Below are positions 1 to 47,727 of a stretch of DNA of 47,727 nucleotides, one piece after another. Below the pieces are notes generated by a model. That model did no database searches. It was not told where the DNA came from and worked only from the letters and a program-made list of their open reading frames with translations. Position 1 is the first letter of the stretch. Every line of letters starts with the position of its first letter. The position numbers were made by a program, and so were the translations under genes. Origin of the DNA: a bacterium ADurb.Bin243 (GTDB lineage: Bacteria > Muiribacteriota > UBA9980); assembly GCA_002069765.1 (NCBI GenBank), contig MWBZ01000023.1:1-47727 (forward strand). Reading direction: 5' to 3'.

Positions 1-688
1 AAACCCACCGGCCGCTTTTGGTAACGAATTTATATCTGTAGCGGCCGCTTTTGATATTATCAAAAACTATAAAATGCCTGGCCGATTTTTCATCGTAACT
101 TAATTTGGAGCTATCGGCGTTCCAGCCGTTCATATCGCCTGCTATATTTATTTCATAACCGCCTTCGAGCAGCTGCGCGGGAATATCGAATTCCAGCCTC
201 GCGCGGTGTGACTTTTTAGCGGCTATGATGGAGCCTCTTATTATTTTATAAATTTCGCGCGTTCTGATATCTCTTACGATCACAAGATAGTCGGAGGGTA
301 TCCGGGGCCGGCCGGCGGGGCCGTTCAGCCGGAAAACGACCGAACCCGATTTAATTTCCGCGCTGATATCTTTCGCCGGCTTGTCTATAAGGACTTCGGC
401 GGTCTTGAAATCCGCATCGGCGCCCGTAAAAGCGGTAAGATCGAGTTCGTATTTTTCGCCGCTGTCCAGTTCGAAACGCGGCATATAAACCACTTTCGAA
501 AAATTCTCTGAAATGCCCGCGCGTTTTTTTTCTTCACTTAAGATAAGGCTGTCGTCGATAGCCGTGAAATCGGGCTTCAGTTCCGCCGCTAAAACTCCGT
601 TATCGAAACCGTATAATGCGGCAAAAATGATGAAAGCCGTTGAAATAAAAAAAGCCAGCCGGCCGTAAAAAAAGTTTTTTTCTGTCAT
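1..688 (-). CDS. Secreted CBM48/AMPK-type glycogen-binding-like protein, 3' end outside the window
   Basis: The reverse strand is open from an ATG at 688 to the window edge (229 codons, no stop seen). The N-terminus has a short polar stretch, then a hydrophobic segment at about residues 10-25 ending in VLAAE, a typical Sec signal peptide, so export is expected. Residues about 185-229 contain YEINIAGDMNGWN followed by RYRYKFV. This matches the start of the beta-sandwich found in CBM48 and AMPK-beta glycogen-binding modules (G-D-x-N-x-W, then Y-x-Y-K-F). The stretch before it looks beta-rich and is not recognised. The gene lies 38 bp downstream of the hybrid kinase at 727-3312 on the same strand and may be co-transcribed. 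Binding of alpha-glucan is inferred from the motif; the domain could instead have a purely structural role. Confidence 0.75.
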   Translation of the reverse strand, partial: MTEKNFFYGRLAFFISTAFIIFAALYGFDNGVLAAELKPDFTAIDDSLILSEEKKRAGISENFSKVVYMPRFELDSGEKYELDLTAFTGADADFKTAEVLIDKPAKDISAEIKSGSVVFRLNGPAGRPRIPSDYLVIVRDIRTREIYKIIRGSIIAAKKSHRARLEFDIPAQLLEGGYEINIAGDMNGWNADSSKLSYDEKSARHFIVFDNIKSGRYRYKFVTKSGRWV

Positions 689-726
689 ATCGTGCCTCGC
701 ATATTTTTTATTTATAGAAGTAATGC

Positions 727-3312
727 TCAAACTTTAAGCTTTTTATTGAGCGCAGCGTTGATTGTATTTTCGATAGTCACTACGTTGAACGGTTTTCCGA
801 TTATAGCGTCTATCACGCCGGATTCGACGTCCATTTCTTCCAGGTCGTAGCTGAAAGCGGTAACCATTATGACGAAAATATGCGGGTAATTGGCTTTTAT
901 ATATTTAGCCACTTCGGCGCCTGAAATTTGAGGCATCTTGTAATCGGTGAAAATAAAATCGTATTTATCGTCTTTTTTGAGTATTTCAAATGCTTCGGCG
1001 CCGCTTTTAGCGGTTACCGGGGTATGGCCGAGCGATTTTATGATATCGCAAAGAGCCGTCCTGATGGCCTCATTATCGTCTAAAATGATTACCTTGCTTT
1101 TATAATCGAGTTTTCTTATCGTTTTAAGAACGGTCTCGTCGTCTTTGCTTTCTATAGCCAGAGGCAGTTTTACTATAAGTTCGGTGCCTTTTCCGACAGA
1201 GCTTTTAATGACTATATTGCCCTGGTGCTTCAATATGACCCCGTAAGTGTATGAAAGGCTCAAACCTGTTCCGATCTGGCCTTTTGTGGTGAAAAACGGC
1301 GTGAACGCTTTTTGCTGGATTTCTTTGCTCATGCCGATGCCCGTATCTTTAATCGAAATGCATACGTTCGATTCTTCGATGTATGCGCCTATGGTGATAT
1401 CGCCGCCATGGGGCATGGCTTCGATGGAATTGAATGAAATATTTAAAAGCGCTTCCTGGATTTCATCCTGATTGATATAAATCATAGGCAGCCTGCAGAT
1501 ATTGACGGTTGCGTTGATCGTGACGTTTTTCAGGTAACTTTCGGCCTGTATGCGCATTTTAGTTATTTCTACCACGTCGGCGATAAGTTTGTTCATGTCG
1601 GTAAGAAGGTGGCCCGTATTCACTGATTTTTTGGGGATGAAAGCCTGCAGCCGCTTAATAATATCTTCGCCGTTTTTCAGCGTCGTTTCAATAACTTTAA
1701 GCGATGCCAGCGCTTTTTCGTCGGTCAGCTGCCGCTGCAGAAGGCCGACTCTTCCGAGTATGACCGCCATCAGGTTATTGAAATTATGGGCTATTCCGGT
1801 TGAGATAGCGGCGAGGAGCTTGAGTTTTTCACGGCTGACGGCTTCTTCGAGCCTGGCGTTGAAATCGGCGTTCTCTTTTTTTATGCGATTGCAGTTCATG
1901 CAGTTGCATAAGGCGTTTATTATATAATCCACCACGGAGCCGGCCGCCATTTCGGTTTCTACCGAAAAAGACCTGTCGTTTTCGGTGAATAAGATTATAA
2001 CGCCTTTCAGAACCTCGTTTTGCGTAAGAGGCATAACCATAGCGTCGCCGATGCGGTATTCTGAAAATGATAAAAATTCCGTCGATATTTGCTTGAGGTT
2101 TTCCGCGGCGTTTTTAACGAGTTTGACTCCGGAGCCGTTTAAGTAACCGGCGATGGATTTCATCAATTTTGAATGCAGCGGAATCATGCGGTTGGCGATA
2201 AGGCTCGAGTGCGATTCTGAAAATCCGAACGTTTTAAGCGAATCTTCCTTGCTCATTTCGCCGGCGCACATAAACAGCGCGTATTTTGCCCCGGACTGAC
2301 TGCAGAGCGTTTCTAAAATCGAACGGAAAAATCCGTCGATATTTTCAAAAGCGTCATGCGGCATGGCCGTTTTTTTCAAAATCTCTATTTTCATGGCGCT
2401 TATCAGCGTTTCGATGCCGGCAATAATTTTTTCGTCGGCGGCATGCAATAATTTAACCGCCTGCTTTACGAACATCAGGTCGCGGGCCGCCGGCTTATCC
2501 GAGTTAATTTTTAAAACCACGATCGCCGTCCGTCCGGCATAATCGAATGTTTTAAAGTTATAATCCGCTTTTATCGCTATATACGAAACGTCCCTGGCGG
2601 AAAAAGAAATTACTTCGTCTTCGCCGCCGAATCTTTTTAATATATTTACCGCGTCAGAAGGGCTTATTTTGAAGCCGGGCGAAAGATGCCTCTGCCGGAT
2701 TATGGAAATATCCTGTCCGCCGTCCGTTTTAAAAAGAGTTTCGCTTATTTCGGCTTCGGGAAAGTATTGCCGGAGATCTTCCAGCATCGAGTGAAGATTT
2801 TCTTCGAGCGACAGGCGGAAATTTTCGTGTTTTTCCTCTTCGGCGGTTTTTACTTTAGCGGCCGCCGGAGAGAGTGTTTTAATAATATTATTTTTGAGCG
2901 CTTCCATTTTTTCGGCTATTGCGGCGGAAAGAACGGCGCACATTTTTTTGTCGTAGGCTATGGTTTCGAGTATTATTGAATCATAGCGGCGCTTAAAATC
3001 GCTGAACAGAATGGATAAAAACTGCATCAGCTGCGCGCCGTTTTGATGAGCCAGAACGGTTGCGGGAATAAGCTTTTCGATTCCGTCCGCAATCGCTCCG
3101 GATTTTATATATTCAGACGTAAGCGAGTTCCATGAAGATATAACGTTCTCGATGGAGTCTTGTGAATAATTATAGAATACGAGCGTTTTAAAGGTATCGC
3201 TGAAATGCCCGTCATAGTCTATTTGCAGACTCGAGGCTTGATCGCAGATGAGAGATATAAGGTTATTTTTAGGATTGGCGCTGTTATCTGACAGATTAAC
3301 CACCCGTCTCAT
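727..3312 (-). CDS. Hybrid sensor histidine kinase with GAF-like region and C-terminal receiver
   Basis: This 861-residue soluble kinase has no signal peptide or membrane segment. The N-terminal ~310 residues are unrecognised and partly coiled coil. A GAF-like region follows at about 330-480. The phospho-acceptor block is GIAHNFNNLMAV with His509, the 'FNN' class of HisKA, and the ATPase domain shows an N box (LLNISFNSIEAM), DTGIGM and GTGLSLSY. A CheY-like receiver occupies about 740-855, with acidic residues in ILDDNE, the phospho-acceptor Asp790 in FTDYKMP and a conserved Lys in IGKPF. It should autophosphorylate and pass phosphate to its own receiver or a partner. The ATG at 3312 has no clear Shine-Dalgarno sequence. 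The input signal is unknown, and no dedicated response regulator lies next to it. Confidence 0.9.
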   Translation of the reverse strand: MRRVVNLSDNSANPKNNLISLICDQASSLQIDYDGHFSDTFKTLVFYNYSQDSIENVISSWNSLTSEYIKSGAIADGIEKLIPATVLAHQNGAQLMQFLSILFSDFKRRYDSIILETIAYDKKMCAVLSAAIAEKMEALKNNIIKTLSPAAAKVKTAEEEKHENFRLSLEENLHSMLEDLRQYFPEAEISETLFKTDGGQDISIIRQRHLSPGFKISPSDAVNILKRFGGEDEVISFSARDVSYIAIKADYNFKTFDYAGRTAIVVLKINSDKPAARDLMFVKQAVKLLHAADEKIIAGIETLISAMKIEILKKTAMPHDAFENIDGFFRSILETLCSQSGAKYALFMCAGEMSKEDSLKTFGFSESHSSLIANRMIPLHSKLMKSIAGYLNGSGVKLVKNAAENLKQISTEFLSFSEYRIGDAMVMPLTQNEVLKGVIILFTENDRSFSVETEMAAGSVVDYIINALCNCMNCNRIKKENADFNARLEEAVSREKLKLLAAISTGIAHNFNNLMAVILGRVGLLQRQLTDEKALASLKVIETTLKNGEDIIKRLQAFIPKKSVNTGHLLTDMNKLIADVVEITKMRIQAESYLKNVTINATVNICRLPMIYINQDEIQEALLNISFNSIEAMPHGGDITIGAYIEESNVCISIKDTGIGMSKEIQQKAFTPFFTTKGQIGTGLSLSYTYGVILKHQGNIVIKSSVGKGTELIVKLPLAIESKDDETVLKTIRKLDYKSKVIILDDNEAIRTALCDIIKSLGHTPVTAKSGAEAFEILKKDDKYDFIFTDYKMPQISGAEVAKYIKANYPHIFVIMVTAFSYDLEEMDVESGVIDAIIGKPFNVVTIENTINAALNKKLKV

Positions 3313-3381
3313 TTTTTTTTATTTTACTTTATTATTTTATAAAAGTCAAGTTTAGTCTTTTATAGATATACAAAATGTAGG

Positions 3382-3412
3382 GCTCAAAAAAATATATAAA
3401 AAATTTTTGAGC
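3382..3412. repeat. 9-bp perfect inverted repeat directly upstream of a -35 box
   Basis: GCTCAAAAA at 3382-3390 and TTTTTGAGC at 3404-3412 are perfect reverse complements separated by 13 AT-rich bases. The right arm ends three bases before the TTGACA of the promoter for the nucleotidyltransferase gene. It lies between divergent genes, so it cannot be a normal terminator of either. An operator or a structured promoter boundary is the likeliest role, but this is inferred from position only. Confidence 0.45.
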
Positions 3413-3414
3413 AA

Positions 3415-3443
3415 TTGACAAATGAAGTTTATTATATTATTAT
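3415..3443 (+). promoter_or_regulatory. Sigma-70 promoter for the nucleotidyltransferase operon
   Basis: TTGACA at 3415-3420 and TATTAT at 3438-3443 are separated by exactly 17 bp. Transcription should start near 3450, giving a leader of about 50 nt before the ATG at 3501. Confidence 0.7.
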
Positions 3444-3500
3444 ATACCTGTCCTAATGGATGAGGCTTGATTATTAATATATATAAAGCGGGGGATCGTT

Positions 3501-4568
3501 ATGAAGGGAATCATACTTGTCGGAGGTTTCGGAACCAGACTTCGGCCGCTTACTACAAATACGCCGAAACCGGTCATACCGATAGTCAATAAACCTTTTC
3601 TGGTTTACCAGATAGAACTGCTTAAAATGTATGGCGTTAATGAAATTATACTTGCCACAGGCCATTTGAGCAATACCATCAAAAAAATTTTAGGCACCGG
3701 CGAAAGCTTCGGCGTAAAAATAATTTATTCGCTCGAGAATCAGCCGCTCGGGACCGGCGGCGCCGTAAAACTGGCTTCCAGGCATCTCGACGGCCAGGGA
3801 GCGTTTATATTGAACGGAGACGTTCTTACCGATATAAATCTCGACAAACTATATAATTTTCATAAAGAAAAAAAGGCGAAAGTCACTATATCTCTTGTGC
3901 CGGTGGCCGATCCCACAAAATTCGGTCTCGTTGAAACCGACGAAAACAACCAGGTCAGGGCGTTCGTCGAAAAACCCGGCCCGAACGAAATCACCACTAA
4001 TATGATAAACGCTGGCGCGTATTATTTCGAAAACGAAGTTTTCGATATGATACCTTCCGGCGTGAATTATTCCCTTGAACGCGGCCTTTACCCGATGCTG
4101 CTCGAAAAGAAAATCCCTTTCTACGCTTATAACTCCAATGATTACTGGCTCGATATAGGCACGCCCAAAAAATATCTCGAAGCCAACAAAGACGTTCTCG
4201 AAGATAAAGTAAACATTCCAGCGCTTCTAGACATGAAAAAAAGCGGCAGCGTCTTCATCGGAGACCATGCGCAGATAAGTAAAAAAGTAAGAATGCTCTC
4301 CATGGCCGCCGTCGGAGAAAAAACGATCGTACAGCCCGGCGCTACCATAACGGATCATTCGGTGGTGGGCAATCATTGCATCATAGAAGAAGGCGCTCAG
4401 ATACTCGGGTCTATAATACTCGATAACTCCTTCATAGGAAAAAATTCCAAAATAGTGAACACTATAATAGGCCAGAACTGCAAGGTCATGCCCTATACGT
4501 TCATAGAAGGCGGCCTGCTGAAGGTTATCGGCGACGGCGCTTATATTCCGGAATACTCGATTATTTAA
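3501..4568 (+). CDS. Sugar-1-phosphate nucleotidyltransferase (mannose-1-phosphate guanylyltransferase type)
   Basis: This 355-residue enzyme makes an NDP-sugar from a sugar 1-phosphate and an NTP in the cytoplasm. The N-terminus carries the nucleotide-binding signature GGFGTRLRPLT followed by KPVIPI. LNGDVL at about residue 108 holds the metal-binding Asp, FVEKP is at about 152, and a second acidic site (WLDIGTP) is at about 216. The last ~100 residues form a left-handed beta-helix with hexapeptide turns (VVGNHCIIEEGAQILGSIIL). This architecture is that of GDP-mannose pyrophosphorylases of the GMPP type; glucose-1-phosphate thymidylyl- or uridylyltransferase remains possible. A G-rich ribosome-binding stretch (GGGGGAT) precedes the ATG. 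The next gene encodes a polysaccharide-lyase-like protein, so a role in surface polysaccharide metabolism is likely. Confidence 0.9.
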   Translation: MKGIILVGGFGTRLRPLTTNTPKPVIPIVNKPFLVYQIELLKMYGVNEIILATGHLSNTIKKILGTGESFGVKIIYSLENQPLGTGGAVKLASRHLDGQGAFILNGDVLTDINLDKLYNFHKEKKAKVTISLVPVADPTKFGLVETDENNQVRAFVEKPGPNEITTNMINAGAYYFENEVFDMIPSGVNYSLERGLYPMLLEKKIPFYAYNSNDYWLDIGTPKKYLEANKDVLEDKVNIPALLDMKKSGSVFIGDHAQISKKVRMLSMAAVGEKTIVQPGATITDHSVVGNHCIIEEGAQILGSIILDNSFIGKNSKIVNTIIGQNCKVMPYTFIEGGLLKVIGDGAYIPEYSII

Positions 4569-4605
4569 TGCCTGAATATCCTGTATGAGTTACGCTCTTA
4601 ATAAA

Positions 4606-4638
4606 AATAAAACATGAATAAAACATGAATAAAACATG
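4606..4638 (+). repeat. Three exact 11-bp tandem repeats, each ending in ATG, at a start codon
   Basis: AATAAAACATG occurs three times in a row (4606-4616, 4617-4627, 4628-4638). The third ATG is the start codon of the heparinase-like gene. The first ATG (4614) opens a four-codon frame that stops at a TGA overlapping the second repeat; the second ATG is in another frame. No Shine-Dalgarno sequence is visible. The unit could have arisen by slippage and could tune translation initiation. Confidence 0.8.
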
Positions 4639-7599
4639 GCGATTTTAAATATGCTCGAAAAAATTAATTCAACGATCGGCGGATTTTACAGAAAAATTAT
4701 GCGTCAGTTCGCTTTAAAAAATAATAAAATAGACCGTTTTATATTAGAATTCGAATATTATGATTCAAATTTCAAGTCGATCCTTTTAGAAATTTATGAT
4801 TATTCGACTAAAAAATTCGTGAAATGCGCTTTTCTTCCCGCCGAAGGCACGTTCGCATGGCGCCGCCGCAGGGTGAATATAGATTTCAAAGATATATCGC
4901 TCGAGGCCGGCCCCGCTTTAATCGCGAGGCTGTCGCGGCCAGCTATTGGCGGCCTTCAGCCTTTCATGCTCGCCGGCGTTTCGCTTCTGGCGGCGGTTAA
5001 AGGCGAAAATTCTTCATGCGCAGTCGCCAGGTTCATGCCCGAAGACAACGGCATCCTGAAAATGGGCTTCTCAGGACCTTTTACGACTTCTTCAAAACGC
5101 GCGCTGGCCATGGATTCTAAAAATCCCCAAAAACCGGCCTATATTATTTTTGACGAAATAGCCGGCAAAATTAAAGATTCCGGCTTCGAATACGTTCCGG
5201 CGGTATCGTGCGACCTTAGCGTCATAGAGCTTTTTACCTCGTCTTGCGGGCCTTCGCAGGCGGCGGGTCAAGAAGAAAATAAATCCGGGGATCTTGAAAC
5301 GGCCGCCTCGCCGGGTTCGCAAGCCGCGCAGCTCGTTTTGGAAGAGCCCGTCATGCCGCCCGCGGCCGAAACGCCGCCTCAGCCTAAAGAAGAGCCGGAC
5401 CTGTTACCCGTGGCCGAAACGCCGCCGGAGGTTGAAACTACGCAGACGGTTGAAACGGACCGGCCTGTCCCGGAGCCGGGTTCTGAAAAACCAGACGGCT
5501 CGGTTAATTATTTTCTGATCAATTTTTTTTCAAAAGACGACTGGAGCGCCTTAATTAAAAGGCTCGATCCTAAATTCGCCAAAAAAATAATTTCCAAGGC
5601 CGACGGTATAATCCACGGCGAATACGAAATTCACGATATTTATTATAAATTAGGCGATAATATCGACTGGCACGACGATTTTAATTCTTCCAGGTGGCCC
5701 GCCGGAAAAAGCTATAAAAATATTTACGCCGATTTCTACGAATGCATTACAAACGGCGCCGCGTCCGGAAATTCGGCGCGATGGCCCCTCAATATACAGT
5801 TTTCCAAAAACAACGAATGGACGCTGCTTGCGCTCGCATATAAATTCAGCGGCGACGATAAATACGTAAAAAAAATAGCCGGCCTTTTTAAAAGCTTTAA
5901 AGACCAGAACGAAATCGGCTGCGGCATCAACTTCCTGTCCGACGCGGCCTCCGCGGAGCGCCTCGTTTCATGGCTCATGTGCTTCGAGCTCGCCGGAGAA
6001 AGCCACGCCGGCTTATTCGCCGAAATCGGCTTTCATGAATACTTCAACAGGCAGTTCGACCACATTTACGAAAGAGTGGTCAACCGTCCGGCCGATAATG
6101 CCCGCCATGAAAGAGTTATTGCGCTCAGCTGCCTCTACGGAGTCCTGCTGCAGGTCGGCGGCCGTATCGCGCCCGCCGTGGCCAAACTTTTTAAAAAGCT
6201 CAAAGAGGAGCTGCTATTTCAAATATGTCCCGACGGCGGCCATATCACAGGCTCTACGGCGCTCCAGCTCGCTATTTACAAATCGCTGCTTTTTGCGCTG
6301 GTCGTCGCGCGCAAGGCTTCGCGCGAAGGATCTAAATTCGCCGGCGCCGCTTATGACGATTCGGAATTCATGGACGCTTTCGCGCGCATGGGCCGCTACA
6401 TGGCAGCTCTTGCGAGGCCGAACGGAGAAGCGATCAATATAGCCGATAATTATCTTTATTTTTACCTGCCGTTCGACGAATCAGGCCCGCTCGATATCAA
6501 GCCCTCGCTTCAACTGGCGTCTTATATTCTGATGGATAAAAAAATGAAGTACCTCACCGGGGCGAATAAAATTATCGGTATCGCAATGGTTTTCGGAAAC
6601 GAAGGCGTTGAAAAATATAACGGCCTTTTAGTCGAAGCGCCCGAGGCTCATTCGGCGCGCTTCGACCAGAGCGGTTATTTCACTTTTACGAGCCCCGTCA
6701 ACTCATTCGGAGAATCAAACGCGGCCGCGCATCTTGTTTTTGATTTCGGCGGCTCGCCGCGCCGGAAGGAAGAAACCGAAAAATTCGATTTTTTCAGGCA
6801 TGCCGGATTGCATAATATTATCCTCAGCCACGGCGGGGCAAATTTTATTTCCGATTGCGGGCCGTCGTTTTTTATAAAAAATAGCGGTATTAACCGTTAT
6901 ATCAAAGACATCTCAGCCCATAACAGCGTCGTTTTAAATAAAACGCACTTTGACGCCAATTGCGACTGCCGCCTGGCGGAAAGCTTCAAACGCTACGAGG
7001 ACGAGAGCGTATGCCTTGTTTCTTCCACCCATAAGGGCTATCACGCCGCCGGCATAGAAGCGTTCGTGCGGCGGACCATTTTAATGGTGAACCGCGACTA
7101 CGTGCTTATTATGGACGACGTTTTCAACGGCCGTAAAAAGCCGTCCTATGCCGATATCGACGTTATTTTTCATTCGCCGCCGGGCATAACTATCGAAAAC
7201 TCCATGCCTCAGCTGCAAAAGAACCTGCTTATATATAACAGCAGAAGTTCCGAAGCCAGGCTCATCAACCTCACTTTCAGCGCGCAGAAAATTTCTTCCG
7301 CGATTTACCGCGCTTCGCTCGATCCGGTCTTCGGCTGGCACAGCTCTTCCGCTTCCGAAATCTGCGAATCGTCCACCGTGGTTCATTCCGCGCGTTTCGC
7401 AAAGCTGCCCGTAAGAATCTATAATCTTTTTTATATGGCCAATGCCGAAGACAACGCCGGCTCGCTCATGAAAAAACTCAAAATGAATCTTAATAAAGTC
7501 AATTCCTCCATAGAAATATCACACCGCGACTATAAAGATTCCATTAAAATAAACGATAAATTCGAAGTCGATTTTACGCGCAGTACGGTTAAAATATAG
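4636..7599 (+). CDS. Heparinase II/III-like polysaccharide lyase family protein
   Basis: The product has 987 residues, long for the family (usually 550-750). Residues 1-210 are unrecognised, then a Pro/Glu-rich linker at about 210-290 separates them from an alpha/alpha-toroid region. That region shows SARWPLNIQ, DAASAERLVSW, NARHERVIALS and PDGGHITGS, positions typical of heparinase II/III and alginate-lyase-like folds. The C-terminal beta-sandwich begins near LVFDFGGSP and contains FRHAGLHNIILSHGGA, SDCGPSFF and ISAHNSVVLN, the family's conserved His/Asn and 'HNS' blocks. No signal peptide is visible, so the protein is probably cytoplasmic, as in lipopolysaccharide- or capsule-modifying relatives. 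An in-frame TAA at 4630 makes the ATG at 4636 the first possible ATG. It follows the nucleotidyltransferase by 67 bp and is probably in its operon. Substrate unknown. Confidence 0.8.
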   Translation: MAILNMLEKINSTIGGFYRKIMRQFALKNNKIDRFILEFEYYDSNFKSILLEIYDYSTKKFVKCAFLPAEGTFAWRRRRVNIDFKDISLEAGPALIARLSRPAIGGLQPFMLAGVSLLAAVKGENSSCAVARFMPEDNGILKMGFSGPFTTSSKRALAMDSKNPQKPAYIIFDEIAGKIKDSGFEYVPAVSCDLSVIELFTSSCGPSQAAGQEENKSGDLETAASPGSQAAQLVLEEPVMPPAAETPPQPKEEPDLLPVAETPPEVETTQTVETDRPVPEPGSEKPDGSVNYFLINFFSKDDWSALIKRLDPKFAKKIISKADGIIHGEYEIHDIYYKLGDNIDWHDDFNSSRWPAGKSYKNIYADFYECITNGAASGNSARWPLNIQFSKNNEWTLLALAYKFSGDDKYVKKIAGLFKSFKDQNEIGCGINFLSDAASAERLVSWLMCFELAGESHAGLFAEIGFHEYFNRQFDHIYERVVNRPADNARHERVIALSCLYGVLLQVGGRIAPAVAKLFKKLKEELLFQICPDGGHITGSTALQLAIYKSLLFALVVARKASREGSKFAGAAYDDSEFMDAFARMGRYMAALARPNGEAINIADNYLYFYLPFDESGPLDIKPSLQLASYILMDKKMKYLTGANKIIGIAMVFGNEGVEKYNGLLVEAPEAHSARFDQSGYFTFTSPVNSFGESNAAAHLVFDFGGSPRRKEETEKFDFFRHAGLHNIILSHGGANFISDCGPSFFIKNSGINRYIKDISAHNSVVLNKTHFDANCDCRLAESFKRYEDESVCLVSSTHKGYHAAGIEAFVRRTILMVNRDYVLIMDDVFNGRKKPSYADIDVIFHSPPGITIENSMPQLQKNLLIYNSRSSEARLINLTFSAQKISSAIYRASLDPVFGWHSSSASEICESSTVVHSARFAKLPVRIYNLFYMANAEDNAGSLMKKLKMNLNKVNSSIEISHRDYKDSIKINDKFEVDFTRSTVKI

Positions 7600-7660
7600 C
7601 CAGTTATTTCTTTTGCTCTTTTATTGCCGCCGTAAAAATCTAATTTTTTATATTAAATTA

Positions 7661-7689
7661 TTGACATTTATAACCGTTTTTGATATAAT
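7661..7689 (+). promoter_or_regulatory. Perfect consensus sigma-70 promoter of tRNA-Ala
   Basis: TTGACA (7661-7666) and TATAAT (7684-7689) are both perfect and 17 bp apart, 22 bp before the tRNA. This is the strength expected for a stable-RNA promoter. Confidence 0.9.
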
Positions 7690-7711
7690 AGAACCGTTGA
7701 ATTTAGATTAC

Positions 7712-7785
<74 letters not shown>

Positions 7786-7790
7786 TTAAG

Positions 7791-7833
7791 AAAAACCCCC
7801 GAAGGCCTTTTCGCTTTCAGGGGTTCTTTTTTT
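7791..7833 (+). terminator. Rho-independent terminator after tRNA-Ala
   Basis: AACCCC (7794-7799) pairs with GGGGTT (7820-7825), and a GAA/TTC pair extends the stem inward past one mismatch. A run of seven T follows at 7827-7833. Confidence 0.75.
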
Positions 7834-7864
7834 ATAATTTTTTAATTTACTTCAGGAGATTGCC

Positions 7865-8710
7865 ATGCCGTCTATTATTAAAGCCGATTTTCACGTTCAT
7901 CCCGATTATTCCTACGACGCCGCGCGCGACACTATAGACGAGTACTGCGAACGGGCCGTCGGGCTCGGCCTGAGCCAGATATGCTTCACGCCGCATTACA
8001 CGGCGGTGCCGTCGGTCATAAATAAATTCGGGTTCGTCCGCAAAAACGGCGAAAAAATCCCGGTAAAATCAGACTGGCTGGGCGACTATATCGGCGAAGT
8101 CAGACGCGCCGACGACAAATACCGCCGGCAAGGCCTTCGCGTTTTTGCCGGGCTTGAAATAGATTACTGCCCCGAGATACACGAAGAGTTGAAAAAACGC
8201 CTTGTCGAAGAATATAAAATCGATTATATGCTCGGTTCGGTTCACCTCGTAAACGACGATCTGGATATAATGATACCGTCTGAGGCCGAACGGATCTTTA
8301 CAAGAATCCATCCCGAAGAATTTTATGAGAATTATTTTCGTGAAATCGAAAAGATAATAGATTCGGGCCTATTTAAGTCTATAGCACACATAGAAGGCTA
8401 CAGGCGCTATGGCGCCGGGCACAATCCGGCTTACGCCGATAACGCGTCGATCCCTTTCGCCCATTTCGCCAGAATATTCGAAAAATTGCATAAAAAAGGC
8501 ATGACGCTCGAAATCAACCTTTCGCTTTTCCGCGACGGCCGCAACGTAACCAATCCGGTCGAGCCGGTTTTAAAGCTCGCGCACGACTGCGGAATAAGAA
8601 AAGTGGCTATAGGCTCCGACGCTCACAGGCTGAAAGACCTCGCCATATCCATAGACAGCGCAGTCGAGCTTTGCCGTAAAATAGGCTTCGGCGTATTCTC
8701 TTTGCAGTAA
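7865..8710 (+). CDS. PHP-domain phosphatase, histidinol-phosphatase type
   Basis: This 281-residue protein of the PHP superfamily has the family's expected length. The metal-binding motifs appear in order: DFHVHPDYSYD at residues 7-17 (HxH), CFTPHYT at about 39, GLEIDYCP at about 98, GSVHLVNDD at about 124, AHIEGYRRYG at about 178 and IGSDAHR at about 255. These are the residues that hold the trinuclear metal site of the HisK-type histidinol-phosphatase (L-histidinol phosphate to L-histidinol). No other his gene is nearby, so another phosphoester substrate is possible. AGGAG lies 6-7 bases before the ATG. No separate promoter is evident; it may be read from beyond the tRNA terminator. Confidence 0.85.
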   Translation: MPSIIKADFHVHPDYSYDAARDTIDEYCERAVGLGLSQICFTPHYTAVPSVINKFGFVRKNGEKIPVKSDWLGDYIGEVRRADDKYRRQGLRVFAGLEIDYCPEIHEELKKRLVEEYKIDYMLGSVHLVNDDLDIMIPSEAERIFTRIHPEEFYENYFREIEKIIDSGLFKSIAHIEGYRRYGAGHNPAYADNASIPFAHFARIFEKLHKKGMTLEINLSLFRDGRNVTNPVEPVLKLAHDCGIRKVAIGSDAHRLKDLAISIDSAVELCRKIGFGVFSLQ

Positions 8711-8723
8711 AAAACGCCGCTAT

Positions 8724-10622
8724 TTATTTTTGAAGCAGCTCTTCGAGCTTTACGAGATCTTTTAACTGCTCGTCTTTTATGCTCGTGAGTTCCATGATCT
8801 TGCTTTTCAGGTCGGATGTAGCCAGAAGATAGACTATCTTAAGCAGCACCACCAGATCGTCGTAGTAATCTTCTATTTTCCACAGAGGCTTATTGAATAC
8901 GAACTCGTTGCTAAGATGCGTCACCAGCTCCGACGCCACTTCGCTGAGTATATTTTCGTCGCTCCTGTCGCCCTGAAAACTTTTATCTATTAAATAAAAT
9001 TTTTCCAGCCTTTCAAAAAGCGCTTCTACGAACGCTTCTACATTGCGGGAATAATCCAGCTCGAAATCGTTTATAAGCTTGCGGCTTTTATCGAGAAGCA
9101 GGAGATATTCGCGGGTGGTGTCGTAGGAGTCGAGCATGTCGCAAATTTTAGAAGTTTCTTCGTTTATCTGGCTTTTTATATTAAAAGTCGAATATACCAG
9201 GTCGAAAACTTTTTTTCGGGCCTGCTCGTTTTTATGGTTGCCGCTGAGCTTGAGTATTTTGATGTTGGAAGCGGCCCCAGGCTGGGCCTGAATCTGGAAG
9301 AAAAATTTTGAAAGCACCGGCCATACTTTCTGGTTGAACTCTTTTTTCAGCAGCGTGATCCTTTCGTTGAAGCCGCACTTGAGCTCTTTAAGCGACTTGA
9401 TTATGAAAGCTATTTCGGCGTTGCCCTGGTCCACGCTTTTTTGAATTTTATGCGATATTATGAAATCCGCGATAGTTTTAATGTATTTATAAAGCGAATA
9501 AAGATCGTTTATTATGGAATATTCCATGATGTTGCGGGCATTTTTGCGTATGGATTCGAGCTCGGTTTTGATTTTTTCGAGCGGCGAAAGCCATGCTGAA
9601 TAATCGACGATTTCACATTCTATTACCTTGTTGCCCATATCGCTTAAAACGATAGTCTGGTTATTGCCGCTGCCGGTTTTTTTAGTGATTTCTATCCGGT
9701 GCTCGCCGCTCTGGTTGAGAAGTTCGCCGACTTTTTCGATAGCGTTCTGCGCTTTTTTTATTTCGAGCTTGTGCTCGAATATTTTTTTTGCGGAATACGG
9801 TATCATGGAGTCTATTTTAAAATCAAGCCCGCGGCCGAGTTCTGAAGCGAATTCCTTTACTACGGTTTCCACCTGAGGGCTTTCTATATTGCCTTTTTCA
9901 TCTACGCGGTTTATAACGCAGAAAAATTTGAGCTTTTTCTTTTTGCTTATTTCGAGTTCGCCGTTAAGCTCTTCTTCGGCGGCCGGGTTAAAGGCTTTTT
10001 CAAAAAGATCTTTTAAAATCTGGAGTTCGGAATTTTTGACGGTGCCGTTGTTGGCGTTGAATATCCACATTAGAACGTCGGCTTTGTGTAAAATGGCGTC
10101 GCGCGTTTTTTTATCGTCGCCCGCCTGCGTCGCCGTGCTGAAGCCGGGAGTGTCGATTATATTGACTTTATTTAGATAAGGCTCGGGGTAATAAAAATGA
10201 ATGTATTTAATTTTTGACGAATCGAAGTCCAGATTTTCTTTAGAGGTGTGTTTTAGTTTTTCGAAATCTTCCCGGGATATTTCACGGAACGTTTCATCTT
10301 CGAATTCGATGAGCGCTTTGGGCCTTTCGCCGTATTTAAAAACCGAAACGGCCAGCGTCATCGGCTCCGAGCCTACCGGTATTATTTTTTCGCCGAGGAT
10401 CGAATTTATGACGGAAGATTTTCCAGAATTGTATTCGCCCGCGATTACCAGATTTACGAAAATTTCATCCATCTGGAAGCGGGAGATTTTGTCTTCGAGG
10501 TCGTAAATTTTTCGCCTGATTTTCGTGTCCATGTCTCTGGATATATATGATTTGACGTATTCGCCGAGCTTGCTGCTATAAAATTCAGAAAATTTTTTAA
10601 CGTCTATATAATCTTTTAACAT
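8724..10622 (-). CDS. Dynamin-like GTPase, first of a pair
   Basis: This bacterial dynamin-family protein has a GTPase domain followed by a long helical stalk. Visible motifs are the P-loop GEYNSGKSS (about residue 65), IIDTPGFST with the G3 DTPG (about 160) and the G4 motif INRVDEKG (about 240). The C-terminal ~250 residues are helical and charged with no obvious transmembrane segment. Two in-frame ATGs are possible: 10634, without a ribosome site, and 10622, preceded by GGAG at six bases, which is preferred here. It lies 36 bp after the next dynamin-like gene on the same strand, an arrangement typical of bacterial dynamin pairs that act as hetero-oligomers on membranes. Membrane remodelling or repair is the inferred role. 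Confidence 0.88.
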   Translation of the reverse strand: MLKDYIDVKKFSEFYSSKLGEYVKSYISRDMDTKIRRKIYDLEDKISRFQMDEIFVNLVIAGEYNSGKSSVINSILGEKIIPVGSEPMTLAVSVFKYGERPKALIEFEDETFREISREDFEKLKHTSKENLDFDSSKIKYIHFYYPEPYLNKVNIIDTPGFSTATQAGDDKKTRDAILHKADVLMWIFNANNGTVKNSELQILKDLFEKAFNPAAEEELNGELEISKKKKLKFFCVINRVDEKGNIESPQVETVVKEFASELGRGLDFKIDSMIPYSAKKIFEHKLEIKKAQNAIEKVGELLNQSGEHRIEITKKTGSGNNQTIVLSDMGNKVIECEIVDYSAWLSPLEKIKTELESIRKNARNIMEYSIINDLYSLYKYIKTIADFIISHKIQKSVDQGNAEIAFIIKSLKELKCGFNERITLLKKEFNQKVWPVLSKFFFQIQAQPGAASNIKILKLSGNHKNEQARKKVFDLVYSTFNIKSQINEETSKICDMLDSYDTTREYLLLLDKSRKLINDFELDYSRNVEAFVEALFERLEKFYLIDKSFQGDRSDENILSEVASELVTHLSNEFVFNKPLWKIEDYYDDLVVLLKIVYLLATSDLKSKIMELTSIKDEQLKDLVKLEELLQK

Positions 10623-10658
10623 ATTTTTCTCCATCGTTTACATTTACTTACGCGGCTT

Positions 10659-12671
10659 TTATCTTAGATGATCCATTATGCCTGATTTTTTTGCCATAAT
10701 TTCATCGGCCGCTTTTTCGCGGGTCCGCAGTTCGTCTTCGAGTTTTTTTACCGCCGCCGCCGCCGATTTTATAGCCTCGCTCTTTTCGTCTTCGATTTTT
10801 TTCAGCGCCGATATGCGGGCGTCGAAACGGAACAGGAACTGCCCGAGAGAAGTTTTGACGGCGCTTACCGCGTCGGTTCCGGCCGTGAGTATGACGCGCT
10901 GCAAGCTGAGATCTTCTATAAAAATGCGTTTTATAGTCTCCGTGAACCGGGCTTTTGTCTTTGTCTCGTCGGTCCAGAAATAAAGCCATTTGACTGTCAG
11001 GCCGCTTAAAACGGCTGCGCCCGCGCCCGCGTTTACGATTTTTTTAATATCGTTTAAAACCCTGGCCGCGTCTATTTTATTAAAAACCTGCCCGGCTGAA
11101 TTTTTGAATAATACGCCGGTTTCCGTATCTGTTTCTGATATTTTAGGCGCCAGTTCGAGAATGCCGGCTTTGAATTTATCTATATATTCGTCGAATCTGG
11201 CGTTGAGCTCCCTGAAACCGTTTTCTATCATTGAAAACGACTCGAAAGCCAGGTTGGCGGCCAGATCGTTGAGCGGCCTGGAGGCGATTATATTTTTAAT
11301 TATTTTATCGGCGGCGCCGGAAGATATTTCTTCGACGCGCTGATTGAAAAATCCTCCAAGCTTATTGATTTCGGCGTTAATCGTTTCCCTGATCGAGCAT
11401 AAAGCGCTTTTTTCAGCGCATGTTTTTTCTTTTTCTACTGCCAGCGATTCCGACCTGTTTTTTAACGAGGCAATTTCGGCTTCTATGGCCGATTTTTCAT
11501 TTTCGTGATTTTTTAGGTGGTATTGGAAAACCGCGTCAATTTTTTTTATATGGCTTTCAAGTAAAGACTCTCGGGATGCGACTAAATGGGTTTCGAGCGA
11601 ATCCAGGAATTTTTTCATATAGCCGCCGGCGGCTATGACCTCTTTAAGAAAGGCCGAACTTTTAGGCCTTTCGGAAAGCTGATAGTCTATTTCGGCAGCG
11701 CGCTCGGGGCTGAGCTTGATTTTTGAAGCGGCTTCCAGCGATTTTAACTTTTGGAAAAACGAAAACATAGGCGCGATCAGGCAAAGCTTTTCTTTTTCGA
11801 TTATTTTTTCGCCGTTTTTGCCGAGGGCCTTTACCAGTGCGCCCGCGACGAAATCTTTTATCGATCCGGCCTCTTCGGCAAGATCGATTTTAGATACGGC
11901 TGCGATTATTTTAGATGGCGGAACGCTTGCGAGATAGCGGTCGAAGAAAAGCCTGTCTTCCATGGTAAAAGGCTGGGCCGCGCTTAGAAGAAACACCACG
12001 GCGTCGGAACGGTTGATCCATTTTTCGGTTATCATCGAGCGCAGCGCGTTGGGATCGTTGATGCCCGGCGTATCCACTATGGTCATTTTTTTTAATATGT
12101 CCGCCGGGTATTTTATTCTTACCGCCTTTACAAGAGGAGTAAACGAGCCTTTAACCGATACGTATTCTCGCAGTCCGGTAAGATCTGTTCCGGCCGCGGT
12201 TCTTTGAGCTATTACGGCCGCTTCGTCTATCTCGGTTCCGCCCCGGCGGCGGGCTTGCGCAAGCGCGGGGGCGATAGCGGCTTCGTAATATGTCAGCTTT
12301 TCGCCGTTTTTTTCCACCGTTGAATTTTTAAGGGCCTCCCATTCTTCGGGCGAATAAAAGTACGCCGTATAAGAAGGAGTTTCGGCGTAAGATATTTCGG
12401 TTATTTTGGCAGTTTCAGGAGTGTCGGCGGTCGGCAGAAGTTCAGAGCCGAAGACAATATCGTTTAAAAGCATAGATTTACCGGCCTTTATCTGGCCGCA
12501 TACGCTGAGCACGAACCTGTCTTCGGCAAGGTTGCGCGAAGCTTCGTCTATGGCCGCTTCGTCGATTACGGCGTCGAAAGCTTTTACCGGAAGTAGCCCG
12601 AGCCTCTTCAGTTCGTTGTATCCGTTTATTATTTTGTCTTTTAAAGAATTATAATCGTTTATATTTTGCAT
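10659..12671 (-). CDS. Dynamin-like GTPase, second of a pair
   Basis: This 670-residue bacterial dynamin-like protein has the P-loop GQIKAGKSMLLN at about residue 59, the switch-I stretch TADTPETAKITE, DTPGINDP with the G3 DTPG at about 197 and the G4 motif SKID at about 237. Residues 360-430 are strongly coiled-coil. A small-residue hydrophobic stretch (AGAGAAVLSGLTVKW, about 550-565) sits where dynamins keep a lipid-binding paddle. A second coiled coil closes the protein. It is the promoter-proximal gene of the two-gene dynamin operon and starts at the ATG at 12671. The two GTPases diverge strongly, so they are likely partner subunits and not a recent duplication. Confidence 0.88.
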   Translation of the reverse strand: MQNINDYNSLKDKIINGYNELKRLGLLPVKAFDAVIDEAAIDEASRNLAEDRFVLSVCGQIKAGKSMLLNDIVFGSELLPTADTPETAKITEISYAETPSYTAYFYSPEEWEALKNSTVEKNGEKLTYYEAAIAPALAQARRRGGTEIDEAAVIAQRTAAGTDLTGLREYVSVKGSFTPLVKAVRIKYPADILKKMTIVDTPGINDPNALRSMITEKWINRSDAVVFLLSAAQPFTMEDRLFFDRYLASVPPSKIIAAVSKIDLAEEAGSIKDFVAGALVKALGKNGEKIIEKEKLCLIAPMFSFFQKLKSLEAASKIKLSPERAAEIDYQLSERPKSSAFLKEVIAAGGYMKKFLDSLETHLVASRESLLESHIKKIDAVFQYHLKNHENEKSAIEAEIASLKNRSESLAVEKEKTCAEKSALCSIRETINAEINKLGGFFNQRVEEISSGAADKIIKNIIASRPLNDLAANLAFESFSMIENGFRELNARFDEYIDKFKAGILELAPKISETDTETGVLFKNSAGQVFNKIDAARVLNDIKKIVNAGAGAAVLSGLTVKWLYFWTDETKTKARFTETIKRIFIEDLSLQRVILTAGTDAVSAVKTSLGQFLFRFDARISALKKIEDEKSEAIKSAAAAVKKLEDELRTREKAADEIMAKKSGIMDHLR

Positions 12672-12684
12672 ATTTATGATGAAA

Positions 12685-12714
12685 ATTATACATTAACTCA
12701 TGTTGGAATGTCAA
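12685..12714 (-). promoter_or_regulatory. Sigma-70 promoter for the dynamin pair
   Basis: On the reverse strand TTGACA (12714-12709) and TATAAT (12690-12685) are 18 bp apart, ending 13 bp before the ATG. The start point would lie only a few bases before the start codon. Confidence 0.7.
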
Positions 12715-12752
12715 TTATATTAAGGCGGACCGTTGAAATAAATCGCGCGCGT

Positions 12753-14496
12753 TTATATGTTTTTAATCAGTTCGCCGTAATGCTTCAATATTTCGTCGGT
12801 AAACTCCCTCTTTATAAGCCCGTAAGGCGAAGGCGTTTCAAAATACCGCTCGGACAAAGGAAAGTTTTCGAGCTTGAAGCCCATTTTTTCGCGCAGTTCG
12901 AGCTTGACCTTAAGAATTTTCGAAGACGCGGCCTTCAGCTCGTCGGGCGTTTTATGGATATCGAGCGCGGCCAGGGCGCGGCATACGGTTTCCAGATCGT
13001 ACACTTCACGGGCGAAAAGGCAGATTACAAGTGAAGTATAAACCGAGCGTATGACCTCTTCTTCTATAATTTTTTCGGCGACCGTTTTAGCGCTTAACTG
13101 CGCGGCGTCTTTTAAAAGCTTCTGGTCTATGGAATAACCGGCGTTGTCGAGATGCGAGTGCCTTATGCCGGTTACGCCGCCGGCCAGATGCGCCGGGCCC
13201 ATGAAATAACCCGCCATTTCAAGTCCGCCGAGGTGCAGCGCGTAATCGTGCGAACCGTCGGCTTTTTTGCGCGTATAATTGTAAAGGCCGCGGCCTATTT
13301 CGCGGTAGAAATCGTTAGGCGGCGAGGCGAGATGCCTTATGGCGGCTAAATAACCGGCAGTTTCGCCGAAGTTCAACTCGACGAGCGTGTCGGTGATTTT
13401 AATATCGCCGCGCACGAGCGCTTCGGTCATAAAACCAAGTATTACGCCGCATGATATAGCGTCCAGGCCCACTTCTTCGGTTTCGTTGATCAGGTTGAGA
13501 ACGTCGGAAGTGTTTTTCATCCCGACCTGGCTTCCGAGCGAAAATACCAGTTCATGGTCGTAGGAAACGCCGGCGTATTCGTATTCGTAGCCGGCGTCGA
13601 AAAGCTTTCTGAGCCCGCCGACGTGGACGCAGCCTATCGGGCATCCCGAACACGAAACTTTTCTGGCCAGGACTTCTTCGGCGAAAGCCTCGCCCGATAT
13701 TTTGTCGGCGTATTCGTAATTGGACTGCTTTAGATTATACGAAGGCAGCGCGTTTATTTTGTTGAGCGGAAGGACGTTTTTGGGCGTTCCGAGCTCGTGG
13801 TATTTGGCCATTAAATTAGTTTTAGTAGCTTTATCGTAAATTTCAGAGTAGAGCTTGTTATATTCGGGCGGGTTTTTTATGTCGAAGTCTTTTTCGCCGC
13901 ATATTACGAGCCCTTTGAGGTTTTTTGAACCGAAAACCGCCCCGGCGCCGAGCCGGCCGAAATGCCTGTAAGTGTCTACGTTTATGCAGGCGGTGGGGCC
14001 CCGCCGGGCCTATTCTTATAATGCTGCGGTTGCCGGGAGCGCCCGCCATAGACCGCATGAACTGGCCCGATTCGCTCACTCCGAGCTGCCATAGCGCTTC
14101 CGCGTCGTGAAAAATTATATCGTCCGGTTTTATAGTTATATAAACCGGCGATTCGGCCTTTCCGGTGATGACTATCGCGTCGACGTTGGCCAATCTTATG
14201 GCCATGGCGAGCCTTCCGCCCGCGTGCGATTCGCCGTATTCGCCCGTCTGGGGCGAGAAGAAGGAGCAGACAGCCTTTGTGCATACCGGGAAAACCGTAG
14301 ACATGGGGCCGATGGCGAATATTATCGGCTGGGCTTCGTGCAGAGGCTCTTTATCCAGATTCACGAGCTCCGAAAACAGTTTGGAAGTGACGCCCGAACC
14401 GCCTATATATTCGCAGAGGTCTTCGCGGTTTTCGAATCGGATTTTTTTCGTGCAAAGGTCTATATAAAGGACTCTGATATGGTTCTGGTAAAGCAT
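12753..14496 (-). pseudogene. Aldehyde:ferredoxin oxidoreductase family gene with an internal frameshift
   Basis: Tungsten/molybdopterin enzymes of this family oxidise aldehydes to acids and reduce ferredoxin. The gene begins at the ATG at 14496. The first frame carries YIGGSGVTSKLF, the 'sHAGGRLA' block and IIRIGPAG, then runs into nonsense. The family resumes in another frame with ACINVDTYRHFGRLGAGAVFGSKNLKG at about 13985-13905. It continues through the iron-sulfur ligands CSGCPIGC and the late VICLFA Cys to the stop at 12753. The total length, 1744 bp, is not a multiple of three. The break is at 13991-14006, a GC-rich palindrome centred on GGGGCCCC, and about four or five expected residues are missing. 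It is either a real lesion or an assembly error. Only 1 bp overlaps the upstream ferredoxin gene. Confidence 0.85.
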
Positions 14497-14915
14497 TAAT
14501 TTTCACCGCCCTTTTCGGTTATGACGCTTATGCAGCCGTGCGGGCAGAATTTAACGCAGATTCCGCAGTGGGTGCACATTAGAGGAAGCTTGAGCTCTTC
14601 GTCGAAAACCAGGTATTTCATTTTGCACGCGTCGACGCATTTGCGGCAGCCGATGCATCTGGCTTTTATAAGCCTCGCGCCGCCGCCGTCTTTTGGGACC
14701 ATGGCCTGCGTGGGGCAGACGTAGGCGCACGTGGGCCTCGCGCAGCTGCGGCAGATGTCGGCCGCGTATTTTCCGGATATTCCTCCGGCGGTCCTTATTT
14801 TTAGCGCGCATCGCGTTACCGAATGCGAGCGGTAATTGACTCTTGCGCAAGCTATCATGCAGCTGTAGCACAATATACACTTACTCATGGCTGGGGCGGT
14901 TAGTTTTCGGCTCAT
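14496..14915 (-). CDS. 4Fe-4S ferredoxin-type electron-transfer protein, AOR partner
   Basis: This 139-residue protein has several four-Cys sets: CILCYSCMIAC near the N-terminus, CRSCARPTCAYVCP at about 58-71, CIGCRKCVDAC at about 91-101 and CTHCGICVKFCP at about 113-124. That layout is like the HydN/DMSO-reductase electron-transfer subunits and can hold up to four cubane clusters. Its TAA and the AOR ATG share one base (TAATG), a translational coupling that makes it the likely electron acceptor of the AOR. AAGGAA lies nine bases before its ATG. It would be cytoplasmic, since no signal peptide is seen. Confidence 0.9.
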   Translation of the reverse strand: MSRKLTAPAMSKCILCYSCMIACARVNYRSHSVTRCALKIRTAGGISGKYAADICRSCARPTCAYVCPTQAMVPKDGGGARLIKARCIGCRKCVDACKMKYLVFDEELKLPLMCTHCGICVKFCPHGCISVITEKGGEN

Positions 14916-14984
14916 ATCGAATTCCTTTTGCTTAAAATTTTATAAAACCTTGATTTTAAAATTTTTCAGGCCGGAGATTGTCGC

Positions 14985-14996
14985 GTTTCGCGAAAC
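14985..14996. repeat. 12-bp perfect palindrome between proC and the ferredoxin gene
   Basis: GTTTCGCGAAAC is a perfect palindrome about 70 bp upstream of the ferredoxin start on the reverse strand and just past the proC stop. There is no T-run beside it, so it looks more like a protein-binding site than a terminator. Function inferred from position only. Confidence 0.4.
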
Positions 14997-15023
14997 CCTT
15001 TTGCCTGGAAAATTGCTATTTTT

Positions 15024-15878
15024 TTAAGCTTTTACAAGCTCTTTGGAGCGCTCGGTGCCTTTCATTACCGCTTTTATAAGCGTCACCCTGAATTTGCCTT
15101 CTTCCAGCTCCATTATTCCGTCGATCGTGACGCCGGCGGGCGTTGTGACCATGTCTTTTAAAAGCGCCGGATGAGAATGGGTTTTAAGCACCATTTGCGC
15201 GGCGCCGAGCGCGGTCTGCGCGGCGAGAAGCGTGGCCACTTCGCGGGGAAGGCCCACCTTGACTCCGCCTTCCGCGAGGGCCTCTATGGCTATGTAAATA
15301 TACGCGGGACCCGACCCTGAAAGGCCGGTGACCGAATCGAGGTGCTTTTCGTCGAGCACGAGCACTCTGGAAACGGGCTTGAATAATTCTTCCGTGATCG
15401 CTATGTGAGCGTCTTTTGCGTTGGCGCCCTTTGAAAGAACCGTCATGCCGGCGTTGACCTGGCAACAAAGGTTCGGCATGGCCCTTATTACGGGGTTTTT
15501 GCCGCTAAGAAAAGACTCGATAAAAAAGGTCGTGACTCCCGCCGCCACCGATATTATAAGCTGGCCCGGCTTAATGTTCGGGGCTATTTCGGCGAGCACG
15601 GAGGAGATGACCTGCGGCTTCACGGCAAGAAGTATTATGTCGCATTCGCCGATAAGCTTCTTATTGTCGTTGGCGCAAGCTATGCTAAAGTGCTTTTTTA
15701 TATAGCCGGCGCGTTCGCGCGATTTAGCGGTGGCTATGATCTGCGAGCGGCTTTTAACTTTCTGGTCCAGAAGCCCTGAAATTATAGCTTCCCCTATTTT
15801 TCCGGCCCCTATTATACCGACAATCGAATTTTTACTTAAAGTTACGGCGTTTTTCTTTTTTGGGGTGGTCTGTGGCAT
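15024..15878 (-). CDS. proC: Pyrroline-5-carboxylate reductase
   Basis: This enzyme performs the last step of proline synthesis, reducing 1-pyrroline-5-carboxylate with NAD(P)H. The product is 284 residues, near the family norm of about 270. The Rossmann motif GIIGAGKIGEAI starts at about residue 22. LLAVKPQ, SVAAGVT and RAMPN follow in the usual places. The C-terminal signature block contains LSGSGPAYIY, EALAEGGVKVGLPRE and SHPALLKDMVTTPAG with TIDGI, which form the dimer interface and substrate pocket. The first ~17 residues are a basic extension (PKKKNAV) absent from most homologues. A weak AGAAG lies before the ATG at 15878. No other proline gene is adjacent. Confidence 0.95.
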   Translation of the reverse strand: MPQTTPKKKNAVTLSKNSIVGIIGAGKIGEAIISGLLDQKVKSRSQIIATAKSRERAGYIKKHFSIACANDNKKLIGECDIILLAVKPQVISSVLAEIAPNIKPGQLIISVAAGVTTFFIESFLSGKNPVIRAMPNLCCQVNAGMTVLSKGANAKDAHIAITEELFKPVSRVLVLDEKHLDSVTGLSGSGPAYIYIAIEALAEGGVKVGLPREVATLLAAQTALGAAQMVLKTHSHPALLKDMVTTPAGVTIDGIMELEEGKFRVTLIKAVMKGTERSKELVKA

Positions 15879-15932
15879 AGTTTCATCTTCTTTCTTGATT
15901 TATTGTTTATTTGCGGTTACATATTTATTTAC

Positions 15933-15959
15933 AAAAACCATCCGAGTTGATAAGTCGGA
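15933..15959 (-). terminator. Weak terminator-like hairpin after the TPR gene
   Basis: On the reverse strand TCCGA and TCGGA (15959-15955 and 15945-15941) form a 5-bp stem with a 9-nt loop, followed shortly by a T5 run. It lies just past the stop of the TPR gene. The stem is short, so this is tentative. Confidence 0.4.
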
Positions 15960-15966
15960 CTGCGGC

Positions 15967-17520
15967 TTATCCGAAAATCGCTTCCCATAGCTTGCCGAAA
16001 AATTTGAACGTCATCATTAAAAAGACTATCAGCGAAAGAAGGGAGGCCTGGAGCACGAATATGAAGTAAAAAATCGGCTCGGTCTGGCGCATATAGCTGA
16101 CGCCCAGCAGGACGAAGAACCCGGTGAAAAAAAAAGCCAGGATAGCGTTGGATATTCTGCTTATCATCAGCGAATCGTTGATGCGTCCGCTGCGGATTTC
16201 ATTGAGGGAAACGTTGGCCAGCGCAGACTGGCCGGATTCGGGATAGCGCTCTACCAGGTGTGTAAAAACGTCCACGGCCTTTTGCTGGTACTTCGTAGCT
16301 TCGCCCGAGTTCGGCGCGAGCAGGGAAAGCTCGCGGTTGCAGCTTCCTTCGAGATAAGCGGCTTCGGCCATGGCGCTTTCGTCGAATTTGGAAGCCCGCA
16401 TATCGCCCAGCGCCGTAAGCGCTTCTTCGTATTTTTTTGCGTTATAATATGTTTTGCAGACTTCCAGGGCGGAATTCGACGCCTCGCGAGACCACACCGG
16501 GTCGCCCGCCAGCAGGGCTTTTTTGAAAAACGCCATGGCTTCGGGCAGACGGCTCTGGACCTGGAGAGTCTTTGCGACCATAAACGTGGCCTGCGCCGTT
16601 TCGCGGCCGTTTTCATAATCGGTAAGGTAGTTGTTGAAAAATTGGAGGGCGAGCTGATAATTTTCGTTTCTGAAATAATACATCCCTATTTCAAAATGCG
16701 CCCTGGCGCCGTCGGGGTACTCGTTAAAGTTGTTGTTGACGTGGGAAAGCACCCTTAAAACGTCGCGCTGGCTGCCTGCTTCTTCGTAAATGGACGAGAG
16801 CTTGAAAAAGGGCGCGCGTGCTATCTTAAAATTTTTATATCTTTGAGCGAGGTTTATAACGTTTTCTTCGAAAGCTTCGGTAAGGGTTTTTATTTCGTTT
16901 TCAAGAGCGAGCTTTTCGTCCACATCGTTTTGCGACTGGAGGGTCCCGCTTTTTTTCTTGAAATCCATCACCCGGGTAAGTTCTTTAAAACGCCTTATTT
17001 TAGATATTATTCCGAGATGGTCCGTATCGAGCCTGCGGGCGCGGGCCCGGGCGTCCCACCAGGACTGGGGATAATTGGCCGTCATGAAATCGATTATCTT
17101 CATGGCTTCGCCGTAATCTTCGTTGAGAAAATAATATTCGAGAAGTTCGGTAAAACTGAAAGCCGCCCATTTTTCCGACGCGCGTCCCCTGAGCATCGCG
17201 ATATAATCGCCGATAGCTTTGTCGTCCCATTTGTGTTTATTCTTTTTTTCGAATATAATCTGGGCGATCTGCTCATAGGAACGGTACTGGATAAAAGGGC
17301 GGTTCGAGTCGTCGAAGCATGAATATAAATTGAGCGTGAAGTTAGCGTATTCGCCGTAATCGGAATTCAGCGCGTCGCGCGCGAGGGTCCGAAGCATCGA
17401 AAGGGCTTTTTCAGGCTCGTTTTTTATGAAATAAACGTTGGCCAGTATGACGCGCAGAGCATAATCATGCCTGCATTCCAAGGCGTTTTTTTCAAGAAAT
17501 GTGATTAAATACTGAGACAT
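15967..17520 (-). CDS. TPR-repeat protein with a C-terminal membrane anchor
   Basis: This 517-residue protein lacks a signal peptide. Helix-turn-helix repeats with tetratricopeptide spacing run through residues 15-420, for example ARAHFEIGMYYFRNENYQLA and YPESGQSALANVSL, typical of YbgF/BamD-like TPRs. Residues about 447-475 and 482-505 are strongly hydrophobic, giving two membrane segments and a short charged tail. The TPR domain is therefore expected to hang from the cytoplasmic membrane by its C-terminus. It follows the gene at 17533 by 12 bp and is surely in the same operon. A scaffold role is likely; no specific partner can be named. Confidence 0.75.
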   Translation of the reverse strand: MSQYLITFLEKNALECRHDYALRVILANVYFIKNEPEKALSMLRTLARDALNSDYGEYANFTLNLYSCFDDSNRPFIQYRSYEQIAQIIFEKKNKHKWDDKAIGDYIAMLRGRASEKWAAFSFTELLEYYFLNEDYGEAMKIIDFMTANYPQSWWDARARARRLDTDHLGIISKIRRFKELTRVMDFKKKSGTLQSQNDVDEKLALENEIKTLTEAFEENVINLAQRYKNFKIARAPFFKLSSIYEEAGSQRDVLRVLSHVNNNFNEYPDGARAHFEIGMYYFRNENYQLALQFFNNYLTDYENGRETAQATFMVAKTLQVQSRLPEAMAFFKKALLAGDPVWSREASNSALEVCKTYYNAKKYEEALTALGDMRASKFDESAMAEAAYLEGSCNRELSLLAPNSGEATKYQQKAVDVFTHLVERYPESGQSALANVSLNEIRSGRINDSLMISRISNAILAFFFTGFFVLLGVSYMRQTEPIFYFIFVLQASLLSLIVFLMMTFKFFGKLWEAIFG

Positions 17521-17532
17521 TACTTAATAACT

Positions 17533-18462
17533 TCACTCTGACTGCGACGTTTCGGCTATTTCGCTCTCTTTTTCTTCTCTCTGGCGGTCGAGGTCTTTTA
17601 TTGTGGCCAGTACGTCGCCGAGCGGCGCGTAAGTTATGAGAACTGCCTCGCATTCGTTGAGCCTGTCGTAAATAAGCTGGCCCAGGGCCGAGAGTTTGCT
17701 TTCGCGGTTGCTCTGCAATATTGAAATGTCGAGCTTGATTTTAGTGTAGCCGGCGAATTTAGATATGGAAGACTTTACGACGTTCCAGAACCCGCCTTCG
17801 GCGCGGCTGTCTTCTATTTCTTTTTCTTCGGCCTGCTTCTTCGATATTTTCTGGTCTATGTCGTTGATATTGGCGATTCCCTCGTCTATGAAAGGGATTC
17901 CGGAGCTTTTTTCCATAAAACAGGAATGAGCTGTTTCTCCGAGATGCTTCAGCTGGACTATTTTATCGTTTTTTATCGTATTGAGCTGCGATTTTAATTT
18001 AATCAGCGTGGCGTTTTTTATCGCCGCGCTTTTGCCTTTTTCCCAGATGTCTTTTACTTTGTCAAGATACTCGTTCTGCGGAAAATCTCCGGGCTTCGCC
18101 GAACCGTTGGAATTAAAATTCTCGTCCTGGCGTGATTCTTGCGATGCGTTTTCCCGGCCGTTTTCGGAAGGCGGAAATGCGCCGTCAGGGGCGTTTTCTG
18201 AGGCCGGCGAAGTGGAGGGCGGGATTATGGAATCCTGCTCGTCTTTCGGGAGATTTTCTTTTACGGCGCGCGCCGTAATAGCGCCTATGGCCGAATCGAT
18301 TTTTTCCAGAAGGACCGTTTCGTAAATAGGCAGTTTGAGCCTGAGCTGTTTTAACGGCTCGATATGCTCGCCGGTTCCCTGGTCTTTCAAAAAATCGACG
18401 CTTTCCTTGAGACTGGTTAAATCGCCGGATTCTATATTAGCTTTAGCCGTAAGGATATCCAC
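17533..18462 (-). CDS. Coiled-coil repeat protein of unknown function
   Basis: I do not recognise this 309-residue protein. Residues 1-70 are helical with HEAT-like spacing. Residues 75-130 form a Pro/Ser/Asn-rich linker. The C-terminal half contains the same ~50-residue pattern twice (about 170-220 and 250-305): L-x-x-LG, then an aromatic or helical stretch, then I-x-x-LD-x-x-I or similar followed by E/K-rich coil. Similar helices precede zinc ribbons in other bacterial proteins, but no Cys pairs are present here. There is no signal peptide or membrane segment. The start is GTG at 18462 with AAGGAAG upstream. It is the first gene of an operon with the membrane-anchored TPR protein, so the two may form one complex. 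Confidence 0.65.
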   Translation of the reverse strand: MDILTAKANIESGDLTSLKESVDFLKDQGTGEHIEPLKQLRLKLPIYETVLLEKIDSAIGAITARAVKENLPKDEQDSIIPPSTSPASENAPDGAFPPSENGRENASQESRQDENFNSNGSAKPGDFPQNEYLDKVKDIWEKGKSAAIKNATLIKLKSQLNTIKNDKIVQLKHLGETAHSCFMEKSSGIPFIDEGIANINDIDQKISKKQAEEKEIEDSRAEGGFWNVVKSSISKFAGYTKIKLDISILQSNRESKLSALGQLIYDRLNECEAVLITYAPLGDVLATIKDLDRQREEKESEIAETSQSE

Positions 18463-18525
18463 CTGATACCACTTCCTTATTTAAAAATTTTATTATATAT
18501 AAAAATGCCTTTTATTATCGACTAT

Positions 18526-18546
18526 CAGGGCCCGGTCGGGAGCCCC
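18526..18546 (-). other. GC-rich hairpin in an mRNA leader
   Basis: The reverse strand reads AGGGGCTCCCGACCGGGCCC here, which folds into a stem with small bulges. It sits within the ~90-nt leader predicted from the promoter at 18563-18591, in otherwise AT-rich DNA. No T-run follows. It could stabilise the leader or bind a protein. Confidence 0.35.
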
Positions 18547-18562
18547 TATATAAATTATTATG

Positions 18563-18591
18563 AATATAACATAAAATCTTAACTTTGTCAA
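18563..18591 (-). promoter_or_regulatory. Sigma-70 promoter for the coiled-coil/TPR operon
   Basis: Reverse-strand TTGACA (18591-18586) and TATATT (18568-18563) are separated by exactly 17 bp, about 100 bp before the GTG start at 18462. Confidence 0.8.
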
Positions 18592-18621
18592 AGGATATAA
18601 TGGCTCAGGATAAGATTTTTA

Positions 18622-18819
18622 TTAATTTTTACAGCCTTCGAATCCGAGTTTTTTGAGTATGATTTCCAGAGGGCAAAAGTGAGTGAACGAAGACTGCAAA
18701 AGGTTAAGGCCTACGAAAGCGGTAAAATATAAAAATAGCGGAGAATAGTAATGAGCGAGCGCGAGACTGGCTAATATGAAAAAACCGGCGAACATTCTGA
18801 CTATATTTTCTCTGCACAT
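18622..18819 (-). CDS. Small DUF2892-type membrane protein (YgaP-like transmembrane domain)
   Basis: This 65-residue protein has N-terminal CRENIVRMFAGFF and C-terminal FCPLEIILKKLGFEGC, flanking two hydrophobic segments with a central GLNLLQSSFTHFCP. This is the signature of the DUF2892 family, the membrane part of YgaP-type rhodanese proteins, here without a rhodanese domain. The open frame reaches an ATG at 18834, but a strong GGAGG lies eight bases before the ATG at 18819, which is chosen. Its leader contains two small perfect palindromes (18844-18858 and 18872-18884). Function unknown; sulfur handling is suggested only by the YgaP fusion. Confidence 0.8.
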   Translation of the reverse strand: MCRENIVRMFAGFFILASLALAHYYSPLFLYFTAFVGLNLLQSSFTHFCPLEIILKKLGFEGCKN

Positions 18820-18843
18820 AATAAATACCTCCATTTATTATTT

Positions 18844-18884
18844 AAAGTTTAAAACTTTAATTTTTTAAAAAGCATAAATTATGC
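18844..18884. repeat. Two adjacent perfect palindromes upstream of the DUF2892 gene
   Basis: AAAGTTTAAAACTTT (18844-18858) is a 7-1-7 inverted repeat and GCATAAATTATGC (18872-18884) is a 6-1-6 inverted repeat. Both lie within 65 bp upstream of the start at 18819. They could be operator half-site pairs or leader hairpins; the second is followed by a T5 run on the reverse strand. Confidence 0.45.
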
Positions 18885-18973
18885 CGTGTTTTTTTGTTTT
18901 ACTGAATAGTTATTGAAATAAGGTATTTTGGACTTAATGTGTACGTCAAACCAATATTAGACCATACGGGGTA

Positions 18974-19001
18974 CGCATTTATTTCATATGAAAAAAATGC
19001 G
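18974..19001. repeat. 28-bp palindrome with one mismatched pair
   Basis: The arm CGCATTTATTTCAT (18974-18987) mirrors ATGAAAAAAATGCG (18988-19001) at 13 of 14 pairs. It lies in the spacer between the cyclase-like gene and the DUF2892 gene, about 155 bp upstream of the latter. No T-run adjoins it, so a dimeric regulator site is the most natural reading. Confidence 0.55.
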
Positions 19002-19044
19002 CCGTGAAAATTTTTATAATTTTATTCGAAGCGGTTGAAATAAA

Positions 19045-19071
19045 AAAACCGCCTTTAGGGCGGCTTTTTTA
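19045..19071 (-). terminator. Rho-independent terminator of the cyclase-like gene
   Basis: On the reverse strand AAAAAAGCCGCC, loop CTAAA and GGCGGTTTTTTT form a GC stem with a T7 run, 25 bp past the stop at 19097. It also has the A/T symmetry of a bidirectional terminator. Confidence 0.85.
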
Positions 19072-19096
19072 TTATAAAATTTCGTTTTTTTTGCGG

Positions 19097-19966
19097 TTAC
19101 ACTACTATTTCAAACGCGCTCATGGCCTGAACTTTCTTTGAATCGTCGGCCTCTACGAGCTGCTTATCGAGTTTAAGCGTTCGCTGAAAATTAAAATGCT
19201 TATGTATTTTTAAAATGGTGTTGGTTGAAACAAGCGCCCTTGCAAGTGTTTTAACTCCGGTTTTTATTTCGGCCTTCTTCTGCAGATAACCGGCGAGATC
19301 TATGACTTTAGAAGTCATTTTTCCTATTTCGCTTTTTTCGTCGAAATAATCTTCGCCCGTTGATATGCCAATTCTGATGCGGAAGTTTTTAGCCAGAGGG
19401 TTTTGGGTGAGGTTGAAAACCGTCATCGAGCAAATAAGAGAAATTGCAGCTACAATGGCGTTTTCGGCGGCGTCGAAATATGCGATAAAACCGTCTCCGG
19501 CCCAGCTGTATTTTTTAACGCTGCTTTCGCGCATTATTTTTTCGACCATGGAGAAATAATTGGAAAACGCCTTGCTGACTTTAGCGGCGTCTTCGCCCTG
19601 CTTGAGGTCTTCCGACCCCTGAACGTCTATTGAAATGAATGTAAGCTCTTTGGGGACGGCGATGACTTTATCGTTTTTGGCCGCCGCAGAAGAACTTGTT
19701 TTTAATTTAGGCTCGAGGTAATTTTCGCATTCATCAACTATTTTTTGCAGTTTTGCCGCCGCGGCCTGAGCGGCCTGAACAAGAACCGTGTTTTCGCGGT
19801 TCTGGCTCAAATCGTTTGAAAGCTTTAAAGCTTCGGATTGAGCGTTTTTAAGTTTGGCTATCATCTGCATAGTGTTGTTGAATATTGGGTCGCCCATTTC
19901 ACGGGTCTTCATGAAGCCTATTAGCTTTTCTTTTATTGAATTAGCTTGATCGTTTATATCACCCAT
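19097..19966 (-). CDS. Degenerate class III nucleotide cyclase-like protein
   Basis: An N-terminal helical region (about 1-85) precedes a class III adenylate/guanylate cyclase homology domain (about 95-260). The first metal-binding Asp is in FISIDVQGSE and the second in SWAGDGFIAYF; IRIGISTGEDYF follows. The usual transition-state pair in N-x-x-A-R is replaced: the sequence reads VIDLAGYLQKKA, with Asp for Asn and Tyr for Arg. Cyclase activity is therefore doubtful and a nucleotide-sensing role is possible. The frame extends to a GTG at 19996, but ATG 19966 is preferred because GGAG lies upstream and the extra ten residues are only basic. It is monocistronic, between its own promoter and terminator. 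Confidence 0.75.
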   Translation of the reverse strand: MGDINDQANSIKEKLIGFMKTREMGDPIFNNTMQMIAKLKNAQSEALKLSNDLSQNRENTVLVQAAQAAAAKLQKIVDECENYLEPKLKTSSSAAAKNDKVIAVPKELTFISIDVQGSEDLKQGEDAAKVSKAFSNYFSMVEKIMRESSVKKYSWAGDGFIAYFDAAENAIVAAISLICSMTVFNLTQNPLAKNFRIRIGISTGEDYFDEKSEIGKMTSKVIDLAGYLQKKAEIKTGVKTLARALVSTNTILKIHKHFNFQRTLKLDKQLVEADDSKKVQAMSAFEIVV

Positions 19967-20019
19967 GACTGATTTACTCCGTTTTCTAGTGAACACCTTT
20001 TCATTTAGTTTTTCAGCAA

Positions 20020-20049
20020 ATTATAACACACACGAGATGCAATATTCAA
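20020..20049 (-). promoter_or_regulatory. Sigma-70 promoter of the cyclase-like gene
   Basis: Reverse-strand TTGAAT (20049-20044) and TATAAT (20025-20020) are 18 bp apart, about 55 bp before the ATG at 19966. Confidence 0.6.
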
Positions 20050-20099
20050 GTTTTTTTTGACGGTATTTTGGGGATTTTATTTTTTGAGTTTCAACCTTC

Positions 20100-20128
20100 T
20101 TGACATTCTATTCCGGTTATGTTATCTT
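20100..20128 (+). promoter_or_regulatory. Sigma-70 promoter of the NtrC-type regulator
   Basis: TTGACA at 20100-20105 and TATCTT at 20123-20128 are 17 bp apart, placing transcription start near 20135, just before the AGGAGGA ribosome site. Confidence 0.65.
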
Positions 20129-20154
20129 AAAAGTAAAAAAAACAGGAGGAGAAC

Positions 20155-21738
20155 TTGAATAGCGTTCAAAAGCCAAAAATTCTGGTAGCCGACGATGAAA
20201 ATACTATCCGGCTGGCGTTCGAAAATTTACTCACCACTAATAATTACGAGCCGATTTTAGCGCGCGACGGCATTGAAGCGCTTGAATTATTTAAAAAGCA
20301 CAAACCGCCCGTATGCGTTATAGATATAAAAATGCCTGGAATGAACGGCCTCGAGCTATTAAAAGAAATAAAAAAAGTCAAGGAAAACGCATTTGTAATA
20401 GTGGTTACGGCATTCGCCGATATGGAAAAAACCATCGAAGCCATGAAGTTCGGAGCTTATGATTTTCTTAAAAAGCCTTTCGATAACGACAACATATTAA
20501 TGCTCATAAAAAAGGCCTATTCGGCTTACGACCTTATTACTACAAACGTTCCTGCCGCGCAGAGCGAGAGTATTTTTTCAGGCGGCGCTTCCGAATTCCG
20601 CATTATCGGAAACTCTCCAAAAATGCAGGAAGTGTACAAGCTGATAGGTAAAATTTCCGACAGCCATGTCGCCGTAATGATAACCGGCGAAAGCGGGTCG
20701 GGCAAAGAAATTATAGCGCGCGTAATACATGCCAACAGCCCCAGGGCGCAGAAGTCTTTTATAGCTATCAACTGCTCGGCTATTCCCGAAACGCTTATAG
20801 AATCGGAATTATTCGGGCACGAAAGAGGGTCTTTTACCGGCGCCATAAATAAAAAGGTCGGAAAGTTCGAGCTTGCAAGCGGCGGCACCCTCTTTCTCGA
20901 TGAAGTCGCTGAAATGGGCCTTGAAATGCAGACAAAATTTTTGCGCGTGCTTCAGGAAAAAGAAATCGTCAGGGTAGGCGGAAATGAAGTGGTCAAAGTG
21001 GACCCCAGAATTATAGCCGCCACCAACATAGATCTTGAAAAAGCCCTGTCCGAAGGAAAACTTCGCGAAGACCTTTACCACCGTCTCAAAGTCATTTCAA
21101 TACACATACCACCGCTGCGCGAAAGGCGCGAAGATATAAAGAGCCTGGTGGATTATTTTATAGACACCTACAACAAAGAATTAAATAAGCGCATATTGAG
21201 CGTTTCGCCTGAAGTTATGGAATTTTTCTTTAAATACGACTGGCCGGGCAATATTCGCGAGCTTAAAAACGTCGTGGAAAGCGCGGTAGCAATTTGCCGC
21301 GACAATACCATACTTTTTGAGCATCTTCCGGCGGAGATCGTGGCAAAATTCGAAGGGCGCCGTCTGGCGCCGGCCGCGGCAGGCGAACCGGGCGCAGTTA
21401 AAACGCAGAGTTTGGAAGGCGCTAAAACCGAAATAATCGAGCCGGGCGCCCATATGCAGGCCGCCGCGGAAACCGAACATGCAGAAAAACTCACGCCGGA
21501 AGCCGATCTGCTCGAAAAAATAGACTCTCTGATTTCGCAGCTTATAACAATGAAGCTTTCCGCTATGGGGAATATAGAAAAAACCGATTTTTACGACGAA
21601 GTTATCGACCGTATAGAAACTATATTAATCTCTAATGTTCTGAAAAAGTTCAAGGGTAATCAGGTGAAAACGTCAAAATTTTTAGGAATCAACCGTAACA
21701 CGCTGAGAGCTAAAATCGAAAAATACAGCATTAATTGA
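20155..21738 (+). CDS. NtrC-family sigma-54-dependent response regulator
   Basis: This 527-residue activator has the classic three domains. The receiver (1-120) has acidic residues DDE at 13-15, phospho-acceptor Asp57 in VIDIKMPG and Lys in LKKPF. The AAA+ domain (about 150-385) shows Walker A GESGSGKE, the sigma-54 contact loop GSFTGA (Ser for the usual first Ala), Walker B GGTLFLDEVAEM and the arginine-finger region REDLYHRLKV. The C-terminus has a Fis-type helix-turn-helix (GNQVKTSKFLGINRNTLRAKI). An Ala/Pro/Glu-rich insert of ~70 residues separates AAA+ and DNA-binding parts. The start is TTG at 20155 with AGGAGG five bases before it. The next gene has tandem sigma-54 promoters, its likely target. 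The cognate kinase is not identified; a hybrid kinase lies nearby on the other strand. Confidence 0.95.
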   Translation: MNSVQKPKILVADDENTIRLAFENLLTTNNYEPILARDGIEALELFKKHKPPVCVIDIKMPGMNGLELLKEIKKVKENAFVIVVTAFADMEKTIEAMKFGAYDFLKKPFDNDNILMLIKKAYSAYDLITTNVPAAQSESIFSGGASEFRIIGNSPKMQEVYKLIGKISDSHVAVMITGESGSGKEIIARVIHANSPRAQKSFIAINCSAIPETLIESELFGHERGSFTGAINKKVGKFELASGGTLFLDEVAEMGLEMQTKFLRVLQEKEIVRVGGNEVVKVDPRIIAATNIDLEKALSEGKLREDLYHRLKVISIHIPPLRERREDIKSLVDYFIDTYNKELNKRILSVSPEVMEFFFKYDWPGNIRELKNVVESAVAICRDNTILFEHLPAEIVAKFEGRRLAPAAAGEPGAVKTQSLEGAKTEIIEPGAHMQAAAETEHAEKLTPEADLLEKIDSLISQLITMKLSAMGNIEKTDFYDEVIDRIETILISNVLKKFKGNQVKTSKFLGINRNTLRAKIEKYSIN

Positions 21739-21829
21739 TTTTAATTTTTAGTGAACCGGTCTTAACGATAAAAGGCATAAAAACATCATCGCCAAAGCCG
21801 TTAAAAATAAAAAAATAAACACTGAATTG

Positions 21830-21870
21830 CTCACAAACTAATCATCCGGTTTGTGAGTTGTTCTTTTTTT
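21830..21870 (+). terminator. Hairpin with T-run after the NtrC-type gene (terminator, possibly also activator site)
   Basis: CTCACAAAC (21830-21838) and GTTTGTGAG (21849-21857) are perfect 9-bp inverted repeats with a 10-nt loop, and a T7 run follows at 21864-21870. It should terminate the regulator mRNA. It also lies 50-60 bp upstream of the first sigma-54 promoter, where a symmetric enhancer-binding site would be expected, so a double role is possible. Confidence 0.7.
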
Positions 21871-21891
21871 CGGCATGAAAACAATGATTTC

Positions 21892-21928
21892 AGGAATAAT
21901 TCTTGCTTTTTTCTGGCATAATTCTTGC
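21892..21928 (+). promoter_or_regulatory. Tandem sigma-54 promoters of the winged-helix gene
   Basis: The downstream copy TGGCATAATTCTTGC (21914-21928) fits the sigma-54 -24/-12 pattern (TGGCAy-N5-TTGC) with exact spacing. A second copy, AGGAATAATTCTTGC (21892-21906), keeps the GG/GC spacing but has a weaker -24 box. The shared 16-bp block ATAATTCTTGCTTTTT is repeated exactly with a 22-bp period, about two helical turns. Confidence 0.85.
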
Positions 21929-21972
21929 TTTTTAATTAAGTGCGTTAATATAACATATCTGGAGGTAAAACC

Positions 21973-22203
21973 ATGGAAACTTTAGTTGGTTCGTTAGCCG
22001 GAAAAGTATGGCGTCACCTTAACGATAATGGAGCGACCGGATTCAAACAGCTCAAATCGGTTATTTTCGAAAAAGAGCCCGCGGCGATGGAATCCGAAAA
22101 ACTCAGCATGGCCATAGGCTGGCTTCTTAAGGAAGGCAAGATCAACGTCATCGAAAGCGGCACCGGCAAAGGATATCGCATTACATTCGAATTAAAGAAA
22201 TAA
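21973..22203 (+). CDS. Winged-helix (DUF2582-type) small protein
   Basis: This 76-residue protein is basically a single winged-helix domain: GSLAGKVWRHLNDNGA, TGFKQLKSVIF, KLSMAIGWLLKEGKI and GYRITFELKK correspond to helices 1-3 and the wing. The fit is to the DUF2582 (winged helix-turn-helix) family, whose members are small and of unknown function. GGAGG lies seven bases before the ATG. The gene has its own terminator and is transcribed from tandem sigma-54 promoters directly behind an NtrC-type regulator, so its synthesis is probably signal-controlled. It may bind DNA or act as an adaptor. Confidence 0.85.
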   Translation: METLVGSLAGKVWRHLNDNGATGFKQLKSVIFEKEPAAMESEKLSMAIGWLLKEGKINVIESGTGKGYRITFELKK

Positions 22204-22225
22204 TTTTAAGCCTGCAATTTAAAAA

Positions 22226-22268
22226 TAAAAATACTGTACCCTGATTTGTGATACGGTATTTTTTTTAT
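22226..22268 (+). terminator. Rho-independent terminator after the winged-helix gene
   Basis: AATACTGTA (22230-22238) and TACGGTATT (22252-22260) form a stem with one mismatched pair, followed by T6. It lies between convergent genes and could serve both. Confidence 0.75.
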
Positions 22269-22304
22269 TTCAGGCGTAATTTATTTGATGGTTAAAGTGT
22301 CGAG

Positions 22305-24221
22305 TCATCTGACGGCAGGAACCGCGCAATGGGTTTTTATAGAATTTACGAGAAGGTTAAAATTAATAGGCTTCGTAAGGTAATCGTTCATTCCGGCGCC
22401 GAAACATAAAAGCTTGTCGTTAGAGGAAGAATAGGCCGTAACGGCTATTATCGGGGTCTGGCAGCCGTATTCCCTTATTTTTTTGGAAGTTTCTATTCCG
22501 CTTATTTCGGGCAGTTTGATGTCCATGAGAATCGCGTCGAATTTTTCGCCGGATTTAATAATATCAATCGCGCTCAGGCCGTTTTCAACGACCGTGAATT
22601 CGCACTGGCATATCTTTAAAAGCCTGCAGATAACCTCTATGTTCAAATGATTGTCTTCGACTACGAGGATTTTTTTCCCGATGTAATAATTTTGCTTTCC
22701 GGGAATTTCGGCCGCCGGTTCGCTGATTTTTTTGTTTTGCGCCGCCTTGGCGAGGTACAGATTGAAGTAAAATTTGCTTCCAGCGCCCGGCGTGCTTTCT
22801 ACGAATATTCTTTCGCCGCCCATCATCTTGACGTAATGGTTTGAAATGGTCAAGCCCAGGCCCAGGCCGTGGTGCTTGCGCGTAATTCCCTCGTCGATCT
22901 GGTAAAACGGCAGGAAAATATTTTCAAGATTTTCAGCGGCAATGCCGATGCCCTGATCGCTTACTTCTACTTTTATAAGCACGTTTTCAGATGTTTCGGA
23001 TACGACGCTCAATTTGATTTTGATTTCTGAATTTTCACAGAATTTAACGGCGTTGTCGAGCAGGTTCATGATAATTAATTTAATCTTGCTTTCGTCGCCG
23101 AAAACGTTGTGCCTGAGGTTTGAATCGATAGAATAATAAAGCTTGTCGGATTGTGTTTCAGCTCTATCCATTACGGCGTTCACCGTTTCGAGTATGAGTT
23201 TTTTGAAGCTGAACTCGCCCGTTTCGAGAACGACTTCGTCCGACTCTATTTTTGAATATTCGAGAAGCGAGGTGATCGTAGAAAAAAGCATTTCGCCGCT
23301 TTTCTTGATATGGCCGACAAGTTTTTGCTGCTCATCGCTTATTTTAGTCTGGCTGAGCATATCCGTAAACCCTACGATATTGGTCATGGGCGTGCGGATT
23401 TCATACCCTAAATTGGTAATGAAGTGGCTTTTGATGATATTTATCTGCTCGAGTTTGGCGGCCGTTTCGCGCAGCTCCCTGGTCAATTTCAGCTGTTCGG
23501 TTATATTTTGCATAATGCTGAAGCTTACCTGCCCTAATTTTGTCTGCAGGACGGCGCAGTTGATAAGGACGTCCAGATTTTTTTTATCCCTGGTGATAAG
23601 CCTGTACTGGACATTGCTTATATTGCCGGTTTTCCATAGCTGCGGAAGGATCACTTCGCGGGCGAACCTGGCGCTTTCGGGACTCATATACCGCTCTACC
23701 GGAGTGCCGATGACTTCTTCCCTGCTGTAGCCCATTTCACTCAGCCATTTGTCGTTGACATCGCATATAAGATTGTCTACGTCGATCGAATGGGCCATTC
23801 CCGGAGCGTTTTTAAACATTAAGTAATATGTGTATTCATCGAAAATAAGCGGTTTTGAGAACATGGGCTTTTCTTCGATTTCGTTTAAATATACGATGAC
23901 GTATTCGAGTTTGCCGTCTTTTTTTACCGGCGACGCGCTGCGTTGGACCCGCTTGACAAGGCCCTTGCCGGTTTTATAATAAATTTTGGAGGTGGAAACG
24001 AATTGACCCGTCTGAACGGCTTTTTTAAAGGGACATTCCTGCATTTGAGAGCAATGGGAGCTGCCGAAAAGTTCGTAGCATTTTTTATTGACGGCATCTT
24101 TTGCGCTTACGCCCGTGAGCGTTTCGCAATAGCTGTTAACGTAAGTGACGTTCATTTCGGGATCGCATATATAAACCGCCACGGATATGTTTTTTAAAAT
24201 TTCTGACTCGATGCCGTTCAT
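22305..24221 (-). CDS. Hybrid PAS-PAS kinase-like protein lacking the phospho-acceptor histidine
   Basis: Two PAS domains (starting near AVYICDPEMNVTYVN and APGMAHSIDVDNLICDVN) precede a HisKA-like helix pair and an HATPase domain with LLDNAVKF, DQGIGIAAENL and HHGLGLGLTIS. A C-terminal receiver has VVEDNH, phospho-acceptor Asp in LMDIKLPE and Lys in TKPIN. The H box reads NLGYEIRTPMTN: Tyr (codon TAT, 23405-23403) stands where His is expected, so normal autophosphorylation should be impossible although ATP-binding motifs are intact. The first PAS has several Cys (SSHCSQMQECPFK) that could bind metal or sense redox. The frame extends to 24347, but ATG 24221 has AAGG eight bases upstream and is preferred. 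It is convergent with the NtrC/winged-helix genes. Confidence 0.9.
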   Translation of the reverse strand: MNGIESEILKNISVAVYICDPEMNVTYVNSYCETLTGVSAKDAVNKKCYELFGSSHCSQMQECPFKKAVQTGQFVSTSKIYYKTGKGLVKRVQRSASPVKKDGKLEYVIVYLNEIEEKPMFSKPLIFDEYTYYLMFKNAPGMAHSIDVDNLICDVNDKWLSEMGYSREEVIGTPVERYMSPESARFAREVILPQLWKTGNISNVQYRLITRDKKNLDVLINCAVLQTKLGQVSFSIMQNITEQLKLTRELRETAAKLEQINIIKSHFITNLGYEIRTPMTNIVGFTDMLSQTKISDEQQKLVGHIKKSGEMLFSTITSLLEYSKIESDEVVLETGEFSFKKLILETVNAVMDRAETQSDKLYYSIDSNLRHNVFGDESKIKLIIMNLLDNAVKFCENSEIKIKLSVVSETSENVLIKVEVSDQGIGIAAENLENIFLPFYQIDEGITRKHHGLGLGLTISNHYVKMMGGERIFVESTPGAGSKFYFNLYLAKAAQNKKISEPAAEIPGKQNYYIGKKILVVEDNHLNIEVICRLLKICQCEFTVVENGLSAIDIIKSGEKFDAILMDIKLPEISGIETSKKIREYGCQTPIIAVTAYSSSNDKLLCFGAGMNDYLTKPINFNLLVNSIKTHCAVPAVR

Positions 24222-24431
24222 TATAAAAACCTTCTTTGATATCATCGCCAGGCTGCCGCCGCTGCCGTAAATGAACCCTCGCCATTTCGACGCCGCGAAT
24301 CGCTTAAGTTTCAGCTTAATTTTACTACATAAGTTTTGATTTATCAAGAGGGAAAAAAAATTATTTTAAGAATTTTAACCCGTGATCAAAAAATAAAATA
24401 CGGTTTTCCTTTTTTAAAGATATTAAAAATA

Positions 24432-24460
24432 TTGCTTTTTAAAGCATTTTCTGTTAAAAT
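24432..24460 (+). promoter_or_regulatory. Promoter of the metal P-type ATPase with an overlapping inverted repeat
   Basis: TTGCTT (24432-24437) and TAAAAT (24455-24460) are 17 bp apart. TGCTTT-TT-AAAGCA (24433-24446) is a 6-2-6 inverted repeat covering the -35 box, well placed for a repressor or metal regulator. Transcription would start about ten bases before the TTG start codon, giving almost no leader. Confidence 0.55.
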
Positions 24461-24475
24461 CCATCTAAAATCATA

Positions 24476-26608
24476 TTGAACGGGGTGTTTCCGATCAAGA
24501 CAAAATATTTTTTAAAAGGCCTTGACTGCGCTCACTGTGCCGCTAAAATCGAAGAAGCCGTCAAAAATCATCCGGCGGTCGAATCGGCCGCGCTGAATTT
24601 TATCGATAAGTCGCTTCGCGTTGAAGATAAAGAAAACAGCAGGCTTTCAGCGGAAGAAATTCAGCGTATCGTTTCGGATATAGAAGACGGCGTCGCCGTA
24701 GAAGCGTTTTCCGAAACGGCCGGCGGCCATGGCGGAGAAGAAGATGATGAGCACGGCGATTACGACGAGATAAAACGCCTCGCGATGCGTATTTTAGCTG
24801 GAATAATCTTTCTGGCGGCTGCGCTCTATGCTCCCGATAAAAAAACGGCTTTCGTATTTTACCTGATTTCTTACGTCAGCGGCGCTTATCCATTGATTAT
24901 CGCGGCGCTTAAAAATATAATAAATAACAATTGGTTCGACGAAAACTTTTTAATGTCGATAGCTACCATAGGCGCTTTTGCCCTCGGCGACTTTCACGAG
25001 GCCATAGGCGTTACCATCTTTTTCCAGATCGGCGAGGTCTTCGAGCATTATTCGGTGGCCCGCTCGCGCAGGTCTATCAAATCGCTCATGGGGCTTCGGC
25101 CGGACTGCGTTAATCTTCTGGCCGGCGGAATTTTCGTTAAACGTCCGCCCGAAGAGGCTGCCGTAGGAGATTTTATCCAGATAAAGCCTGGCGAAAGAAT
25201 TCCTCTCGACGCCGTCGTCACCGAAGGCGAATCGTCGGTAGATTCCAGCGCGCTCACCGGCGAGTCGCTCCCCCGCAAAGCCCGGAAGGGTGATGAAATT
25301 TTAAGCGGCGCCGTTAATATTTCCGGCCTTCTGACCGCTAAAGTTTTAAGGCCTTACGGCGAATCTACCGTTTCAAAAATACTCGCGCTGATCGAAGACT
25401 CCGCCGCTAAAAAAGCTAAAACCGAGCAGTTCATAACTAAATTCGCAAGATATTACACTCCCGCGGTCGTGTTTTCCGCTATTGCTCTCTGCCTCATTCC
25501 ATGGCTCTTTTTCGGCCTGGAATTTTCAGTCTGGCTCAAACGAGCGCTTATATTTCTGGTCATCAGCTGTCCGTGCGCTCTCGTAATATCGATTCCGCTG
25601 GGTTTTTTCGGCGGAATAGGCAGCGCTTCGCGCCGCGGCATACTCATTAAAGGCGCCAATCATCTGGAGGCCCTCAATCATCTTAAAACGGTCGTTTTCG
25701 ATAAAACCGGCACTCTCACGCGCGGCAATTTCGCCGTAGTAGATGTCGTAGTAGAAAGCGGCACGCGCGAAGAGATCCTCGAGTTCGCCGCTATCGCCGA
25801 AACCCACTCAACGCACCCGATCGCCTCGGCCATAAAGAAAGCTTATGATGCGCATGGCGGCGTCATAACCGGCCATTCGATAGAATCGTACGAAGAAGTG
25901 CGCGGCGTCGGAATTAAAGCCGTAATTAACGGAGCCAGCGTATTCGTAGGCCACGACCGCTTTCTGCACGACGAAAATATAGAGCATGCGGTTTGCGTAG
26001 GAGCCGCCACTACCGTGCATGTCGTTGTCAACAGCAAATACTCGGGATATATCGTTATCGCCGACGAAATCAAGCCGGAATCGCGTGAAACCGTTAAATG
26101 GCTTGAGGAACGCGGCATTAAAACGGTCATGCTCACCGGCGACAACCACATCACGGCCGAAAATGTCGCAGGATTGCTTGGCGTCAGCGAATTTTGCGCC
26201 GACCTGCTGCCCCACGAAAAAGTCGAAAAGCTCGAATTCTATAAAACAAAATACGCGACGCACGGCCATGCCGCTTTCGTAGGCGACGGCATCAACGACG
26301 CTCCGGTAATAGCCCGCGCCGATATCGGTTTCGCGATGGGCGGGGTAGGTTCCGACGCCGCCATCGAAGCCGCCGATATAGTGCTGATGAACGATTCGCC
26401 ATCAAAGGTCGCCGACGCCGTTAAAATCGCAGCGCGCACCCGCTCGATCGTATTTCAAAACATTTTTCTAGCTCTCGGCGTCAAAGGCGTATTTCTTGTT
26501 TTCGGCGCTTTCGGAATGGCCACCATGTGGGAAGCCGTCTTCGCCGATGTCGGCGTCGCGGTGCTCGCCATATTCAATTCAATGCGCGCCATGAGCGAAA
26601 AAATATAG
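24476..26608 (+). CDS. Heavy-metal P1B-type ATPase (Zn2+/Cd2+/Pb2+ exporter)
   Basis: This integral membrane ATPase has 710 residues. An N-terminal HMA domain has the metal motif GLDCAHCAAKIE at about 14-25. A His/Asp/Glu-rich linker (HGGEEDDEHGDYDE) follows and may bind metal. The TGES motif (LTGESLPRKA) marks the actuator domain. SCPCALVISIPLG is the transmembrane metal site of P1B pumps. DKTGTLT carries the phosphorylated Asp, THSTHPIAS is the HP locus and VGDGINDAP the hinge. The last helix has DVGVAVLAIFNSMR, as in CadA/ZntA pumps, which favours Zn/Cd/Pb over Cu. The start is a TTG at 24476 without a clear ribosome site; GTG at 24485 is an alternative. No ArsR- or MerR-type regulator lies beside it. 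Confidence 0.93.
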   Translation: MNGVFPIKTKYFLKGLDCAHCAAKIEEAVKNHPAVESAALNFIDKSLRVEDKENSRLSAEEIQRIVSDIEDGVAVEAFSETAGGHGGEEDDEHGDYDEIKRLAMRILAGIIFLAAALYAPDKKTAFVFYLISYVSGAYPLIIAALKNIINNNWFDENFLMSIATIGAFALGDFHEAIGVTIFFQIGEVFEHYSVARSRRSIKSLMGLRPDCVNLLAGGIFVKRPPEEAAVGDFIQIKPGERIPLDAVVTEGESSVDSSALTGESLPRKARKGDEILSGAVNISGLLTAKVLRPYGESTVSKILALIEDSAAKKAKTEQFITKFARYYTPAVVFSAIALCLIPWLFFGLEFSVWLKRALIFLVISCPCALVISIPLGFFGGIGSASRRGILIKGANHLEALNHLKTVVFDKTGTLTRGNFAVVDVVVESGTREEILEFAAIAETHSTHPIASAIKKAYDAHGGVITGHSIESYEEVRGVGIKAVINGASVFVGHDRFLHDENIEHAVCVGAATTVHVVVNSKYSGYIVIADEIKPESRETVKWLEERGIKTVMLTGDNHITAENVAGLLGVSEFCADLLPHEKVEKLEFYKTKYATHGHAAFVGDGINDAPVIARADIGFAMGGVGSDAAIEAADIVLMNDSPSKVADAVKIAARTRSIVFQNIFLALGVKGVFLVFGAFGMATMWEAVFADVGVAVLAIFNSMRAMSEKI

Positions 26609-26654
26609 CTTTTAATTTTAATAGCTTCCCGCCTTCGAAAAACGTTCACAAAAA

Positions 26655-26683
26655 TTGACAAAGCCGCTTTTATGATATATAAT
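26655..26683 (+). promoter_or_regulatory. Perfect consensus sigma-70 promoter of the secreted protease genes
   Basis: TTGACA (26655-26660) and TATAAT (26678-26683) are both perfect and 17 bp apart. Strong constitutive expression of the following secreted metalloprotease is expected unless a factor binds the surrounding inverted repeats. Confidence 0.88.
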
Positions 26684-26710
26684 TATTACATAAAAGTTAA
26701 AAGGCTTTGT
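26658..26710. repeat. Nested inverted repeats wrapped around the -10 box
   Basis: The outer arms ACAAAGCC (26658-26665) and GGCTTTGT (26703-26710) enclose inner arms CTTTTATG (26667-26674) and CATAAAAG (26689-26696). All arms are perfect and the TATAAT lies in the centre. The outer right arm is followed by further T residues. The structure could end the ATPase transcript and at the same time act as an operator of the protease promoter. Confidence 0.6.
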
Positions 26711-26748
26711 TTTTGCTATTTTATTTTTTATAAATGTATGGAGAGTGT

Positions 26749-28659
26749 ATGAGAGCTATCAAATTTAAAACTTTTTTCGCTATAACGGGCGTATTTTTAT
26801 TTTTAACTATTTTCAGCGGTCCGGCTTTCGCTTTTTCTATTAACCAGACTGATAACCCCGACGAAATATCATCCGCGGCGCTCCCCTCGGCGGAAGAATT
26901 AAACAAAGTCGCTATCGACGGCACCCATTATTTCGACGATTTTCAAAAGCACGCAGCTAAGGCTTATAAAAAACGCACGCTCGATTCCGGCGAGCTCAAA
27001 TCGCGCAGCCGCATAAATATAAATGGAAAGTTCCGCTACGACGTAAAAGGCGACGTAGTTAATTTTACGACGCGTAACATCGCGGCAAATCAATATGAAC
27101 AGACCGCCGCCGACTGCGTCCGCGCCGGTAAAAACTGTTATATTTACAAAGCGCGCGGCGTGGACGTGGGCGAGGCTTATCTGGACCGTCTCGTCAAAGA
27201 ATTCGACGATAACATATATCCTAACAACACGGCTAATTTCGGCTTTGAATGGAAGCCCGGCATCGATAACGACAACCACATAACCCTGCTTTTAATGGAT
27301 ATAAAAGACGGCATGGAGCACACTAACGCTTATGTGGCGGGCTATTTCTTCGCGGGTGACGAGTATCCGAGGTCTCAGGTGCCGCACTCCAACGAGCGCG
27401 AAATGATATATCTGGATGTCGTGCAGGGATCGTTCAACGACGAAGCTAATTTTAAAAGGTTCTGCCGCACCATATCGCATGAGTTTCAACACGCCATTCA
27501 CTGGCATCATGACGCTTCCGAAATTACCTGGCTCAACGAGATGATGTCCGAATATTCCGCATTCGTCAATAATTACGGCCATCCCGGCCAGATCAACGCT
27601 TTTTTCAAGCTTCCCGACACTTCGCTTATCGCATGGAGAAACGATCGCGGCGTGCCCAACTACGGCGCCATATATATGTTCGGATATTACCTCATAAGAA
27701 CCGTGGTGGCTATTTACGTTAAAAACGACCCGGCCGCGCTTCCAAAATTCACACAAGCGCTTGTGGCGAGTCCCGAGCACGGCGTGGCGAGCATAATGTC
27801 AACGCTCAAAAGCTTCGGCATAAATAAAAATTTCAAAGATATCTATTTAGATTGGCTTACGGCTAACGCCATCAACAGCCAGTCTGTCAGCAGGCGTTTC
27901 GGCTACGACGCAAGCCTTTCAAACTATCTGCCCATCAAAAGAAACGTACACGGCTCGCTGCCTGTGGTAAACGCGGGCGGCTCCTTCGATATTTACGGCG
28001 GGCTTTATCTGGTTTTTTCGGTGGATCCCGAATACCTGAAAGCCGCCAATAACGGAGGAGCGGTTGCCGTCGGCGGAATCGCGCCCGGCGGATACGCTTT
28101 AAAAATTGCCGTGCAGCGCACAGACGAGCTCGGCGGAAACCAGCTTATCGGCAGGCTGTTAAAAATTAAAATCGACGGCACATACAGCGGCGACGATTTC
28201 ATAATCGGCCCCGACAACAATTATACATTCACCGTGCCCGCGTTTCCGCTCGAATATAAAACCCTTATTTTCACTTTCGGCATGATCGGTTCAGAGCAGC
28301 TCGCAGTGAGCAGGCCGACATATAAATATTCATACAGCTTCGTTCCAATAGCTTCGAGCGCGCGATATATGGCTTCCGCCTATAAACGCCTCGCAACAGA
28401 TAGAACTCTCGGCGAGCCGGCGCGCGCGGCCGCTTACGAAACGCTTTCAAACGACATTCTGGCGAGCCTTTCAACTCAAAAGGGCGCGGCGGAATTTGAG
28501 GAAATGATTAAAACTTTACCGGCCGATGAAAAAAACGATCTTATAAATATGCTCGACGATGTAAAGAAAAAGCCCGCGTTTAAAAAACTCCAGAACGAAA
28601 GCGGCAAAAATTCAGAAGCCGCCGGAGCTATAGATTTTCTTATGAAAAACGGTAGATAG
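26749..28659 (+). CDS. Secreted HExxH metalloprotease-like protein (gluzincin type)
   Basis: This 636-residue exported protein has a signal peptide: MRAIKFK, a hydrophobic core of ~17 residues, then GPAFAFS as a likely cleavage site. The zinc motif HEFQH lies at residues 244-248, and WLNEMMSEYS 18 residues downstream gives the third Glu ligand. This arrangement is seen in M30/hyicolysin-like and related clan MA peptidases. The C-terminal third is a beta-rich stretch, then a helical tail. The frame begins at an ATG at 26734, but GGAG lies five bases before the ATG at 26749, which also starts the signal peptide. The next gene is a clostripain-family protease only 64 bp away without a terminator, so the two are likely one secreted-protease operon. 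Confidence 0.82.
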   Translation: MRAIKFKTFFAITGVFLFLTIFSGPAFAFSINQTDNPDEISSAALPSAEELNKVAIDGTHYFDDFQKHAAKAYKKRTLDSGELKSRSRININGKFRYDVKGDVVNFTTRNIAANQYEQTAADCVRAGKNCYIYKARGVDVGEAYLDRLVKEFDDNIYPNNTANFGFEWKPGIDNDNHITLLLMDIKDGMEHTNAYVAGYFFAGDEYPRSQVPHSNEREMIYLDVVQGSFNDEANFKRFCRTISHEFQHAIHWHHDASEITWLNEMMSEYSAFVNNYGHPGQINAFFKLPDTSLIAWRNDRGVPNYGAIYMFGYYLIRTVVAIYVKNDPAALPKFTQALVASPEHGVASIMSTLKSFGINKNFKDIYLDWLTANAINSQSVSRRFGYDASLSNYLPIKRNVHGSLPVVNAGGSFDIYGGLYLVFSVDPEYLKAANNGGAVAVGGIAPGGYALKIAVQRTDELGGNQLIGRLLKIKIDGTYSGDDFIIGPDNNYTFTVPAFPLEYKTLIFTFGMIGSEQLAVSRPTYKYSYSFVPIASSARYMASAYKRLATDRTLGEPARAAAYETLSNDILASLSTQKGAAEFEEMIKTLPADEKNDLINMLDDVKKKPAFKKLQNESGKNSEAAGAIDFLMKNGR

Positions 28660-28723
28660 CAGGCGGTTAAACAATACGCAAATTATTAGAATATTTTTTA
28701 AAAATAAAAAGGGGCGGTTCAAT

Positions 28724-31621
28724 ATGAAAAAAAATGAATATATAAAATCAATAATAAAGGGGAAGCCTTATTGCCGCGGGTCCGTATATTTTTTAACGGC
28801 CTTTATCCTTCTGGCGGCCGCTTTATTTTTATGCCCCGGCGGAAATGTCCTGGCCCAGGACGGCCGTAATATCTCGATGTCTAACGCGGACTATCTCAAT
28901 ATGCTCACCAACCAGTATGTAATAGATTATTCGCGCGCGCAGACGCTTAAAGCCAGAGTTAAAAAATCCCCCGCCGATAAATCCGAAGAAGCCCGCATAC
29001 GCGCGGAAGAAGCCGCCGAAAAGCGCCGCAAATCGCTCGACAGCCTCTTAAACGCCATAGACGGCCTTATCGCGGCTCAGGCCCATTCAGACGTAAGCGT
29101 TTACATATCGTCGATCGGCGAAAATTATCCCGCTAAAAGCACGGTTTTTAAGCCTGTGTTCGATAAATTGAAAGAAAACCTTAAATTCAAGCTGGCCAGT
29201 TCCTCCGACGCCTCTAAAAACGACGGATACAATTCGCTTCTCGTTAAAATAACCGAGCAGGAGCAGGCGCTTAAAAACAAGAAACCTTCCGCTGACGCCG
29301 GCTCTATTCTGGCGCAGGACCCGCAGGGCCTACAGGCCCACGGCGATTCAACGGCCACCGATTTTTCCGACGGCGTTACCGCCTCCGATAGCGGCGCTCA
29401 GGTTGCGCAGGGCGGTTCCGAACCGGCATCGTCCGGCGGCGATACCGCGGCCGAAGACAAAACCGGCGCGGGCGCCAACGAAAAAGAATGGACTTTCATG
29501 GTTTATATGAACGCCGACAACGATCTCGAAAGCGCCGGCATCAAAGATATAAACGAAATGGAGAAGGTCGGTTCCGGGCCCGCCATAAATATTATAGTGC
29601 AGTGCGACCGTTCGCCGGAATACGACGAGTCGAACGGCAACTGGGTCGGCTCGCGCCGTTTTTTCATTCAAAAAGATTCCGATTTCGCTAAAATAAATTC
29701 AAAGGAAATAGCCAATCTCGGCGACAGCGTCGATATGGGCGATCCGGCCGTCCTGACCGATTTCATAAGATGGGGCGTTAAAAATTATCCGGCAAAAAAA
29801 TATGCGCTTGTAATATGGAACCACGGCTCGGGCTGGAAATTCCAGAACGCCAGGTTCTCGCCCGTAAAAGGCATTTCATACGACGAATCGTCCGGCAATC
29901 ACCTGGATAATTTCAAGCTGACCTCCGCGCTTTCGGAAGGCGTTAAAATAAACGGCGGCAGGAAATTCGACATAATCATTATGGACGCCTGCCTTATGGC
30001 CATGGTTGAAATCGCTTATCAAATAAAAGACTGCGCTAAAGTTTATATCGCGTCTGAAGAAGTCGCGCCGGCCGACGGAATGCCGTACGACTCTATCATG
30101 GCAGGCCTTGCCGCCAATCCCGGCGCCGGCGAAAAGGAATTTTCGGCCGCTATAATAGAAAATTATGTGCGCTCCTACAGGGGCGGTTCTCAGGGCTGGT
30201 CTAACTGCACTTTCTCCGCTTTCGACCTTTCCAATATCGAAACTCTCGCAGCTAAAATCGACGCGCTTTCTAAATATCTAATAGATAATTTCGAGCAGCT
30301 CAGCTATCCCATACTTTTATCAAGGCTTAAAGTCCTCAAGTATTCCGACGCCGATTACGCCGATCTTTATAATTTCTGTGAGCTCATTCAGAATTATTCA
30401 AAAGATCCTTCGGCGGCGGCCCTTTGCGGTGAAATAATGGATATGGTCGGCCGCCCGGATATGCGCGGCGATTATTATGAATCTTTTAATACGCCTATCG
30501 TGATTACCGATGAAAACGAAGGCGTCATCAGATGGACCGTTAACGATAAAGCCGTTCCGCCCGCGGCTTATATTCCGGCCGGCTCTAAAATATCTAAAGA
30601 CGGTTCGGCCGTCGAAACTCCGCTCGTCAAAAACGGCGAAGGCGTTTATTCCGCCGCCATAGGCCCTTTCAACGGAGAAGTGAATATTTCTTCGGTTCAA
30701 TATGCTATTTTTTATAAAAACGGCAGGGCCGGAAGCGAAAAGATCATTTCGAGCGCCAATTCGTTTTTCACCCGTCCGTCCGCTAAAGAAGGCGCCGCGC
30801 CGGTTATAATAGCCGAGGGTCATTCGCAGAGCCTTTCGCTTTCGCGCGGCATCTCAATTTATCTGACGCCGTTCGAAGACTATCTGCTCGGCTATAAAAA
30901 CCTCGATTTTTCAAAGAAATTCGCATGGTCTTCGTTCATATCGCATAAGCCGGTTTTCAAATCGGCCGCTAAAGTGCTCGTGGTACCGGACACCGGCTAC
31001 GCATCGTCGGACCTTATCTATTCGAAGTTTTACCATCACGCTCTCGCGCAGGCCGATATCGATTACGATCTTTACCTGCCCGCCATTTACGGCGAGCTCG
31101 AAGAAGAAGTGCTGGACCGTTATAAAGACGGCGCGGTAATCTGGTACACCGCTAAAAACGCCAACTGCATCTCTAAATATGAAGAATCCATACTGCAAAG
31201 ATTCATAGACGCCGGAGGGCGCATGTTCATCAACGGCCAGAATATCGAGCAGCACCACGGGCTTTCAAAATTCTTCACCGGCGGGCTCGGAGCGCTTTAC
31301 ATACAGGATTCCGGCTCCAGAAAAATAAAGGGCGCCGGCTGCTTCGAAGGCCTGGGCGAGTTCGAGATAGGCGGCGGCGAGGGCGCAAATAACGTTTCCG
31401 ACCCGTCTATATTCAACCTGTCGGGTGAAGCGGCTAAGAAGGCGTTCACTTACGCCGGCACAGAAGATATCGCGGGCGTTAAAAATAAAAACGTCATATT
31501 CTGCGGCTTTAGTTTTGAAAGCGTGGCTTCGGCTGAAACGCGCTCCAGGATGATTAAAGCCGTAATCGATGAGCTGAGGCCGGCCGGAAGCGTTAAAATC
31601 GATATAATGAATAAATTATAG
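28724..31621 (+). CDS. Secreted clostripain-family (C11) cysteine protease
   Basis: This 965-residue protein is exported: a basic N-terminus is followed by a hydrophobic core at about 22-38 and NVLAQDG. Residues 60-165 are helical and charged, and residues 190-250 form a Gly/Ala/Ser/Asp-rich linker. The C11 domain begins with EWTFMVYMNADNDLE at about 257. Its catalytic dyad is visible: His367 in IWNHGSGW and Cys423 in IIMDACLMAM, followed by ASEEVAPADGMPY. Family members cleave after Arg or Lys and are usually activated by self-cleavage. The last ~300 residues, including GRMFINGQNIEQ, look like a separate GATase/ThuA-like flavodoxin-type fold. A purine-rich ribosome site (AAAAGGGGCGG) precedes the ATG. 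Export and partner metalloprotease suggest protein degradation outside the cell. Confidence 0.88.
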   Translation: MKKNEYIKSIIKGKPYCRGSVYFLTAFILLAAALFLCPGGNVLAQDGRNISMSNADYLNMLTNQYVIDYSRAQTLKARVKKSPADKSEEARIRAEEAAEKRRKSLDSLLNAIDGLIAAQAHSDVSVYISSIGENYPAKSTVFKPVFDKLKENLKFKLASSSDASKNDGYNSLLVKITEQEQALKNKKPSADAGSILAQDPQGLQAHGDSTATDFSDGVTASDSGAQVAQGGSEPASSGGDTAAEDKTGAGANEKEWTFMVYMNADNDLESAGIKDINEMEKVGSGPAINIIVQCDRSPEYDESNGNWVGSRRFFIQKDSDFAKINSKEIANLGDSVDMGDPAVLTDFIRWGVKNYPAKKYALVIWNHGSGWKFQNARFSPVKGISYDESSGNHLDNFKLTSALSEGVKINGGRKFDIIIMDACLMAMVEIAYQIKDCAKVYIASEEVAPADGMPYDSIMAGLAANPGAGEKEFSAAIIENYVRSYRGGSQGWSNCTFSAFDLSNIETLAAKIDALSKYLIDNFEQLSYPILLSRLKVLKYSDADYADLYNFCELIQNYSKDPSAAALCGEIMDMVGRPDMRGDYYESFNTPIVITDENEGVIRWTVNDKAVPPAAYIPAGSKISKDGSAVETPLVKNGEGVYSAAIGPFNGEVNISSVQYAIFYKNGRAGSEKIISSANSFFTRPSAKEGAAPVIIAEGHSQSLSLSRGISIYLTPFEDYLLGYKNLDFSKKFAWSSFISHKPVFKSAAKVLVVPDTGYASSDLIYSKFYHHALAQADIDYDLYLPAIYGELEEEVLDRYKDGAVIWYTAKNANCISKYEESILQRFIDAGGRMFINGQNIEQHHGLSKFFTGGLGALYIQDSGSRKIKGAGCFEGLGEFEIGGGEGANNVSDPSIFNLSGEAAKKAFTYAGTEDIAGVKNKNVIFCGFSFESVASAETRSRMIKAVIDELRPAGSVKIDIMNKL

Positions 31622-31634
31622 CCGCATTTATTTC

Positions 31635-31663
31635 TTGACTAAAAATTTCTTTTTATGTAAAAT
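31635..31663 (+). promoter_or_regulatory. Sigma-70 promoter of the Cys-rich secreted protein
   Basis: TTGACT (31635-31640) and TAAAAT (31658-31663) are 17 bp apart, about 43 bp before the ATG at 31706; GGAGG precedes that ATG. Confidence 0.7.
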
Positions 31664-31705
31664 ATAAATCAAAATGCAAACACAAAAATATCGGAGGTAA
31701 AGTTC

Positions 31706-32491
31706 ATGAAAAAATTCCTGGCGATTTTTGTGTACGTTAACTTATTAAGCCTTTTGCTGTTCACGGCGGCTTATGCATGCGATAAATACGACAACGACAA
31801 CGATTACTGCAACTGCCATTTCATGGTAAAGGCGCCCAAATGCGATCTCGATATCGTTAAAGACGAGCAGACGCAGGATTCCCGAATCACCGTGCGCAAC
31901 AATACAAATCACAGGCTTTCAGTTAAGTTCAATAAAGGCGGCCAGGTTTGCTATTCTTTCATGGTCGCTCCGCTTTGCGATGAAACCGTTTGCGTCGCTC
32001 CCGCCAGATATTCATATTCAGTAGAATCTTTCGACTATTGCGGGCTTCTTAAAAAAGGCAGCCAGAACTTTAAAAAAGGCACCGATTACAACTGGAACAT
32101 AACCGTCAGCGGCCAGAAATATATCTGCAAATTCGACTACGTTCCCTGCAAAAAAGAAATTTACAGAACGTATCCTTCGCGCATGGAGTCTTGCGAACGC
32201 AGCTACTATATTCCGCCCTGCGAAGCTTCGTGCTTCAGAAAAGAAAGAATCTGCGGACTCGTCGATTCAGAAGTTATCATATCCAACGATACGGAGTACC
32301 GCATTTATTACAGCCTGGGCGGCGGAATCAACGGCTGCGTGGCGCCCTGCTCGCAGGAAATACTCAACGTAGTTCCCGGCCGTTATAAATTTTACGCAAA
32401 AACGCTTTGCGGCTCGATAGCGCCCGTAGCCACTCTTGAAACATTCCGCGAAGGCTATCGCCATCATATGAGGGTTTTCGTTAAAAAATAA
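31706..32491 (+). CDS. Cysteine-rich secreted protein with two internal repeats
   Basis: This 261-residue protein is not assigned to a family. It has a signal peptide (MKKFLAIFVYV, hydrophobic core, AAYA cleavage site) and about 20 Cys residues, suggesting disulfides or metal binding outside the cytoplasm. Residues about 50-135 and 175-260 are a diverged tandem duplication. Both have N-(N/D)-T followed by beta strands, a short Gly turn, (V/A)P-C, V-(A/V)-P-(A/G)-RY, a Cys-Gly pair, F-(K/R)-(K/E)-G and a closing beta strand. The repeats look like small beta-sandwich modules. It has its own promoter and a hairpin follows, so it is probably expressed alone. Position next to two secreted proteases may be coincidental. 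Confidence 0.7.
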   Translation: MKKFLAIFVYVNLLSLLLFTAAYACDKYDNDNDYCNCHFMVKAPKCDLDIVKDEQTQDSRITVRNNTNHRLSVKFNKGGQVCYSFMVAPLCDETVCVAPARYSYSVESFDYCGLLKKGSQNFKKGTDYNWNITVSGQKYICKFDYVPCKKEIYRTYPSRMESCERSYYIPPCEASCFRKERICGLVDSEVIISNDTEYRIYYSLGGGINGCVAPCSQEILNVVPGRYKFYAKTLCGSIAPVATLETFREGYRHHMRVFVKK

Positions 32492-32532
32492 AGTCTATAA
32501 CTTTTATAAATAAAGGTCAATACTATTTTATG

Positions 32533-32566
32533 CGGAACGGGCGTGAATTAAATGCCCGTTTCGTCT
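32533..32566 (+). terminator. Hairpin between the Cys-rich protein and adenylate cyclase genes
   Basis: AACGGGC (32536-32542) and GCCCGTT (32554-32560) form a perfect 7-bp stem with an 11-nt loop. The T-run behind it is poor (TCGTCTT), so termination may be partial. Confidence 0.5.
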
Positions 32567-32602
32567 TAATTAAGGTAAATTTTCAGAAAATCGGAAGGGA
32601 TT

Positions 32603-34357
32603 ATGAGCGGTTCAAACGGTTCCGACACCTTTAAAGGGCTTAAGTTTCACCAGAAGCTTCATTTTAAGATTATAGTTTTGCTCGTGCTTATTTCTGCGGT
32701 CAATTACACGGTCAATTTTTATTTTGAAAAGACTAATTATGGCGAGCTCGAGCGTAATATTACCGAAATTACGAAAAGCTCCGTAGAAAGCGTCAGAAAT
32801 ATAGTAAGCGCCAATTTAAAACTTACGAGCGAGCGCTATATAAAGGTTCTCGTTGAACGGATATTTTTCGAGCAGCTTAATTTTCTAAAAGACCGCGCGG
32901 AGCTTAAAGAAATTAAAGAGCCGTCGAAAATAATCGATTTTTGCATCAACAGCAAAGAATATCAAAGCCTTTTCGCAAACGCCGATTCAGGCATGACTAA
33001 ATACGGCTACGTTACCGTATCGGTTTATGACGGGCCAAAACTCGTGCTCGTCGTACACAATAAGAAATCCATAATAGGCACCGATATCTATGAGCTGGTC
33101 AAAAAATTAAGCCCCGCCGACCGCGAAAAGCAGCAGACCGAAAAATTTATAAGCCGCTGGGTAAACCGCGAATCCGGCGGCATTTATTACGAACAGACCG
33201 CCACGTTCAAAGACGCTTCCATACCGGCCGAATATAATAAAAAATACGCTTATCAGCACTGGGGCAAGTTCAACGGCGCGGATATAGTTATAGAATACAC
33301 CACTTATATAGACGAATTCATGAAGGCGGTCAATCTTATCGAAAAACGCCATCAGGAAACTATCGATAAAATAACCGACTGCACGCGCTGTTCATTCGCG
33401 ACTAATATATCTAATTATCTTTATTTTTCGCTTTCTTTGACTCTGGCGCTGCTTTTGATTTCGTTTATGATTATAAAGTCTTATTTTATAACGCCTCTCA
33501 GAATCATCGCTTCAGGCCTGAATACTTTCGGCGCCGGCAGGCTGGATGAGCCCATTGAAAGCGGCGCGGGCGGCGAATTCTCCGTTATATGCGCTTCGGC
33601 TAATTCAATGGCGCAAAAACTCAGAGACACGCTTCACAGCCTCGAAAAAACCAACGCGGGCCTCGAAGAGAAGGTAAACGAACGCACGGCCGAACTGGCC
33701 GAATCCAAGAAGATGCTCGAAGCCGAAAAAGAAAAGAGCGAAGCGCTTATCAACAATATGCTGCCGCAAAAAATAGCGCGGCGCCTGATGGATAATCCCG
33801 AGCAGACGATCGCCGAAGAGTACGCCATGGCGACGATCTTATTTTCCGATTTCAAGGGGTTCACCAATCTCTCCGAAAGCTCCACGCCGCAGAAGCTCGT
33901 GCGCGAACTCAACGAAGTTTTCGCTTACTTCGACGGGCTCTGCGAAAAATATAAAGTGGAAAAAATCAAGACCATCGGCGACGCATATATGGCCGTAGCG
34001 GGGGTACCCGAATCGAGCGAGACCAGCCCGTTCGACGCCGTTGAAATGGGCCTTGCCATGAGGGACTTTATCGCCGAAAGATTAAAGAACAAAGACAATC
34101 TCGCGCTGGAAATCCGCATCGGCATTCATTCGGGACCGGTCATTGCCGGAGTGCTCGGGCGCAAGAAGATGATTTACGACATCTGGGGCGATTCGGTCAA
34201 TATCGCGAGCCGCATGGAATCTAACGGCGCGGCCGGTAAAGTCAATATTTCCGAATCCACGTACAAACTTTTAAAGAACCGCTATAAATGCGAAAGCCGC
34301 GGCACGGTGGAAATTAAGGGCAAAGGCGCCATGGCGATGTATTTTGTTGAACGTTAA
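32603..34357 (+). CDS. Membrane-bound class III adenylate cyclase with HAMP domain
   Basis: This 584-residue cyclase makes cAMP from ATP at the cytoplasmic face. One membrane segment lies at about 22-42 and a second at about 275-300, enclosing an unrecognised extracytoplasmic sensor of ~230 residues. A HAMP linker follows (FITPLRIIASGL to SANSMAQKL) and then a coiled coil (NERTAELAES). The catalytic domain starts with ATILFSDFKGFT (first metal Asp). The Lys of VEKIKTIGDAYM, which also carries the second metal Asp, and the Asp of YDIWGDSVNIASRM are the adenine-specifying pair, and the Asn/Arg transition-state residues are present. Unlike the relative at 19097 it should be active. GGAAGGG precedes the ATG. 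The ligand sensed is unknown. Confidence 0.92.
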   Translation: MSGSNGSDTFKGLKFHQKLHFKIIVLLVLISAVNYTVNFYFEKTNYGELERNITEITKSSVESVRNIVSANLKLTSERYIKVLVERIFFEQLNFLKDRAELKEIKEPSKIIDFCINSKEYQSLFANADSGMTKYGYVTVSVYDGPKLVLVVHNKKSIIGTDIYELVKKLSPADREKQQTEKFISRWVNRESGGIYYEQTATFKDASIPAEYNKKYAYQHWGKFNGADIVIEYTTYIDEFMKAVNLIEKRHQETIDKITDCTRCSFATNISNYLYFSLSLTLALLLISFMIIKSYFITPLRIIASGLNTFGAGRLDEPIESGAGGEFSVICASANSMAQKLRDTLHSLEKTNAGLEEKVNERTAELAESKKMLEAEKEKSEALINNMLPQKIARRLMDNPEQTIAEEYAMATILFSDFKGFTNLSESSTPQKLVRELNEVFAYFDGLCEKYKVEKIKTIGDAYMAVAGVPESSETSPFDAVEMGLAMRDFIAERLKNKDNLALEIRIGIHSGPVIAGVLGRKKMIYDIWGDSVNIASRMESNGAAGKVNISESTYKLLKNRYKCESRGTVEIKGKGAMAMYFVER

Positions 34358-34503
34358 AATTAACGGGTTTGAATCAAAAAATCTAAAACTCGATAATAAG
34401 CCTTTTAGCATAATTAACGAGATAGAAAATGCGAAAAACTTTATTAATTCGTAAATCGTTTCTAACGGCAGGCACAAGTGAAGAGCCGCTTTCAATATTA
34501 ATC

Positions 34504-35646
34504 CTATAAATTGAATTCAATAACGAATTTAGTGCCTTTATCCTGTAAGGCCTTAATTTCACCATGCAGCTGTCTTGTCATTACGTCCAGAAGCTGGAAC
34601 CCAAAACTTTCTGATGTCGAGATATCGAAGGATTCGGGGCTTCCGATTCCGTCGTCTGAGATAGAGATCGTAATGCGGTTATCGGAAACCGCGGCGGATA
34701 TCGTTATTAACCCGCTGGCGCGGCCGGCGAAAGCGTGTTTCATTATATTGGTTAAAATTTCGTTGAAAATTATTCCCAGAGCGGATAATCTTTTAGCGTC
34801 TATCATAAAATCGTCGATGCTTTTTTTTATTTTTACGATTTTACTGTTCGGAAAGTTTTCGACGATTTCGTCCGCCAGAGGCGATATATATTCTTTAAAC
34901 GATATTTTTTCCACGTCGTTAGACCGGTAAATCTTATCGTATAATATCATCATGCTGTTCACGCGGCTTATGGCGTCATCTAAAGCCGCTATGGCGGCCG
35001 GATCTTTTAAAGTCTCTTTTTGCAGAGTCATAATTCCGGCGACGGTGTTCATATTATTTTTAATACGGTGATGCACTTCTTTCAACAAAAGCTCTTTTTC
35101 GGCGAGAAGGTCGTTTACTTTTGAAATATTATGTTTTAAATGATCATTTTTGACGCTGAGGGCATGATTCATATAAAACAATTCTATATCTTTTTCGATA
35201 GTCTCGCGAAAGCTGAGAATTAACTGTTTATGTATTTCCGAATACTTGTTTTCTTTATTATCGAGAACGCATATAGTGCCGAACGGCGTATTGTCGGGCA
35301 AAGCGATAGGAAAACCCAGATATGATATCATGTTTAATTTTACGTCGGGATTATTTTTCCAGTGCTCGTCTTTAAGAGCGTTTGGAACGTGCAGCATTTC
35401 ATTAGTTTTTATAACCGTTTCGCAGTATAAGCCGGAATCTTTTAAATGCTCTTTATCGCCGGGCTTGTATGGATTATTTTCTGTTTTGCCCGAAAGGAAA
35501 ACAGAAATATCCGAATCGACTATCCGCATTATAAGGCTGGCGGGCACGTTTAATATTCTGGCAATTATATCAAGTATTTTTTGCCATTTTTCTTTCGTTT
35601 CATCGGAAATTTCCAATTGAATCGATTGCCGGTCGTGATCAATCAT
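34504..35646 (-). CDS. GAF-domain sensor histidine kinase of the HisKA_2 type
   Basis: This 380-residue cytoplasmic kinase has a GAF domain at about 15-160 (NPYKPGDKEHLKDSGLYCET, SYLGFPIALPDNTPFGTICVLD). The H box is EVHHRIKNNMNTVAGIM, the HisKA_2 signature, and the ATPase domain follows with NEILTNIMKHAF, ISDDGIGSPE and SFGFQLLDVM. Kinases of this class often feed single-domain regulators or ANTAR-type outputs. No response regulator lies beside it. It is convergent with the adenylate cyclase gene, with a 146-bp spacer in which I see no clear terminator. Confidence 0.9.
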   Translation of the reverse strand: MIDHDRQSIQLEISDETKEKWQKILDIIARILNVPASLIMRIVDSDISVFLSGKTENNPYKPGDKEHLKDSGLYCETVIKTNEMLHVPNALKDEHWKNNPDVKLNMISYLGFPIALPDNTPFGTICVLDNKENKYSEIHKQLILSFRETIEKDIELFYMNHALSVKNDHLKHNISKVNDLLAEKELLLKEVHHRIKNNMNTVAGIMTLQKETLKDPAAIAALDDAISRVNSMMILYDKIYRSNDVEKISFKEYISPLADEIVENFPNSKIVKIKKSIDDFMIDAKRLSALGIIFNEILTNIMKHAFAGRASGLITISAAVSDNRITISISDDGIGSPESFDISTSESFGFQLLDVMTRQLHGEIKALQDKGTKFVIEFNL

Positions 35647-35676
35647 TTTCGATCCTTTTTGAATTATTATTAAATA

Positions 35677-35705
35677 ATTTTACAAGAATATTTTAAAAAA
35701 AGCAA
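35677..35705 (-). promoter_or_regulatory. Sigma-70 promoter of the GAF kinase
   Basis: Reverse-strand TTGCTT (35705-35700) and TAAAAT (35682-35677) are 17 bp apart, about 31 bp before the ATG. Both boxes are identical to those of the P-type ATPase promoter. Confidence 0.6.
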
Positions 35706-35748
35706 GGAAAAATTGACTATTCGCTTTATTCGAAAGATAGAGGGATTT

Positions 35749-38505
35749 TTACGCGATCTGTCTTTCGGCCATTTTTTTGAAAAGGCCGCCGCGCTTTATA
35801 AGTTCTTCATAATTTCCGCATTCTACGACGCGGCCGGCCTCTACCACGAAAATACGGTCGGCTTTTATTATCGTGCTTAGCCTGTGGGCGATAACTATTC
35901 TCGTGGCATGGAGATTTTCGAGGCTCTCCGACACGACGGCCTGCGTTTTGTTGTCCAGCGCGCTCGTGGCTTCGTCGAAAATAATGACCCGCGGTTTTTT
36001 AACGAGCGCCCGCGCTATTAATATTCTCTGCTTCTGCCCGCCCGATATGGTCGAGGCGCCCTCGCTTATCATCGTATGCATGCCCATCGGCATCATTTCG
36101 ATGTCTTCGGCGAGGCCGGCGCGGCGCGCGGCGTCCCACGCGTCGTCTATGGTGAGCATGGAAGAACCCGTTATATTCGACAGAATAGTTCCCGACATAA
36201 GCTGGCCGTTCTGCAATACCACGCCGATCTGGCGCCGCACCGCCCTTACGTCCACGCCGGAAAGGTCGTGGCCGTCGTAGAGTATCGCGCCGGAAAGCGG
36301 CCTGTCGAAGCCAAGCAAAAGCCTTATAAGCGTGGATTTTCCGCTGCCGGATGGGCCCACGATCGCCGCGAATTCGCCTGGTTTTATGCTCATGGATACG
36401 TCGCTTAAAGCGGGGATGAGGCTGCCTTCGTATTTGAATGTGACGCCGCTTATTTCCACGGCGCCGTTCAGTTCGCCCGGATCCTCCTTGGCCTCGTCGA
36501 ATTCAGGAACGGCTTCCAGTATGGGTTTCGCTCTTTCATAAAGCGTGTAAGCGCTGAGAAGCGACAGGGTCGAAGAAGAAATTTCGCTCATGCCCGCGAA
36601 AAAAGTCGAAAAAGCCGAGCTGAAAGCTGTAAACGCGCCGGAAGTCATCGTCTGACCGGATTCGGGATAATTGACGATGCACCAGAAAAATATAATGGAG
36701 CACACCAGCGTATAGGCCGAATTAAAAACCGTAGTCAAATTCGTAAGAATATAGGAGGGTATTTCTTTTTTTTCTTTGAAAAGTTTCGCCCACAGGCCGA
36801 AAGCTCTGCTTTCCGCGCCCGCCACCCGGAACTTGGCTATGCCGCTGATTATTCCGAAAATCAGGCCGGAAAGCTTTCCGTCAAGCTCCATTATGCGTTT
36901 TGAATAATTATACTGAAGCAGAAGAACCGAGAAATAAAACAGCACGGCTATAAGCGCGAGGCCGGCCGCTATCAGAGCCAGTTTCTTGCTGTAATAAAAA
37001 AGCAGGAAGAAGTTTAAAACCGAAAAAGTTCCGGTCAAAAGCGAGCTGAAAACGGTTCCGGAAATGGTCTGTCTTATAGAATTTACGCTCAGCGCCCGCA
37101 TCGCGAGATCGCCGGTGGAGAATTTCCTGAAAAAAGGCGCAGGAAGAGCTAAAAGCCTGTCCCATACGGCCGCCTGCAAAGACGCGTCAATTTTATTTTG
37201 AAAACGGAGCGTCGCGATGGAGCGGAAAAACTGCACCAGCAGGACGCATATGGCGGCCGAGATTAAAATGGCCGTAATCTGGACCATCTGCGTGCGCTCT
37301 ATTTCGGGTATAAGCGTGTCGAAAGCGATGCCGGTCGCCATGGGCGTAAGCATATTTATTATGCTCAGAGCCGCGCCGGCGAGCACCATCATGGCCGCGT
37401 CACGGAATATGCCGGCGTCCGCCGCGTAGCGGCTTATATCTCTTATGCCGAGCGGCCTTGCCGGAAGAGGCTTGTAAAACATATACGCGATGCCCGAAAG
37501 CATGGCGGCCTCTTTGCGGCCGACATTCAATGCTTTTCCGCCGCCGGGGATATGCAATTTATAACTCGACGCCGATTGCGGAATAAGGGCGGCCGGCCGG
37601 CCGTCTTCGAGGTAGGCCAGAAGCGGCCCCGAGTCTTTTGTCCACCACTCGCCGCGCAGCAGAACTTTTCTGTGGCGCACCATCGAAAAGCGCGCCGTTT
37701 CAGAAACCGGATCGGCGATAGCTTCGCCTTTTTTTATGGCCGGCGGTATTATGATTTCTATTTTCGAGGCCGCTCCGACGAGCATGCACGCGGCGGCGAA
37801 TTCTCCGTTAGCGGCGTCCGCCGTTGAAACGCCTTCGAATTGCGGATCGACTATCGAAGCGAAACCGGAAAGGGAGCGTTCAACGATCTCGGCGTCGCGC
37901 GCGGTCTTTTTAGCGAGCCTTGATATTTCTTCGTTTTCGGCGTTTTGCGTATATATTTTAAACCAGAAACGGTTGGTGACCGGAAAATACCCGGCGTGGC
38001 CGGCAAAAAAAGCGAGATAACTTCCGAGCGCTTCCACTTCGCCTTCGATAAGCTTTACCCACAGGACCTCTCCCGGTCTCGCGCCGTATGAAAAATTGTC
38101 CCGCATGGCGATAGCATCGCCGGGTTCTATAAATTCAAGGTTTTTTGGGGGGAGTTTATAGCCTACCAGCGCGAAAGTTATATTTTCGGCCCAGCCGTCT
38201 AAAAGCGCGGCTTTCGAGCCGTCATCGCCCGCGTCCGCGGCGAGAAAGCCGATCGGTTTTTCTTCGAGGACGGCCGTCGGGGCCGCTCCGGCGACTATCC
38301 TGCAGGGATTGTCGGGGCGGAAATCAAAACCGGCCAGCATCTGGCCTTTTTCAGCGGTGAAAAGCCAGCTTTTCCTGCCGAAAGAGCCGTCGGGACGGAT
38401 TCTGGTTAGAAAGACGTTGACCGAGCCTTCCCTGACCAGCCACGCTTTTTTATCGCCTTCCAATACGAAGCAATCTTTAGCTTTTAGATCGATAATCATA
38501 ATCAT
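35749..38505 (-). CDS. NHLM/NHLP bacteriocin-type ABC exporter, permease/ATPase subunit without peptidase
   Basis: This 918-residue half-transporter has an unusually long N-terminal part of ~350 residues with a cyclic-nucleotide-binding-like start (FVLEGDKKAWLVREGSVNVFLT). Such a part is typical of the second ABC subunit of NHLM peptide export systems. Six membrane helices follow (about 375-650), then the nucleotide-binding domain: Walker A GPSGSGKST, signature ISGGQKQRI, Walker B VIIFDEATSALD and switch IVIAHRLST. It has no C39 peptidase and probably pairs with the C39-bearing exporter 16 bp upstream. It is the last gene of the operon. A GGA before the second in-frame ATG at 38499 makes that start possible too. 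Confidence 0.88.
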   Translation of the reverse strand: MIMIIDLKAKDCFVLEGDKKAWLVREGSVNVFLTRIRPDGSFGRKSWLFTAEKGQMLAGFDFRPDNPCRIVAGAAPTAVLEEKPIGFLAADAGDDGSKAALLDGWAENITFALVGYKLPPKNLEFIEPGDAIAMRDNFSYGARPGEVLWVKLIEGEVEALGSYLAFFAGHAGYFPVTNRFWFKIYTQNAENEEISRLAKKTARDAEIVERSLSGFASIVDPQFEGVSTADAANGEFAAACMLVGAASKIEIIIPPAIKKGEAIADPVSETARFSMVRHRKVLLRGEWWTKDSGPLLAYLEDGRPAALIPQSASSYKLHIPGGGKALNVGRKEAAMLSGIAYMFYKPLPARPLGIRDISRYAADAGIFRDAAMMVLAGAALSIINMLTPMATGIAFDTLIPEIERTQMVQITAILISAAICVLLVQFFRSIATLRFQNKIDASLQAAVWDRLLALPAPFFRKFSTGDLAMRALSVNSIRQTISGTVFSSLLTGTFSVLNFFLLFYYSKKLALIAAGLALIAVLFYFSVLLLQYNYSKRIMELDGKLSGLIFGIISGIAKFRVAGAESRAFGLWAKLFKEKKEIPSYILTNLTTVFNSAYTLVCSIIFFWCIVNYPESGQTMTSGAFTAFSSAFSTFFAGMSEISSSTLSLLSAYTLYERAKPILEAVPEFDEAKEDPGELNGAVEISGVTFKYEGSLIPALSDVSMSIKPGEFAAIVGPSGSGKSTLIRLLLGFDRPLSGAILYDGHDLSGVDVRAVRRQIGVVLQNGQLMSGTILSNITGSSMLTIDDAWDAARRAGLAEDIEMMPMGMHTMISEGASTISGGQKQRILIARALVKKPRVIIFDEATSALDNKTQAVVSESLENLHATRIVIAHRLSTIIKADRIFVVEAGRVVECGNYEELIKRGGLFKKMAERQIA

Positions 38506-38521
38506 TTTCCATTATTATCAG

Positions 38522-40699
38522 TTAATGCATTTTTATTAATTGCGAATAGGCGCTGTCCGGGTCCGCCGAGAGTTCTTCGTGCGTTCCGCGGCAGACGATC
38601 TTGCCGTATTCCATCACTATTATTTCGTCGCAGTCGCGAACGGTGCTTAGCCGGTGGGCCACTATAATGCAGGTGCAGCCGCGCCGCCTGAGGCTTTCGT
38701 CGATCATTTTTTCGGTCTGCGGGTCGAGCGCGCTGGTGGCCTCGTCGAGGATCATAACGCTGGGGTTTATCGCGAGCGCCCTCGCTATTTCGAGCCTCTG
38801 GCGCTGGCCGCCGCTGAAGTTCTTTCCGCCTTCCTCGGTCCAGGCTTCATAAGCGGCCGGCCGGCGAGCTATGTCCTCGTGAATGGCCGCGTCGCCGGTT
38901 GCGAGAAATACCGAAGCGTCCGGAATGGAATAATCCCATAATATGATATTTTCTTTGACGCTGCCTTCGAAAATGGAAATATCCTGGTCCACTATTGAAA
39001 TCGAGTTGGTGATAACGCCGTTGGATATTTGCGAACGCGGGCGCCCGTCAAAAAGTATTTCGCCCGACCACGGCATATAAAGGCCGGAAACGAGCTTGGC
39101 GACGGTCGATTTTCCTGAACCCGAACTTCCTACGAGGGCCACGCGCATGCCCGGCTTGAGTTTGAGGTCGAAGTTTTCTATGAGCGGCGGCTCGAGCCTG
39201 CTGTAACCGAAAGTGACGTTTTTTAATTCGACGAAACCTTCTAATTTGGATATTTTTTCATCGGCGCGCTCCGCGCATTTTTCCGTAAACCTTTTATCTT
39301 CGCGGTAATTCATTACATCGTCTATCCTGTTCATGCTGCCTTCGAGCTCCTGAAGCGAAGAGCCCAGCTGGACGAGCCTGTTGACCGGCTCGATAAAGCT
39401 CGCCATGAGGCTTTGAAAAGCCACCAGCATACCGAGGGTCATCTTTCCGTCCATGACCAGAAAACCTCCGAAGCCTAGAATTAGAGCGTTATTCAAAGCG
39501 TTGAGGAACGTCGGAACGCAGGCTATGAACTGGTTCGTCGTTTCCATGTCCTGCGACGCGCAGATCACGTTCGCGTGAAGGCCGCTGATCTTGGCGAAAA
39601 AGTCAGTTTCGGACCCGGACGCCTTAAGCGTTTCTATTATAGAAAGGCCGCTCACCGCATCGCCGGTGAACTTGCCTCTTATCTGAAGCAGTTTCTGGTT
39701 TTGATCCACTTTGCGGCGGGCCACCGACTTTAATATGAGTATGTTTATAACGGCTATGCAGGCGCCTATCGCGGTGAGCATGACATCGTACTGGCACATC
39801 AAAAAGGCGTAAAAGACTATAAGAAGGCAGTTCAGGGCGTTGGTGGCCAGTTCGCCCGAAAAAAGCTGAGCGACCTGGTCGTTGGACTGAAGCCGCGAGC
39901 TGAGATCGCCGGCGAAGCGCTGCGCGAAAAATTCTATGGGCAGGTGAAGGACATGCATGAAAAATTTCGAAGAGGTAGAAAGCGCCAGCTTGATTTCGAG
40001 CATCGAGAGGTGGTGCTGCTGAAGGGCCGTGAGCAGGGCGCGCAGAACGCCGGTTAAAATCATTCCAAGTATCAGCGGCCGCAGCCAGTCGGTCGAATTT
40101 CCGATCAGTATATTATCTATGAATATTTGTGAAAAAGTCGGTATGACAAGGCCTGGAATTACAAGGAAAAGGCCGGCCAGAACCGAATATGTAAGCGCCA
40201 TTCCCGCGCCCGGCAGCCTTTTGAGTATCGCTTCTATCATGCTTTTTTTACGGCCGCCGGTTTTGAATTCGGGCGTCTTTTCAAATATCAGTGCCACGCC
40301 CGTATAAGACTCGTTGAATTCTTCGAATGAAACGACGCGCGGGCCTTCCGCCGGGTCGTTGAGATAAACCCTGTTGCCCGAAAATCCTTCCAGCACGAGA
40401 AAATGGTTGAAGTTCCAGTGTATTATCGCCGGGACTTTTATGAACCTGAGTTCTTCGGGTTCGTATCTATAGCCCTTTGCCGTGAGATTATAGCCGCGGG
40501 CGGCCTTAAGCAGGTTTGATGCCTTGCTTCCGTCGCGCGATATTCCGCATTTTTCACGCAGCTCTTCGAGAGTTATAAAAAGCCCGTAATAACTCAGAAT
40601 AATTCCAATCGAAGCGGCGCCGCACTCGACGGCTTCCATCTGGATAAGAGTGGGCGTCTTGACTCTTTTATATTTCTTTTTTATCGTTTCTTTCGGCAT
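38522..40699 (-). CDS. NHLM/NHLP bacteriocin-type ABC exporter with N-terminal C39 leader peptidase
   Basis: This 725-residue peptidase-containing exporter removes a double-glycine-type leader and exports the peptide. The C39 peptidase occupies residues about 12-150: TLIQMEAVECGAAS with the catalytic Cys and preceding Gln-Met-Glu, WNFNHFLVLEG with the His, and LNDPAEGPR with the Asp. Six membrane helices follow (about 165-460), then the nucleotide-binding domain with GSSGSGKST, FSGGQRQRLE, MILDEATSALD and VAHRLST. All catalytic residues are intact. Gene order next to an HlyD-type adaptor and a second ABC subunit matches NHLM RiPP export operons. Its substrate should carry a leader ending in GG or a similar pair; no such gene is visible here. 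Confidence 0.92.
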   Translation of the reverse strand: MPKETIKKKYKRVKTPTLIQMEAVECGAASIGIILSYYGLFITLEELREKCGISRDGSKASNLLKAARGYNLTAKGYRYEPEELRFIKVPAIIHWNFNHFLVLEGFSGNRVYLNDPAEGPRVVSFEEFNESYTGVALIFEKTPEFKTGGRKKSMIEAILKRLPGAGMALTYSVLAGLFLVIPGLVIPTFSQIFIDNILIGNSTDWLRPLILGMILTGVLRALLTALQQHHLSMLEIKLALSTSSKFFMHVLHLPIEFFAQRFAGDLSSRLQSNDQVAQLFSGELATNALNCLLIVFYAFLMCQYDVMLTAIGACIAVINILILKSVARRKVDQNQKLLQIRGKFTGDAVSGLSIIETLKASGSETDFFAKISGLHANVICASQDMETTNQFIACVPTFLNALNNALILGFGGFLVMDGKMTLGMLVAFQSLMASFIEPVNRLVQLGSSLQELEGSMNRIDDVMNYREDKRFTEKCAERADEKISKLEGFVELKNVTFGYSRLEPPLIENFDLKLKPGMRVALVGSSGSGKSTVAKLVSGLYMPWSGEILFDGRPRSQISNGVITNSISIVDQDISIFEGSVKENIILWDYSIPDASVFLATGDAAIHEDIARRPAAYEAWTEEGGKNFSGGQRQRLEIARALAINPSVMILDEATSALDPQTEKMIDESLRRRGCTCIIVAHRLSTVRDCDEIIVMEYGKIVCRGTHEELSADPDSAYSQLIKMH

Positions 40700-40756
40700 C
40701 GATGACCTTTACATAAATTCATGAATTATTATCGATTCGCTATCGCTGTCAATATC

Positions 40757-40787
40757 ACTGTTCACTATGCACTGTACACTATTCGTT
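40757..40787. repeat. 31-bp relic related to the interior of the MITE
   Basis: This stretch matches MITE bases 46283-46313 at 26 of 31 positions. It starts at the stop codon of the HlyD-type gene and runs into the 86-bp spacer before the C39 exporter. No terminal repeats are visible here, so it is at best an old remnant. Confidence 0.5.
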
Positions 40788-42051
40788 AGTAATAGATGCC
40801 CGTCCATTTTTTCAATATGGGAATAACCAGATTTATGGGCCTTTCAGTTTTATATGTAACCAGAGATTCGCAAAATGTTCCGCTCTGGATTTTTAGCGGC
40901 GGCCCTTTTTCGGTGGACCATTTATATCCGCTGTAAGTCGTTTTATCGCTTATGAGATCGGCTTTTACTTCGAGCACCGCGCCAGAATTGGTTATTGACG
41001 AAACCAGCTGGTCGTTAGCCAGAAGTTCGAGTATTCGAGCGGATGTGACCGGATATTCGGATACTTTCGTCACTTTGCCTAGAATGAAGCCGTATTCTTC
41101 CTTTTTAACTATCGTCGGCGATATTCGTATATCCATGCCCGGTTTTACCAGCTTGCCCTCGCCTATGGGAACATAGACGATCGCCTCGATATCCTTGATG
41201 TTTTTTCCGATAAGCTCAAGAGTGACGATCGCTTCGCCGGAAGCGACGGATTTTCCGATGGCGGCGACTATCTGAACGACCTTTCCTGCATAGGGGCTGA
41301 TTATTTTAGACGAATCTTCATATTTTTTAAGAAGGGTATTCAGGTTGTCTGTATTTTCTTTGATCTGGCCGTCGATCGTATATATTTCTTCATTCTGCGT
41401 CTTTTTCGTTTCGACTTTTTTCACTTCGAGCTCTTTGAGCTGGTTTTTGGATGATGCGATGGTTTCTTCGAGAGTGTTGATCTGTTGTTTGGTGGAAAGC
41501 GCCGTGTCTTTGGTTATAAGCCCTTTTTCGACCAGCGTTTTCTGATTGGCCAATTTTTCATTTAAAATTTTCAGGTTTTCGGTATTGCTTTTGATCGAGT
41601 CGTTGAGTTTTTTCGCTTCGTCGTCGATATATTCGATATTTTTAATATTACTTTCAGAGTTATACGATATGGTTTTTTCTTTCTGCGCGACCAGGTTTTT
41701 AATTTTTTCACGCAGATCTACTATCTGATTGAGGGTTGTGGATTGATCGATTCTGGCCACTACGTCGCCTTCTTTTACGAAATCGCCTTCGCGGACGCGG
41801 ATATCGATGATCTTTCCGGTGAAGTCATGGCTGATATTAAAAAGGCCGCCTGTTTTTATGAGCATGCCGGTGCCGCTGACCTTATATGATATGGTCCCGA
41901 ATACGCCCCATATTAAGCCCGTGGCGATAGCCAGGGCCGCCGCTAAAAGCGCGAGCCAGCCTCGCGGATGAGTTATTACGACAAGCCTGTCGAGCTGATC
42001 GGGCGTCGAGAGTTTTTCCAGGGCAGCTTTTCTAAAAAGTTCGCCGGACAT
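40786..42051 (-). CDS. HlyD-family adaptor of a NHLM-type peptide secretion system
   Basis: This 421-residue membrane-fusion protein has an N-terminal cytoplasmic stretch (LFRKAALEKLSTPDQLDRL) typical of NHLM secretion proteins, then a single membrane segment at about 33-53. Half a biotinyl-lipoyl domain follows (FTGKIIDIRVREGDFVKEGDVVARI), a long coiled-coil hairpin (about 110-240), the second lipoyl half (ISPYAGKVVQIVAAIGKSVASGEAIVTL) and a beta-barrel region. It should bridge the ABC exporters to an outer-membrane TolC-type channel. GGAAG overlaps the stop of the upstream lipoprotein gene, so the two are translationally coupled. Its stop codon lies at the edge of a MITE-related relic. Confidence 0.9.
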   Translation of the reverse strand: MSGELFRKAALEKLSTPDQLDRLVVITHPRGWLALLAAALAIATGLIWGVFGTISYKVSGTGMLIKTGGLFNISHDFTGKIIDIRVREGDFVKEGDVVARIDQSTTLNQIVDLREKIKNLVAQKEKTISYNSESNIKNIEYIDDEAKKLNDSIKSNTENLKILNEKLANQKTLVEKGLITKDTALSTKQQINTLEETIASSKNQLKELEVKKVETKKTQNEEIYTIDGQIKENTDNLNTLLKKYEDSSKIISPYAGKVVQIVAAIGKSVASGEAIVTLELIGKNIKDIEAIVYVPIGEGKLVKPGMDIRISPTIVKKEEYGFILGKVTKVSEYPVTSARILELLANDQLVSSITNSGAVLEVKADLISDKTTYSGYKWSTEKGPPLKIQSGTFCESLVTYKTERPINLVIPILKKWTGIYY

Positions 42052-42055
42052 TTTT

Positions 42056-43255
42056 TCACTTCCATTTTATATCTATGTTTTTTATCAGATCGGCCTCGCC
42101 GGTCGAACCGATATATACGAATTTTTTATCGTTTACTATTTTTAAAATTATTTTTTCATTCAGGATTTCGCCTTTTTCGTCAAACTCGTAATTAGCGATT
42201 ACGCCTTCTTCGTTTTTAAGGGCGCGCATCGCCGCGGAAACTTTTTTTGGAACGGCGCTTCCGGCGCGTTTAATCGCTTCGGCTAAAATTTTAACGGCGT
42301 CGTAAGCCTGCGCTGAATAAGTGTCGGGAAGCATGCCGAACCTGTTTTTATATTCGTCGATAAATTTAGATTTTTTGCGCGAGCTTATATCTAACGGATT
42401 AAAAAAAGAAGTGACTATGGTACCTTCAGAATATTCGCCGGCCTGGTTTATGAATTCATGATAATTCATGCCGTCGCCGCAAAATATCGGCGTTAAAATT
42501 CCCGCCCTGCGGACCAGCCTTATAAATTGCGGGCCTTCCGGCGGGCCGCCGAAAAAAAACGCGCAGTCGAACTTCAAAAGCTTCCAGCAGTCGATTACCT
42601 GTTTAAATTCGCTCGCGTTTCCCGAAGAATAAGACCTTCTATCGACGACCGATATCGAAAGCTTATTTAATTCGTCCTCGCACGCGTTGGCGGAGCACAG
42701 GCCGTAATCGTCGTTGACGTAACAAATGGCGGCTTTTTTATAACCGAGTTTGTCTATCAGCCCGGCAAGCCTGGCGGCTATGTCGTTAGCGTTCGGGGCC
42801 GTCCTGAAGAGAAGCGGGCTTTTGAAAGAGTTGTAGGCCGGGTCCACGGAAGTGGTGTTGATCATAACGATCCCCGCGTCGCTATAAATTTTTGATACCG
42901 GTATCGTGACGTATGAATTGCAAAAACCGACCGCCGCGCATAATTCGAGATTCGCCGCGAATTCGTCGGCTATCGTCATGCCGCGTGTGACGCTGGATTC
43001 GTCGTCTCTGAAAACGATATTTAATTTTTTGCCGAGAAGGCCCCCGGAAAGGTTGATTTCGTCCGACGCCATTACGACGCCGTTGACGAAACTTTTAAAA
43101 TTCGACTCGAGCGGCCATACCACGCCTACGTTTATAGCGGGCGACGAATCGATTTTTTTATCGCGCTGCGCCGCCCTGCCGCTTTCGAATTCGCAGCCGC
43201 ATGTGAACGATAATGCCATCAGCAGGCAAAAGCAATAATAGATTTTATTTTTCAA
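42056..43255 (-). CDS. Periplasmic ligand-binding lipoprotein (branched-chain amino-acid receptor family)
   Basis: This 399-residue protein has a signal peptide ending in LSFTCGCE, with Cys residues suited to lipid attachment although the lipobox is not perfect. The rest matches the type I periplasmic binding fold of the LivK/amide receptor family: GVVWPLESNFKSFVNGVVMASDEIN, GLLGKKLNIVFRDDES, AAVGFCNSYVT, AAICYVNDDYGL and YSAQAYDAVKILAEAIKRAG. It starts at a TTG (43255) and overlaps the TolC-type gene by 11 bp; its own stop feeds the HlyD gene four bases on. No LIV permease genes are present. Its place inside a peptide-export operon suggests a sensing, immunity or substrate-capture role, which is inference. 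Confidence 0.85.
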   Translation of the reverse strand: MKNKIYYCFCLLMALSFTCGCEFESGRAAQRDKKIDSSPAINVGVVWPLESNFKSFVNGVVMASDEINLSGGLLGKKLNIVFRDDESSVTRGMTIADEFAANLELCAAVGFCNSYVTIPVSKIYSDAGIVMINTTSVDPAYNSFKSPLLFRTAPNANDIAARLAGLIDKLGYKKAAICYVNDDYGLCSANACEDELNKLSISVVDRRSYSSGNASEFKQVIDCWKLLKFDCAFFFGGPPEGPQFIRLVRRAGILTPIFCGDGMNYHEFINQAGEYSEGTIVTSFFNPLDISSRKKSKFIDEYKNRFGMLPDTYSAQAYDAVKILAEAIKRAGSAVPKKVSAAMRALKNEEGVIANYEFDEKGEILNEKIILKIVNDKKFVYIGSTGEADLIKNIDIKWK

Positions 43256-44510
43256 GGTTTTTCACTTCCGGTAACGCTATTAAGTCGTCCATTTTTATTT
43301 CACATTCCGAGGTGCCGAGCCGGCCCATGCATCCGGCTTCATGTCTTAAATCGGCCAGGGCGTTCGCGTATTCGAGCACGATCGATTCCAGGGAAAGTTC
43401 GGACTGCCCCAGGCTGTCTTCGGTGTTCAATACGTCCAGCAGGGTAGAAACGCCCATGCGGTGCTTCTCTTTTTCGTTTTCAAGGGCTTTCGCGTAAAGG
43501 CGGCAGGATTCGAGCGTGCGCCTGTAGCGGCCGATAATCGAAACGATCGCGCTTATCCGCGTTTCTATATTGATGCCGATTTTGCGGGAGATTTCTTCGG
43601 CCTTGATCTTCGCCTGGACGAACTGCTCTTCCTGTTTGATAACGGCGGCGCGGGCGGAGCGGTTGCCGGGCGGAAACGAATAGCTGACGGTGGCGCTGAT
43701 ATTGGCCCCCGGCACGCCTTCGTGCATGGATGAAATAATGGCGGCCGCGCCCTTGTCGTCTTTTCTGCTGTTGTAGCCGGCGGTGATTTGAAGGTCGGCC
43801 TGAGGCCGCAGGGCGTCTTTCGCCGCCGGGATAGTGAATTTAAAAGATTCGAGGCGCTTTTGCGCCGCGGCATAATCTTTTCTGTTGGCCATGGCGAATG
43901 CCGTCAGCGTTTCGGACATCAGGGCCGTTTCAGAGCTATCTCCCGCAAGGCGGTCCGCTGGAAAAAAATCGGCGGGCGGCCCCGATATCAAAGGCGAATC
44001 TTTAGGCACTCCGGCGGCTACTTTTAGATCGTTGCGGGCCTTAAGGAGCGCCTGCGAGGCTTTTTCGCAGTCGGCTATTTTCTGGTTCAGGTTGGCGGCA
44101 AGCTGGTCGAGCTCGGAGGCCGCCAATTCGTCGTTTTCTACTAGAATTTTTGTGTCGTTGTAAAGCTTTTCGGAACGGATTTTAGATTCTTCGGCCACTT
44201 TCAGGGCTTTATATGAATAAGCGTAGCTCCAGTAAGACTGTATAACGTCGTGCACGGTCTGGGATATAGTATAAAGGCTGTCTAACGATGCGCTTTCCAG
44301 CTCGATTTTCGAGGATTTTTCGGCGGCCGCGTTGGCCTGGAAATTGTTGTCGCGCCCGAGCGGCCTGGTTATGGCGAATTGGACTTTTTCGGTGGTGCGT
44401 GGCGCGCGGTTTTCGGGATCGTTGGATTCGCTCGTTGAAACGGCGATGGAAGGTGAAATCGTGGTTCCGCTCCGGTAGAGCCTCTCGTAGCCCAGATTGT
44501 GGGAAAACAC
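43245..44510 (-). pseudogene. TolC-family outer-membrane channel gene lacking its 5' end
   Basis: The frame encodes an outer-membrane efflux protein with two OEP repeats: the helical stretches around SLDSLYTISQTVHDVIQSYW, LVENDELAASELDQLAANL, RKDYAAAQKRLE, QADLQITAGYNS and HRMGVSTLLDVLNTEDSL are all typical. The usual signal peptide and first ~80 residues are missing: recognisable sequence begins near DVTKYKQGVFSH at about 44534, right where a B12/radical SAM reading frame ends. A GTG at 44510 is the only usable start and would yield a protein without a signal peptide. The gene therefore looks 5'-truncated by a deletion or by misassembly. It would otherwise be the outer-membrane partner of the HlyD/ABC exporter encoded downstream. 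Confidence 0.8.
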
Positions 44511-44530
44511 GCCCTGCTTGTATTTTGTAA

Positions 44531-44677
44531 CGTCGGCTCGCCCTGAAAGACAAGCGCGTCGTAACCGCGGCTTTCCAGGTATCCGGCCAGATAAAGGAGT
44601 CCGGGAGACTCGTTCGTTATCTGCATGAGGTCGTAATTGAACCTGTGAATATTTAACAGCAGGACTTTTCCGTGCAT
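44531..44677 (-). pseudogene. 5' fragment of a second B12-binding radical SAM gene
   Basis: From an ATG at 44677, with GGAG upstream, about 49 codons read MHGKVLLLNIHRFNYDL, then SPGLLYLAGYLESRGYDALVF. This is the opening of a cobalamin-binding domain as found in B12-dependent radical SAM enzymes. The family resemblance stops near GEPT at about 44531 and the DNA continues, in another frame, as the body of a TolC-type gene. No radical SAM Cys motif remains. It overlaps none of its upstream neighbour, whose stop is at 44691. The remainder, probably more than 1.5 kb together with the TolC start, is missing. Confidence 0.75.
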
Positions 44678-44690
44678 GATAGCTCCATTA

Positions 44691-46719
44691 TCAATATTTA
44701 TTGAATACAATCCAGTTTTTCTTATCGAAATCGCAAAGTATTTCGAAGGCCATGCTTTTAAATTCTTCGAATGATTCGAAAGATTTCATGAAAATCGAAT
44801 ATAGCCTTTCGATGATCTCGCCGAGCTTTAGTTTTCCGCTGCAATGAAGTATCAGCTGATATTCCAGCGGCGATAAAACGTATCCGGATATTTCCGGCGT
44901 CATTTCACGCCATGCGACGGCGTTCCATAAACTAAAGACCCTTAAAGGCCGCCACTGATCGATTTGATCGCGCGGCACGCCCCCGAGCGTTTCAGCCGAG
45001 CTGCCGGAGAGCAAACTGTACTTCCTGTTCAGGAAAGGGTCCTGCGAATAAACGGCCCTGTGCCAGACGCTCGAAATGCCGTACAGCGCGCTGAGGCGAT
45101 AATGGCTCATTATCAGTTCGCGCGGGACGAGGCCTTCCGCCAGAAGTTTTTTCATGCGCGAAACCAGTTTTTGTGTAAAGTCGTATTTGGCGGCCGAAAT
45201 ATCGTATATGTCGAGAGCTTTCGTTCTTGAAACGGGAAAATCCCCGATAGAAGTAAGCGACGCCCGGTCGGCGATCTCGACGCCGAAATCAAGCGGGCAT
45301 TCGGTTATCGCCGCGCCGGGATACGGCGTAAAAAGCGTAAATGAAATATCGAGCATTCCCGGCGCCATGCCAAGCAGGCGGTCGATGAAATTCCATGTCT
45401 CGCTGAGCGTTTCGGAGGTTTCGCAGGCGCCTCCGATTATGATATTTCCGCAAAGCTGCGCGAGTCCGGCGTCGCGGCAGGCGCTTACGACCTTTTCTAT
45501 CTCGGCGAGGCTCGTCTGTTTCCGGTAAAGGTCGATCAGCCGGGCGGAACCGGTTTCTATGCCGATCTGCATACGCACGAGCCCGGAATCGACCATGCGT
45601 TTGATCATTTCGGGCCATCTGGCGATAAGGCCTGGATGCCCCTCGCAGAACCAGACGAAATCTCTTTCGCGCCTCAATTTTGAAAGTTCGACGCAAAACT
45701 CTTCGAGTCTTTCGCGGCTGAGAGTAAAGGTATCGTCGGCGAACCATACGTATTTTATTCCGGGGTTTTCGTCCAGGCATTTTCTGATTTCGGCCATGAC
45801 ATTGCCGACGCTTCTGAGGCGCACTTTCTTCGCGGCTCCGCCCATAAAGCAGAACGCGCAGCGGAAAGGGCAGCCGCGGCCGGTAAGTATGGCTATATTA
45901 GACTTAGGCCCCGTAAGGGAATATGACCGCTTTTGATGCGCGAGCGAATCGAGGTCCTGGATGGGTTCGCGTTCTTCGGTTGACGCGAGCGCGCCCTGGC
46001 CGTCGATAAAGGTTATGCCCTTTATCCGTTTCAGTTCGCCTTTTTTATAAACGATAAATTCGAGAAGTTCGAAAAGAGTTTCTTCGCCTTCGCCTACTGC
46101 GGCGGCGACGGCTTTTGAGCGCAGGAAAAAATCGGTTCTTTTTCATATCGTATGGGTAAAATATTTAAATTTAAGTTAAGAGTTCAGAGTGGAGAGTTGA
46201 GAACTAAAGGACTTTTGGAAATTTCGATAAGTCTTTTTTTTTTATTTTATATATAAAGCTCGCAGGGCGAGCCCCAGCCTCAACTATTCACTATCCACTC
46301 TACACTATTCACTGACAACTTACCCACATGAAATGAATAAGAGCCAAAAAATCTTTATCAAGCGCGGACGCCTGAGGCCCGCCGACTATGACGGGTACCG
46401 AAAATTTTTCGGCGATAAGCCCGCCGAAACTTTCTATTAGAGAAACATTTTCAAAATCGCAGTAGAAGCCGATCGCGGCGATGGGACGCCTTGCGGATTC
46501 CAATTCAAGTAAATTCAGCGCGTCTATGGACGTTCCGGTAAACACCCCGGGTTCATAGCCTTTATCGCCTATAAACGCGGCGAGGGACATAAGGCCCAGG
46601 GGTTCGATATATTTGAATGAGTCCTTAAAAAGCGGTCTTTGAATAAAAAAAAGCGGCACAAAAGGCTTTTGCTCTTTTTTATGCGGTTCGCATGTGTTTT
46701 TATATTTGAAATCGTCCAT
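44691..46719 (-). pseudogene. B12-binding radical SAM RiPP-maturase-like gene, interrupted by a MITE
   Basis: The 5' part (46719 to about 46346) encodes a cobalamin-binding domain: FIQRPLFKD, EPLGLMSLAAFIGDKGYEP and VIVGGPQASALDKDF. The reading frame then enters a 212-bp inserted element and stops. Past the element it resumes with FFLRSKAVAAAVGEGEETLFELL, the cluster motif GRGCPFRCAFC (CxxxCxxC, first Cys codon at 45872-45870), and a radical SAM core with FADDTFTLS and QIGIETGS. Removing the element and one 8-bp duplicate gives a continuous 602-residue frame. The last ~85 residues (LSPLEYQLILHCSGKLKLGE...) resemble a PqqD-like RiPP recognition winged helix. As it stands two broken frames remain; the longer could start at the ATG at 45845 but would lack the Cys motif. 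Confidence 0.88.
46134..46345. mobile_element. 212-bp MITE, complete copy with 8-bp target duplication
   Basis: The left end 46134-46159 (GGTTCTTTTTCATATCG...) and the reverse complement of the right end 46320-46345 (GGCTCTTATTCATTTCA...) match at 21 of 26 positions. AAAAAATC occurs directly on both sides (46126-46133 and 46346-46353), an exact 8-bp target duplication. The interior has no gene. It holds a small perfect hairpin (GCTCGC-AGG-GCGAGC, 46258-46272) and diverged inverted arms around AGAGTGGA, so one strand could fold along much of its length. GG(C/T)TCTT ends and 8-bp AT-rich duplications are typical of the ISL3 family, whose transposase could move it in trans. Confidence 0.92.
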
Positions 46720-46733
46720 ATTAAATTATAAAA

Positions 46734-46762
46734 ATGCTATTAATCAAAAACGTTTTTGACAA
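46734..46762 (-). promoter_or_regulatory. Candidate promoter and palindromic operator of the RiPP operon
   Basis: Reverse-strand TTGTCA (46762-46757) and TAGCAT (46739-46734) are 17 bp apart. A perfect 14-bp palindrome CAAAAACGTTTTTG (46745-46758) fills most of the spacer. A second possible -10, TATAAT, lies at 46730-46725, which would start transcription at or beside the ATG. No ribosome site is visible, so the mRNA may be nearly leaderless. Confidence 0.5.
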
Positions 46763-46988
46763 CACATCAAATTAGATTCAGTCTATCACCAAAACCATCT
46801 AATGTCAAATAATATTTTTAAAAAGCAAATGCCAGTATGGGTTTTTATGACCGATGCCCCGCCAAAATCGCTCTGAAGAAAGTTAAAATTCCGTTCGGAG
46901 GAATCTTAACGCGAGGCAATTGATTTGTGCGGGTCTGGCAAGCGGGCGGCTTTATTAAAACAATTGGTTGAACGGCTCGTAAAAATTG
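46763..46988. other. Non-coding spacer between the RiPP operon and the GNAT gene
   Basis: I see no intact gene here. Short coding-like stretches on the plus strand (about 46850-46930) are broken by stops and give nothing recognisable. No hairpin with a T-run, tRNA or CRISPR-like repeat is visible. A precursor peptide with a long acidic leader and GG motif was looked for and not found on either strand. Confidence 0.5.
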
Positions 46989-47017
46989 TTGAAAATCGAG
47001 GCCGGTTATGATAAAAT
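46989..47017 (+). promoter_or_regulatory. Sigma-70 promoter of the GNAT gene
   Basis: TTGAAA (46989-46994) and TAAAAT (47012-47017) are 17 bp apart. The leader would be about 100 nt. It contains 24 codons of coding-like sequence (from CTCTTTGCTCCA to a TGA two bases before the ATG), which could be a leader peptide or a gene remnant. Confidence 0.55.
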
Positions 47018-47125
47018 AATAAACCTGTCATTTAATATGCGACGTTAAAATTATAAACTCTTTGCTCCAGAGGCGAAAGTGCAGCTTATCAGCGTTCTTA
47101 AAGAAGGCGGCATTGCTGATCTGTT

Positions 47126-47575
47126 ATGAACATAGAGTATAGAAAATTTAAAAATTCCGATAGCGATCCGGCTGCCGAACTCATTCAGGCCCTTTACCGT
47201 GAAGATCCGAGCGACAGGCCGATAATTTTGCCTCAAATTAAAAAGACTTTCGAACGGCTTTGCAGGCATCCCGAGCTCGGCTGCATAATGATTATTGAAT
47301 GCGGAGGCGAAATCGCCGGCTATTCTATTCTCATTAATTTCTGGAGCAATGAATTCGGCGGAAACGTATGCTTCATCGACGAACTTTATGTAAAAAAAGA
47401 ATTCCGCGGCAAAGGCATCGCCGGCGGTTTTATTAAATATCTCGCCGAAGTTAAATTTGCGGATTCGGTCGCGCTGCGCCTTGAAGTAACGCCCGCGAAT
47501 AAAAGCGCGAGAAAAATTTATGAAAAGCTCGGCTTTAAGCCCCATAAAAACGATACTTTAGATCTGGAGTTTTAG
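47126..47575 (+). CDS. GNAT-family N-acetyltransferase
   Basis: This 149-residue GNAT fold is complete. Strand 4 holds FIDELYVKKEFRGKGIAGGFIKYL with the acetyl-CoA pyrophosphate loop (R-G-K-G-I-A, about 90-97). LRLEVTPANKSARKIYEKLGF at about 117-137 is the usual C-terminal signature, in which Asn and Tyr help bind CoA and serve catalysis. Length is typical. The substrate cannot be predicted; relatives modify amines on small molecules, antibiotics or protein N-termini. A link with the neighbouring divergent RiPP operon, for example self-protection, is only a guess. No strong Shine-Dalgarno sequence is seen before the ATG. Confidence 0.9.
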   Translation: MNIEYRKFKNSDSDPAAELIQALYREDPSDRPIILPQIKKTFERLCRHPELGCIMIIECGGEIAGYSILINFWSNEFGGNVCFIDELYVKKEFRGKGIAGGFIKYLAEVKFADSVALRLEVTPANKSARKIYEKLGFKPHKNDTLDLEF

Positions 47576-47614
47576 TTTTAATTCCAGGCATCGCAGGTTC
47601 AATAAATATAATTA

Positions 47615-47727
47615 GGTTCTTTTTCATATCGTATGGGTAAAATATTTAAATTAAGTTAAGAGTTCAGAGTGGAGAGTTGAGAACTAAAGGACTTCTGGAA
47701 ATTTCGATAAGGCTTTTTATTCTTTTA
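47615..47727. mobile_element. Second MITE copy, cut by the window edge
   Basis: It begins with the same GGTTCTTTTTCATATCG end and follows the first copy for ~105 bp with one 1-bp deletion and a few substitutions, mainly in the T-rich stretch. It lies 39 bp past the GNAT stop in the same orientation as the first copy. The predicted target duplicate is the preceding octamer TATAATTA (47607-47614); its partner lies outside the window. Confidence 0.9.

Follow-up and report, generated by a model that had tools for sequence, protein, structure and literature searches.

In Microcystis aeruginosa PCC 7806, a MITE of 187 nt is present in 31–33 identical copies with 8-nt duplications; it is mostly intergenic, lies within some genes, and has one copy inside the sbp gene (PMC11448079). 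The 212-bp element described here is likewise a short hairpin with 8-nt duplications, and the Microcystis ends (GGCTCTTCG) are common to ISL3-family transposases. Differences are seen in the length of the matching ends (9 nt in Microcystis, 26 here), in the copies (identical in Microcystis, 2–14% from the consensus here) and in the host phylum, and neither a captured heptad hairpin nor retained transposase codons are described for Microcystis in the available part of that report (PMC11448079). With the Microcystis element as a close parallel, ISL3-type MITEs are already a published kind, of which the 212-bp element is a further example. Autonomous ISL3 elements (L131, L132, L134, L135, L143, L145 and L151) resemble it in end sequence and in their AT-rich 8-bp duplications, and have a stop codon near or inside the repeat, as does the left end of the MITE; they differ in being 1.3–1.45 kb long and in carrying a transposase, whereas the MITE keeps the ends only. 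The third point of comparison is the Nif11-leader/NHLP type of RiPP locus (TIGR03798, TIGR03796, TIGR03797, TIGR03794). NHLP exporter genes are present at the locus studied, but the genome differs from such loci in that the precursor is gone and, of the maturase array, only a single, split gene is left.

The window analysed is the whole of contig C23 (47,727 nt) of a 5.0 Mb assembly (G000; 317 contigs, 96% complete) that belongs to the genus of the UBP16 genome UBA6123. A literature search for UBP16 and UBA6123 gave, among the matches listed, unrelated papers only, mostly on ubiquitin proteases. The features of the locus are collected in Table 1. We consider it highly probable that the 212 bp are a MITE with ISL3 ends, mobilised by an ISL3 element of the kind termed group B below, which split a B12/radical-SAM RiPP maturase gene in a genome where the rest of the RiPP genes are deleted.

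Table 1. Features of the split gene, the inserted element and the neighbouring RiPP-related genes in the window.
Feature	Position	Strand	Remarks
NHLP exporter permease/ATPase (TIGR03797)	35749..38505	-	
NHLP exporter peptidase/permease/ATPase (TIGR03796)	38522..40699	-	
NHLP secretion protein, HlyD type (TIGR03794)	40786..42051	-	
TolC-like outer-membrane gene	43245..44510	-	~117 N-terminal codons lost at deletion
Remnant of next maturase gene	44535..44677	-	~47 codons, fused to TolC-like interior; deletion junction 44535/44536
3' part of split gene, radical SAM domain, CxxxCxxC	44691..46133	-	first in-frame ATG/GTG/TTG at 45845, downstream of cysteine motif
Target-site duplication AAAAAATC, left	46126..46133	.	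orthologues with single copy
212-bp non-autonomous ISL3-type element (MITE)	46134..46345	+	copies of at least 160 bp, n = 37; consensus 211 bp; single long hairpin
Left terminal inverted repeat	46134..46159	+	complement encodes FTHTI*, the C-terminal codons of an ISL3 transposase group
Core, putatively captured: heptad-repeat hairpin (AGTTGAG/AGTGGAG ... AACTAAAGG ... ACTCTCCACT)	46174..46316	+	also dispersed without ISL3 ends
Right terminal inverted repeat	46320..46345	-	21/26 to left repeat; 22/26 to terminal repeat at contig C63 end
Target-site duplication AAAAAATC, right	46346..46353	.	
5' part of split gene, B12-binding-like domain, codons 1-124	46346..46719	-	frame enters element, stop at 46309
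Second MITE copy	47615..47727	+	cut by contig end

An earlier sequence-only reading of the window had described a MITE of 212 bp with imperfect 26-bp terminal repeats and an exact 8-bp duplication, and its account of these features was accurate: the repeats, GGTTCTTTTTCATATCGTATGGGTAA and GGCTCTTATTCATTTCATGTGGGTAA, agree at 21 of 26 positions, and AAAAAATC stands on both sides. The element holds neither a long frame nor a transposase, and as it is also multi-copy, has duplications and is matched by an empty site in relatives, its identity as a MITE was upheld. Folded as DNA it forms one long hairpin (z-score −4.89, no shuffle as good). A structured RNA was considered as its identity and rejected, since an Rfam scan of the 212 bp gave no family match.

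The genome search that the sequence-only reading had proposed returned 40 scored matches to the unit, with full-length ones elsewhere in the genome at E-values down to 1e-92, and terminal-repeat sites numbered 71 as against none with a reversed control, so the element is not a chance arrangement. Merging gave 58 pieces, 37 of them of at least 160 bp; as a few pieces may belong to one copy, the total is given as about 55 copies and fragments. For the 29 full copies, with ends strictly placed, an exact 8-bp duplication was found in nine, compared with 1 of 812 mismatched pairs in which left and right flanks were mixed between copies, and 7 or more of the 8 positions agreed in 16 (mismatched pairs, 19/812). 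Duplications thus occur in the family overall, and it is some of the older copies that have worn or missing ones. The copies differ from the consensus by 2–14% and have a median pairwise identity of 0.908. The copy in the split gene is 97.1% identical to the consensus and 96.3% to its nearest other copy. Near-identity to the copy at 47615 had been claimed, and the two are indeed close (96% over 108 bp), but no copy is identical to another. At least 15 contigs of the genome terminate in a MITE copy. Almost every copy lies between genes or at the end of one; of those examined, only the copy in the B12/radical-SAM gene is a clear insertion deep within a gene. A further candidate, at position 101503 of contig C5, gave a joined frame of 619 aa, yet by eye the frame looks like two neighbouring proteins, the first aminotransferase-like and the second acyltransferase-like, separated by the element, and it was rejected as intragenic.

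Removal of the element and one duplicate restores a reading frame of 1809 bp (602 codons plus stop) that is open throughout, as had been predicted, with the insertion point after codon 124. The sequence-only reading had also suggested looking for an uninterrupted gene in relatives, and this was found in two genomes of the same genus, where the 212 bp are absent and the octamer position is single-copy. Over the joined 400-bp flank, 359 positions (90%) are shared with contig C647 of G001 and 308 (77%) with contig C95 of G003, in both cases with zero gaps, and the orthologous frames specify proteins of 604 aa (90% aa identity) and 609 aa (78%), respectively. The joined protein matches PF04055 (radical SAM, 5e-20) and PF02310 (B12-binding), the latter at 1.7e-5, below the curated cut-off. 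With the B12-binding and radical-SAM halves separated by the split, the enzyme is almost certainly inactivated. Loss of function is very likely on the gene structure, since the first start codon of the C-terminal half (45845) lies downstream of CxxxCxxC.

The omega values of the joined gene (0.134 with G001, 0.121 with G003) equal that between G001 and G003 (0.128). They support purifying selection undiminished over nearly all of the divergence, and hence an inactivation that was recent on the time scale of the species. An earlier statement that the element was recently active and is actively breaking the gene therefore stands as to a recent hit, with no relaxed selection, but 'actively breaking' goes beyond the data given the spread of the copies around the consensus; the MITE family as such is not young.

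The ISL3 kinship proposed from the terminal sequence and duplication length was confirmed by the GGYTCTT-type ends, the 8-bp duplications and a comparison with ISL3 ends of the genus. Those of one group, here called group B (G000 and G003), agree with the MITE ends at up to 20–23 of 26 positions, a level at which the background in the window is near zero. Contigs C40 and C119 break off roughly 75 bp inside an element with the ISL3 3' end GGTTCTTTCTCAAATTGTGTGGGTAA, which encodes ...TMIYMITGKLNFDDLFVTHTI* with the stop codon inside the repeat. This end matches the left end of the MITE at 22/26; its VTHTI* corresponds to FTHTI* in the MITE, the register being unchanged. The end of contig C63 is a possible 5' end of a matching ISL3 element (22/26 to the right repeat of the MITE), and contig C172 of G003 ends inside an ISL3 transposase with the terminal repeat GGCTCTTCCTTAAATCGTGTGGGTAA. 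Group B relatives in other phyla carry the three ISL3 domains, DDE, HTH and zinc ribbon (PF01610, PF13542 and PF14690). Their ends have the form GGYTCYTCGCT..TTTCA.GTGGGTAA, and seven of these elements are flanked by 8-bp duplications that are exact and AT-rich. These likenesses point to an origin of the MITE ends in an ISL3 group in which the repeat includes the transposase stop (THTI*). In the search for an ISL3 transposase with matching ends, also suggested earlier, 3' ends were seen at C40 and C119, but a complete element of the matching group was not assembled in G000 or in three same-genus genomes. From these contig ends we infer that the mobiliser is probably the unassembled ISL3 element that stops C40, C119 and perhaps C63. 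The three ends (L079, L083 and L074) look like those of an apparently multi-copy element fitting the MITE ends.

The ISL3 transposases that are assembled (PF01610; contigs C82, C77 and C7 of G000 and C250 of G003) form a group A, and a mobiliser from this group, as on C82, C77 and C7, is an unlikely alternative to group B. They share the Pfam family and the first seven bases, GGTTCTT, with the group to which the MITE belongs, and G003 has a full 411-aa copy. Their ends (GGTTCTTCTCC...AGTTGCTA), however, agree with the MITE at 11–16/26 and have little in common with it beyond GGTTCTT, well below the figures for group B, and in G001, where relatives of the MITE do occur, PF01610 has no match. 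On end sequence, group A was rejected as the source of the MITE ends. The group A transposase gene on C77 (L032) is truncated mid-gene by unrelated sequence. Movement by an IS of another family, with the ISL3-like ends a product of convergence, is given extremely little credence: ISL3 is not alone in making 8-bp duplications, which are also found with, for example, IS66, IS1595 and ISAs1, but convergence would have to account for 20–23 of 26 end positions, including the retained C-terminal codons of a transposase, against a near-zero background.

Group B mobilisation is the favoured reading. A transposase-less element with both ISL3 ends would presumably have been moved in trans by an ISL3 transposase that makes 8-bp duplications in AT-rich DNA. 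Between its ends the element carries a heptad-repeat hairpin, found elsewhere in the genus on its own as well, and it jumped in after codon 124 of the maturase gene; the remaining RiPP biosynthesis genes were removed by a separate deletion in G000. The hairpin itself might instead have spread by a replication- or recombination-based route, with the ISL3 ends incidental. The core does lack ISL3 ends at most of 30 sites in G002, in G003 and at a few sites in G000; in G000, however, nearly all core copies are inside ISL3-ended elements, with the 8-bp duplications at the ISL3 ends and not at the core. For the 212-bp unit this route is largely refuted and must be thought very improbable, though for the core alone it may still hold. 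An assembly artefact, in which the element was misplaced in the gene, deserves scarcely any weight: the contigs that terminate in MITE copies indicate that these can confuse the assembler, but the 8-bp duplication is exact and private to this copy, and the gene halves rejoin without losing a base.

Across the genus, the heptad-repeat core (L221-L240, L278-L280) is scattered independently of ISL3 ends. Two G003 copies of the MITE (L122 and L123, both on contig C34) match the G000 consensus at 98.6% identity, compared with about 77% nucleotide identity and a synonymous divergence of about 1.2 for host genes of the two genomes. Misbinning of these copies was rejected because their flanks on C34 are native to G003 and only 69–82% identical to G000. 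The element had no match in plasmid and phage collections, and its right end no exact match in viral contigs. The near-identity of the copies suggests that the MITE may have spread recently between species. We give about even chances to a chimaeric origin, in which ISL3 ends captured a genus-specific heptad hairpin and the resulting mobile unit has recently passed from one species to another within an uncultured phylum. A high-copy, ISL3-driven MITE is hereby documented in an uncultured candidate phylum, with a gap-free empty site and a testable parent; this should be useful to annotators and mobile-element specialists, and the kind of element is in itself unsurprising.

The joined protein passed no NCBIfam family cut-off, so the name of the gene family rests on context, and by context its role as a RiPP maturase appears well supported, short of proof. 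In G001, G002 and G003 the orthologue lies in an array of 7–8 B12/radical-SAM paralogues around one precursor of 94 aa, with a Nif11 leader (TIGR03798) and a GG site. Neither a Nif11 precursor nor close maturase paralogues were found anywhere in G000. Aligned to G001, the window follows contig C647 up to 44535 (position 2170 of C647) and contig C252 from 44536 onwards (from position 11513 of C252), the two contigs having been joined by inference from the gene order of G003. Between the two sides of the junction G001 has at least 13.6 kb, the window counterpart of which is deleted; apart from the N-terminal part of the TolC-like protein, the lost interval in G001 encodes two additional maturases, the precursor, another four maturases and a protein of 371 aa. 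The sides of the junction share a 2-bp overlap only. Past the stop codon of the split gene (44691) come about 47 codons of the neighbouring maturase and, immediately after them, the TolC-like interior. The deletion at 44535/44536 explains the absence of the precursor, and with the other maturases also gone, the MITE occupies what is left of a RiPP locus. Either the pathway was already broken when the element inserted, or insertion and deletion broke it between them. The view that a peptide-maturation gene was being broken is accordingly backed by the RiPP context (NHLP exporters, Nif11 arrays), but qualified by the state of the locus, a relic with its precursor deleted. In a RiPP locus decaying via two separate lesions, the remaining NHLP exporter genes are no proof of a working pathway. 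In the relatives, the arrays (L115, 11483-20000, continued in L116, 1-5614; L117; L118) comprise 7–8 divergent paralogues and one precursor with a short core, e.g. GLSLVGVDYAFVGVQTSKK, and a Nif11-leader array of this composition looks like an unusually enzyme-rich RiPP locus.
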